This document shows, piece by piece, positions 1-64,000 of a stretch of DNA of 64,000 bases. The notes below the pieces were generated by a model, which was not told the DNA's origin, ran no database searches, and was given only the letters and a program-made list of their open reading frames with translations. The translations under genes were made by a program, and so were the position numbers. The DNA comes from Polytrichum commune (taxonomy: Eukaryota > Streptophyta > Polytrichopsida > Polytrichales > Polytrichaceae): positions 33,542,001-33,606,000 of the forward strand of contig OX485804.1 in assembly GCA_950295325.1 (NCBI GenBank). Reading direction: 5' to 3'. Each line of letters opens with the position of its first letter. Positions within the stretch are counted from its first letter, which is position 1.

Positions 1-690
1 ACCCTCCCAAATGAGCACAAGCACACTCCAAAGCGACGACACAAAGGCTCCAAAGCAAAGACACAAAGGCTCCAAAACCGAACACAAAAGCTTCAAAGCG
101 AATATATAGAAGCCTCAAACCCTAAGCCCTAAGCCTAAACCGGGAACCCATGATATTTTGAAATACCCCATGATGCCCTTGAGTAATCGGGGCACCATAT
201 GATGTATATGGTCTTAAAAATACATACCTCAACTGTATCCTAACACAAATCATTAGTTTTCTATCCCAACAGTTAGACCAGTAAGTTGCCTATACATAAT
301 TTTAAAAAATCCACACGAATATTTGCCTCCAATTAGAATTATAAGCCACGAATAGTTGCCTCCCATTAAAATTATAAGTCATTCACAATGTTAAAATTTT
401 ATTAAAAAGTCCAAAAAGTTGGGTAGTTTGACCTATGGTACATGTATTAAAAAAATATATAATTAGGTTTTTAATGCAATTATATGCTTCAAAATATATT
501 CATTTCCTATATATAATTACATTTTTGGATTCCTTGTTAGAAGGGCTACAAGGGTTTCCTACATTAAAACAAATTGTATCACTCAATATTGGACTAAAAC
601 GCATTATAAGTGATTATAATCAGGACCATATAATACGGGAGTTGCGTACCCGGGGTGTTGGCCTTTTGTATTTTATTTTTATTTAAAAAA
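1..690. other. AT-rich stretch without a recognisable gene
   Basis: No convincing coding region on either strand. Short CCCTAA-like words near 115-140 (CCCTAAGCCCTAAGCC) resemble degenerate telomeric units but do not form an array. The 83-codon open frame at 435-686 has low-complexity AT-driven composition and no recognisable motif. Confidence 0.5.
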
Positions 691-697
691 GAAACAC

Positions 698-1010
698 TCA
701 TTCCTTGTTGGATGCCTAAACCCCTGCCTCCAAGAAACCAATGTATGGGTTGGTTCGCCCCAGCTTGCAAGATGTGGGTGCAGAGAAGAAAAATGCCCAT
801 TTAAGTAAGGCCTCTTTGCAATTAGATTTGAGCGAACCAACCCATACATTGGTTCCTTGTTGGATGCCTAAATCCTTGCCTCCAAGGAACCAATGTATGG
901 GTTGGTTCGCCCCAACCTACAAGATGTGGGTGCAGAGAGGAAAAATGCCCATTTAAGCAAGGCCTCTTTGTAGCTGGATTTGGGCGAACCAATCTATACA
1001 CTCGCTGTGA
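698..1010. repeat. Two tandem ~155-bp units with internal inverted repeats
   Basis: The block from CCTTGTTGGATGCCTAAA to the next copy is present twice in a row (about 698-853 and 854-1010). Within each unit the word AACCAATGTATGGGTTGG (736 and 888) is mirrored about 100 bp later (832-854 perfect, 983-1004 degenerate), so each unit can fold into a hairpin. Further copies lie at 2528-2752. This looks like a small foldback or MITE-like repeat. No target duplication was identified. Confidence 0.7.
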
Positions 1011-2527
1011 GCCTAAACGTTGGACTCACATGTGTTTTAGGTACTAAACACTTATTAGATTAGCCTTGGGGATTTTATTCAAGTAATTAAAAGTGAAAAA
1101 AAAATGTTGTTGGTAGTATAGAATTGTGTTAAGATTAAGTTAGAATTAAGGTAGGATTTCAAGTTAAATAGGGGGTTGGGCTTTTGGTTTATTAAATCTG
1201 AAATTAGCTAGGGTGAAATGCGACAGTGGGCAAGGGGTCACAGGGGGGTTTAAGAGTTGGAAATGGTATCCTTGCTGCCCATTTAGGGGTATAACCAGGC
1301 GAGGGGATAAACCTCAACCTCAGCGGGAAATCCGGTAAGGTCCAGGGGTCTCGAACGAGGAAGACATCACCAACAAGGAGGAAGCTCTCTCTCGGCGGGT
1401 CGGCGAAGGCAACTGGAATGGCCTGGCTCAAAAAAACAGAGGATTCGGCGAAGGCAGCGGGAGCAAATGTGTGTGGTTGAAAGGTGAGAGGCTGGGGAAA
1501 AGGCTAATGAGGGGCTGGCGAGCTGGGATTCCCGAAGAGGGATCGGAACAACACCGAACCAAGAGAGGGATTCGGGATGGTGGCTGTAGACCGAAGAGTG
1601 GCAAGGAGGAATTCGAGATGGTCAGCTGCTAATCCAGAGGGCAATGCTGCCAAACACCGATCCAAGAGCCCACACAATGTCACTGATTTACTGAATCACA
1701 AAAGAGGAGGTGGATTCAAGACTGGGCACTTGCACTCACGAGCTGACTCAAGAATGCGGAGTCCAGGGATTGAGGATGGAATGTGAATTCAACAGGAGGG
1801 TAAATGGGTCAATGTCGGGGATTCAAGTGACGGAGTGTGGGTCTGGTGTTGTGGGCCGAACTAGGAGGGGAGCGGCATCCCGTATGAAGATCAGCTGAGC
1901 AGGGTTTGGTGATGGTTGGATAGACAGGGTGAGGCAGGCCGATTAAGACCTCAAGGAGATATGGGAGAGTCGGCTACCTAGGGAAAGGCTGGGGTTGCTG
2001 CAGATCGGCGAAGGAGGCTGCTGGACTCGCCTTCCAGCCGAGAGCCACATTGACGGGCGTTGACGGGCTGGCTGCCACCGATAACAACGTAGATTTATGG
2101 GCAGCCATGTGTGACTGAGGCTTGAGACCTGGGTGTTTACGGACCTGATGGGGACGGCACATGGGCTGGTTGGATCAACTAGAAGATTAGGTCAGGCTAA
2201 GTAGGATTTTAGAGACGATTAAGTGAGTGGCTTCCAAGGTAAGTGGTGGCTCTTGGCCATAACACTTAGCACTCATAGGTCAATTGCATTTCTAGGTTAA
2301 GCTTGATATGCATAGCCAACTAGTGGATTAGTTTGGAGGAGCATTTAGATTAGGAAAAGCATTTTTTAACACTTGTACCTGGTGTTATGAAATGAAAGTT
2401 ATTAGTTTGTGTGACATCCGGAACAATTACACACCTACTAGAGGGCCAGTGAATAGTGAGCAGTGAGTGTTAGCCATAGGCTCTCATCCGGACTACGACG
2501 CATAAGGGTGTGAGTTTGTGGCTGACA
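1011..2527. other. Non-coding stretch with a GC-richer island
   Basis: The interval 1200-2160 is clearly richer in G and C than its surroundings and reuses words such as CGGCGAAGG (near 1400, 1446 and 2006). All open frames are under 80 codons and show no motif I recognise. It could be a fragment of an LTR or another old element, but nothing proves that. Confidence 0.4.
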
Positions 2528-2752
2528 CTCGCTCCTTGTTGGATGCCTAAATCATGGCCTACAAGGAACCAATGTACAGGTTGGTTCACCCCAACTTACA
2601 AGACGTGGGTGCAGAGAGGAAAAATGCCCATTTAAGGCCTCTTTGAAGTTGGATTTGGGGAACCAATCCATACACTCGTTCTTTGTTGGATGCCTAAACC
2701 CTTGCCTGCAAGGAACTAGTGTACAACTTGGTTCGCCCCAGCCGATATGAAA
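2528..2752. repeat. Third and partial fourth copy of the 698-1010 repeat
   Basis: CTCCTTGTTGGATGCCTAAA recurs at 2531 and again, slightly changed, at about 2681. The shared CAAGACGTGGGTGCAGAGAG and AAAAATGCCCATTTAAG segments lie between them. The orientation is the same as in the 698-1010 copies, so a roughly 155-bp unit spread within this region before or after the GC-richer segment was inserted. Confidence 0.65.
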
Positions 2753-2767
2753 CATTTTATCAACTTA

Positions 2768-3345
2768 GGGGTGGTTTATACTATAGATCATGAAGTTGTC
2801 CAAAGCCCTATGAAAGTTGTGATTGGTTGTTGAACTCGTCTTGGGACCACTTCAATTTACACCAAGGAAAAAAATGTCAAAGTGATCATAGAGTTCGAGG
2901 TCCCCAAAAGACATATTGTAACACCTACATTATCCACTGGCATGGTCCAACAGGTTTTGCGGTGGGAAAGGCAAAATAGATGCTCTAATAGAAAAAGTCA
3001 AGGGCCCATGGCAGAGAAATGATCTTACAGTTTTCTTTAATGAAATTTTTCTTTCTTTCTTGGGAAGAAAAGACGAAGACAAGAGAAGACAAGAGAATGG
3101 TCATAATTTTAATTATTTATTTTCAAATTTTCAAATTTTTCCTTTTTGGACATATATTTAAAAAATTAACATAATCACTTTTTGGTGCATGGCCATATTT
3201 CTTGGTCCACATTCGGTTTACACCTAGTGAGGGGCCCAAAGGCTTTGTAAATTGCTTTTTCTAAGAAATTGAACCATCAAGTCGGACCATGGAAAAAGGT
3301 CATCTTCCATGGTCCAACTTCATGGTCCATGGTGTAAACCGGCCC
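2768..3345. mobile_element. PIF/Harbinger-like MITE (578 bp, TTA target duplication)
   Basis: The left end starts GGGGTGGTTTATACTATAG. The right end, read on the other strand, starts GGGCCGGTTTACACCATGG. The similarity continues through CATGAAGTTG for about 34 bp. The element is flanked by TTA at 2765-2767 and at 3346-3348. GGG...CCC termini with a TTA duplication are typical of PIF/Harbinger-derived Tourist-like MITEs. There is no coding capacity. A related, more diverged sequence lies at 45526-46487, and a lone left-end-like sequence at 4056. Confidence 0.8.
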
Positions 3346-3348
3346 TTA

Positions 3349-4745
3349 GCACAAGATGGTTGGCATAATCCAAATTGAGGTGGTAGTCGCTTTCCTCATG
3401 ACTTCTGGACCTCACAATTATCAAAGTGAAGATTCTCGTGTTCATTAAAGTGTCATCTAGGTCACTCCAATGATTTTGACACATTGCACTTAGAATGATT
3501 ATCATTTGAACACATGTTTTTTGGATATTTGTTATTGGAAATACACCTAATCACAAACCGTTCAACTAATAGAAGTAAGAGAATAAGGTAGTCTACCATA
3601 GTGGAGAGAGAGCATTATCACATACAAGCATCCCTCTCATCCATCCAATATTAAAACTTGACTTCATGTAGTTTTTGGCCGATTCGTCTCAAATGATTTG
3701 GATTACACTAATTTGAGGTCTTTAGGGCTAACTAAGGTGTCAAGTCAATTTAAAATAGTGATATCTAGGCTATGTACTATTTCATGGCTTTTTATGTTGG
3801 ATGAATAAAAGATAGGCTCATATGAAACCAATAAAATGGAGGGACAACCTAGAAGGTTCTTTGTTTTTCATTGAAATTATAATCAAATTTGATTTGCAGA
3901 GCATTGGGAGAGTCTTCTGAGTGTTGCATCTCGTGTCCATGATTTGCAACTTGAGATGACAATCTTCGTGAGTCACATTTGCTGACTAAATGAAACATTC
4001 AACCCAACAGTGGAAATCTTTTGTGAAGTTGGAAGTGCCACAATAGGGCCAAATTAGGGTGGTTTACACTAGGACCCACACACCAACACTATGAGAATGG
4101 ATGTGTGGTCATGCCACTTGAACCAAATCTATGGTGCATGCAACTAAATGGTCCCCCAACCACTTAAAAAATGGTACGTTGACATTGCTAAAATATTTAA
4201 AGTGGCATGAGGAACATGAGAGTTTTACATGTGCTTTCACTAACTAATGCTTAAATTGTATAATATCACATAACATTATTCAACTGCATGGTTGTGTTTC
4301 ATCCTCTATTTAACTGCCGACATGTGTCTCCGCTGTGCTACCTTCATGGGAAGTAACTTAGAAAATAAGATGAAATTGTTGCCGGTATGAATAATAAATA
4401 ATGTTGGTTATAAATAGTAAGAATATTGTAAATAGTGTTGGTTTTCTAGATTATAGTGCTACTATGAATAGTATTTTTGGTGAATATAATCAGGATAAAC
4501 AATGTTTCATGTGAATAGTGTTGGGATGGACCATGATTTTTGTGAATAATGTTGGGAGTATAACTCTGCCCAAATCTCCAAGTATCAACCTGAATGTAAG
4601 AATAATTTATGAATATTCTTACTTTGCTTGGGGCTTACATAAGTGTAATTGACATATTCCAGGGTCATGGAACCGATCCAGATGGTTGAATAATGTTAAG
4701 CAACAAAGCAAAGAAAAGAAAGCATGGAAAAAAGTAACGACCGCA
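3349..4745. other. No recognisable gene
   Basis: No supported open frame. At about 4056 a sequence beginning GGGTGGTTTACACTAGG after ATTA resembles the left end of the 2768-3345 MITE but has no matching right end. The stretch 4385-4560 repeats words like GAATAGTGTTGG imperfectly. Confidence 0.4.
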
Positions 4746-4749
4746 ACTG

Positions 4750-7025
4750 GGTACCGGCATGAATGTGAACCCGCCATCCTTATGTTGATCATGGTTGTCT
4801 ATGATGCAAACATATAGTGTTATGCCTCCTTTACTGGAGGTGGCTATGGTAGCAAAACAAATTATCCAATGTTATGGGGGAGGGAGGATGGGTGTTTGTT
4901 TGTTGTCTGGTTTTGTTTTGTTCAGGACTAAGTATGTGAGGTACTTGATGGCATTTTGGTGTATGCTTTCACGAGGGTTTTGATATTAGATTATGGGATA
5001 TTGAGTTTAGTGAGTTTTCTTATGAAGTGTTTGTGTATGGCTCCTCTTACCCCATGTGTGATGTTGATGAGGGGCTTTACTTTCCATCCATTGCTTTGTA
5101 TGGTGTTGATTAGTGGGACGTATTTGGTGTCTTTCATGTTCGAGGGCATGGTCAGGGAATCTATCGTGGCAATATGTCAATTGCGTTGTGTTTGGGGGGA
5201 GGGGAGTACTCATGTTTGGCTTTGGTTTGGGGCTCTTATTATGCATAGGATGTCAAGTCTTAGTTTTTCTTGGCATTGGCATGGTGTGGGTGCCCAAGTG
5301 CATGTAAATAGCCACTCCGGCATTGTTGACATGGGTGGCTTGTTGTCGAAGTTCCTTATGTTGAACCACGTGAATTTGTTAGTTTATAGTGTTTGGGCAA
5401 TGAGGTGCACCACTCTGTTGTGGCATGGTATTATGAGGCCTTTTATATATTGGTTCTCACATGTGGATAGGAAGTGGGGCCATGTGTTTTTGGCATTGTT
5501 AGGGCATAGGTGTAGTAGGGGTGAAGGGTGGGTGAAGGGTCAAAAGATGATTTTTCTATGGTTTCCCATGTATTGGGCGTATCAAAATTTTAGAATTTGC
5601 ATGATTTGGGCATCAGATATGCCCGTGGCCTTCTAGAAGTGATTGGAGAGTTTGTGATTTATTTGGTCATTTGATAGCCATTTGTCAACGTATGGGAATT
5701 TGTTTTTGGCTGAGAAAAATTCTTGTTTCCAATGCTCTATATTTATGAATGTATGGAGATTGTGGAGGCTCCATTACGTGTGGTGGTCATGCAACTTGCT
5801 AGCCAATAAGGGGCGGTGTGGGTGATGTGTATATGGGGTGTTGTGGGTTTGCCTTTGTGTGTTCCCTCGTCTACTAGCATGTCAGCTATTTTGTTTCCAA
5901 TTTTACCAATGTGGGCTCTTACTTTGTGTATGTGGATTTTGTGCAAGGTCCAATGAATTTGGTGTACATTCATTGCTATAAACAACTTGTTTGGGTGGTG
6001 GTGTTGAGAGAACAAGTATTTTATGTGATTATTAATGAAAATATATTATTGACATTGTTTGCGAATGTGTATGTGTCCAATTGGGTAATTTGTATGGTTT
6101 TTATGGAAATGAATATGGGTATTAAGTTACATTTGTAGGATGTTTTGATAGCATGGCAATTTTTTTGATACCTGGGTGTTGTTGTTGGGGTTGTATACCC
6201 TTGATCCCGCAATCTTGCTTTTTATTTGGCCGTTAGAGTTTTGGGTGGTGGGAATGAAGGATTTGTATGTGTATATGACATTGTTGTATGATGCGTCGTG
6301 AGGTATACCATTGGCTTAGCTATTGTCATTTGATTGCTTGTACCGCCCATTTGTTTGTTCCGGTGGTGGGTTTTGGTGTCAATTATGGTATGGATTTTTA
6401 TGTTTAGGGTGAGGCAGAGTGGGATGTTCCGGGTGTGCATGTTGTTTGGTGTTGTGGGGATTGTGGGAGGGGTGGTATGGGTGGAGGGAGAGGGAATAAT
6501 GAATGGGTTTGCCGGAGGGCATCTTTGATGGTTTTGGGTGCGTGTTAGTATTTGGTGCAAAATTCTTCAAGGCTTAGTATAGCTTTGTTTTGGATTTGTG
6601 GTAGTGTTGTGATGCCGTACATGTATAGCTTGTTGAGGTATTGTTGGCATTTGGCCATTATGTTTCTCCCAAGGTTGGTGTATGCTGGGTTGGACCACCA
6701 TTTTTGTTCAAGGGGGTGCCTTTATGGGGAGTGAGAAGTTTGCAGTGGTGGTGTAGATTTCATACTCCCTTTCTACTAGGAAAAATGTTTAGGTTGTGGG
6801 GAATATGTTGCAAGCTTGTTGTTTGAGTTTGGGGAGGTGGAGTGAGCCCTCTGAATTTGGCAAAAATGTATTTGATGAGACCTTGGTAGATGGTGCCTAG
6901 TTTCCTGCTATCAACAAAGCATAATTTTTTTGTAGAGGTTTCAACAAGTGTTAGTATCATCTTGAAATGAGCACATGCCATAATAGAGGAGGTTCTCACC
7001 ACCAAACCTACCTTCAAAAACAATT
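4750..7025 (-). mobile_element. Degraded LINE-type retrotransposon with RNase H segment
   Basis: Minus-strand reading frames are broken, but around 5740-6015 they contain a clear RNase H-like stretch (HKVRAHIGKIGNKIADMLVD), matching the conserved C-terminal region KVxAHxGxxGNxxAD of retrotransposon RNase H domains. Upstream on the same strand (6020-7025) are fragments of similar composition but no clear reverse transcriptase motif. The plus strand is strikingly G/T-rich across 4790-6840, so the sense strand would be A/C-rich, as often seen in LINEs. Plus-strand open frames here, including one of 226 codons at 4956-5636, are antisense artefacts. The ends are not defined. The call rests on the RNase H motif and strand composition. 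Confidence 0.6.
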
Positions 7026-7149
7026 ACATCTCCCTTAAATCTTGTTATTTTTCCATGACAACGTTTTTTTTTTTTTTTGGTGAAGCTTCTCATGGTGTTT
7101 CCATAAACACCAAGATTGCCTCTTAATTCTTAGCCATTTGGGGGAGAGT
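7026..7149. other. Flank of the MULE
   Basis: Short spacer with a run of 15 or more T near 7065, next to the left end of the large transposon. G-rich words just outside the inverted end (GGGGAGAGT) have a weak counterpart at the right end (GGGAGGGA on the other strand), so the true element boundary could lie a few bases further out. Confidence 0.4.
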
Positions 7150-7196
7150 GCTATCTTATGAGCGGTGAGCGATGAGCGGTAACTTATGAGCAGTGA
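7150..7196 (+). repeat. Left terminal inverted repeat of the MULE
   Basis: It begins GCTATCTTATGAGCGGTGAG and continues with GAGCGATGAGCGGTAAC and TGAGCAGTGAGG. The first 15 bp match the right end exactly, and the rest matches as a degenerate series of TGAGC words. Confidence 0.8.
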
Positions 7197-10100
7197 GGAA
7201 GATGAAAATTTCGGTAATAGGGCCACCAATATCCTATAACCGTGGAATTGTGGCCTTACAAATGATGATTTTAGGGTTTAGTAATAAGAGGGTTGAGAAG
7301 GATAAACAACATGAAGTCCAAAAATTTATTCATCAGTAGTAGCACTAGACATGAAACTATCTTTTGCCTCGTCATCTATATATATTCGAGCACCTTTGCA
7401 TTGCGAATTGATTTTGGAACTATAGCAAGATTCTTCATTTGGATCCGAATCTTTGAGATTCAACATTGCAATTGCAACATTCTCGGCATATGATGGGAGA
7501 CGCGGGCTACGGCTTGGACTTCGTAGGAATTGTCTATGTGCCCAAAACGGGAGACATGTCCTCTTTCCAATCGTATTCCTGAAATCAAATCGATGAAACA
7601 TGTAAATAATGTGAAGAAATAAAAATGAACCAATGAATTGAATGAATTGAATGAAACGAATGAATTGAATAAAAATTTATTGTATTAAAACTTACTCACA
7701 CTCAAATTCAAGCATCTCCTCATCTGAGAGGTTATCATCTTTTTTTGTGAGATCTTGTATATTCTCCTTAGATGACCCCTCTTTCAAAACGTTTTCTAAA
7801 AGCGGTTTCAATATGTGCTCAAACATGTCATTATCACCCTCAAAAGCAAGAAGATGTCTGCCACATGCGCGTGTTGCTAGGATAGAAGCTCTAGTGGAAC
7901 ATGTCAAATCAACAACGCGTCCATTCGATGGTGTAAACAATTCAATAAGATCTTGAAAAAAAACGCGGCGATTTTTGATATGGCCCCCTCCAAGGTCTTC
8001 CCGATTTTTGAAGAAGCATGTTTTTTTCATCCACAAAATTGAAAAGCAAGTTTTTGCTTTTCAATCCAATGCCAAAAAAAATGGAGTTTGGTTGTCTCGT
8101 GGATTTTGTGGTAGTAAAATCCCTTACCAAGACATGAGCCATAAATGCCGGAGTCTACAAAAAAATGTAAATTGTGTTAAAACTATATACAATGCAAATA
8201 ACACCAAAATAATTAAATATAAACAATTGTGATGTGTTATACTTACGGTGTAGGTTGGAGACTCCGGATCCTTGAACACCATGTACGAATTGAGGCAAAT
8301 AAAAGTCCTAAGAACTTTCATGTTGCCGTTGTCTAAGGTTGAATTCAAAACCTTCTTGGTTTGCACATCGATAGCAGAAAATACTATGAGGATGCCATCA
8401 TCAGACAAGATGGACTTGCACAAGGACATTGTTGCAACCATCCAGTTCTTGTCATATTTATTCCAAAGAGGAATTTCAGCAGGTCTATTGGAGAGGTTGA
8501 AATCAAGACCGTCGGGAAATTGCAGAAAAACCAAGTCAACGGCAAAGGGAGTCGGATTTCCCATGACATGAAATTCGGGATTGTCATTGAACTGAAATAC
8601 CACAACATATCACAATATAAGACACAAAATAAAATCCAAATGAAAGTAAGAACATTAGAGAAAATACCAAAACAATAATACTTATGTTTTCAAGAAATTT
8701 CCGCCATTGGATCCACTCAGGAGGGCCTACATCCACCCCTTCAGACTTGTTCTTGACAGCAATAGATCGAGCAAACGAGAGCGTGAGAAAGTTCTTCAGT
8801 ATGAATAACTATTTTCTCAAAATATCCGTTGGCACACGATGAATAGCGTCATAGGTGTTGGAGTAATGGAATTCCAATACATCGCACCCAGACTTTGAAC
8901 TTTCGTCTCCAAGTGGATTCTTATCCAAATCATTGGAAAGAACAAGCAATTCTTCATGTTGTGAAATTTCCGATTGACCTTGTATTTTGGTTTCAGGAAC
9001 ATGTTTCTTCTTACTACGTTTTGTTTCTTTTGGTTCTGGCTCTCTAAGTTTAAGCTGCACAATTTGTGCTTGCAAAATTGCAGTATCACGAGGATCCATA
9101 TTTTTAGCATCATTTATCTGACGGATTGTCTTCTCACTTGATGGACATGCATCCTTAGGACAATCAAGATACCAACCACAATCCTCATAGTGTGGGAGCG
9201 ACCAATCCAAACAAATATCAGTAGTGAACATGCATGAATCTCCTGCACCAGTGTCACGCCAATTTGGAAAAAAACGAGGTTCCCCTATAACGCATTTATG
9301 TGGAATCAAAACATATTGAAAATACCTACACACAAAAATATTGTAAGTCAAATATTCCATGACAATTTGACAAATGGAATAAAAAAAATCAAAAAAATAA
9401 CAAGATTAGGTTGTACCTGTATAATACACGTTTCATAGCAAGATCAATATTAGGTTGCTCATCCCAACCGTTTTGTTTTTTAACTTTTCCGCTTTGGAAT
9501 TTACGATAGAATATTGAATTGAAAGCGCAAACTTCCAGGTTTGGATATACTTGGAGAGAGTAGGCACATCTGCAGGCAACTGAAGAGGAGATGAAAGAAC
9601 ATTTTGAAGCTCTTCGATAGCCTTTTTTTCCAACTGTGCCCAATATGTAGACTTTGATAACCAATCATCAAGTGCAGAATCAGAGAGGGGCGATTTCGGG
9701 AAATGCAATGCATCTTTGTCAAATCTATTGCCATTCCAAAGCTTGAGCCATCCAACTTTGACTTCTGCATCCACATTACTGACAGCAACACGATGAAGTT
9801 TCTCTTGTAGCATTTCAGGCACCGAAAATGAACCCCAATGGTGCTTAACTTCTTCAAGAAAAGCAGAGGTAAGGTTGATATCGGCAATCGCTAGTTGTTT
9901 CGTAAAACTAGAAGATAACATTGCACGTTTTTTGTTGACAGCTGCGGACATTGCTTTTGAAACTCCGTCTGATGTCCGTTCAAGAGGATGAATTTCATTG
10001 TACTGGTTGAGAGCAATATCGCTAGCCTCAGTAAGTTCTTGCTGAAAAATCAAACAAAAGTCAATATTTATAAGTTCATATAGGTGTAATGTAAAATGAA

Positions 10101-11441
10101 AATCAATAAACATAAGGCACATATTAGCAATGGTAGAAGAACTTACATTGTACATGTAATCCAAAAAAATTGGTCGTGTCAAAGAATACCAAGTTTCGAC
10201 AGACTTCTCCTCACATCCTTTATAATTCTTTGGATTCAGTTGCTTTCTGGAGGAAGTCAAAGGCATGGTGCCAATATTTTGCATCCGATATAAAGTATGC
10301 ACCAAATTGGTGGATACGTGAGAATTTTCGGTTGACCTGAAAAAAATATTAAATTGATTAGATTCATGATGATATAATTTGGAAAACAAAATATAAACTA
10401 GAAATACGTGTAAAAAAATAGGTAAGAATATTACTTGTTGATGTCATGCATAGCAGTCAACAAACTTGGAATGTAGTCAGGCTCGGACGCCAAAATGATA
10501 TAATCCACAAAGACATGACATTCATAATCTTCGGTATATACGCGGTCAATATAATTTTTCCAAGCAAAAAATCTGTGATTTCCATCCCATATAAAAAACA
10601 TCTTGTTCTTGTATGACGTCAATGACAAATCTGTATCCAATTGAGATTCAAACAGGGCATTGGCTTGAGCCCAATTTGGGCTCCAAAATGCGCGAACCTT
10701 ATCATCCACGAATTGAAAGTTTCCCTTAGAATCTGTGGCCGTTATATAAAACACACGGTTACCATTACGATAACCATTGAAAAAATCAGCCTCCAATTTA
10801 GTAATGTCACCCTTCAAAGCAGGACGAACAATCAGCATAGGAACCATGCGACATAAGGGTACACGCAAGCGAGCATTAAGTCTAGTACGGATTGAGGAAA
10901 TTGTGGAAGTGAAATTGACCTTTCGTTTGTTTGTAAGCTCCCACACTTTTTTTTGATAAGTTTTATTGTCATCATCATTATCTTCATCCAAGTCAAAATC
11001 ATCGAGGAATTCATTTTTAAATTTTATTTTTCTTATTATGAAGATTTGACGATATGTCCTGATGATGATGAACTTGTTGAGATGGACGATCTTGAGTTGA
11101 ATGCATTGTGGAATCATCATCAGTAGAAATAGGAGTCGTTCTTTCCAAATCCATTGATTGGTCCTAAAACAAATGAAATAAGTTTCATAAATATTTCAAA
11201 ACAAGTAGCAACACATTAGCAATAACATTATAAAAATAACAGCAATAGCAACAACAATAACAACAAAATACCACGAACATAGGGAAGAATGACAAAAATT
11301 ATTCTAAACACTGCCATTTGCATCTTTAAATATTGTACGATTAGGGTGGCCGCTCACCCCAAAAATTACAAGGCCAGACCCTGTGCGTTAACGTAGAGGG
11401 TCTGTGCGTCCAACTACAGGTCTACCAAAGTTGGACGCGAG

Positions 11442-11559
11442 GTTTGGGTCGAACGACCCAAACTAGGCAAACAGTTTGGATCGACCGATCCAAACTAGGC
11501 ACACAGTTTGGGTCGAACGACCCAAACCATGCAAACAGTTTGGATCGAACGACCCAAAC
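11442..11559. repeat. Array of four 22-bp palindromes at 32-bp spacing
   Basis: Palindromes start at 11442, 11474, 11506 and 11538, an exact 32-bp period (22-bp palindrome plus 10-bp spacer). The half-site is GTTTGGGTCGA followed by its mirror image. Copy 2 is a compensated variant (GTTTGGATCGA half-site), keeping the symmetry. The same motif and the same period recur in the transposase intron at 16062-16179. Confidence 0.9.
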
Positions 11560-11773
11560 TGTCCGCAATTTACGCCTGATTACGCGCAATTACCTAGTCA
11601 TCACAAAAGTGCAAACAAACCTTGTACTGCACCTGTAGATGAGAGAGCTTGCAGCGATGAGCTCAGGTTCGACGGAGGAGAGAAAAAAGACTGAATGCTT
11701 TGGGGGTGTGGCAATTTATACTACTCGTCCCTGCAGCCATATTTAGCGTGGCTCTTCGTGGCCCCGCATAGCC

Positions 11774-11904
11774 GCTAGAAAGTCGCCAGCGTAGACCCTG
11801 TGCGTTAATGCACAGGGTCTACTTGCCCAACTTTGCGAAGCCTCTAGCTAGGCAAGTAGACCCTGTGCGTTAACGCACAGGGTCTGCGCTGGCAACTTTC
11901 TAGC
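11774..11904. repeat. Near-perfect 54-bp inverted repeat
   Basis: Arm 11774-11827 is mirrored by arm 11851-11904 with about three mismatches, separated by 23 bp. Each arm contains a complete CCCTGTGCGTT-type palindrome (11796-11817 and 11861-11882), so palindromes are nested inside a larger palindrome. On one strand this could form a long stem or a cruciform. Confidence 0.85.
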
Positions 11905-12011
11905 CACTATGCGTTAGCGCATACACCCTGTGCGTCAGCGCATAAGGCCTATGCGTTAGCACATACACCCTGTGCGTTAGCGCATAGACCCTGTGCGTTA
12001 ACGCACAGGGC
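11905..12011. repeat. Compact cluster of short GCGTTAGCGC palindromes
   Basis: Repeated words TATGCGTTAGCGCATA and CACCCTGTGCGTT follow each other every 20-25 bp and end in a full CCCTGTGCGTT palindrome just before 12011. These are diverged members of the family seen at 11380, 11796, 11861 and 12445 onward. Confidence 0.75.
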
Positions 12012-12401
12012 CGAGACATGAATTTGAAAAAAACTTGTAAAATCTGGAAAAAATGCTAATGGGGTCGAAAAAAAAAAAATGCTATATTATCTAAATATCC
12101 GTAGCTACAAATTCTTCTTATATTTTTTTTTGGTTTGAAATGATTTTCTTTTCTCATTCTTCTATCTATTTCCTTGTTTTGGGCCACATCGTAGATTTTG
12201 GGTTTCGGGGCAAAAAAAAAATTATGCTATTTTGTGTCATTTTCTAGCTCCTATAACGTATTGCATGAATACTTGAGTAGTCATATTTCTCATTTCTTGC
12301 ATTCTAACCCCGTTTTCAATAGTTTTTTTAGTCCTACGTTCTGAACATCGATTTGAATTCATACAATAGATATTTGTTTTAGTTTTAGGCTCTTCTAGTC
12401 G

Positions 12402-12905
12402 TTTTACCTCCCAACTTTTGGCCTCCCTTAATTGCTCTTACAAACCCTGTGCGTTAATGCACAGGGTTTTACCTCCCAACTTTGGGCTTCCTAAGTTGCG
12501 CTTACAAACCATGTGCGTTAACGCACAAGGTTTCTCCTCCCAACTTTGGCCTTCCTAAGTTGCGCTTATAAACCCTGTGCGTGAACGCACAGGGTTTCTC
12601 CTCCCAACTTTGGCCTTCCTATGTTGCTCTTACAAACCCTGTGCGTCAACGCATAAGGTTTCGTGTCCCAACTTTTTGCTTCCTAAGTTGCTCTTCTAAA
12701 CTCTGTGCGTTAACGTACAGGGTTTCACCTCCCAACTTCTCGCCTCCTAAGTTGCTCTTATAAAGCCTGTGGGTTCTCCTCCTGACTTCTAGCCTTCCTA
12801 AATTTCTGTTATATACCATGTGCATTAACGTATAGGGTTTCTCCTTTCCAATTTAAAACTTCTATAAATTGCTACTACATGACATGTGAGTGAACTTACA
12901 AGGTT
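12402..12905. repeat. 64-bp tandem repeat, each unit carrying a palindrome
   Basis: Palindromes of the CCCTGTGCGTT type start at 12445, 12509, 12573, 12637 and 12701, exactly 64 bp apart, followed by decayed copies at about 12765, 12816 and 12882. The linker between them is a conserved pyrimidine-rich sequence (CTCCCAACTTTGGCCTTCC). Decay increases toward the accessory gene's exon 1 end. All lie inside intron 1 of that gene. Confidence 0.85.
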
Positions 12906-13247
12906 CTCCGTGCTAACTTACAACTTATGCACTATCAAATTATGTGAACGTTGAACTGACTTACCTTTTTGTTTGTCGTCTTCTTTGAACCCGTCTTGAA
13001 TTCGGACTCTGATATACGATCGTTTATATCTTCTATGTTCTTTGCACCTTCATCATCCTCCATCGCATCAAAATCCAGTGTCTTCACAGTTTCTTCTACC
13101 GTACTCAACAAGTTTCTTTTCCCTTCCTTATTTGCATCATTCTTTCCCACACTGAGTCTGAACCTCTTTTTTCTCGGAACTGAAATACAAAGATTTCCTA
13201 CGTCTTCTCTTCGGCCTCACGGGTGTTCTCTCTACATCGTCCACCAT

Positions 13248-13769
13248 CGTTGGTGTCTATGATATGTTTTCTATCAGGTACTATCATTTATTCTTCGAAT
13301 GTATCTATCTCACAAAATCTGGCGTATATTACGATCACATGTTGTAATTGGCGTTCAATGAACGAGATATTTCGACGCGTTTGTCATTATGTGTTTATTT
13401 TTGTTATATCTGCCAAAATTTTCTGACACCTACTTTGTTCTATTCATAATGATCAATAATTTATTTTTCCAACCAATTTTAATTCTTTCTACATCTACGT
13501 CAGTCCACACATATATATTTTAAATTTCTACCAATACTTTTAGTATTTGATGTCATTTTGTGTATATCTTGCTCGTAAATATTTTCTGACTATTATTGTG
13601 TTATGTCTACTTCTGTATTATTAGATGCTTTGTATCACACCCTTTCATCTCCATCCATTATTGTATCACACGTTTTCATTTCCATTCATTTTCTCACACA
13701 ACTCTATACAAAAGCAACATTCACCCCATATTTTTGTGATGTGTTGTTCATATGTTCTTTTGATTTTCT
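13248..13769. promoter_or_regulatory. Putative divergent promoter region of the MULE
   Basis: This 520-bp AT-rich interval separates the proposed start codons of the accessory gene (minus strand, 13247) and the transposase gene (plus strand, 13770). No open frame of substance lies in it. That both genes are transcribed outward from here is inferred from their layout. I cannot point to a proven TATA box or start site. Confidence 0.45.
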
Positions 13770-15937
13770 ATGGCTATCATTAGAGCTCATGGATCTTTTG
13801 TTCCCTTCATCTTGTCACTCCAAAATGATGGTCATGTGAGTGTTTCAGAGGATTTACTTAGTTTGAGATTCAACCTCCAGATAGGAACCATGTATTTAAA
13901 GCATGAGATGTACTCTGCAGATGGAGAGGTGTATGAAACGATTTTGGTTCCAAAAAATAGAACTGATGTTGGTTTTATGTGGATCTTAGGACCTAGTTCA
14001 TTTAGGGTGATAGGACTTTATGAGTCTCAGATGTAAGCTTTAACAGTCATTTTAACAAACGAATCTGGTACATCCACAGTTCAAATTCCTTCTATCACAC
14101 CTGTTAAGGTGGAACCCCTTGATGATAGTGTGTTTGTGCTATCAGATTCAAAAGATGACATTTGTACATCTGTGGATCTTTCATACACATCGCCATTTCC
14201 ATTTAGAAGTGTTCATTCTACTCCTTTCCAACTTCCTATACATGTAGCCAAATCCCCTTGCGGTCTTATGTACAAGAAGATGGTTCCCAAAATCTCACCT
14301 TCTCAACGTCCTCCACTACACCCTTCACCTTCATCTACAGGGTTGACTATGGTTGATGCCTTGAAGCTGACAAAGTCAAGAAAAAAATCAAAGTCCGATC
14401 TTGCATCCATTGATTTTGACAGTATAGATGTTCGTGAAGTCAAGTACTTACCATCTTCTTGTAATGGTGATGTTTTGTTTCTCTTGCCTCCTGTGGCGCT
14501 CAAAGCTCCAAGTACGTATGGTCGCTCAATGGCCGGCATGGACAAAATGTGCGACGGTCACCCTTGGTGCACCACCAAAACTACAAATATCCAAAATGAC
14601 TTTGGACTGTCCTTCCGGCGCTGTACTTGTGCTGGTCATCTCCAATGTCATAATGACTACTGTGATTACATGAATCGCAATGGGGGCCTCCGGAACAACA
14701 CTGAATGGGCCGGTTCAACTCCTATCCCATTTGTTGTGGGTGTTGTTCCTCCTACTAAGTCCATTGTCGAGTGTAAGGTATGTCGTTCCACACGTGTGTG
14801 CATTGCTTTGTGTAATGCTCGAATCATATACATCCACTCCACATCCGTTGGAATGTCCAGGGCTTGCATTCATCTTGGTGTACATGATCACCCTGTGGCC
14901 AATGGCACATGCCGTGAATTATTGGACATGGTATACCAATGCGTTGCAAATGAAGTATTGAAAACACCCACAACAAAAATTTCGGCCATAGTTATGGCGG
15001 CGAGCAAACAATTCTTGGCCGATTACCTTCTCAAATCTCCCGCAAATGTCGAAGGCCATCACTTGGTTGGTTCATCCTTAGAGGTCGTCATGGACAAATT
15101 CAGCACTTTTGCGTCTCCAAATTATCGTAACTTTGTATCTGGATCAAAGCGTTTTTTGGCGTAGTGGAATGGGAACTATGGATAGTATTATGGCGCTCAA
15201 AGAGCACTCTGCTTTCAAATTCGTCCATGGTAGTCGGTTCCTAGGGCAGTCAAAGGACAAAGTGCTTGTTTTTAAGATGTCTGTAGACCTTCCAGGTAGT
15301 GGTGTGGAGCTTGTGAAGAGGATGCAAGTCGGTGGGGATATGGAGAATTCATGGATTATGTTTGACCATGTCAAACGTTTGAAGGACTGGACGACCATGG
15401 CTTGCCATGTGTACGACAGTCGATACTGTAAAGTGTTGACTATTGCGTGTTGTGACATGCAATCTGAAGATGGTGCAGCACAAATTCTTTTTTGGAAAAA
15501 TTTGAATGTTGTCATGGCAGAAAATGGTGTACGAAACGTAAACTTCAAAGGGTTTATGGCTGATAGTGCTCAAGCTAATTGGAATGCGGTGAGGGCAATT
15601 TACGGGGATGGTAATCCAAATCTACCCATGGTTGCACGTGAGCGTACATGTCTTTTCCATTGGTCCGCAAGCTTGGATAAGGTGACCCAAAAGTATATCA
15701 AACCATCATTGCAATTTCAACACAAACAAATATGCAAGGATTACAAAGACGCGAAAACAATGGACGACGCTGAGACCAAGTACCATGTGATTCGTTCTTA
15801 GTGGTTGTCATCTGGAGCTGCCTCCGAAGAAGGCATCCTTGGTCTTTCAAAGTGGTTGGGATTTTGGCACTTTCGTTACAGACAATGGGGTGGCCATATG
15901 CTACTTGTAAGTACATATCAAACTTCATTATTCAATG

Positions 15938-16302
15938 TAATATATCTTATGTTTTTCTTATCTTTGTCTTTCTGTGTTGTTCATAGGATATGACAATAAA
16001 AGAGTGTGTAGGAATGCCAACATGCAACCTTGCAGAGACTGTACACAACAAACAACAAACAGTTTGGGTCGTTCGACCCAAACCTTGTATGCAGTTTGAG
16101 TCGAACGACCCACACCTTGTAGGCAGTTTGGATCGTTCGACCCAAACGTGGCAGTCATTTTGGGTCAAACGACCTAAACCTAGATATATAATCTATCTTA
16201 TATTTGTCTTATCCTTATATTTGTATGTTGTTCATAGGATATGACAATAGAAGAGCGTGCGGAAATGCCAACATGCAACCTTGCAGAGACTGTACACAAC
16301 AA
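15938..16302 (+). repeat. Duplicated splice-acceptor region flanking a palindrome array
   Basis: The intron end and exon start of the transposase occur twice: around 15938-16048 and 16187-16300 (shared GTTGTTCATAGGATATGACA and GCCAACATGCAACCTTGCAG). Between them sits the four-palindrome array. The upstream acceptor (ending at 15986) would enter a frame that stays open through the array until 16244. The downstream acceptor (ending at 16237) joins the proper exon. The insertion point follows the codons for VHNK. Confidence 0.8.
16062..16179. repeat. Second array of four 22-bp palindromes at 32-bp spacing
   Basis: Palindromes start at 16062, 16094, 16126 and 16158, an exact 32-bp period, with the GTTTGGGTCG half-site and its mirror image. 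The motif, copy number and period are the same as at 11442-11559, but it lies in the intron of the other gene. Copy 4 is the most decayed. Confidence 0.9.
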
Positions 16303-17824
16303 ATGGCTCCAACAGTCCGGCAACAAAAATGACTTGTTTATATGAAGCTACAGTGGACGACATGATCCGTGCCTTCATGCAAATTGTAAATTACCGGACA
16401 TGGTTGAAAGGGGGGTCTGATAGTAAAGGTCCTGATTCGGCCTCCTTAAAACTCAAAGCAGCTGGCAAGTGTGGAGATCCAAAAATGTTGGCCGATGCCA
16501 TGAAGTCTTATCTAGGGCCAGAAGACGTCAACACAAGAGATTGTGCATTGGAAGGGTCAGAGCTCTTTGGTTCTACTAAACGCAAACTCAACCTACCACC
16601 GGGTGCTGATTGTGACTCTCATCGACCCGACAAAGTGGACTATTCCATTCCTTGTCCCAACACCCGAGCAACTCGTCAACGCATAGAAGAATCGTTGAGT
16701 TCTGCAATTCGTGGTGTGGCTCATACTACATCCGTGTTAGAGACAAATTGTCTTGCTTCCAAGTGGCACATTGCAAGATTACCACCCAACTCAGCCAAAC
16801 GATGTTGGGCACTGCAGGCCATCACAGGGACTATGTGCAATGCCAAAGTCGGGACTGGGAAACATGGCACACCTGCCCCAACATATAAAGGGCTCAGGAA
16901 GGAATTTCGCTCTCCCAACAATGTGGAGTATGAATTTTGGTTTTGTCCTGACGACATCAAACGTTGTGTGAGTGGCAGTAAGAAGAAATATGTGTTGGAC
17001 TGGCCTATAGTACCCAACATGTGGCCAATGAAGATAGGTACCAATTTATCGAGAGAGGAGGTTTTGGCACTTGAAGATGCTGGATTTCAACTACAGCAGA
17101 GGGAGGCATTGTCTCCTCGTCGTAGGCTTTCAACAATCGCAACTCTTCCCATCCATCGCTCGTATTTTTCTATGCCACCAAACCCAGACACCCACCCTAC
17201 ATTCAGATTTGGGAAGACAGTACGTCGTAATCCAACAGCACCTCTAGTGGATCACAAAAACAAATGGGAGAGCGCCGGACTCATGGAAGGTTACTATGTG
17301 GTTGGGGTCACTGCCATTCCATATCCGGGCTTTGGAGTGATAATCAACATTTTCTCCAAGCAGGATATCACCTACCATATCACAATTGGCGATATCCCGC
17401 ATTGCACATGTCCAGATTTCACGAAAATGTCCTCTCATGCATTGGGAAAGAAAGGAAAATGGGTGTATTGTAAACATCTTTATTATGTGTTTAGATTTTT
17501 GTGCAAGGTGGATTATGAGAGTGACAAGTTCATTCATGCACCTACATATACCTATAATGAGGTCATGCGACTCCTTGAACTTGCTGGTATTGTAGAATGT
17601 GAGTAGTATTGCAAGTGTTTTATTAAGTAACATATATTTGAATGTCAATAAATGACATGTTTTGGTTTGGATTATTATAATAAAAATTAGCAGTGGACTG
17701 AAAGTATTTCAAATGATTCAGTAACTTCATTTTTATTTAGACTGCGACCCAACCATGTGTGGTTTGATTGATTCACACGGATAAATAATAACACGTTTCT
17801 TAAAATAAAAAATAATTAGGAATA

Positions 17825-18000
17825 TTCTACGCACATCCGCGTAGTAACGTCTTCTTGGTATCCGCCTATAGATTATTTCTGCTTTATCACTAGCTCAATT
17901 TGGGATAGCACCAGTCAATGTAACCAACCGGATTCGAACCCGGATTGATCCAGACCTAATACCAGTCTCTTATACAACTCGCATCCACAGGCGGATGTCT
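17825..18000 (-). mobile_element. tRNA-derived SINE-like insertion
   Basis: On the minus strand a pol III B box GGTTCGAATCC (17940-17930) follows an A-box-like region around GTTGTATAAGAGACTGG (near 17975), the arrangement of plant tRNA-derived SINEs. ACATCCGC words appear at both edges. It sits between the transposase 3' end and a second copy of that 3' end. Secondary structure is not tRNA-like enough for a functional tRNA gene. Confidence 0.5.
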
Positions 18001-18116
18001 CAAAACCTAGTAGCTACCTACATATTCATTATTTCTAATATCTAATTTTCTTTCTTTTGTAGATTCTGGGCCTTTATTCAACCTTTGGGCAGTTTGAGTG
18101 GCTCACAATTATGGCA

Positions 18117-18300
18117 CCGACATATATGTATAATGCGGTTATGCACCTACTTGAATTTGCTGGTGTTGTAGAATGTGAGTAGTTGTACAAGTGCTAGTTG
18201 TAGCTATATGTATAAGGATGTCAATAAATGACAAGTATTGGTTTGAATTATTATAATAAAAATCAGCAATGGATTGAAAGTGTTCTAAATGATTTATGGA
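18117..18300 (+). repeat. Second, diverged copy of the transposase 3' end
   Basis: This segment repeats 17545-17722: the last roughly 20 codons (ending GTTGTAGAATGTGAGTAG) plus the 3' flank GATGTCAATAAATGACA and ATTATTATAATAAAAAT. Divergence is moderate and the reading frame upstream is missing. It indicates a tandem duplication or recombination between two MULE copies at the right end. Confidence 0.8.
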
Positions 18301-18424
18301 AATAGGGCCCTTTCACTTGTGCTTCATTTAAAATATTGGCAATTTACAATTGAAAATATGCAATTAATTTGTCAAAATTTTGGTTGTAAACCCTAAACCC
18401 GTGTGTCTTTACTAAATTTGGATT

Positions 18425-18505
18425 CATTGCTCATATGTTACTGCTCATTGCTCATGTGTTACTGCTCACCACTCACCGCTCACTGTTCATCGCTCATAAG
18501 ATAGC
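18425..18505 (-). repeat. Right terminal inverted repeat of the MULE
   Basis: Read on the minus strand it starts GCTATCTTATGAGCG at 18505 and continues with GATGAACAGTGAGCGGTGAG and further TGAGCA words. It is longer and more repetitive than the left end, with extra ATGAGCAATGAGCAGTAAC units. Confidence 0.8.
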
Positions 18506-18539
18506 TTCCCTCCCACCAAGGTCAACCCCCAAGACCATT

Positions 18540-18758
18540 ACCAAGGACAAATCCCAAACCACCTATTAACAAACCCACACTACAATATGGGGATCTTCCA
18601 TTTTGAACTAACATCCAAGTTATAGTGGTGGCATAACACTCCATACGCTCCCCAAGATCAATCAAACGATCCAATCATGCCCTCCTCGTCACAAAGCAAA
18701 TTTTGATGTACTTGAAAGCCCTAGCCCAACCATTTTCTCATAAATATCGCATTTCTTA
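18540..18758 (-). mobile_element. LINE remnant, distal part (split by CACTA element)
   Basis: On the minus strand this encodes KCDIYEK and WARAFKYIKICFVTR. It matches the C-terminal end of other LINE remnants in this window (CTLYQRTEWKRVFEHIKASF at 26.5 kb, CIMYGKTTWQR at 38.3 kb). The proximal part of the same domain resumes at 20593 on the far side of the CACTA element. Confidence 0.65.
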
Positions 18759-19094
18759 CACTACTAGAAAATCATGACCAAATCAACAAAAAATCAACAG
18801 ATCTTTGTCGATCCGGGCACTGCAATGACCGATTTCACTGATTTTTGAATTTTTGTAAAAATCAACAGTTTACTGCCTACATTTTTGTTGATTAGAATAC
18901 TACAATGACCAAATCAACAAAATTTTAGTAAATGTGAAATTTTTTTTGAATTTTTTTGGAATATTCTAGGATCTATTGGAATATTGTAAAATCTTTTTAA
19001 TTTTTTGCAATTTATGGACTTGTAAGTGTATGGGTATGGAAATAATTACGAATTCAAAGGTGTTTAAATATTATAAATATTATATTAGTTGATA

Positions 19095-19440
19095 GTTAAT
19101 AATATATATATATATATATGTATAATATGTATATAATATATGTAACATATAATATATATATGTATGTATATATGTATATATATGTCTGTATATATGTATG
19201 TATATGTATGTATGTATGTATGTATATGTATGTATATATATATATATATATAATATATGTAACATATATGTATATAATATATGTAACATATATGTATATA
19301 ATATATGTAACATATATGTATATAATATATGTAACATATATGTAACATATATGTATATAATATATGTAACATATATGTATACAATATATGTAACATGTAT
19401 GTATATAATATATAAATATATAAATATGTATACATTTACA
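19095..19440. repeat. TA-rich microsatellite and 22-bp satellite
   Basis: Runs of TATATATG and TATGTATG pass into a roughly 22-bp unit, GTAACATATATGTATATAAT, repeated about six times between 19258 and 19395. Open frames across this block are repeat artefacts. Confidence 0.85.
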
Positions 19441-19480
19441 GTAAATATATAAATATGTATACATTTACAGTAAATATATA

Positions 19481-20125
19481 CAGTATATATTTACTGTAAT
19501 TATATACAGTATATATTTACTGTAATTATATACAGTATATATTTACTGTAATTATATACAGTATATATTTACTGTAATTATATACAGTATATATTTACTG
19601 TAATTATATACAGTATATATTTACTGTAATTATATACAGTATATATTTACTGTAATTATATACAGTATATATTTACTGTAATTATATACAGTATATATTT
19701 ACTGTAATTATATACAGTATATATTTACTGTAATTATATACAGTATATATTTACTGTAATTATATACAGTATATATTTACTGTAATTATATACAGTATAT
19801 ATTTACTGTAATTATATACAGTATATATTTACTGTAATTATATACTGTATATATACTGTAATTATTTACTGTAATTATATACTGTATATATTTACTGTAA
19901 TTATATACTGTATATATTTACTGTAATTATATACTGTATATATTTACTGTAATTATATACTGTATATATTTACTGTAATTATATACTGTATATAATTACT
20001 GTAATTATATACTGTATATATTTACTGTAATTATATACTGTATATATTTACTGTAATTATATACTGTATATATTTACTGTAATTATATACTGTAATTATA
20101 TACTGTATATATTTACTGTAAATAT
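19481..20125. repeat. 26-bp minisatellite in two variants
   Basis: Units of exactly 26 bp start at 19481, 19507, 19533 and so on. The first 14 (to 19844) have CAGTATATATTTACTGTAAT. From 19845 to about 20110 nearly all units have CTG in place of CAG. In the CAG form TACAGTA pairs with TACTGTA within the unit. In the CTG form the same words become direct repeats. Confidence 0.92.
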
Positions 20126-20195
20126 ATACATCAAGTAGGTAGTAAAGAGAAATTAGTGGCCTTATTCTAGAAAGGTTTAAAACACTTCGTTTATA

Positions 20196-20407
20196 TCATG
20201 TGTGATGTGATAAGCTAGTGGTTAAGGCACATGTGTGGGTATCACTAGGTGCAAGGTTCGATTCCCGTGGCCGGCACCTTCGGCCTTGGCCTTGCCACCT
20301 ATGTGAGTGGTAGGTAGTCTATACTTGTAGGTGAGGTATGTGTTGAGGGTTACTTGGGAGGGGTTAGTAATTGCAGATCTGACATTTATTCATTTTTTAT
20401 TTTTTAA

Positions 20408-20420
<13 letters not shown>
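20196..20420 (+). mobile_element. tRNA-derived SINE inside the CACTA element
   Basis: A pol III A box TAAGCTAGTGGTTAAGGC (20211-20228) and B box GGTTCGATTCC (20255-20265) have tRNA-like spacing. They are followed by a tRNA-unrelated body (GGTAGGTAGTCTATACTTG) and an AT-rich tail merging into a (TA)n run at 20411-20440. The head is tRNA-like, but there is no complete cloverleaf. This is a SINE rather than a tRNA gene. Confidence 0.75.
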
Positions 20421-20444
<24 letters not shown>

Positions 20445-20592
20445 GTTTTTTTAAAAAAATATTTTTGTGACCATATCAACAGAAAAAATCAACAAAATTG
20501 TGTTACATCATGTCCAGGTCAACGCGTCCTAAGTAACAACCGCGACCAACGCCTTTCTGTTGATCCGGACGCAAAATTTTCTACTAGTGTTA

Positions 20593-22330
20593 CTCTAGAC
20601 ATGATATTCAACCTTGTTGACATGCCATTGAACTTGCTTGAAGACCAAGTCCTTGCTATCAATCTAGCTAGTTCAAAGAGCGATGCCACAAAGAAGATGC
20701 CAACCTTTTCCTTATGCCTTCACCAAAGAAAATGTGCTTCAAATGAAGGAAAAACTCCTCTTTCTCCTTGTCACCTTTGAGTGCAAATATATTAGCATGA
20801 GTCCAGGTCCAAGCTCTTTGAGCATGGATGTTGTCCAAAAACTTATGTTTAACAACATCCATGGTGTGAGAAAGACAAAAGAGGCATTGCGCGAGATGGT
20901 GCTTGGAGAGATCTTAGCATGCCAATCAATATTCATTACTGCTTGGTGCTAGATGAATCAACTAAATGTTGTTTCTTTGCTACAACGTTTGGGGTCCCAA
21001 ATGTTAGACCACCTAAAGCCATAGTCATATGGGGGGGACCCCCACCACCTATTGACCTTCATGCAAGTGTGAGGGGAGGCCTCAGTGAGGAGCTCCATGT
21101 CCAACTTAGTAGAGAAATCCAAGAAATGGGTATTTTCGTACCATGCCCTGCCTAGAAGGGTCCCACTTAAGGATTGGAACCTTACCAAAGAAAAAGAAAA
21201 ATAACAAGAAGTTTCTTTTAACTTCTGATGGTGTCCATGAATTAACTTGGTGGAATTGTCTTTCCACCTGACAAGATGGTTTTCAACTTTTCCCACTCCA
21301 CCAAGCTACATGTTTGAGGGCCAATGTCAAAGCATTTTGTTGGGATGGGCAGGGCATACTGCAACATGATCACCCCAAGACAACAACAATCTCTAGAGCA
21401 TTGGAAAACAAATAGAGGGTGTCCAGATTGTTATTGTTGATGACTTGTTTGGTCTACAACTTGTAGTCCTATAGGCATTTGTTGGCTTCTTGGACCATAA
21501 AATGAATTTTATTATACTTCATAAGGCCCACATGCCTTGCCTTAAGTTACCTTCACACTCAAGCCAAGGGCCGTACCTAGGCCTATGGTAAGTTATAGCT
21601 CTATTGAGTATTTTTTTTTATAAAATATAAAAATAAAAGTGTCAGGGGGTTGGGATCCATTTGTGTTCCTCTTAACCCTTAAGCACTCATGCAACCCAAA
21701 ATGGGTCATCACCTAATATTCCTATGGGGTTTGCAACCCACTAGATGGCAAGCTACATGAATGGAAGGCATGTATTGGTTTAGGGTGTTGCCCACTATCA
21801 CGTGGGCCAAAATAACATTTATATAAATCATACTCCAAGCATGTAGGATTTTTTTGAAGGTTTGGAATTACATGTTTAAAGACGTGGTCCCATGAGCTAC
21901 CCAATGTGTGTGAAGTGCAAATACAACCACATGTGACCTTTCTAGTTTGCAACCCATATATTTTAGCTCGCATGTCCAAAGTGGGTGGGTTTTTTTCTCC
22001 ACCCAACAAGATCATGGTTGTGCATGACTGCACTGGACAAATGCGGCAAACTTTGATTGTACATGTTGAAAACCTCAATCAAAGAGTAAATCTCCAAAAA
22101 TGTCATGATTTGGCCCTTCAACTTTGAGGGTGACAAACTCGATATAAATTCCTTCAAAAGAACCCAAATTTTTTGGAGTAAGTTCACTTGACAACCATAT
22201 GGGATAACTTTAAGCTTACAAAAAATTATGCCCAGACCCAAGTGGACATCAAACAAAAAAAACTTAGAATAGTTTGGACCTCCCCCCTTGATGAAGCCCC
22301 TAATCACATGTAAATCTGACCTTGAAGAAG
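20593..22330 (-). mobile_element. Degraded LINE, C-terminal region of ORF2
   Basis: Minus-strand fragments include HKFLDNIHAQRAWTWTHANI (about 20845-20790), which resembles the HLFxxCxxAxxxW zinc-binding region (zf-RVT) after plant LINE reverse transcriptases, then FFGEGIRKRLASSLWHRSL and QWHVNKVEYHV. This series parallels the better preserved fragment at 26.5-27.0 kb. Frames upstream (20958-22307) are broken and only loosely reverse-transcriptase-like. The downstream end is cut by the CACTA element and continues at 18758-18540. Confidence 0.6.
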
Positions 22331-23029
22331 TGATCTAATTGATCAAAGAATTTCACATCTAAAATATGTGGCAATGTAGTTCACATTCCTACGATTCTAA
22401 CTGAAAAAAAACCAAAAAACAAAAACAAAAACACATTCTATTGTGCTACAAGGCTGAAAATTCAGGCACTTGGTGCCGGACCTGGCCGCCCGAAACTGGA
22501 GTGTGAACGCGGGAGAGTTTAGGGGATAAGAAATAGCTGGGGTGTGGCTAGTGAATTAGCTGTGTCTGCCTTCCTTAATAATGTCCACCTCTGGTCACGT
22601 GAGGAGTGCATGAAGATCCCACTGTCATGTGATATATCCTGCCCATGCATTTCTGTGTCTGTAAGTATCTTAATCTGCATGCATGTGTCCTCTTTACGGG
22701 GAAGAAAAAAAAAAAAAAACGAACAGCTTCAGTTTCAGCAGGTCTTCTCTATCTGCTGCATGCTTGGAGGAGTCTAACTTAGGCTTCTTTCATGCTAGAG
22801 CTCGACCTTGCAATTTTCAAGAGTTTGGTAATTGATTGGAGTTGACAACGGGTTTTACCAACATCTCAAACAAAGTTATTGGGATCGGAGCTTCACCTCT
22901 CTCTATATATATATATATCCCCAAGTTCTCGATAACTTCAGCAAGTGGAAAGTGACTGTGCTCATAACGAGAAAGAAGTGGTGAATGGCACTAAACAAAG
23001 AAGAATTCACAACAAGCTAAACAATGTTT

Positions 23030-23270
23030 CAAGACCTATTGGTTTTGGATCCAAAACAAGGGCACAAACGCTTGACATTTGTAGGCGACCTCCATGAGGT
23101 AGCTAAGGGTTTTGACTAAGAGCGTGTCAAAAATTAATGAGAACTTGTCGTACTCGTCCCACATTGCCTTTTATGAAGACACCATTTAAGGCTTGTAAGC
23201 TTGGTGAAAAACTCAATCCCAAAAGTCGAAAGCTCAAGGAAGTAAAATTTGAATAAACAAACGCAAGGAA
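23030..23270. repeat. Dispersed repeat, copy 1 (with 25270-25510)
   Basis: Shared features in the same order as copy 2 are CCTCATGAGG-type word, TTTGACTAAGAGC, AATGA.AA, GACACCATTTAAGGC, TTGTAAGCTTGGT and GTCGAAAGCTC. Similarity is clear but patchy. The copies are direct and 2.2 kb apart. An LTR pair is conceivable, but no primer-binding or coding signal lies between them. Confidence 0.5.
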
Positions 23271-25269
23271 GAGCATCTCTGCCTCTAGGAAGGGTCTCAA
23301 TTCCTTGAACTCTCAACATCTCCAACATATATGGCCTTATTGTGGGCACGTCCAACTCCGCATACAATTTTGATCGTTGGATTGAGAAACAAATTATTGT
23401 CTCTTGTAAGCAAACTGTGAATCGCACAAATGAATATTTTAAGTCTCACAGTTGGACATAACATTCCTCAGCAGTAGGCTCTTGCATCATGGGCTTGGGA
23501 ATCTTCCAAGTATATGCTTTTTCTTTCTTTTTTGGTTATGGGGCTCCCTTACAAAATGAACAACAACAATGTTGAGTAGCGTTCATGCTGGCACAATGAA
23601 CGGACATGTGGGAATTTTTGGGATCAATGTACTTTTCGGTGCCAAGTTTTGTTGCATAGGGCCCATGTGGGGGTACCAACCAAGTTGCTAGGTCTCCGCC
23701 CGTGCGAGTTGTAGTGTGGGGGGAATCCTAGCTTGCAAGTCCTCCCAACACAAGTAGGTCCTTCCCCCTTTAAGTCAATGAGATAGGCTAGCTACGTAGG
23801 CCCTTTCCCATTTAGAGAGGAGCCTCCCATAGGCTTAAGTAATGTTATGGAGTTGAGATGTAAATGTAATAAGTTGTCAAAGTGAAGAGTCTCAATCATT
23901 TATAAAAAGCCACACACGGCCTCCCAATTTCGTGAACAATTGAACATAAAATATCTGATACATTGCAGACACATAGTCCAATCTCACCACATCATATCAC
24001 ATCACATCACATCACATTTGATGTCCATGTCTTCACTCCAAACATTGCCATTTACTCAAATACAAGTGCCCAATATTACACGAGAGTGACTTGAGAAGTG
24101 TCTTGAGGAATCGGGATTTGCAGCATCTACGTAAACTCGTCAATCGTGGTTGAAGGGACTCGAGTGAAGAAGAAAAAATTCCTACAGGATTGAGGGCCGA
24201 TTCATTCCAATTCGACACCACTAGACTGATTTTGAAGCCTGTAACTCTAGTTACGGGGTCCAATTGTATAAAATAGTCATCGACATGTTATAATATGGTG
24301 TAGTGCATTCTCACCTTCTCGATCAATGAGTTTACGTAGACATCACCAATCCCTCGCCATATGCTTACATGCAAAAAGTTAAGGAAGAGCTTTGGAGTGG
24401 CAGTGGCGGGCTTGACTGAATGGGGGAAGGGGTGAAGATCGAGGGATGATTAGGGCAGTCAGATGTACTTACTCTCAATGCCGGAATTGGTTCAAAGGGC
24501 CGGCCCTGCCTTGCGTAACACACAACTTGCTCTGTCACCAACCAACCAAAAAAACAAGAAAAGAAAAAGAAAAAGAAAAAGAAAATTGTTCAATTTGGCA
24601 TCCCTGAACACTACACTAAATATGATATTTAGTGTTTGATTAAATTTAATGTTGTTAACTTTTACCTTACCTTGTTCAAAATTGATTTTCAGTTCCTCGA
24701 TAATTGGTGTTAGATATAAATGTGCTGCAACCTTCCCTGTTGCCTCCTCCCTTCCTATGAAGCATGGATTTCATTGGACTTGCAATTGTAGGGATGGCTT
24801 GCTGATCTCTCATTTGCCGAAGTCGGCGACATTTCTTTTCATATCCTTACTAACACTAAATTCAGACATGTAACTTCCACATATTACCATAGTTGATATT
24901 TGGTGTTCGAGTTTATATTTAACATTACTTACTTCCGTAGGATTATTGACATTTAGTGTATGCGTTCGTATTTAGTGTATCAAATACGAAATATCCTTTT
25001 TAACGTAGAGCTAATATTGAAAGCTTGAATTTCCAACTTTTGGGGGTGTCAATACTTGGAGTTGACAAGTTTTCATCCAAAGCTCAAACAATCGAGAGCT
25101 TGACCAGTTTCCGAGCTCTCCATAATTTAGTTTGAGCAAGTGTGAAGTGTCAACTTCAAGTTGAGATCTCAAGTGAGTGAATGATACAAAATAAGAGAGC
25201 TCTATGACAAGTCTAAGGAACATACAAGACATGCTAAAGAATGATTGCAAGTCATGGGCTTGGGGCCCA

Positions 25270-25510
25270 CAAAACAAGAGTTTGAATTCTCAACGTTTCC
25301 CGAGGTTAAGCTTACCTCATGAAGGTAGTATATATTTGACCAAGAGCTTGTAAAAAATGACCAAGAGTTGGGTGTAGCCATTCCACATGGAATCCATCAA
25401 GGCGTCATCTAGGCATTGTAAGTATGGTTAAAAAAAAATTCAACCTCTCATGTCGAGAGCTTGTGTGTAAATAGAATTTTGAGTGACCAAGCATGCGTAA
25501 GAGGGTCCCC
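25270..25510. repeat. Dispersed repeat, copy 2 (with 23030-23270)
   Basis: It parallels copy 1: CTCATGAAGGTAGTATAT, TTTGACCAAGAGCTTGT, CAAGGCGTCATCTAGGCATT, GTAAGTATGGTTAAAAA and GTCGAGAGCTTGTG. It has the same orientation and no open reading frame. Confidence 0.5.
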
Positions 25511-26479
25511 GCCAATGAGATGGTTTTTTCCTTTGAGCTCTGGTGTAAAGGGGGCTTGAGTTACAGATGAAGGGTAGAGCTCAAACCTGCAAGTGTATCT
25601 TCTTGAAACATGTAAGGGTCCTTGAAATGAATTTTGGTGCTTGTAACATGTCGCTAAGATGAGAAAGGAAGTAGGTTTTCCTCTAATATTTCACTTTTGA
25701 CTTGACATCGCTCATATGTTCTACACCTATTTATACACGACTTGCACCTATCTCTTCTTGAAACATATAAGAATCTCCATTGCCATGTGTGTGTGCATGT
25801 GTGATGACTTCAAGTGGTGGTTTAGCATACTATCCTGCAAAACCTAACTTCTTGGGTGAATGGAGACATTTCAAGGTTGAACCACCATTCTGCCGTCTGA
25901 AACCATCTTTTCCTTTCAACTCGCAATGTTGGAAGTAACTCTAATTTCCCGCTTCTTATTTGGGTGGGTGGACGGTTTAAAGGTTTGGAACACGCAACAA
26001 TGAGTTCCCACTAAGGTGCGTCACCCAACTCACTAACATAGTGCATAGAAGAGGATGTGGCTATGTGTCACCATGATGGTGCCCGCTATCCCCCTCCATA
26101 CATTAATAAGTTAATTATCAATGTTTTTGTTCAGTACCCAATGCTCAGTAGGATTTGGAGTGTTAGAAATCAAGTAGGAGTGATTGGATCTTTCATATTC
26201 AGTCATGAAAAATCCAATCCAAGCATAATCTCTATCAATTCCTCAGGCCCATAAAATGTTGACATTTGGTGAATAATGTTATATTCAGAATGTATAAAAC
26301 ACACATTAGAGTTATTCGTAAAATAGATGGATCAAACTCTAGGTGAATTGACTAAAAGGTGAGTTTTAAAGCTCGATATGCATAAATGACCCAAATCATC
26401 AAAGAAACCACCAACAAACCATACACACAAATCTACTAGCTCCATCATATATTGAGCTTGTCCTTGTGACTCATAACCC

Positions 26480-27020
26480 CTCACTTTTCAAGATTGATTA
26501 CGGTCCTTGAGTGAAGTTAATTTAAAGACAAAACTAGCTTTAATGTGCTCAAACACTCTCTTCCATTCCGTTCTTTGGTACAAGGTGCACTCGTCCCAAC
26601 TAGCATACTTGACTTTGGGGGCATGCCATTGTTCTTGGTTTACCATTTTATCATCTCTCATAATCCAAATGGACTAGAGGGTGATGCTGTGGAGAAGCTG
26701 CCACATTTCATTCCACTTGACAAAGGCCTTCCTAATACCTTTCCCAAAGAAATGCACATTTCAGTTGGAGGTTCATATCATATCTCAATTTCACAACACT
26801 TAAGTGCATGTAGGATCAAGGTGACCCATATCAAGGTTCTTTTGGCTTGGTTGCAATCCCACAACCTTTGCCTAACCAATTTGCAAGGCACAAGAAAATG
26901 GCATAGAGATTGTGCAGGGAAAAATGCGTGCCCTCCACTTGTTAACAACCACCACCTTGTACTAGACCAATTGTTTAAACGTCCTACTCCAAATGAACCC
27001 ACATTTCTCAATAAGGCACC
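26480..27020 (-). mobile_element. LINE C-terminal remnant
   Basis: The minus strand reads FGKGIRKAFVKWNEMWQLLH, then ITLWTIWIMRDDKMVNQEQW, KVKYASWDECTLYQRTEWKR and VFEHIKASFVFK. The LWxIWxxRND-like stretch is characteristic of the region after the zf-RVT motif in plant LINE ORF2 proteins. It is the best preserved of three such fragments in this window and shows how the fragment split by the CACTA element should read. Plus-strand open frames here (159 codons at 26545-27024) are antisense. Confidence 0.7.
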
Positions 27021-30000
27021 TTAATCCAAGATTAGTCATGTGACAACACCATGTAATTCTTTCCTCATTTCTCTTGCACATGAAGGAGGGAGAATATTCA
27101 GAAATACACCCATTAGTATCCTATACACTTGGTATTTTGGCATAAATAGTAACATCTTTGCCTATAATAATATGAGTAAGGAGTTCAAGCAAAGTGCAAT
27201 TAATCAATGACTTGCCTTACTCTACTTTTAAAATCAACAACCATAAGCTTGACATGAGGGTTTAGAAATATATTCTAATATTGTTGCTAGATTCAAATTC
27301 CCAATCCCCCTTAAGATAGGAAAGTATATTTCAAGTATTGAGCATGCTCCAAATTAAGTTTCTAGAATTCCCTTAGGTTTGAGAAATGAATTTATGGAGG
27401 CATTTCAGAAGAAGAAAACTTAATTTTGGGGCATAGATGAGGGTATAAGAGATTTTTTCTCAACAAATCAATTACCACTAATTGTGGTATTTAAAAAGGA
27501 ACCCAAAAACTCCAATTATGTCACATAAATCCAAGTGATGAGAATATTCAATGTAGTCTATGTAGAGCCATGCGTACAACTCTATAAGTACACCTATCGT
27601 CTTCCATTTTCTCCTCCTCACTATCATTACCATGTTCAATACATTCCTCTACCTTGACATCTATGAATGTGACGATTATAACTCAACGATCTATTGCAAT
27701 GCGGTGGTGTTGAGGTTGCAACCACAACCTTTGTATATAATGTGAGACGCATGCAAGTGGGAGGGGACATCACTGTTTCCATTTCTTGGAAATAAATCAA
27801 AAAGTGTTGAGTACTTGTCGTTGGAGAATAATATGTTGAATGACTTCAAAATCAAACAAACATGGAAGAAACTTGCGTACTCCATTGAGAACTTCTAAGG
27901 AACTTTCCAAATAGGTTCCATATCATCATCATTGACAGAGACCATCTTTGTCACTAAGCCACCACCATGAGGTGAGAGTGTAGTATTGTGTAATGATGTC
28001 AAGAGTCTTTATCGATTGGATGAGGTAGCACCACAACATCAGCAAGCATGAATAGATGCATATGCATTCCACGTAGACATAAAGATCATGTTCAATGTTC
28101 GAAATCCAAAATAAATAATTGCAGAGAATACATTGGAGTGTTGAGTGCTAATGATTTATATATTCAAAAAATCACTTGTGGATGCATAAGCATTAATAAT
28201 TGATCCCAATTTAGTCAACATCTCTATTAGGAATTGGAAAGACTTAGGGATTTTCTCTTGTTCACTTCTCCATGACACATTTACTTTCATGAGTTGCGTT
28301 TATGCAATTTTGCGATTGAAGAAGGTTGGTAGCTACCTTGGCAATCCTTGCGCACCCTTGGTAGCCACCCCTTCTAGTCTATGCTATCCTACTACCTAGA
28401 GGCTAGACCTTATTATTATCAAGTTTACAATGATATCCTTAAAGGTAAAACTGGTATTGCCCACCCCTTGGTATCGGTTGAGTCTCATAGGTATACTATT
28501 GAAATACTACCTCATAATTTGACCTATTTATAATCGTATCATTGTTCCGGATATCTGGAATAACTTTTGACTTACTCCCTCTTATGCCTATAGTATTATA
28601 ATCCTATAACTTGTGATTATATACTAAGTTAACCCTTATTGATCTATCAAATTTATTTACTTCTTAATTTAGTCTATTGAGATCAACATTACCAAATTAT
28701 ACTATAGAGGGTGGGTCCTTGGTTGGTAGTGATATTGGGGCGTCAACCAACTTAGTCCTCTTAACTTTAACGCAAGTATGGTAGATACTTCTTGCTATTA
28801 AGGAAACAAGGTGAGCATACATAAGACTCATCTCTCCAAAACTTTTACATATTGAATGTTTACACAATGACATCCAACACAAGCAAGTTAGAAATATTTT
28901 CAAGATTTAGTAAGAATATTCTAGTGACCAACATTGTTATATTCTTCAACAAGGTAGTACGCTCCAAAAATCCAACATCCACTTTTATTGTTCACTCAGT
29001 GTTACACTTTCTTTGTAGGGTTTGAGGTCTAAGAAACCCTACCACTATCCTAACCACCAGCTGCTATGTGGTCGTCCTAAGGATTACAACTCATTTTTCT
29101 TATCCTTATCCTTCTAAAATAGTACCATTTGCCAATAGTTGCAGTTGGCTCTTCAAAACGATCATAAGTCTACCTATGGATAAATAGTTAATAAATAAAA
29201 AATTGGTTGCAATTAGTTGTAAGATATCAAAATGTTGTGTATTGCACTTGATTGTTCCTTCTTGCTTCATAGTTTGAAGCATGGCATAATTCTCCTTGAA
29301 GCAGCAATGACTTGGGATTGAAGTGATTGCATGTGTGATGCAAGCTCCACAAAAACAAATCTCTACAAGACTTATTATTTCAACATGTTTTGCAACTTCG
29401 TAGCCTGTGAACAAACATAAAAACTTCGCTTAGAAGTTGCGGGGTTTGGTTATGACATTATGTCCTCTAAAGCTTCAAAGGAGAAAATACATCCCATTTT
29501 GATTCTGCAAAATTGAAAGTAATCTCAACCAACCTTATTATTAGCATTTGATCCAATGTTCATTGAATCACCCATGTTGCAAACTCATCGTATTGGATCA
29601 CTAAATTGTTGACTTGATTACATTTTCAACAATAGGTTTCGTCATTTCCACATTGTAGTAACATCAACCCAAACCATGACAACTTATATCTTTAAAGAAG
29701 ATTGGAAGAGAACAATCAAGAAATCTAAAGAAAGTGCAAATTGGAATTCATCACAAAATGCGGAAGGAGAAGGCGCATAAAATTGGATTGTAGAAAGGTG
29801 GGTTTTTTGATGGAAATGGTGTCAATAAAACTGCAAGAAGAACAAAAACTTACAAAACTCCCTTAGAATTCAAATCTTCACTTGTCAAGATAGGATACCA
29901 ATAGGTTTAAGATACTCCTCCAAATCTTGTTGCAAAGTTGTGCTCTCCAAAGTGGTCTACGGCAAAGAATGACTCCATGAGGGACACAAAGAAACAAAAA

Positions 30001-30690
30001 TAAAACAAAAAAAATTGAGTTTCAATACCCAAAGTTCAAGAGAAAAGATGAAAATGTAATTGAATGACTAGACATCAAGCTTAAAGCACCAAATAATAAA
30101 ACTTGCCACACTAATGCAAAACCCACAAAACGCAATCTTATGCACGAAATCTATGCAAGAGATGAATCCATGATCTTGGTGAATTCCACTCCTTGCAAAG
30201 CTCCATACTTTCTCACATCCCAACCCCCCTGAATCCCTAGAAGATATCTCACAATTAATTTCACCCTTCCTTGATTCTTCACAAAAAAATCAACAATCGT
30301 TCATCCATTCTCCATAAATGAAGTGCAAGGTATATGATCATTTCTAGCCCTCTATGGCCATGATATTCTATATGTAACACTTAGGTAATTTTACGATATT
30401 AGGTCAAATGCTATATACATACAATCATCTTTCCCACACCTCGAGCACCCTAAATTATATGTTATTATTTTGTAATTTTCACCCATAATCAATATATGAG
30501 ACCCTGTATTTTATTGCACATAGTTTCTACGTTCTTTGCCAATGGGCCCCTCCTACCCACCCCCCCCCCCTCTCACCTTGGAAAGCAGTTAAAATGCCGT
30601 TTATAAAGCACTTGAGAAAAATAAAAGAAATTTTAAGACAAATTAAAATCACCAAAATGTTAATATTTATATCCTTGGCACCAAAAGTCT
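27021..30690. other. No recognisable gene
   Basis: The longest open frame is a minus-strand one of 102 codons at 29106-29414 without a motif I recognise. Composition is AT-rich and rather uniform. A C-run lies at 30559-30570. Nothing else stands out. Confidence 0.4.
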
Positions 30691-30699
30691 AATTTCCTT

Positions 30700-31260
30700 T
30701 TAATTTTTTTTTCAAGATGCTTCTAAAAGATTTGACCAAAGCCAAGATAAAACCTTAATCTCATGCCATGGGTACGATAGCAAATTTCATGAGGTATTGA
30801 TAATTAATTGTCGTGACATGCAATTTGAAGATGTCGTAAGTTCCCAACTATGATTTGGGAAACCCTCTATGAGATAATGGTTGAGAATGATGTTCCTCAT
30901 ATGAAATTTTAGGTATTCGTGTCGGGAAACACCCATGTAATCTGGATTATAACGTGAAATTTCACATTGTAGCCATACGGGATCGTGAACATAATTCCTT
31001 TTGGGGATATTGTAGACATCGACCATGTCACCCAAAAATACATGCAATAGTTGTTGCAATCTCAATACAAAAACCTTGCAAGGATTATATGCACAAAATA
31101 CAATGGAGGAGGACATTGAAATAAAATACTACACTATGTGTTGGTGGTTGTTTTCTAGTGCAGTCACGAAGGAACAAAGGTTCACAACCCTCATAGATGT
31201 TGGCACTTCCATGATTGACAATGGGGTCGTCATATGCTCTTGGTAGGTACTTAGGGTGGA
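30700..31260 (+). pseudogene. Remnant of a second MULE transposase (DDE core)
   Basis: The nucleotide sequence parallels the 15390-15910 part of the main transposase. RDMQFED aligns with CDMQSED, TMEEDIEIKYYTMCWWLFSS aligns with TMDDAETKYHVIRS(stop)WLSSG, and GACAATGGGGTCGTCATATG aligns with the exon end before the GTAAGT donor. Frames are broken by many stops and indels. It shows Trp-Trp where the main copy has a stop followed by Trp. Confidence 0.7.
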
Positions 31261-31962
31261 CACTTAATACTTGTTGTGGTATACACATGCGTGAAGAGGG
31301 TATTTGTTCCTTTTTTGGGGAGGGGGGGGGGGGGGGGGGATGTACATAACCTTGATATGAATGCACCCTATTACTATACATAACACCAATTTTTGTCAAT
31401 TTCATTGCTTACATAGTGTAGGAGACGCAAACCTATAGCAGACTATGGTTGTTATAATAGTCATTTATATTACATTAGGCTGGGATTGGAACATACGTGC
31501 TTGATTTCAAATCCCCAACATATACGCACACAAAGCACATACACTTCAATCTAGTAGCTATGGCTACTCGTGAAAATGTGGCTTACAAAATATACATTTG
31601 GGAAGGGTATCATTGAACCTAGTTTGTACACATAAATAGGGTGCTATGAATTTCTTGGGGAGGTAAGTATACTCTTTGAGCACCTTGTATTGAATAATAT
31701 TAGTGTGAAAAAGAGATTTTTGGAGCATTGATGTAATTAATATATGTGAGGAGTTTTTTTAATAATTTATTGTTTTCTACACAGTGTCCAAGGATATTTT
31801 TGGGCATAACGAGTGGGTGCCTTAAAGTGGCACTGTCCCATAAGCAACATGTATTTTGAAGCCCTAAAGCGCCATACATGCTCTGTGTGAACGGGGACTA
31901 TCTAAGTATTGGCTAATAAAGCTAAAGATAGGCGGTGAAGGGTGTATTTCGACATTGTTGAA
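31261..31962. other. No recognisable gene; G-run
   Basis: A run of about 18 consecutive G lies near 31323-31340. The remainder is AT-rich without an open frame. It may be the eroded continuation of the second MULE, but I cannot align it. Confidence 0.4.
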
Positions 31963-32477
31963 GGGCCACTTCACACACGAGACTGAGGGCCTGTGACCAT
32001 TACACTTCAAGCACTCTCATTCGTGGGAAAGTCGGAGCCGGTCCAAGTTCACTTCACACTGTGCTTGAGGGACCAATGGAGTATGCGAATGCAAGGTGGA
32101 TGTAAAGTCTACATGTATTCTTACATCATCAAATGGATCATGTTTCATGGTCACTTGAACTATTCTCAAAAACCACTTCTTGCAGGTAGGCCTAACACAA
32201 AACCGGGAGACCATGGCATTCCAGATGTCCATAACCGTTGATTTATTCTATTTTATCATGCGTGAGGACCCGCATGAATAATAGAAACTCATAGAAATAG
32301 CATGTGGTGGAGGGCCTGGTCACATATGACTTCACACACCACTTGAGGGTCCGTGACCACACTACATGATTTTGGAGGACATGATTTTGGAGGTGACTTG
32401 GGACGGCCTTTGGACACTTTCTTCTGAGCTCTCACTATTCCATGGTCACGGCTCTTGGCTCGTGTGTAAAGTGGCCC
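31963..32477. mobile_element. PIF/Harbinger-like MITE, GGGCCACTTCACAC family
   Basis: The left end GGGCCACTTCACACACGAG is mirrored by the right end CTCGTGTGTAAAGTGGCCC. Flanks are GAA on the left and TAA on the right, an imperfect 3-bp duplication. The interior closely matches 43312-43796 and 59962-60234 throughout, including the GTCACATATG...CTTCACAC segment. It is 515 bp long and non-coding. Confidence 0.75.
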
Positions 32478-33385
32478 TAAGTAAACCACCAGAGCGGCTA
32501 GCGGCAATGGATTAGACATTTGCAGGAAGAATCGTGTACATTGTGGGCAAGCAAGAGGTGGAGGATTCATGCGCGTTGTCTAGGTGCGAGAGGAAGAATG
32601 TGAAGTGTTGATTCTGCCACACACCTCTGAGGGCTCTCAGTAGCACAAAAAATCAGATACATGATCGATTGCAAGTGGGTGATGAACACCAAAATCCACA
32701 TCGAGTTGAAGACTCCAAGCATTGCAAATTTAGGTAGAATGTCTAACATACAAACCTTCAGTCCGAATGAAGAACAAACACTGAGAGAACTAGTTGAACC
32801 ACGGGTCCTGCAATTGCGCTTCTTGATCCTCATGATTCACATCAAGCCTTGAGAGGGAGACTACAAAGAGGGTGGTTCTTCTGCCGAGGGCTTTCATGGC
32901 AATTTCCAGGAGGGGTAGGCACCTGAAGTAGGAGTGGACATCGATCGGATTTTGACTCAACACCTACTGTGACCAACATGTCATGTCAACGCTTGAGCGC
33001 AACTGCAGCACTACCTCGCAGAGATTCTAGGTCGCCAATCACCCTAGAGGGTTGCCGAACATGATCCCAACATGCATCTGCGACCCCTTATATAGATACG
33101 TAGGTGAGTGGATTTTGTATACTTGCCCTATGATGTGCTTCCTCCAACAACGGGTACTTGAATTAAACTGCATGTTGCAATTGGGATTGGAGAGGTGAAT
33201 GTCGATCTATGGGCATGCTGAGAGAATCAAATTAGGCTGCAATTATAAGTAGGTAGTTAAATTCAGGGGTCTCGGACAATCTGAGGCAATTTGAGGCCAT
33301 GATTGAGAGAGTTTGCTTGCAAGTTTTACTGGTTTGATAGTCTACTGGAATTGGAGCTATCCTTGACAAAACGTAAGTTCAGTCT
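32478..33385. other. No recognisable gene
   Basis: This lies between the MITE and the pogo-like fossil. Short open frames on both strands have no motif. Part may belong to the host MULE or to the 5' region of the pogo-like element. Confidence 0.35.
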
Positions 33386-33389
33386 CTGA

Positions 33390-35210
33390 TTGTGTGCAGT
33401 GTGTGGGCATTGCGGTCGAACTCATGATTGGGGGGAAGGGGGCTCTCTTATCGGGTGCAGGATCTCAAGTTGATTTGCTTCGTCGCAATGTGTCACGAAG
33501 TCGAGTTAGTCAATCTGTGCGCCTCTCACAGGCTTCAAGAGGAAACCTGTTGACGATACAATCATCACTACCTACCAGCTTTAGCACACCAATGTCAAGG
33601 TCCAATTTGCATGAGGGATAGGGATGGTCACAATTTATAGGAAGAAGCACATCCACCAACTTCACAACCGAGGTCATCAAAAGATTAAGGTATGCGTAAG
33701 AATGGCAATTGGTGTTCAAATGCTCTTGCGGTGGTCATTGCCACCATTGATGAAGGTGAAAAAGAATCTTCGAGCTACTGCATACTCTGAGATACCTATC
33801 ACCACATTGAGAGGACATCTTTCGGGACTAACCAAGTCAAGGACGAGGGGGAAGCACTGTGTTTTGACACCATTGGAGGAGAAAGTGCTGGTTGCATTCC
33901 TCATGAAGATGGCCGAGATAGGCCATCTCTTACTTTGATTCAACAAAAATTGAAAGTGATCCACGCAGGTCGTTTAGGTTTCCAATGAAGAGTCTGCCCC
34001 CGGGCCAATGGGATGCACGTCAAGTACACACAATTACTCCCAATGAAAAAGAGCATTGAACACTCTATACCCAACTTTAACATTTTTAAAGGTAAACAAA
34101 TGAGAGCCAACTACATCTCAAAATGTGACACAAGAAATTACATGACCATGCAACCCAAGATGTGGATGACGCCTTCCTTTTCTCAAGGTGGTTATCAAAT
34201 TATATGAAGAGTGCCAATGCAGCGGGAGGAGCAATGTTGAAGGAGAATCAACACACACTTGTTCTCGAGGCCATAACTTGCTTGCCATAGTTGATGTGGT
34301 TAGGCAAGCGTGCCACATTGGGTTGGACCTAATTACCTTACCCTCACATACCTCTCATGCGGTTCGACCCCTTGATGTCTCATGTTTTGAGAGCTTCAAG
34401 AACGCTTTCAGATGTTGTAGAGATATTTGGTCTGTAGTCAGCATGGGAAGAGGTTCGTGAAAAGAAGACTTAGCCCATTGGGTTATAATGTCTTTGCACC
34501 AAGCTCTTGCACCAGAAAACATCATGGGGGGTTTCAAAGCTAGTAGGATTTGGCCATTTGATGATGCAAAGATGAACTCAAAGATGGGACCAAGTGAGGG
34601 TTGTGCATTCAATTGTGCGCATGAGAATTTGGAGAGCATGAATGTTGAGGTGGAAGAGATAGAGGAGGAAACACTCCGCTTGCGATTTCTGGAAGACAGA
34701 GACTATCGCCAAGCCACTACTATGTGGAATTGGATGGAGAGGATGAAGAAGAGGGAGGTGATACCTCATTTCCATGGCACTTCACACATGTGTTGGTGCA
34801 TGATGGGGACGAGGACATCGTCCCTAGCACCCAATGCGAGAACCTTGATGTAAACCCACCAATTGGAGTTTTGTCAATTTCAAGGTTTTTTGACACTCCC
34901 AAATCTTTCAATTGTGAGTGGGGGTAGGAGGAGAATGACTGTGCCCATTAACGTTTACACAAAGTCCATAATGATGACGGGCGATGAGTATATTGCACAA
35001 TTAGAGTCCAAGGCATTAGAAAGGCCGAGGTGGAAGAAACCAACAAAAAGGAGGAAGAAATGGAGGTGACAAGATAGAAACAGGACGCCAAGAAGTTAAT
35101 GCGCGAAGATGCCAAGAAAGCCCGTTTGTCCTTAGAGGAATCCAAGAAAGCCTTTGACATTGCATGGAGCACAAAACAATGTGTTAATGAGGACAAAATC
35201 TACACATGGT
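33390..35210 (+). pseudogene. Pogo/Tigger-like (DDE_1) transposase fossil
   Basis: Plus-strand fragments in order: EIPITTLRGHLSG with LTPLEEKVLVAFLMKMAEIG (about 33790-33935), which matches the CENP-B/pogo-type helix-turn-helix and its following segment; GLDLITLPSHTSHAVRPLDV (34319-34377), the classic LPxHTSHxxQPLDV stretch of the DDE_1 domain; GFKASRIWPFD with KMGPSE (about 34530-34595), as in the GFrxtGIwPxn region; and a lysine/glutamate-rich tail with DEYIAQLESKALE (34980-35030). Stops and frame changes separate the pieces, so it is inactive. Terminal repeats were not found. Confidence 0.8.
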
Positions 35211-35639
35211 ACATACATTGGCCAATAATATGGCCTTGCACCTCCTTTGTGTAGGCACAACATGAGAGTTGTAATGAATCAGAGAAAAACAAAGAGTATG
35301 GGTCTATCATGGGCGCATAAGCCAAACCCTCGCTACACACCAAATGAGCTTGAGGGTTTCAAGTGATGATGGCATTCATTAATGTTCCATTCTTTCATTT
35401 GAACTTTTTGATTTTGAGTGTAAGGTTATGAGATTGTACAAAGTGCAACAACAATGACTGCAGTTGAATTGTTGGGCAACACTAATTTGTTGGGCTCACA
35501 ACGTGCCAAGTTTATTAATAAGGACCAACAACATTGAGTGTGACCAACAACTAAGGGTACAACAGTTAAGGGTGCAAATTGTTGTTCCCTTAAGCTAAGG
35601 GTGTTTCTAGCACCCAATACTCCAAGGCAACTTCTTGCA

Positions 35640-35990
35640 ATCCAAATGCACTCATTGTAGAGCATAGGAACAAATGGGTGTCGTTTCATCCTTGTTATGG
35701 TGATTCTATAGCTTAGATGTGGTGTCATAATGACCTTTGTAATTGACAATGATAAGACCAAATGTGTACCCATCACCAATATCCCACTTGCAAGACACCT
35801 ATTTCAACTATACTAAGATGTGCTCCAAAGCCATAGTGGGAAAGAAATGCCAATAAGTATACTACAAACACATGTATCATGTATTCATGTATCTATGCAA
35901 GGTTGAGTACATGGCGAACACCTTCATGTATGCGGCCCTAAATCTAAATTACAAGAAGCTCATGCACATCATGTAGCATTGCTATTATTA
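35640..35990 (+). pseudogene. MULE SWIM-finger remnant
   Basis: VYYKHMYHVFMYLCKVEY (about 35850-35905) aligns with VYCKHLYYVFRFLCKVDY of the main transposase. Upstream, EHRNKWVS aligns with DHKNKWES, and a MTFVIDNDKTK-like frame occupies the strand region before the finger. The cysteine of CKH is Tyr here and frames are broken. It probably belongs to the same old MULE as 30700-31260, now split by the pogo-like element and a MITE. Confidence 0.65.
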
Positions 35991-36531
35991 TTGAGCACTA
36001 ATCATCAATATTATAATCAAGATGTGATGCTCGTACACTGTTGATATGTAAATCTTATGAACTTTCAGTATATGTAGATAATTGTAGTAATTTCCAAGGC
36101 CTACATGCTAACATTCAAGCCATGGTAATATAAGGTTAAGTTCCATATATACAAAAGGTTGATTACATGGTGATAAATAACTTGACAAGTTGTAGAGCAT
36201 GAATTCCATGGTAATAGGGTTTGTTTCTCAAATGCCAAAAATCCACTTGCATTCCATTTATAGCCAAACCATTTTAACATGTGGAATATTTTATGAAAAT
36301 ATAAACTTATCTCTCATGTTACTCCTCGCAGCTCACATGCTAGCTTCCCTCACGTGGAGAGTTTATCTTAACGCAATGTGTCCATTCCAATTGGTGGGTG
36401 TACCACCATGTCATTGTAAACGATCTCCAAGTTGTCCCCCAAGACACACCCAACGTTCTTTTTCCTTTTAAAAAAAAACCTTTTTTCTTTGATAATAGTA
36501 TCTATGCTCAGAGCTTGAAGTGACGGTTTTA
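35991..36531. other. No recognisable gene
   Basis: AT-rich, without supported coding. The 90-codon frame at 36199-36471 has no motif and runs into a (T/A)-rich stretch. Confidence 0.4.
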
Positions 36532-36788
36532 GGGTGAGTTTCCATGTATGTTGCTCGCCCACCAAACTCTAGTGGGAGTAAGGACAAATGTAGATGAAAC
36601 CCGATGGGATAAAGTTTGTATGTGCCAACTGACCATTGTTATCTTTAGTGTTTAGTTAAAGCATGAAAATTTAGTGGCCCATGATCACGACCTTGCACAT
36701 TCCAATAGGCAACTAGAAGAATGGTTGGTGGTTGTTTGTTATCTTCACTAAAACCTAGTGGATGATCGACGGACATGGAAACCCACCC
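36532..36788. mobile_element. MITE, GGGTGAGTTTCCATGT family (257 bp, TTA duplication)
   Basis: The left end GGGTGAGTTTCCATGT pairs with the right end read in reverse, GGGTGGGTTTCCATGT, with TTA on both sides (36529-36531 and 36789-36791). The left terminal region continues GCTCGCCCACCA, as in the 125-bp element at 46611-46735. Confidence 0.75.
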
Positions 36789-36791
36789 TTA

Positions 36792-38189
36792 GCACCATCC
36801 ACGGTCCACCTTAAGTAGCCCCGTTTTTTTATTGTGAATGTTTTCCCTATAAATATTGCCGGATGTGAATCAGGCTCTTCATTTCTTACACCGGCATGCA
36901 CCATGTACTGAGAGAGTCGAGCTCCTGGCCTACCCAAAATAGGTCTAGCCAGATCCCCTCACAAAATAGCTTGCCTAATATGCTCACCTCTGTAAAGCCT
37001 ACTCTTACCCCATACACTAACTTAGACAATCCTAGATGATGTTGGGGTTGGCCATTAGTCTCTCAAGGCACTATGTTGGAAGCTAACTCACACTCGATTT
37101 GGCCACTCAATAATGTGTGTTTCAGGTAATTAACATGCCTTACATGGTCGGTTTTCATTGGGTTCCCTTCATTCTCAACTTAAATCATTTAAAAGGAATC
37201 TATGGAATATACTCCAAATTAATAGAGAAACGCCGAAACATCACAACGTGTAACTGGTTGGATATTGAATGATTATGCCCAAAAATCTCCATGGACAGTA
37301 CTTCCACATTTGGTGTTATAAAATTTCAAGCCAAAAGTGTTGGACTTAGAAGACGACCTTGTATCCCCCCCTTCCCCCCTTCCTTCCCAAATAATCTTGA
37401 CTTTTGACCCTAGATTGGTTAAGAAGTTTTGAGTACACCGTAACCTCTGTAATGTCACCCTCTTGAATGTCACTCCCTCTCTTATATCCTGAAACCCTAG
37501 GGAATGGATGTGCTCTGTTTAAACCTCCCTCCTTGTTGTCACATTTCCCTCTCATATATCATGGGTTCTGACATCAACAAAACCCACCAAAGAGTTCAAA
37601 CCACGCGCTCACACGCATCACATTGTCATGATTGTCATTATTGCAATGTTGACTTTGTATTATTCCATAATGTCACATGCTACATTAAATCTCTATTATC
37701 ACACATCCATGTAAACATTGCAGAGCTCCTTAATATCACGTGCACTTTGGTTGCCAAAGCCATGATTCTAAAGAGGTTAGAGTGTACATAGTTCAATGTC
37801 TTTTTGGTGTTTGTTTGAACTTCTAAGATTCACACGTAACCATACAACACTAAAATATATGACCCCAATTGAAATAAGTGATCGCATTAGGCACGCTTAC
37901 CTTAATATGGGCATTGGAGTGCATCATGGTGCAATTAAACAACAAGGCTTTCAAGTGGGCATTGTCATAATTATTAGTATGAGATGGATGATCGTTATCA
38001 TATCATTTGTTTTAGGACAAAATGCCAAAAATCCAACACCAAGATAATTAAAACAAGAGGAAAATGTGCCTACTTGGAAATACGTCAACCCCTCAAGAGT
38101 GTCACACCACCACGTGAGGAGAGCAAACATACAACAAACCACCACAAACCAAGGACAACCCCCCTGACCACCAAACAAAGAACATAGCC
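36792..38189. other. No recognisable gene; one old repeat segment
   Basis: The segment 37200-37300 (CAACGTGTAACTGGTTGG, TATGCCCAAAAATCTCC) is a diverged relative of the units at 47860-48780. Open frames of 80-95 codons at 37504-38047 show no motif. Confidence 0.4.
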
Positions 38190-38540
38190 TGGTTTGTGAC
38201 CTTTCAATACCACTTAATCACCCTATTCCCTCTAGGATTGAGGATAGCTCTAGCCTCCCACGTCTTATTGAAGTTAAGAAGGATAGTTGCCTTAAAAATT
38301 GGATTTATTTTGATGAGTTGCAATTATCTCTGCCAAGTTGTTTTCCCATACATGATGCACTTGTCCCAACTGAGATATTTCACTCTCATATTATGCCATG
38401 GGACAAATTGATCAGGACAATCAAATTGTATCATTCTATTCAATCCAAATGGTCCACAATGTCATGTCATGTTGAATATGACCATTGTAGCCATATATTG
38501 AACTCTCTCTTTCCACATATATATTTAAAACATGGATATT
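38190..38540 (-). mobile_element. LINE C-terminal remnant
   Basis: The minus strand reads CPDQFVPWHNMRVKYLSWDK, then CIMYGKTTWQR, LQLIKINPIFKATILL and KTWEARAILN. This is the same domain as at 26480-27020 and at 18540-20860. One in-frame stop separates the pieces. Confidence 0.65.
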
Positions 38541-41500
38541 AAGATGGTCATAACAATGAAGTCTTGCTCCAATCACATGTTCTCTAATAACACAATTCCA
38601 AAACATCCAAGAGCATGTGAATTTGATTAATCTAACTTTCTTCCTCTTTCATAGATGTTACCATAATGAGTTCATAAACAACGAGCATTCAATGTCATAA
38701 TATGCATCAAAGAATGATATGATATAATCAAAGTATCAAAATAAGTTTTTTCTATTTATTTTCTATCATACAACATTCACAATGTATTTATATAGCATAC
38801 ATTGGCTGGAGAGAATATATATGTACCTAGTCAGTGCACATGCCGGCAACTTTGAGAGTGAGCACCCAAGAAAGAGAAAGAGGAGATTAGGATTGAGGGA
38901 GAAGTAGGCCATGTGCAGCAAGCCCTCTCCCACAAGCTATCCAGTAAGTTACTAGCTTTGGTGGGATGACAAATAGTTGAAAGGACTGTTATTTTAACAT
39001 GTTGATTTTTCATTTTTTTTTATTGTATAAACTTCCTTTCCATGTGACAGACGTATTTTCATCTTTGCTCTTCTTTCAACTAACAAGATCAAATTCAAAC
39101 CTCATATGCCTTTCTTTTTGCTTGTGATGGTTGCAAGTCGAATATAACTTCTTTAAGTTAAAAAACCTAAATATGAATGCAAATTGCACAACTCTATTAC
39201 GTAGCCTTAGAGTCCTATATTTAGGAGTCCCCTTTGCTTGTTCTTCCCAACCCTTTGGAAGACCGGCCCCACACACGCGAACTCAATTCAAACTCTTCGA
39301 AGCCCACATCCTATGTACATAGGATGGCTAAGTGCCAATATTTTTTTCTTTTTAATTTTGGGGTTACAATAATTGAAGAGGCTCGGATGAAATGGCATGC
39401 AAATTGGGACAAATCGATAAAGAAAGGGTGCGCCCACATCACCTCCATTCGAAGTTGAGTCCAATGAATGGCTGCGCCGTTGTCAAGGGACACTCACGAA
39501 AGATCCACAATAACCGGCCCATGTGATGGCCTGAGCTCTTCATATTTTGAGTTTAATATGCCAAGCAACTTGGACTTCTTGGCACCGCAAGGCGTTCTTG
39601 GTAACCTCACCGCGCAAACATTCGTCTTCACACTCACACGCACAAAGATATTGATCTCCCGATAATTCATGAGGCTCCGGGACTCACCAAATGCAACCGG
39701 CCACCAACCGATGGCCTCCACGTGCACACGAAATATAATGCATGATTTTTGGTGGGCGTGTGAGTCAATTTGTTCCTTGCTTTTTAGGAACTCTTATTCC
39801 AAATTTTGTTTGTAACTTGTCGTCATGATGTGGCCATCGATATAAATCTCCCGATAATTGTCAAGCTTTCCATGCTCACCATATGGGAGAGGCGCCAACC
39901 AATGGCCGCCGCACATAAAATATGAGCATGAGTTTTGGGTGGACATGTTTATTTTTAGATATTTGAAATATCGTTTGTAAGTCATGCCGCCAATACCAAC
40001 TTACAACTCATCTTCATCATATTATCTTGTTACAACTTGTACTATATATTATATTAAAAAACATTTCTTACACAAACACCTCTAAAGATATCCACTTTTT
40101 GATGTGCCATGTGGTTTCTAAGCATGAGGTCCATCACGGTGCTACTTGTTCAAGTAAAGCACCCCACTAAGATAAAAACGCCATGTCATAAGGATGGCAA
40201 ACTCAAGAGGTCTTCTTATTTATTATTATTATTATGTTTTTGCAAGGATCCTTATTGTAGCCTGAGCTCACCATGTGTTATATACAACCATCACCAAAGA
40301 AGTATTGAAACACCACTATATTGTGAGACTTGCCCAAGCTTAACCTCTGAGTAAATTTTGAATTTATAAGTAGACAAATTAAACATTTACCCATTTTCCT
40401 TAAGGGCATTACCATCAAATTCCACTCAACTCCCCCGCTCCCCCCCGCCTTCCCTCCTTTATGGACACTTGTAAGTAGCTAGTAGAGATTGTCTTGGCCT
40501 CTCGAAATCCTAGTATGTAAGAATCAAGGGTTCATTATAGTGTTTGAATGGGGAATACATATAGGCAAAATAATCTACCATGGGAAAACAAAACATGGAA
40601 TCTATATGGTACAACATACAAACTCTTTGTTTGCTTTAGTGATCATGCATTTAGACCCTCTAAGGTTTAAGTAGCCCCATTCGTCTTTTCATATTCTACA
40701 ACACCACAACAAGACGAGCAAATTTTGAAGCCAATCTTGCCAACTATGATCTTGACTTAATTCATGTTTTGTCAACTAGGCCAATCTATGTCAACTTTAT
40801 ATGATTTACATTTTTCAGCTCTTATGGTCAAATGTCTTGTATGAGAATGATCTTCAAACAATACACATGAATACGCCAATTTTACTTTTCATTCTACATG
40901 TAGTATACATGATCATCCTTGTCATGGATTATCAAATTGCCCTTATTTATGCTTTCATGATTTTGATTTAAAATATTGGTTAAAAAAAATCACATAGAAT
41001 CAAATTAATGTGTAACTTTGCATATGAACTTGAACCTATAACATGTTGTGCAAATAACAGGTTCAAGTCCATAGGCAAAAAGCTACAATTTTATTTAAAA
41101 AGTCTATGTGAATATGCTATCAACCTATGAACTCCAAATCTTGGGATAAAGTTTATATCATACAACCCTCAGCCATATGAAGGGTTCAATGCAAGGTACT
41201 TATGAACGTTGTAGTAATACAAGGCCATTTCCAACAATTCTACTATTTTAGAGTAGATGGTTCTTGAGACGGTCATTAAATCTTACTTACATTTAGACCA
41301 TCTTATGTTTCTAGAAAACACCTCAAACTGTCAAGGGTGAAGGCAATGAGTGTGCATCCATTGAAGTCTTCTAAAACCATTTTGCAACTAAGGTTCAACC
41401 TTTATAAAGCGAAGGTTACCTTGTCGTGTTTCAAGTACATAAAAACATGAGTTATTTTAGTCATATACTCTATGTGCCACGTCAATGTTTCAAGGGTGTT

Positions 41501-43311
41501 TCATGTAACTTTGAAGATCTCCTTCTACTTCAATTCAAATAACATATTGTTTAGAACTACATATTAAATTATGCTAGGTATATTGTGGACTTGTTTTGTT
41601 AAGGATGGAAAGTCGGTATAAAAAGTGTGTTAACCACATTTATATGCTTACATAGATGTCAATGCAAAGTATGTGCTAAACAATTTGGATACATATGTCA
41701 TCTAGATATGACTACAAGTTATAGTGTGTCATTCCATTCACATAGGCTCTCAACATCTATGTGTACATAGTTGTCAACATACATGACTATAAATCAATCA
41801 TCCAAATTTGGGTTATAAGTAGAGTTTTGTTGCTCAACCTTGGTATGGAAAGGACCGAGTAACCAAATAAGGTCATTGGAGTTCAAACACATAAGCTCAA
41901 AGTAGAAGTACCTATAACAAACAACTGCTTCTTAGAGAAGTCAATATCTTCTAGAATGTAGCGTGTCTATTCATTTTAGAAAGCACATCTAGGACAATCC
42001 CACATTGGTAATTGCTTCAAGAAGGGTATCCCTCTTCACCATATTGCCATGCAAAGTTTCCAAGGTGAAAGGCTTTTCACCTTAATATATTTTATGCTTC
42101 AACCTTTAAATCACAATTTTGTTGTTGGGTTTCTTCGACCTCAATTGTTTAACTTATCATGTGAAAGCAACTTATTGTGCATTGAAGATGTGCACAACAT
42201 TACTTAGCAATTACACGATGGTCTCTTTGCAAAGAAAGAAGATGCAATTAAAAAAATTTGATAATTTATAGTTGCTTGTTGAAAGTTCACAATACACAAC
42301 GGAATTGCTCCCGATACACAAGGAATCCCATAATTAAGAGAGAATTATGCTCATGTAGTACCTAGTCCCACGAAACGCAACCGAGGAGTTCTATAATGTT
42401 ATGTGCCCAACCTTGCTTTTACTCCTGGGGGTGGAATCTTCATTGGAAACCTAAATGATGTGTGTGGGTTACTATGAAATTAAACCACCTATATATATAT
42501 AGATATAAAGAAAAACTTAAATACTTACTAATGGCATGCTAGAAAAGGGACTCGTGTATTCAAGACTAAGTTTTCAATTTAATGTGATAAACGCCTCCAC
42601 TACATATACAAAATATAATTTATGCATTTAATATCCCTCTATTACATGTAAAATCCATCTCCATTTTTTAATGAGAAAGTCATTCAACATTTTTTTTCAT
42701 AGTGTGGTATAGCAGGTAGAGATAAAGCTACAAGAATTGGGGTAGGTATCTATTAGGTCATATGTGCAGTCTTTGGGACAAACTCGTGACCATGTGGTGA
42801 CATCTAAGAGTACATTGAGGAATGCACCGGACAATCAAAGCCATCAATGTCGTGAATCTTTTGTTTAGCTAGTAGTTGCATTTTTTACTAATATTTTTGC
42901 CTTGGTTATTTCATAACCTATGGCATGGTTATGCCTTTTTGTTGGTACACATAATCATAAATTTAGAATAATGTGAGTGGCCAAGGAAAACCCAAGGAAT
43001 GGAAGAGAGGGAGAGAGGTTGACGTTCAAGCATCAAAGAATATGCCAAAAAAACCAGCCAATGACCCATGCCTAACATAACGTTACTCAATTGATGAGTC
43101 ATGTCGAGCTACATGAACTTCATATTCAGATTGAAGCACTGGGATACTAGCCTCCGGAGGTTTTGTTCTCAAATCCATTGAGGGACCCATGAACAAAACT
43201 CATCGGCTTAGTAATGTTATGAAAGGCCCATTTCCACGTGACTTTATGAAATAGTGTTGGACTTTGCTAATATGCCTTATAAAACGGATTGTGCTTTGGT
43301 TGCATGAATGA
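38541..43311. other. Long stretch without a recognisable gene
   Basis: No open frame over 81 codons with a motif. At 39650-39765 and 39838-39950 a roughly 190-bp-spaced pair of diverged direct copies shares ATCTCCCGATAATT, CTCACCA, CCAACCAATGGCC and ATTTTGGGTGG-type words. A C-run lies at 40440-40447. Elsewhere the sequence is uniform and AT-rich. Confidence 0.4.
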
Positions 43312-43796
43312 GGGCCACTTCACACATGAGACTAGAAGCCCGTGACCAATACACTTCAAGCACTCTCATTTGTGAAAAAGGCAGAGCCGGTCCAAGTTCG
43401 CTTCACACTACGCTTGAGGGACCAACGAAGCACGTGAATGCAAGGTGGATGTAAAGTCTAGCTGGATTCCTACATGGCATCAAATGGATCATGTTTCATG
43501 GTCACTTGGACTAATTTCACAAACCACCTTTTGGAGGTAGGCCTAACACAAAATCGGGAGACCATGGCACTCCGAATGCTCTTCTATTCTATCATGTACA
43601 AGGACCCACATGAATAGAAATTCATTAAAGCAACACTCGGTTGAGGACCTGGTCACATATGGCTTCACACTATGCTTGAGGGTCCGTGACCACACTACAT
43701 GATTTGGGAGGTATGTTGGGACGGCCTTCAGACACTTTTCTATTGGGCTCTCACAATTCCATGGCCACGGCTCTTGGCTCGTGTGTGAAGTGGCCC
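43312..43796. mobile_element. PIF/Harbinger-like MITE, GGGCCACTTCACAC family (485 bp)
   Basis: The left end GGGCCACTTCACACATGAG mirrors the right end CTCGTGTGTGAAGTGGCCC. Both flanks are TGA (43309-43311 and 43797-43799). The interior matches 31963-32477 nearly end to end, including AATGCAAGGTGGATGTAAAG and GGTCCGTGACCACACTACAT. Confidence 0.85.
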
Positions 43797-44711
43797 TGAG
43801 TGCCACAACCCTGCCGTTGTCAGTGAGGTTCAAGGTGACACTTATGGGCAACTCACACCTGCTCTTACTATTGGAGCGACCCCAAATAAAATCCAGCTGT
43901 CACTTAAGCACGCGTTCACACCTGCTCCTAGTTGTTAAAGCTCTCTTCCCAAAGAAAGGAAAATGCCGAAGCCCGCCGCTTCTTCCTTACCGCTCCGCGA
44001 AGTGAACCTGCAGGTGCTCGCAACATGTTCGATCATCTGGAACTGACTGCCCATAATCGATGCACAGGAAAGGGGGAAAAAGGATCCACTACACTCAACT
44101 TAGCGTCGCAGGATTGCAACCTGGCATTTCTACCGCGGACGATTGTGAAACGTTCTCTACACCCTGCACTAACTTCCCCAGCACGGCCAGAAGCATCGGA
44201 AATGCTCGCAAACTTTCCAAGCGTCTCGAAATGACCGCCCGGCCATGAGTGGAGAACAGAATGATCAAGGTTACAAGCCCCCGTAGCTACAAGCTCCAGT
44301 CAACTTTTGGCAATCGGTGTCTGTGATGCATGGTACGCAGGATGTTGCAGGTGCTCGATCGGAGGGCCTCGGTGATCGGTGGTGTGTGTAATATGTGGTG
44401 ATGCTTGTATTGCAAGCTTGCACCTCCGAATGTTCATTCAATGCCTGCTCGTGTGAGGCGATCATGCCTCCGTGCAGCAGCACCTGGTAAGGAATTCGGG
44501 AACGTGAGCGAAGTGAACTTAACTATGAGTACTAGCTCTTTGTAACCGATGCCTCACTTTCATGCAGCAGGCAGGAAACTTCATGCAGGCAAGTAAGTTG
44601 GTGTGCTCCGGCACAGCTTTGTGTGCTCCAGGAGCGACATTAACGAAAGACCGACCGCGTTGGCGATGAAGCTCCAACGAACGCGAGGCCCATGGAATTG
44701 GGTTACTCTTA
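43797..44711. other. GC-richer stretch, no assignable gene
   Basis: Overlapping open frames of 60-100 codons occur on both strands (for example 43932-44234 plus). None shows a recognisable domain, and no splice pattern links them. The base composition differs from the AT-rich surroundings, so this could be a fragment of a gene or of another element. Confidence 0.35.
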
Positions 44712-45245
44712 GGGCCGCTGTACACCTAAAGGCCGGGCCAATTCCCCTTGAGGCCGATTGCATGAAATTTCAGCCCCTGTTAGGTTGGAGGTCGGCCTCA
44801 ACTACACATTATAATAAGATTATAGTGGGGACCAATTTTCCCATATGTTAAAGGCCTTAGGGCCAAGAAGCTAGGCCGATTCAATAAATCTAGCATAATC
44901 CAACAGATCTAGCATAATCTAGCATAGGATCGTTCATATTTTTCACATAATCTAATGGATATGGTTCGTTGAAAAAATCATATTTTATTTAAAAAGTTTT
45001 TTTGATTGAAATGTGACATTGGTCCCAAGGCCAAGAATTGGCCCTCCATTTTGGGTGCACCCAATTCAACAAGCTTGGGCCGTGTCATACCATGCATTTT
45101 TTGATGAAAATTTTCATACCACCAAATCAGCCCAACGTCTAGGTGTAAAGGGGTTAGGGCCAATTTCAGCCTTTTGACCAATCACAAGTGAGGATTTCAA
45201 GCCTTACATAACGAATTGGCCCGGCCTCTAGGTGTAAAGCGGCCC
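44712..45245. mobile_element. PIF/Harbinger-like MITE (534 bp, TTA duplication, long TIR)
   Basis: The terminal inverted repeats of about 33 bp are nearly identical: left GGGCCGCTGTACACCTAAAG, right in reverse GGGCCGCTTTACACCTAGAG, both continuing GGCCGGGCCAATTC. TTA lies at 44709-44711 and 45246-45248. The interior is non-coding. Confidence 0.9.
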
Positions 45246-45525
45246 TTACTACGTAAAACTTGGCCCACTTCCATTGCAATTGACTTTCTCCATGCTAACC
45301 ACCAAGTTTTCCACTTAACATTTGTGAGCTTGGATTGTGAAGAACTTGCCATCCGCATATTGGGAGATAATTTGTTAGCAACATATGTTAGGAAGTGACA
45401 TGCCTCAATATCCCCACACGCCACTAATGCTTTTGAGCACTTGCTTGGCAACCTCAACAACAAGGGAAAAACTAGGATGCGAGTCGGCAACCCTACTTTA
45501 CTCGTCTTTGAATGGTGAAATAGAG

Positions 45526-46487
45526 GGGTTGTTTGTATCATGGACCATGAAGTTGCCCCTCGCTAATCATTGAAGTCCTTCAGTCGTATACAAGTTTTCC
45601 TTGAGGAGTAGTCTTCCATGGATCATTTGGCGTCAATGGAATGATTTGGTTCTCAATTCTAGACAATGGCATGTGGAGCAAATACACCAAGTTGTGTGGG
45701 ATCTCTTTGCTTGACAAGTGTAGACTTGAGTGGCAACATACCCTGTAAGACTTGGAAAAAGCTCTGGACGTTACGTATGATGATGTTCTTAAAGAATTTG
45801 ACAAGGTTTGGTGTGTCAAAAGGCCTCATTGTTACACATAGCAATGTAGTGGTTACTTGGAAGGCTAGGCCTTGGATGGGCATTATTTCTTGAGTCCCCC
45901 TCGGTTTACGGGTTTCCTTGAGGTGGTTGTTCACTTTTCCTTGCAATTTAATTGTTTCAAATTGTGCCAAAAATCATCCCTTGCTCCCCTAAAAATTGTG
46001 ATTGGCCAAGGAACTCATCCCAAGACCACTTTAGTTAAAATCAAGGAAAAAATGTCAGAGTGACCATGAAGCTTGAGGTCCCCAAAATGCCTCTTTTCAA
46101 ACCTATATCATCCACTATCATGGTCCACCGGGTTTTGTGGCAAGAGAGGCAAAAAGGGGTTCTCTTGCTACAAAAATCAGGGGACCATGGCATAGATATT
46201 CCCATTTGATAAATTTAAATCCTTTTTTGATGCAAACTAATACTGTAGTTAAGAGGAGAGAAGGGAGGAAGAAGAGGAAATGATAAACATGAAGGAGTAA
46301 ACAAAATTTTAAAATTAGTCCATTTCAGGCATTTTTTGGTATAAAAATAGCACAATCAATTTTTGGTGCATAGTCTCTCTTCTTGGTTCACATTCAATTT
46401 ACACCCAGTGAGGGGCCCAAAGGCTTTAAAAAAATTGCATCTTTTAAAGATTTGACCATGGACGGTGACCATGACCCAAAACAACCC
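45526..46487. repeat. Long relative of the 2768-3345 MITE
   Basis: The left part GGGTTGTTTGTATCATGG with GACCATGAAGTTG resembles the left end of the 2768-3345 element. The right third (46030-46470) parallels 2860-3290 in order: GAGGTCCCCAAAA, ATCATCCACTATCATGGTCC, GGGTTTTGTGG, TTTACACCCAGTGAGGGGCC. The right terminus is about 46487. The middle (45700-46000) has no counterpart. No clear target duplication. Confidence 0.6.
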
Positions 46488-46610
46488 GTCAGTAAACTTG
46501 TCCCGGGTTCAAATATGAGCTCGTGGCTATGATGAAGATGAAGCGTCCCTCATTCACACCAACCCCAGAGGGCTACGTCTACTCCCCCCCCCCCCCCCCC
46601 CTCTCTCTAA

Positions 46611-46735
46611 GGGTTAGTTTCCACGTAGGCTGCTTGCCCACCACAGTCTAGTGAAAAATGTAGTGCCACCAAGTGGAATCCACATACATTTCCATGAGAA
46701 TCTGGTGGGCGAGCGGCCTACATGGAACCTAACCC
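46611..46735. mobile_element. Short MITE hairpin (125 bp, TAA duplication)
   Basis: The left arm GGGTTAGTTTCCACGTAGGC and the right arm in reverse, GGGTTAGGTTCCATGTAGGC, continue through GCTTGCCCACCA / GCTCGCCCACCA, about 33 bp paired. TAA lies on both sides (46608-46610 and 46736-46738). A C-run of about 18 bases lies just upstream at 46583-46601. Confidence 0.88.
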
Positions 46736-46738
46736 TAA

Positions 46739-47855
46739 ACAATTCCTAAGTTCGAGACTCAGAGGCGAGGTCTATAATTTGGCAGGCTCATTGATGATGT
46801 CGGAAAATGCTTGTGGTTTAATGCTCCCTGTTCCCCATTCCAAGTTTTTGGCTTCCCATAAGAATGTTCAATTCTCCGAATCCAGATCTTCATATTCGAG
46901 GTGTGAGTGTTTTGAGCTCCTGAATACCGAAATTCAAGGGCTTTGCTGCATAGCTAGTGGCCACTTATTGTTTACACTTTTATTGTGGAATCACGTGGCA
47001 GGCCATGTGTAAGGAACACATGACTTAAGGGCATCTTGAGCCCCATTATTAACACTCCCAAATCTAATTGCATCAGATTCACATTCCTCGCCAGCCCTGG
47101 AACCAATGTCCAATATTGAAGTCTTCAACACGTGTCAAATGCCATTTTGGCCGTCCAAAAAGTTTTTATTTTTTTGGGCACTTCACAAAAATGTGCTAGG
47201 GCGATGTTCCCACTCTTCACAGTGAAAACTTCTCCAACAACTGCATGTCACAAAATACAGTGGTTTTAATTTGCAAATAGTAAAAATAATTGGACTCCAC
47301 TCTTGGCACTCTAGCATATGCTTTCGGATTCCAATAACTCCTGCAATTTCGACTCGGCAACTTTGACTCGGCACTAACTACAACTTCGACTTAACAAGCA
47401 CAACTACATGTGAACATGGATTTTCCAAACAGTATTGGGTGAGGAGTGACTGCAGAAGTCGATTGAAACTTGAAACATTGGATGCATCGATGCGAGTGTC
47501 ATAATGTGGTCTTCCGATGGAAAATATGGATTGGGCTAGAATTTTTGGCACTTGGAAATCGACCAAAAACCGAAGGGCATCGCCTTTGGAGTTGGATGAT
47601 GATTAAGTGCATTATGTAGGGAATCTAAATAATTATAGTTCATCATTTTATTGCATGTGCTTCTTCAACATAGTGAGACATCGTATTATTCTCATATTCA
47701 ATACAAAACGGCCAATATCAAGTTTTTTTTTGTGAAGTGTTGCAAACAAGTTTGAAAGTTTGAGTGAAGTGTTATTATTTTGAAGCCCTTCACATTGAAA
47801 TGCATGTGCACACTTTAAACTTGAACATTGCGTGGAACCTATGATCGGGGAGGAC
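46739..47855. other. No recognisable gene
   Basis: The 96-codon plus frame at 46722-47012 begins inside the MITE and has no motif. Nothing else is supported. Confidence 0.4.
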
Positions 47856-47859
47856 CGGC

Positions 47860-48780
47860 AGTTAGTTACAGATGAACCGGTTGAGTTTGAGAAAGAAATA
47901 ACCGGTTGAAGAAGTTCAAGACTGCAGGAGGATTACCGATCATTTTGGAAGAATCTTTAGAAGAATATACCCCAATTTAATAAAGGAAAACCGAAGGATG
48001 TCAACATGTAACCGGTTGGACTCACAAACACTAGGATCTCAACCGATTAGTATGCCCAAAAATCTCCCCGATCACTGCCTGGGAAACCTCTCTTGAAGTT
48101 GCCGATGGACTGTTTTGGTTTCGTAACCAGCTGCTAGTTATAAGATAAACAGGTGAGGGGTTGATCACACCGGCTAGTTCAAACATCATCCGTCGGCATC
48201 TTTGGATGTAATAGTGTGAAAAGTGGTGGGCCAACATCTATTTCTGAACATAATCCCTGGCAATTTCACAACTGGAACTGGACGGAAAGTTTGGTGTGAT
48301 CGGGGCATGAGCTTGAAACTAACCGGTTTCATGTTCAAGACGTGAGGGAAATTGGCAACCATGTTAGAGGAATGTATGAAAATGCATCATGTGCCTCAAT
48401 TTAATGAAAAAAACCCTGAAAGACATCAACACGAAACCCGTCGGGCTTGGAAACACTAGGATGGATCTCAACCACTTATGCTCCAAAACCCCATCGGACA
48501 ATTGCCAAACTCCTACCAAGGGGATGATTGTAAAAAAGGGCCTCCTCTAGGTTGAGTGCTAATTCATTCCAATTTAAGCTCGATATAGTAATTCGGGATC
48601 CATGACCCGACCCATGGATTGATATAGCTCAAATAATAAGTCCCAGGGTCTTCAATAGAAATCACCTTTTAAACCTCCCCTTCCTCAATTTGCCCTCCCT
48701 CTCAATAGCGGTTTGGTTTCGTAACAGCTACCGACGGGGTGATAATCAAAATTGACCCCCTCTAGGTTAGTTGCCAATTA
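47860..48780. repeat. Two diverged ~440-bp direct units
   Basis: Words recur in the same order in both halves: AACCGGTT, CAATTTAATAAAGGAAAACC / CAATTTAATGAAAAAAACCC, ATGTCAACATGTAACCGGTT / CATCAACACGAAACCCGTCG, CACTAGGAT.TCAACC, then TTTGGTTTCGTAAC near 48115 and 48710. A further fragment is at 37200-37300. The family is unknown. Confidence 0.5.
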
Positions 48781-51700
48781 AACATCCACTTAAAAGTTCA
48801 CTAGATGATGATGGTGTCTTTGACCCTGATTTCCGTGTTAGTTTAGCTAAAAACATCAACCTCCTGGGTTCTATATAGTAATTAGAGTTTCACCCTCGCC
48901 TTCCCGGCAATGTGTATGTTTGGCAAATTTCATTTGATGTTCAACTTCGAATCGAAAGTGTCACGTGACGTTTTAAAAAACAAAAGTGAATGTCAATTGA
49001 CATCTACGTAAAACATCATCTCAACACCACACGCCTAACAATACGTGTCATTTCGATATGTAATGTGTCAATGGACGTGTGGTTTTTTTCTTCACAAGTC
49101 ACACTACATGTCAAAGTCTAAATCGTGCGTGTCGATTGACGTGCAGTTCATTTTTGTGCCAGTTTTGCATGTCAAATGTCAAAAACTCGCAAAAACTTTG
49201 TCGAAAACACACAAACTGCTTCCGAGTTCAACCCTTGGAAGGTTTTGGGTACATTTAAGCAGGCTGGATGGGAGTGGCAAAGAAGTTACACAAAAAAAAT
49301 GTGGCGGAATTGGGATTGGAAAATTAGAAAAATTAGGGAAAATAATGGCCATGGGTGTATGCGAAAGATGACCGTGGCCCATGGTGGCTTTGACCGAGCA
49401 CATCCCCACCACTCCTTATTTTAAAAGAAAAAATAAATAAAAATCAACTAACTTGTTAGCGGTCCAAGGCCCCCCACCCACCATATCCTTCACATCCTTC
49501 GATTCCTCGGTGGTTGTTGACCGAGGTTGGTGTTGCCGGTTTGTAACAAAGGGACCTTAAAATAGTCGAAGGGTAAAGGGTGCCATAACCGTCACTTCAA
49601 GTGCTGAGGAACCTGTATATTGTATTATCACGAGATTTTTAAAGACAACAAATGGGTCCCATTAACAATTGCAAGAGGATCCCCATCACACCAAAGCGTG
49701 TCTCGTTTGAGTTCCAAATGCAAACGTTATCAAAGTTGAGAGTTTCATGGTCGATGATCCAAAACTCAAAAGATGAGTATAATGTTAAGGTGGTCGACAT
49801 TCTCATAACCAATTTGTACTTAGTTTGCAAGATTTTTGGGGTGTCGGCTTTGGGTGGGTTGTTGGTTTTTGGATCATCTAGCTTACTTATGATACATTCA
49901 AACACTTGCACATCTTGATTGGACACTCTTGTTTCATTTTGCAACACCGCAGACCCAAAATTCATGAGATTTACGTGCTAGAAAACATTTCATTCAATTA
50001 AAGACTTATTGTTATTATGATTTATTATAATTATTATTCTTATTATATACACACATACCAACCAAGCCTTGAAGTGCGAAGTGGGTGTTGTTAATGATCA
50101 TCCACTAAGACACTCCACTTGGTGCATTGGACATTGAAATAGATGGTTAATATTTTGGACCAACCTACTTCAACTCCTCCATATTCCAAATGTGTTCGCA
50201 ATAACATCCTTTAGAATAGGTTAATATTAATAGTAGTACGAAAATGAACAGTCCATGTGAGTAGGTTATGAGTAGGTTCATACAAGCGACAATTGTTCTT
50301 GTTGGCCCTTTCTAATCAACATGGAGTAGAGATATTAGAACACCTCTTGTATACACAATGTTGTGTCACCGCATGGCGTGGTATTTACGAGGAGTGGGGG
50401 TCAAGGAATGTCCATGGGAACGCAAGAGTGACATGGGCACCTAGTCCTTCAACAAACAATGTCCTTAAATGTCTTCTAACACATGGGTAAATATTTAACT
50501 CTATATTAGACACACTTAGAATAATGTTATATATAGAAATTGTCATAATCATTCTTTATTATTGCTAAAACAAACATGAAGTCCAATCAATGACATCCAC
50601 AATGCCTATGTTTGCCACCTATCGTGCATTCTTCACCATCATTTGACATTACTATCACCCAAAAAAATCGTCTTAAGGATAGGATAGTGCTAGGGTGGGT
50701 GATCGTCATATCACTTGATTTTCAGTGCACCCAATCATAGTGGGGGTATCTAGTTTCCACCTTGGGGTTGCCCTTAGGGAGGTAATCCATGTGTGGATTG
50801 GCTTCTGTGTGCCGGTTCAAGGTGTTCACCTTTTAACTGAGGTAAATTTTCCGCGGCCTCTTTAATTCTCATGATGATATTTCAAGATCACACAAAGTCT
50901 TGGACCAACTCCAAGGTGGATCAACACCATAGTTCACACCGCTTACAACATCATCGTCATCTCTTTCCTCTTAATTACCAAACGGGGATGCAATCTTACT
51001 CCCTTTGACCCAAAACGATTGTCCGTGTTCCTAACTTTGGTGAAATTGAGGCCAGTTGACCATTGACCAAATAGTTGTAAGTATGTCTCTTAAAATAAAA
51101 AATATCAACTACTCCAAAACGCCCCTGAAGTTGCGGTATTGAAAGAATTCTTGATGATGAAAGTTTGGCGCAAAAATATTTGACTTTGTGCCTCAAATTT
51201 CTAGCCGAGCTGATAAACTGGACAATCATTTTGGGCAAAAAAATATGGGAAGTAGAACAATCATTTTGGGATGGAGGGAGTATCTAAAAGGACCTATGGA
51301 AATGGCAGGATTGAGACTGGGACCTATGTAGTATGGAGTTTAGGGATTGGCTCACTTATTGAAAAATAGGCCATAAGTCACCTTCGCCCCTCCCCCCATG
51401 CCCATGTGGTGAACATACATTGCATGTCAATAAACAACATTGACGTTCAATTTCCCTTTCCCTTGCTTGTCTGAAGATTTACGACAAGATGAACTATTTA
51501 GTTTTTTCCTAATCACATTAAAAGTTGTTAAAAGCTATTATACATGATTGACACATTGAACACTGTGAGGCCAAACCGCCCACCCTTAAGCGTCCTAGTC
51601 CGGGTGAGGGAATGGATATCACATTCATGTTTCCATAACTCCATTTGACCAAATTCGTGAGGATCCCTTACATATCCCATCAATCATTGCACACCAATCC

Positions 51701-51960
51701 ATTCCATGATAATAGTACAAGCGTTGACAAACACTCTTCTCTACTATCACAAGCTTACACACGCTATTGCAATCCAACATTACTCCCATCCGAATTCACC
51801 CATTACCCCTACAATCTAATGCCCTTGTTTCCCTAGTTGGCTAAGAAACTCATTTTCTAAGGTATATTAAGTAATGGCCTAATTAACTAGCCACCGCCTA
51901 ATCTAATGTAGTAACATGGGCTCCCCTCTACTAAATCCTTCGAGGCCTAATCATAACAAG
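48781..51960. other. No recognisable gene
   Basis: Open frames up to 108 codons (49045-49371, 49639-49965) carry no motif I recognise. Between 48985 and 49145 a TGTCAATTGACGTG-like word recurs three times in varied form. The rest is AT-rich. Confidence 0.4.
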
Positions 51961-51964
51961 CCTC

Positions 51965-52560
51965 TGCTGCCCCTCGGCCACAACCATTTCAGTCCAGCTA
52001 ATGACCCTCGGTCATAACCATTTCAGTCCCGGTTGCTGCCCCTTGGTCACAACCATTTCCGTCCCCGTTGCTGCCCTCGGTCCTAACCATTTCAGTCCCA
52101 GCTGCTGCCCTCGGTCATAACCATTTCAGTCCTAGCTTCTGCCTCTCGGCCACAACCATTTCAGTCCCAGCTAATGACCCTCGGTCATAACCATTTCAGC
52201 CCCAGCTGCTGCCCTCGGTCATAACCATTTCAGTCCCAGCTAATGACCCTCGGTCATAACCATTTCAGCCCCAGCTGCTGCCCTCGGTCATAACCATTTC
52301 AGTCCTAGCTTCTGCCTCTTGGCCACAACCATTTCAGTCCCAGCTAATGACCCTCGGTCATAACCATTTCAGTCCTGGCTGGTGCCCTTTGGTCACAACC
52401 ATTTCAGTCCCAGCTCTGCCCCTTGGTCGCAACCATTTCAGTCCCAGCTCTGCCTCTCGGTCATAACCATTTCAGTCCCAGCTGCTGCCCTCGGTCATAA
52501 CCATTTCAGTCCTAGCTTCTGCCTCTCGGCCACAACCATTTCAGTCCCAACTCTGCCTCT
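51965..52560. repeat. ~33-bp minisatellite, about 17 copies
   Basis: Each unit reads approximately CTCGGTCATAACCATTTCAG plus TCCCAGCTGCTGCC. Counting ACCATTT words gives about 17 copies. Variants (GGCCACAACC, AGCTAATGACC, CCTAGCTTCTG) recur in a fixed order, suggesting a higher-order repeat of several units. The 72-codon open frame at 52382-52600 is a repeat artefact. Confidence 0.92.
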
Positions 52561-52709
52561 AGTTATCTTTAATCAACTATACTCTACTATATCCCTCTAA
52601 TCAATTCTATTCCCTAACCACCTCTAATCAATTATATCCTCTAAGTTTCCTTCTAATCAACTATATTCTAATATCTCCTTCTAATCAACTAGATTCCCTA
52701 CCACACTAC

Positions 52710-52712
<3 letters not shown>

Positions 52713-52742
<30 letters not shown>

Positions 52743-52785
52743 CCCCGCACACCATACGAGAGAGAGAGAGAGAATGAGAGAGAGG
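52713..52785. repeat. (AC)n and (GA)n microsatellites
   Basis: A run of about 14 AC units (52713-52741) is followed, 15 bp later, by GA-rich sequence (AGAGAGAGAGAG, then GGAAGGAAGG). Confidence 0.95.
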
Positions 52786-55700
52786 AGGAAGGAAGGAGGG
52801 AGGGCACCCCACAACCACGAACTCTCTAACCTTTTCCTACTTAGTAGGAACTTATCCTATCCACTAACTCCTTACCCCCTAAACCAACAAGAACACGTTC
52901 TAATTCAAACATTTAAACCCAAGGCCCTTCCCCTTGCCTCATCAAACACTACTACTCTAATCAAAACACTCCCTAATGCCACTAATCCTCTACTTAACCA
53001 CACAAAATGGCTTAAGGCCTAAACGTAAATCCACCCAAGCCTCACTCTTTTTATACTTTTGATTGTTTTAATAACACTCCAATTGCAATTCTAATCAAAT
53101 TCTAAACATAAAACAAATATGAGCACTCCTTTTGGGCTCATAAACACATATTTTTTCCTTAAACACATACACCATTTATGTGGATTATCATTTGGAATTT
53201 GCGTGAGATGGTTATCTAGAGCGTGCATTCATAATTCACATTTCCGTTCTTAATGATGTGCATGAGTGACTATGTAATAAAATCTCATATATACATGAAA
53301 AAAAACTATTCGTACTAGGCCAAAGCATGGTAAAGTGAAGAAGAAAAGTGGTTTACCCTTCCATTGTGATGTAACTTTCAATACACAGTAAGGGAAGTAG
53401 GCTCAACTCTATATTAAATTTCATTTTGAGACCATGGGACCCTCCAATGGATTTGAACCAGACATGATACAACACTTGTGCCTCATTAGTTTTATGAAGA
53501 TATGTAGGAAGTAGATCCTAAACTAGGTGGTGGATTTGAGCTAAAACCTCCTTCATGTCAAAATTTGTTATGATTTGTGTGCGTAGTTAAAGTACTTGGC
53601 AAGATCATATTGTATGTTAGTGCGCCACAAATTTTGAAGCAAAACACATTTTCTTAAGGTCTACTTCACTCTCACTTTCCAAAAACTGACAATTATGGAA
53701 GTAAATTCTACAAACTCTAGAATTTATTTTTTATGAATGTAAAACATGTAGTTTGCAAATACACTTATGAAATCATCTTGACCCACCTTATTAGTAACTT
53801 TAATTTGAATCCTTGTTATCGTTTTGAGTTATATAACTAGGAAAAGTATGGGATGGCCTTAGTGAGATTTCCACCAATGAGAGATTTTTAAAGCTTCTAA
53901 TGGTCACATGCTCTTAAGCTCTTGTGTACAACTCATTCATGATTACTTGTGGTAATTTTAAGTATAATTCCCAAGATAGTAACATCTAAAATTAGAAATG
54001 GTGTTATGCAATCAAACCATACACACATGTAGAATGGATCATAGGGAGAGGGAAGTTGAAGATCATGGAAATGACTTGGACTCAAATAAACATCACATAC
54101 CACTTTTCTTTTTCTTTTTCTTTTTCTTACTAGGTTGAGCTAAAGATGGATTCAATGTTGAGGACCAATATTGGCATGATTTCAATGCTTGTAGGGGGGT
54201 CCGTACAAATTGAGACTAAATGCTAATATCATCAACGCCAAATTCAACCAAAAGCATGCAAGTGCAGAGTTCCAAAAACCAGATGGCACATACAAGGACA
54301 TTGAGTTCATTCCACTAATTGGAAGCAAGATGAGTATATGTTGGTTGTTGACTTCAATTATGATGGGTTTTACACTAGGGTTTGGGTTCAAAACACTCAT
54401 CGATGGACCTTGTTTTTGGACTCAAGATTGAATCCAAGTTTGAAAATTGATTTCTCAAACTATGAGGAGGAGTATATCTTTGTTTTCTGAAGGCCCAACC
54501 ACACTAGATATTGACATGCGTTCCTTCCACCAGCATCAATGGACCCAAGTACGTTGTGTGCATGAAAATTATCCAATTGATACTCACGTTGGTAGAGTTC
54601 CATTCATTGACACCGTTCTTTGAGCACTAGCAACCTTAACGTTTTATCCAACGTTCGAGGAAGGATGGCATCCATACTATATCCATTGTGGAATAGGAGA
54701 GACCCAAGCTAGGAAAGATGGCTTCAATTTCCGGAGAGTTCCAAAGTTCATCCCAGGTCCGTTGACGCCAATGGGATAAATGTTTGCCGGTGTCATGAGT
54801 GTGGGCGGGGCATTCAAGTAAGGACGGCCGAGATCTTCCGAGAAGTAATCCCCCGTTAGCATTTGCTCATACCTTGGACACAAGACTTATTGTAGAGTAT
54901 TTGAATCCAAATTCATAGGATTGTTCTAATTTGGGAGTTTCACTGGTCTTGGATTTTACCTTAGGTTGATAGCAGGTTGGGCACATTTTGTCCAATAATT
55001 AATTGATTTCAAATAAGGGCTTAGGCGGTCTACAAAAATTAGGCAAAGATGTATATGTATGTTATTCATTTAAGCACATGGCATATCCTAGATACAAATC
55101 CATGTATTGTAACTTATTTTTCATTCATTCATGGCAGTTAAGTACGTGATGTTAGCCTTGAGGGTTTAGGTTTAGCCGTCTTTAGCGTGCTAATTAGGGT
55201 TGTGAACATGGTTTTCTATCATTTTGTGCTCGTTGTTCGGCAAAGGTTGTTTGAGAAATGCAAGCATGGCTAAGCCTCTAAGAGTTGGAGACAAATCAAT
55301 CACATTGTATGTTCCACCATGTTGACAAGGATGAGAGATATTGAAGTTTGAAATGCCCAAGTCGAGAGAGATTGCCTTGAGAAGATTGAAGTATTTCCTA
55401 GAATTTAGGCATTTTGATGATTGTCCTTTCCTTTCATCTAGGCCATCCAGCCCAATAATTTCCAAAAAAATAGGCTTGATTATTTTGTATCATTTCCGCT
55501 CAATAGGTTATTAGCCTACAATAGCGTAAACTTACATTTCATAAGTTGCTATGGAAAATCTAAAAGTTCTACAATGTCAATAAGAAATACTACATCATTT
55601 ATGGTATTTAATGTCACTAAATATTTGGAATTACGCATTGTTATACCATTATCTTGTTAATGTACATTTTTATGACAAAAAGATATTAATTCCATATGAT

Positions 55701-56214
55701 GTCCAAATAACCAATTTAACCTTTGTTGGTAATCCATGGTAAAATGTTATAGCACAATGTAACTCCAAAGAGTAAGTGACACTAAAGACCATGAACGGTG
55801 GAGTATGTGCTTTGTTTGTTTGTTTGTGGGTACGTCTGTTAGTATTGTAAAGTGACCAAAAAGGCCATTATGGGATTAGTGGACACTATTGAGGTTGAGG
55901 GGCTGAATAACAAGCTAACGTAAGTGCAAGGCACTTCAATTTATGCCTGTCACCCACTCATCTGCCTCAAAAGAAAAAGAAACGAAAATCCAAACCAGCT
56001 AGTTTGTTCATGCTCTTTAGAAAGTTCGTACAAAATCCCATGGAGAATGTATGTTAACTCAGCCGTGTACCACTAGGGCCGACTAACTAACTACGACTGC
56101 ATGGATCAAGTAGAAGCGTCCATAAACGTACACTTTGAGCACTTCAACGAGACCCTCAACATGGCGGAAACATTCACGTTTATTAAGAAGGAAAACATAA
56201 CAAGGTTAATGTCA
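52786..56214. other. Mostly featureless; possible coding fragment at 54200-54480
   Basis: Around 54310-54480 on the plus strand a frame reads WKQDEYMLVVDFNYDGFYTR followed by VWVQNTHRWTLFLDSRLNP, and an overlapping frame covers 54210-54431. The composition looks protein-like, but I recognise no family, and the flanking frames close quickly. The remaining sequence has no supported gene. Confidence 0.35.
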
Positions 56215-56807
56215 AGGTCGCTTCACACTATGGCTGAAGGTCAAGAGGCCCTCGATTTCCACCAATCAAATTGCAAGAAATCCAGAATTCGGTCTCTCGA
56301 CTCTTCATACTAGAGGCCAAAGTCCAAAGGCCGTCGCTGTCCAAAATGCCTACATGGGAGTACTTTTTGACCAAGGCGACGGACTCTCAAAGGAAGTTTG
56401 GGTCGAACAGGAATGAAAACCCAAACTATGGTCGAGAGGGATAAATAAAATAAGAATGAAAACCCTAAATAAATAAATAAATAAAATTAGCAAGATCTTG
56501 GCTATTAGATTGGAGGGGTTGTCTTGGGCAGGGAATAAAGTGGGATGCTCCTTCTTCCTTTGGACTTTAGGCTTGGCCTTTGGAGGCTTCACACTATGGC
56601 CGTCCAAGTCGAGAGGCCGTGGGAGTTCATGGCCAAAGGTTTGGACCTTGGGCTTGGCCTTTGGAGGCTTCACACTATGCCCGGCCAAAGGCTTCAAATC
56701 ATGTATTTTATTGGTTACTTTAAGCCCATTTCTTTGGACTCTCAGCAAAGTTTGGCCATTCAATCCCACGGCCTCTTGACTTGGACGGCCATAGTGTGAA
56801 GCGGCCC
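56215..56807. mobile_element. MITE-like element with internal duplication
   Basis: The right end in reverse, GGGCCGCTTCACACTATGGC, is matched by AGGTCGCTTCACACTATGGC on the left, both followed by AAGAGGCC words. The right flank is TAA and the left flank TCA. Internally, CTTGGCCTTTGGAGGCTTCA with CACTATG occurs twice (about 56573 and 56652), a tandem partial duplication of roughly 79 bp. Confidence 0.65.
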
Positions 56808-56903
56808 TAAGGTTCGTGAAAAAATGACATTGTGTGATTTAGATATGAGTATTGAGATTCAAGGAATCTTTGCGGGCTAAAGTGGTTATGGAGTCCTCTC
56901 TAA

Positions 56904-57363
56904 GACCCACTTCATACACGGCTTGGGGCCGGCCCAAGCACCAACCCGATTCATGTGCAATTAAGCCCTCAATCCAATCCAACTTTATTAACTTTTTGCA
57001 GGCCCAACCTTGTCACATGCAAGGTGATGAGGCCCGACTTTAGGTCTTGATGTTCTCGAGGGGAAAATGCAATGAAGAGAATTAATTTTTTTATGGATTG
57101 ACGATGGAGATGTTCAGTTTCCAACGGATAAACCCAATCCGGCCCATGTCGAGAGTCCGGGCCAAGGAAAAGCTCATCTTGGTTTCTTCAAGCCAGCCCA
57201 AAGATTTGGCACCAAAATTATGCCACATGGGATGAGTGAATGTTCGGGCCTAGCCCTAGTATAATGCCCTTGGACTAGATTTGGTGAAATCAAGCAATCC
57301 TATTGGCCCAACTTTTTAGAATTCGGGTCGGCCCTCAATCCAGCCCCAAGTGTAAAGTGGACC
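56904..57363. mobile_element. PIF/Harbinger-like MITE (460 bp, TAA duplication)
   Basis: The left end GACCCACTTCATACACGGCT, continuing TGGGGC, mirrors the right end GCCCCAAGTGTAAAGTGGAC. TAA lies at 56901-56903 and 57364-57366. It is 96 bp from the preceding element. A right-end fragment of the same type is at about 61183-61205. Confidence 0.78.
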
Positions 57364-57366
57364 TAA

Positions 57367-58730
57367 GTCGATAATGTTGAGAATTGATCATTTTGTCTCT
57401 CTCAACATATAGTTTTAATGTTTTAGTCGTTCAAAATATCATTAGTCTTCATCTAGAAAAATGTAAATGCCCGTCTCATGACCCAAAAAAGGAAAGAAAG
57501 GATCGTTGACTGAATTGGATGCTTAATTCCGACACTCAAACCTTCATTTTTGCTTACAAGTGGCACAGATGGTGGGGTTGCACTAGGATCCAAGACCAAA
57601 AATCTCCAACATCAAGCGACAATATCGGTCAAGAGGAAATATGTGAGCCCAAGAAGGCTACACTGAGATTTGGGTTCACAATATGAAAGAATGAAGTGGC
57701 ACTAATGTGGCATCACTTTCTCGCCAAATTTCGATAGTCCCCACCCATGAAAATCTAACTCCTACTTTGAGATACCAATCTTCAAGCTTGGATCAGATCT
57801 TTGGTCCACTAATGTGGTTCATTAACCCCTAAGCATCTAAGAGGCTCAAACCATGCCTTCCCATTATTATTTTTAATTTAAAAAAAAGTGTATTTGAGCT
57901 ACAAACTTTCATTTTCAGTTAATTGTGTGAAAAAAGCACCTTGTGTTAAATCACCTTGTTCTTCAAGTGCGGTATTTGACTAAGTTCAACACTTTGATGT
58001 TGTTGACATTTTAGGTTCAAATATGCAACATGGGTGCCCTCAAATGCGAATACACACATTGTATTTTAATCATCAATATCTAGTATGAACATATTTTTAT
58101 ATACGCTCCTTTCACACCAAACAATGTATATCATAAGATTTCAAACACATAATGTATATGAAAACATGATACACAAACTTGGTGAAACTCGTATAAATCA
58201 TGTATACGACCGTATATTTAGACCCCACGTCCTTTATGAGTTAAGGGGTGTTTTAGATCCCAAGTTTCTTGGACCGGGACCCTACACCCAAACTTTACCT
58301 CCAAAATTCAAACCCACATTACCTAGTTGCCAATGCTAGCTACTAGGCTTTGCCGTTATTGCCATTGAGTGGCACAATACCATTCTAAAAGGAGTGAAGG
58401 AGACGAAGGAATTCTGTAATTCTCTCTCATGCCTCAAAAGTGCTTGTAAATCCTAAAGAGACATTCCAACTAGTATGCCGCATGATCAACAATTCAGTGC
58501 CATCATAATGCCTCTAGGGAACTTAACCCTTACATTCCTAAGTAGCCAAAAAGGGATACAAAGATATTTTTTCCTCAAGGCCGAACCCCTTTTCCCCCTT
58601 AGCATTTAGTGCTTTTGGCCAGCATCTTCACATAACTTTGTGTCTCTTTCCTTTTGGCAAGTTGTGTTGTACATAAAGTTCGTTGTAAGCCATGGGACAA
58701 AACATCGTTTCAAGAATACCTTGGTATGAA
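57367..58730. other. No recognisable gene
   Basis: AT-rich, with open frames below 85 codons and no motif. Confidence 0.4.
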
Positions 58731-59078
58731 GCCCCCGGTTAGATTACATCTTCATTCGGTTGGGTCCCACCCCTTTTTCAGTGTCCAGTCTTCTTGCTTG
58801 CACCTGCGTGGGAACTCTTCCCTGTTGGGAACCAATGTGACAACACCCGGTCACTTCAGCCATTAAGCTCCTTTGGCATGTGAAGGAATTTCATCAATTA
58901 ACTTGGGAATAATGAAAGTAATGTTATCCTGGATGTTTGAAACTTTCACCAAGTGTTGTCACATTGGTTCCCAACGGGGAAGAGTTCCGACGCAGGTGTG
59001 GGCAGGAAGTCCGGGCACTGAAGGAGGCGTGGGAAGGGTGGGGCTCAGCCAAATGAAGATGTGATCTAGCCCGGGGCT
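58731..59078. repeat. Long inverted repeat (~120-bp arms)
   Basis: The left arm 58731-58850 and the right arm 58949-59078 are inverted copies with scattered differences. Examples are AACTCTTCCCTGTTGGGAAC / GTTCCCAACGGGGAAGAGTT and AATGTGACAACAC / GTGTTGTCACATT. The spacer is about 98 bp. It could be a foldback element or a small-RNA-producing hairpin. No target duplication was identified. Confidence 0.85.
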
Positions 59079-59961
59079 GCTATGAATTGTTGGAAAATAT
59101 TTGCAATCCATATCGTATACATTATAGTTTGGGATACACATAAAATTGGAGGAAACGCTAGTCCAAAAGTACAACATCCTTGAGTTGTGTTTTAGGATCC
59201 TCCAATAAAATTGCACATGCAAACATGATTAAACTAAACTAGATGTTCTCGCTATATTTCATTACTATATCTCACTATATATCAACAAAAAATTTACGGT
59301 TGTAACATTAACAATTTATACTGAAAATTATTTTGCATCATTTTTTAGCACTATAAAATTCAAATGATCATTGAGGATGCACATACATCCCGTGAGATTT
59401 AGATATGTTGAAAATTTATCAACGGAGATGCTTATAGAGTTAACCAAAAGAGTATGGAGTTGATATAGAGTTTTACGTTTAAACAGGTTTCAACACGTTG
59501 AAGTTATACAACAATATTCATTTGGTGGAGTCTATTGTGTGGGCCCAAAACTTTCTAGACCATCATCCTAGCATGTATTATGGTATAATAATATATCATT
59601 ATCCTGCTAAACATTGTTCACTTCAAGGCAAGAGTTCCGATGACTATCAAGAGTGAGGAAAATTCTCTTGTATTAGAACATTATTGAGTGGGTTGACTAA
59701 TGTTATATAGCTTTCAAATGTATGGATGTAACCTTCAAGTTATTTTGTACAAATCTTTTTCTTTCAAAATAAACGATAAAGTTCAACTCTTAAATGCTTG
59801 GGCTACCATAAAGTGGTTGAATTTGGGTCAAAGGGTTAAATCATCAATCTTCAAACCTTCTATTGGGGATACTCCTTTCACAAGATGGTTTAAGTTAGGT
59901 TACGGTGCGTCTTTTGACTGTTGGGATTACGCAAATGACGTAGTCTCATGACTCTTAGAAG
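59079..59961. other. No recognisable gene
   Basis: AT-rich sequence. The 83-codon plus frame at 59700-59951 has no motif and ends where the truncated MITE begins. Confidence 0.4.
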
Positions 59962-60234
59962 CAGGCCTAACACAAAACCGGGAGACCATGACACTCCGAA
60001 CGCTCGCAACTGTTGGTTTATTCTATTCTATCATGTGTGAGGACCCGCAAGATTAGACATTCATTGAAATAGCATTTGGTTGAGGGAATGGTCACATATG
60101 ACTTCACACTACACTTGAGGGTCCGTGACCACACCGCATGGTTTGGGAAGTGTGTTGGGACGGCCTTTGGACACTTTCTTTTGGGCTCTCACAAGTCCAT
60201 GGTCACGGCTCTTGGCTCGTGTGTGGAGTGGCCC
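59962..60234. mobile_element. 5'-truncated copy of the GGGCCACTTCACAC MITE
   Basis: From AGGCCTAACACAAAACCGGG onward it matches the second half of 31963-32477 and 43312-43796 and ends GTGTGGAGTGGCCC followed by TTA. The first half and the left terminal repeat are missing. Confidence 0.8.
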
Positions 60235-60259
60235 TTAGGACTGAAAGTTCTCCATCTTA

Positions 60260-60832
60260 GGGCCACTTCACACATGAGCCAAGAGCCGTGACCTTGTAAT
60301 CGCGAGGACCCTTGACTCTCATCCAAAAGCCGTACTATGGGTGTTGGGAAAGCCCTTTTATGTAGTCTTGGGCCCTCAAGCATAGTGTGAAGTGAGAATG
60401 AACCATGTTGCAGGACCATTGCATATTTTGTTGGCGGAAAAAGAGGGGAGGATTTGGTTTAATATAATATGTCTCCAAGTTTATCAATTTAAGATAATTA
60501 CTTGGTGGTGATTGTCTGTCTTGGAATCTGCCATGCAGTCTGTCCTAAAATATGTCTTGCTGGAAAAAAAAATATTAAAAAAGTCACGGTCTCCCAGAAT
60601 TTGCGTCAAGCCCACCTCTTGGAGGTGGGTCTGACGCAAATTCCGGTAGACCATGCACCCTTATCCACAACCAGCCATGTAGGACTCCATGTAGACTTTT
60701 CATCCACGAACTTTTCTTTGGGCCTTCACCTCCTAGTGTGAAGTGAACTTGGACCGTCTCCGCCTTTTCGACCAATGAGAGCTCTTACATTGCCATGGTC
60801 AAGGGCCTTCAGCCTTGTGTGTGAAGTGGCCC
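60260..60832. mobile_element. PIF/Harbinger-like MITE (573 bp, TTA duplication)
   Basis: The left end GGGCCACTTCACACATGAG and the right end TTGTGTGTGAAGTGGCCC are flanked by TTA (60257-60259 and 60833-60835). The interior differs from the 31963 family except near the ends. It contains a perfect-looking small hairpin at 60598-60642 (TTTGCGTCAAGCCCACCTC and its near-mirror). Only 25 bp separate it from the truncated copy upstream. Confidence 0.85.
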
Positions 60833-60835
60833 TTA

Positions 60836-63560
60836 AGCCAGTCATCTCTGTCAAATTTAGGTAGAATCCATCATTTACCTTTTAAGGGTTAATAAAGCAG
60901 TTTTCCATAAGTTTGTGCCGAGAAGGAAAAAGGGGAAAAAGGGGGAAAAAAAAAACAAAAAAAACGTAGTGATTGATTAAGCAGCTTTTGGCAACACGAG
61001 CTAACTTCTCGACCTCACATCACTGCCATCCAACCCATGACTGCCACCTGGAGACTGGAGTTAACTAACCAATAACCTAAAAGCACCATAATGAACATGC
61101 CCCAAAGAACAAAGACTTTGTGATGAATCATGATGTTTTGGGATCTAAATTAGGGGAGTGAGTGTGCTAGGGCATCTTAATCCGGCCCCAAGTATAAAGT
61201 GGCCCTTAAGCCCTTGATGTCCCATGGTAACGACAACAAAGTGTGAGTTGTAACGGGGTTGTGAACCTCACCCAAATGCGGCCTCTATAATTAAACACAA
61301 CCCTAAAATTGAACATGATATGCACCGATGTTGGGCTTGTATAGGTATAGATGAATGCATGGGTACAAGTACTCAACATCAATTATGGTATCCAAAGAAT
61401 GAACTTTGTGGGTCTTAAAGTCCTAATGCAAGTCAAATGTTGATATTTGATGGATATCTCAAGGTGAGAAAATCTTTGTGTGCTTGAGATATTGATTGAG
61501 TCAATACCATTTTGAACCATATTGATATTGGAGCAATTCTACCTAGATAAAAAGGTTCATATATAGTGTATAAATTTGAATGGTATATTATTGTAAATGG
61601 TAAATGTAAATATAAATATCGTCAAATATCCAAGAGTTTTTTAAAAAAAAATTACTTTCCAACCCTCTTGATGTGATCCTTTGGTGGTGCTTCACAACCC
61701 AGTAGTGTGATGGCAAGTGCAATGGCAAGTGTGCGCGACTCAAATGTGACAAGTTTTGTCTATTGAATCGCCACACTTACTATAACAAATCTTGAGCACG
61801 GAGTGGGCCATGCCATGTACAAATATGGTTTTGGCCACTTGACTGGCCCACGATGTAGAACATTGGAAGTGTTTGGTTGCCGATGCTTCTTTTCTTTCAC
61901 AAGAGGGCCTAGCCACCTTTACTAGGAAGGATCTGTATAATATAAAGCTCATGGTGGTGGTGGAAAATTTGACACTTGGCGAAAAAACAAAACCCACCTA
62001 GGTCCCCTACCCTACCCACCCTAGCACCCCCACCTGTTATCCTAGCCCCTAGATTCTAGGCAATTTCTAATACTCTATGGTAACGTCGGCCGTTGGTGGA
62101 CTCACAGGGAGGCAAACACATAGCTTTATGGATTTGGGGGTGCAAGGTTTATCCAAGAAGCTGGTTGTGGGGCGGGGTTACCTCGAGAAGGGCAAATATG
62201 GGATTGGGCAAAAGTTGGGGGTAGGGGTTTGTTGTTTATTATCAAAACATCAATTTAATATTCGCTCTTAAATTTTAATTTCGTTATTTTTATATTATTT
62301 AATTTTCATTGAGTTTTGTATCATCATCTCACTTTCAAAATCGCTTAATTTGTTCTTTGTTTGTTTGTTTCATTCAAACTGAAAATTGAAAGGTATGAAA
62401 TGAACTGATGTACTGATGTATATATTGTGGGGCACAATATTGAGCTCAATTTTGGGTATAATATTGTGTGTGCATAATAGCTACCCACCCATAGTGTTTA
62501 AAATCAAACATGTGCCGGGGGAGGGGGGGGGGAACGAAAAGTTTGGAGTTACATTTCAATCGCATATCGGTGACAATTTATAATTTGTATTTCCATATGC
62601 TTGGTTGCAAAGAGCCAAGAGTGTGCAAAGTTGGCCATGGATATTAATACATATGCATGGTTGCAAAGGGCCATGATTGTGTGGGGATGGTGCTAGATGT
62701 TAATTGATATGCACGGGTGCAACAAGCCATAATGACATGGGTCCAACCTAGAAGATCTTCAACACAAAGGTGTTGTAGTTTAGTTTTTGCTGTATGGATT
62801 GATACAACATTGCCTAGTGTACCGAGTCTCACGTAAGACTCGTTCAAATACTATAAGGGTTCATGTCACATTGGATTAAGGAACTTTATAGCAATCTAAG
62901 GTTCTTTCCTCAGTATACTCATTTGACAAGGCTCATTACTCATTATTTTCCCTCTTAAGGTTCATTCATGCATCTTGTAGTCATGTGCGAATATGTCCTA
63001 TATGAAGAATTCTAAAACATTCTAGTGACATGTGCTTCTAAGAGTGTCTTGAAGCTCTTTTAGCTTGCACAAGAGTCTTTGTTGTTTGTGGCCAAAGTCT
63101 TCCGATGCATTTTTCATCTTATTGTGATTAGTACCTTCTTGCTTAATTAAGCCACCAATCATGAACCAAATTGCATTGCTGAAAATATTAACTTTCTCTT
63201 TTGATTCTCTTTATGTTCTTGTTATGAACTTATCTCATGCATGAATCATCATGCACAAATAGCATTTGACTTGATATCTACAAATTGCACACATGCTTGT
63301 CTCTACGGCCCATGACATTGTTACTATAGCCTCTCTAACTATGATTCTTCCACTCTTCTTCCAGTGTTGGCTCTTGTGGGTTGTAGGTGGACATGAGAGG
63401 ATAATTTCCATGGCCTACCCGATTCCAAGACTTTGAGGTTCTATACATGAATATGGAGTTGGATGGATCCATATAAAATTGTGCCAACACAAAGTGAAGA
63501 TTACTTGAAGCCCAATAGACCTCAGTTTCAACAACAAAATTGCTTTACCCCTTAGGCTTA
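60836..63560. other. Mostly featureless; MITE end fragment at 61183-61205
   Basis: GGCCCCAAGTATAAAGTGGC followed by CC and TTA at 61183-61208 is an isolated right end of the 56904-57363 type. A G-run lies at 62518-62532. No open frame carries a recognisable motif. Confidence 0.45.
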
Positions 63561-63712
63561 GGGCCGTTTTATGCAAGTGACCAAAGATTGTTATGATATA
63601 AGATTGTTTTTTTGTGGTCATGGTTAGTGGTTTGAAGCCATGCTCACAAGAACTCCTAAACCGTTAAAAAAAAAAAAAAGATGTCATCATGGGACATAGG
63701 TGTAAAACGGAC
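63561..63712. mobile_element. Short MITE-like element (152 bp, TTA duplication)
   Basis: The left end GGGCCGTTTTATGCA pairs with the right end in reverse, GTCCGTTTTACACC. TTA lies on both sides (63558-63560 and 63713-63715). The terminal match is short, so confidence is moderate. An A-run of about 14 bases is at 63666-63679. Confidence 0.55.
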
Positions 63713-64000
63713 TTAGACCCGGTTGAAGTGGTTTTTTTTTCAAAAAAATGCAAAATAAATTTAATTAGAAATAGAATTTTCATGACACGGTCACCTCCAT
63801 TTTATGTTGAGACAAACTATTTGATTCTCTGGCCTACAAAATTTCAAATGCCCACCAAACACTATTCAATCATGAGCGTGCATGATTTCATGCCACTTCC
63901 ATCTCACTTTCTCATCCACCATCTAATATTAGTCACTCTTCTTTGTGATGACCTTGAATAAAACGAAGTTGGGACCGCCACTCGCATCTCAACCAACGAG

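Follow-up and report, generated by a model that had tools for sequence, protein, structure and literature searches.

A Mutator-like transposon of the moss Polytrichum commune with a putatively exchangeable ParB-like and methyltransferase-like accessory cassette

Described accessory genes and the moss element

Transposon genes combining a ParB-like domain with a methyltransferase have already been reported from brown, red and green algae. In the Sola1-1_Ec32 element of Ectocarpus, the strand not used by the transposase bears a 1104-aa gene of ParB-like and N4/N6 methyltransferase type, and green and red algal relatives are cited in the same article (PMC12477816, citing Iyer 2011 and Petroll 2025). 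The original prediction for the locus described here, which held that the accessory genes of plant Mutator-like elements (MULEs) are of other types, is superseded by that report. In VANDAL transposons of Arabidopsis, the motifs of the VANC accessory protein are repeated in tandem, both within introns and further upstream, and differ between related elements (PMC5735166). Anti-silencing systems of the VANC type are characterised by a protein that strips DNA methylation from its own family. Neither ParB nor methyltransferase terms occur in PMC6446971 or PMC13317346, and a search of the open-access literature found no ParB-methyltransferase transposon gene with a plant host, a degenerate catalytic motif, palindrome arrays or exchange.

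The locus lies in a window of 64,000 nucleotides of contig OX485804.1 of P. commune and consists of a two-gene DNA transposon (family A), whose features are listed in Table 1. About 14 NAC genes indicate a plant host, probably a land plant. Set beside the description of Sola1-1_Ec32, the transposon likewise bears a ParB-like and methyltransferase accessory gene opposite the transposase, a likeness of description and not of aligned sequences. The algal element belongs to the Sola superfamily in a brown alga. The moss element has a plant host and 9-bp target site duplications (TSDs); its motif IV is degenerate, it contains palindrome arrays, and its transposase backbone is combined with unlike accessory halves. 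VANDAL elements and the moss element, again compared by description, both carry an accessory gene and have short motifs, tandemly repeated within introns and upstream, that vary among related elements; in the moss these motifs are palindromes and the protein is ParB- and methyltransferase-like.

Table 1. Features of the family A element, in window coordinates
Feature	Position	Strand	Remarks
Whole element, family A	7142..18512		ends GGGGGAGTGCTATCTTATGAGC (most copies) / GAGGGAAGCTATCTTATGAGC; aligned to six copies, four of them with TSDs
Left end with subterminal TGAGC repeats	7142..7312		also present in family B (85% across 184 bp of copy c1m)
Accessory exon 8 and stop	7326..7578	-	
Accessory exon 7, motif-I half of methyltransferase-like domain	7696..8154	-	one-base length change vs intact copy
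Accessory exon 6, methyltransferase-like, QFPDG at motif-IV position	8247..8591	-	
Accessory exon 5	8686..9325	-	donor ATAAGT in window copy
Accessory exon 4	9417..10041	-	one-base length change vs intact copy
Accessory exon 3	10147..10336	-	
Accessory exon 2, ParB-like domain, DGNHR at 10586-10572	10435..11163	-	one-base length change vs intact copy
32-bp tandem repeat with GTTTGGGTCGNNCGACCCAAAC	11442..11560		GTTTGGGTCGNNCGACCCAAAC has 9,231 sites across the genome and is not particular to this element
Near-palindromes CCCTGTGCGTTAACGCACAGGG	11796..12010		intron 1
64-bp tandem repeat, units bearing the same CCCTGTGCGTTAACGCACAGGG palindrome	12401..12771		intron 1
Accessory exon 1	12965..13247	-	one-base length change vs intact copy
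Transposase gene	13770..17606 (end approximate)	+	broken in window copy; backbone common to families A, B, D
Second array of 32-bp GTTTGGGTCGNNCGACCCAAAC repeat	16060..16147		between transposase reading frames, probably intron
Right end with subterminal repeats	18424..18512		

An inverted-repeat scan was unusable for finding the ends, being swamped by AT-rich satellite, and they were located by copy alignment. The interval first assigned to the transposon, 7326-13247, encloses the accessory gene correctly but falls short of the element, which is larger and takes in the plus-strand transposase. Both ends have been found in six of seven copies, the window copy included, the left end of copy c5p being the one not found. 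Three copies are flanked by perfect 9-bp TSDs (AAGTTCTAG, GTGTAGGCA and GAGGTTGCG) and a fourth by ATCGAAGTT(A), of 9-10 bp, lengths within the 8-11 bp of Mutator-like elements; the flanks of the remaining two, namely the window copy and one lying inverted some 40 kb from it, have been exchanged, so that neither has its own TSD. Of 40 scored accessory matches (further candidates exist beyond these 40), 14, the window among them, have the transposase probe at a distance of 5.1-5.7 kb, and the constancy of order, orientation and spacing in these indicates that the pairing is not due to chance. The prediction of an accessory gene lying inside the same ends as a transposase is upheld, and many genomic copies contain both genes.

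The Pfam MULE model gave no match at E<=1 with a 1028-aa ORF (L021), nor at E<=10 with one window piece and two family D pieces, and with the family D pieces a SWIM profile reached 0.077, under the cut-off. By eye, transposase motifs D, D, C..H, E and CxC..CKH can be read. The designation MULE is based on the ends, the length of the TSD and a layout of DDE/SWIM-like kind rather than on a Pfam match, and the element may be classed as Mutator-like by its TSDs and layout. A 7 kb stretch upstream in family E is devoid of a transposase.

A degenerate methyltransferase joined to a ParB-like motif

The eight-exon, minus-strand structure proposed for the accessory gene is borne out by GT-AG ends at 7/7 introns in both intact copies. 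These copies, c1m and c5p, are open across the eight exons (1173 aa, no stop) and represent two of the first six further copies, the remaining four being interrupted by stops or frameshifts or lacking a donor. That the window copy, too, is a pseudogene is seen from its one-base length changes in exons 1, 2, 4 and 7, its exon-5 donor (ATAAGT, otherwise GTAAGT) and stops in its transposase frames. Whole-gene dN/dS against c1m ranges from 0.14 to 0.57 in six comparisons, pseudogene copies included, with values of 0.26 and 0.52 in family B. For the ParB part alone, values of 0.26-0.80 in five comparisons, and an undefined one in a sixth, suggest weak constraint.

A DG-x-HR-type motif is a feature of the ParB/Srx superfamily, although site specificity in the bacterial ParB proteins resides in the HTH and not in the DGNHR-type domain. 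In the moss protein, DGNHR was found exactly where it had been predicted and is unchanged in the five rows of families A, B, C and E and of L040; residues D107-R111, A114 and W115 are invariant in A1 and A4, but in family D the frame is broken and GEGNHR stands in its place. Pfam ParB gave no match, and none of the PDB sequence matches is a ParB. DUF1015, which we take to be akin to ParB, was matched at best at 0.0069, in 2/4, and at 0.15 or not at all when the pieces were repeated, while a ParB-like phrog family (phrog_1033) reached 0.1 at best, in 2/5, and was equalled or bettered by one head-protein and one unknown phrog family (0.017 and 0.01, in one protein each). AlphaFold models built on a single sequence and on two, with pLDDT values of 42 and 45, are unusable for reading the fold. 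The ParB-like assignment stands at the level of a conserved motif, which profiles and models did not confirm.

The C-terminal part follows the predicted amino-methyltransferase order, with a motif-IV-like VDLVFLQFPDGL in exon 6 preceding GRVVDLTCSTRAS..GRHLLAFEGD in exon 7. PF01555 is matched by 5/5 members at E<=1, best by family B (2.4e-9, 37.9 bits, cut-off 26.7), with the window's family A under the cut-off at 21.8 bits. In the PDB, CcrM is matched at 7.4e-5 over 11-210 and DpnA at 1.4e-9 in the motif-I half only, and there is profile similarity to prokaryotic and phage DNA methyltransferases (phrog_67 and phrog_3008). These Pfam and PDB matches support the predicted ancestry, and the accessory C-terminus is related to beta-class amino-methyltransferases.

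The catalytic motif of N6/N4 amino-methyltransferases is [DNS]PP[YFW]. In an alignment-based reading of 21 places in the moss proteins, DPP[YFW] occurs in none, the motif-IV aromatic residue is absent from 20 (the exception being one B copy, DIPYG), and the Asp is absent from 7/7 A copies and from L016. As the catalytic DPPY is degenerate in 21/21 places, methylation is doubtful, and of the methylase reading the fold ancestry is upheld and the activity weakened. An alternative is that the protein is enzymatically active, binding the transposon that encodes it and methylating it at N6-adenine or N4-cytosine, in keeping with the self-binding and self-modification proposed for the algal gene (PMC12477816). 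This would fit the clear fold ancestry and the retention in motif I of D..xTG and of an acidic residue after strand 2, but is unlikely in view of these losses.

The original prediction also envisaged that a prokaryotic module was captured by this element and later gained introns. This is not supported as written, because the accessory gene belongs to an old lineage of wide diversity, algal transposons carry similar genes, and no prokaryotic donor emerged among the few patterns scanned. Viral tblastn scans gave no relative, and the patterns scanned gave no close phage or bacterial one; in phage, the B methyltransferase piece had 14 weak matches (E 0.1-0.9), 14/14 on annotated methyltransferase or methylase features, and the ParB part of C had one, at E 5, in an unannotated record. 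A single-pattern scan of genome contigs returned 20 stretches with two relatives, on short contigs of the bin Synechococcales MAG81; these were rejected as a bacterial donor since the gene lies in intron-like pieces, pointing to mis-binned eukaryote DNA. Compared with prokaryotic and phage methyltransferases and ParB-methylases (phrog_67, phrog_3008, Bce_0392), the moss protein has a long linker and introns and lacks DPPY.

Probable exchange of the accessory half, and its palindrome arrays

Families A, B and D have transposases 90-92% identical over about 207 aa, with ParB parts 41-46% and methyltransferase parts 28-34% identical. Across all five accessory families the methyltransferase parts are 28-50% alike, that of D being closest to C (50%) and E (44%), and the D transposase is 57% identical to that of C. 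In 400-bp windows over 401-6800, A shares with B2 a single 40-bp piece, and with D2 a 92-bp piece at 72% in addition to two windows that hold the widespread 32-bp repeat; from 6801 onward, all windows match both at 77-97%, some partly. One transposase with unlike accessory proteins and almost no DNA similarity in that half leads us to infer that the accessory half has been swapped between related transposons. Fast divergence was considered instead, and against it stand introns near-devoid of DNA similarity while neighbouring DNA is 77-97% similar. Neither this exchange nor the palindrome arrays described below formed part of the original prediction.

Four of the five families have a near-palindrome array of their own, located in the accessory introns or the upstream spacer. 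Scanned with up to 3 mismatches, the A pattern occurs in 7/7 A elements (9-12 each), the B pattern in 2/3 B stretches (the third stops short of the expected sites), the D pattern in 2/2 D elements and the E pattern 25 times in the single long E copy. Each is absent from every other family, and all four are absent from C, L040, 28 kb of random stretches and the 45 kb rest of the window. No array was found in L015 and L021, shorter stretches with E-like methyltransferase pieces. The palindromes could ride along as part of an exchanged segment.

Genome-wide, the exact A site occurs 490 times and its reversed control 0 times. Among 11 A clusters listed in the first 21 Mb of C1, three lie beside an A accessory match and two beside an A transposase match, and A accessory exons are present in 6/6 of the others. 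All eight exact B site loci sit 6-7 kb upstream of a B methyltransferase match on the same strand, and 3/11 B-type matches have no exact B site. Half of the 16 D site loci have a D accessory match no more than 7 kb away, the order being as expected in 8/8; the other eight have no D match among the matches listed, and 33/41 D accessory rows have no exact D site nearby. Since A, B and D share the transposase and not the arrays, the possibility that the arrays belong to the transposase is rejected, and they appear to go with the accessory gene. The GTTTGGGTCGNNCGACCCAAAC palindrome was dropped as a cognate site, being non-specific.

The arrays could also be intron or spacer tandem repeats, unrelated to the protein, that hitchhiked with the swapped segment. 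In line with this, the cassette of family C has no array, another palindrome, GTTTGGGTCGNNCGACCCAAAC, is found genome-wide at 9,231 sites, and within array units the palindrome is conserved no more than the spacer, a weak comparison in that the anchor lies in the spacer and the D rows are misaligned. This explanation nonetheless seems improbable, given that the four cassettes carry near-palindromes of about 20 bp that are unlike in sequence, each showing, on inspection by eye, a CG-N4-CG centred on the dyad, and that controls contain single near-palindromes and no array.

Putative self-recognition and its significance

It is tentatively proposed, with somewhat less than even confidence, that this Mutator-like transposon carries an exchangeable cassette whose accessory protein is a VANC-like self-recognition or anti-silencing factor. 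The cassette comprises a divergently transcribed gene, ParB-like and degenerate amino-methyltransferase, and a near-palindrome array particular to it. The accessory protein may bind its own array and so mark the element as self, which would most likely keep the element active against host silencing, as VANC does for VANDAL. In family A at least, the methyltransferase fold would act in DNA or SAM binding instead of standard amino-methylation. A role as a transposition helper, such as a ParB-type nicking nuclease or a MuDR-like integration factor, could draw on the nicking activity cited in PMC5512222 for the Bce_0392 ParB domain from Bacillus cereus and on the additional ORFs of other MULEs (PMC6446971), but is unlikely, as such different accessory proteins on one transposase backbone are unexpected for a close protein partner.

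Beyond self-recognition in this element, a broader possibility, held more tentatively, is that plant transposons use exchangeable cassettes of ParB-like/pseudo-methyltransferase proteins and cognate arrays for a partition-like self-recognition that, on one transposase backbone, would protect their own family only. The moss locus adds a plant case to the algal ParB-methyltransferase transposon genes and constitutes a natural experiment, in which one transposase is combined with three accessory proteins and three palindromes, so that the accessory function is testable by protein-site swaps. If the proposal is true, these transposons would offer a second answer, built on another type of protein, to the problem of escaping silencing without affecting the host, and through the palindromes a new set of DNA-binding proteins would become available as tools.

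Structure, copies and ends of the family A element

The accessory gene of the family A element, encoded on the minus strand opposite a plus-strand transposase and combining a ParB-like part with a methyltransferase-like part, comprises eight exons, as the original prediction had proposed. Its frame of 1173 aa is open throughout in two of the six fetched copies (c1m and c5p), and the remaining fetched copies and the window copy carry frameshifts, stops or a lost donor. Against c1m, dN/dS was 0.14-0.57 for the whole gene (six comparisons) and 0.26-0.80 for the ParB part (five comparisons; undefined in one), with 0.52 and 0.26 in two comparisons for the related family B; because pseudogene copies are among the sequences compared, these ratios constitute moderate evidence at best that the gene is under constraint.

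The window spans C2:33542001-33606000 of a 408 Mb genome whose host is probably a land plant: NAC genes, which form a family of plants and their closest algal relatives, gave 14 matches with each of the two model halves, corresponding to about 14 genes, and none in the 14 controls, all of them prokaryotic. Copies with both genes were also found elsewhere in this genome. The accessory and transposase probes returned 141 and 258 candidates, 40 being scored for each, and a transposase match lay 5.1-5.7 kb off in the same layout in 14 of the 40 scored accessory matches (window included). Most copies have the end GGGGGAGTGCTATCTTATGAGC, while the other end, reversed, reads GAGGGAAGCTATCTTATGAGC, and the 9-bp TSDs are perfect in three copies and 9 or 10 bp long in a fourth. 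The outer flanks GCCATTTGG and CCACCAAGG are exchanged between the window copy and a second one in inverted orientation approximately 40 kb off, and it is therefore probable that these two opposite copies recombined, inverting the intervening DNA.

Coordinates of the family A element and associated features
Feature	Position	Remark
Family A element	7142-18512	span over which copies align
Swapped flanks	window 7142 and 18512	
Inverted partner of window copy	C2:33499900-33512463	same contig as the window
AT-rich satellite-like stretch	window ~19100-20000	long inverted repeats; just beyond element

The two parts of the accessory protein

The motifs PLCRM, VR and DGNHR..AW are conserved in families A, B, C and E and in the stretch L040, family D differing with ICRL and GEGNHR, and the ParB part is 41-48% identical between families. 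The predicted ParB relationship holds at the level of the conserved DGNHR..AW motif; profile libraries gave weak matches, and two structure models were too poor to show a fold. "ParB-like" is accepted as a label for this part, because an Ectocarpus element is reported to have the same pairing of ParB and methyltransferase (PMC12477816).

For the methyltransferase part, the family A domain alone scores 21.8 bits against PF01555, under the cut-off of 26.7, and 7.6e-8 against phrog_67, with a family B member reaching 37.9 bits against PF01555. Among PDB sequences, a five-member profile matched DpnA over the motif-I half (1.4e-9) and CcrM over almost the entire domain (7.4e-5), and D4, P11, G13, PWRG, K168, D189, T194, G195, R206, H207, E212, D214 and others are invariant in all five members. 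Catalysis by amino-methyltransferases is attributed to the DPP[YFW] motif. Read by alignment at 21 places from 42 records, which are copies of a few families and non-independent cases, the motif-IV place holds DIPDG, DLPEG, DQPEG, DVPED, EIPNG, QFPDG, QFSDG and, once, DIPYG, with DPP[YFW] at none of the 21.

A ParB-methyltransferase gene in exon-like pieces, with DVPED as motif IV, was also observed on short contigs (L040 and L041, the ParB part in L040 only) binned as the uncultured Synechococcales cyanobacterium AVDCRST_MAG81; despite this bin, the pieces are probably eukaryote DNA.

Related families and proposed exchange of the accessory half

PF01555 has 83 matches in the genome at E<=1, three of them falling on the small contigs C10 and C12, which may be bacterial DNA within the assembly; their N6_N4_Mtase matches are strong (98.5, 68 and 55.4 bits). 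Reading nine PF01555 places and four further stretches brought four families to light in addition to A, here called B, C, D and E. Transposase and accessory gene stand head-to-head in A, B, C and D; no transposase was found in the 7 kb upstream of the E accessory gene, and in L021 an E-like piece and a transposase share one strand. Upstream of a B accessory gene, on the same strand, is a protein-kinase ORF (L018:1-804, Pkinase 9.2e-9), resembling by eye an ORF in another family B stretch (L017:1-1074), and it is perhaps part of the family B cassette.

The transposase is common to A, B and D. Two copies each of B and D were compared. When A was set against the second copies of B and D in 400-bp windows, element positions 401-6800 had almost no similarity, sharing one 40-bp piece with B, and with D a 92-bp piece (72%) and two windows of a widespread 32-bp repeat; beyond 6800, identity was 77-97% in every window, some matched partly. 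One edge of the similarity lies beside the accessory stop at 7326: at the left end, A shares 184 bp with B, to ~7312, and 84 bp with D. The other edge falls at ~13722-13767, just upstream of the transposase start, where B and D have some 230-270 bp more in common. Family D has its closest relatives in C and E when judged by the methyltransferase, but in A and B when judged by the transposase. A shared transposase joined to unlike accessory halves is read here as a putative exchange of the accessory half between families.

Near-palindrome arrays and the putative role of the accessory protein

In families A, B, D and E, the cassette comprises the accessory gene and a near-palindrome array particular to it. 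Defined by 10-bp arms, <=1 mismatch, a spacer of 0-3 and G+C >=40%, near-palindromes were counted in one stretch of each family and in shuffled controls (eight shuffles each). The window element had 14 and the c1m stretch 22; D held 9, the 9.9 kb of E held 13, and B and C had one each, against 0-3 in the shuffles. Further copies held 10 (B), 11 (D) and 23 (a longer E stretch). Four random 7-kb stretches held one each, and the rest of the window six at 18600-64000 and none at 1-7100, with no array in any of these.

The cores are TGTGCGTTAACGCACA in A, TGTGCGCTGGCGCACA in B, GTTTCGGTACCGAAAC in D and GTCTCGGTCCCGAGAC in E, all four with CG-N4-CG about the dyad (by eye) and each pattern confined to its own family, though absent from the stretches L013 (which stops short of the sites), L015 and L021. 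Core clusters lay beside an A element in 11 of 11 cases among those listed for the first 21 Mb of contig C1, two being assigned by transposase match only; B cores co-located with B at 8 of 8 loci and D cores with D at 8 of 16. Separately, GTTTGGGTCGNNCGACCCAAAC has 9,231 sites genome-wide, including window 11442-11560 and 16060-16147, and many of those listed sit in tandem arrays of several periods.

A transposon gene joining ParB and methyltransferase is of a kind already known from Ectocarpus Sola1-1_Ec32, with its ParB-like and methyltransferase accessory gene, and from the green and red algal relatives cited in that source (PMC12477816). For the plant host, degenerate motif, arrays and exchange, no earlier report was found among the open-access papers searched. 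VANC target motifs are described as being tandemly repeated in introns and in upstream regions and as differing between related elements (PMC5735166), a layout with which the cassette arrays agree. This likeness favours the view that the accessory protein is a putative self-recognition factor, which would be linked to anti-silencing.
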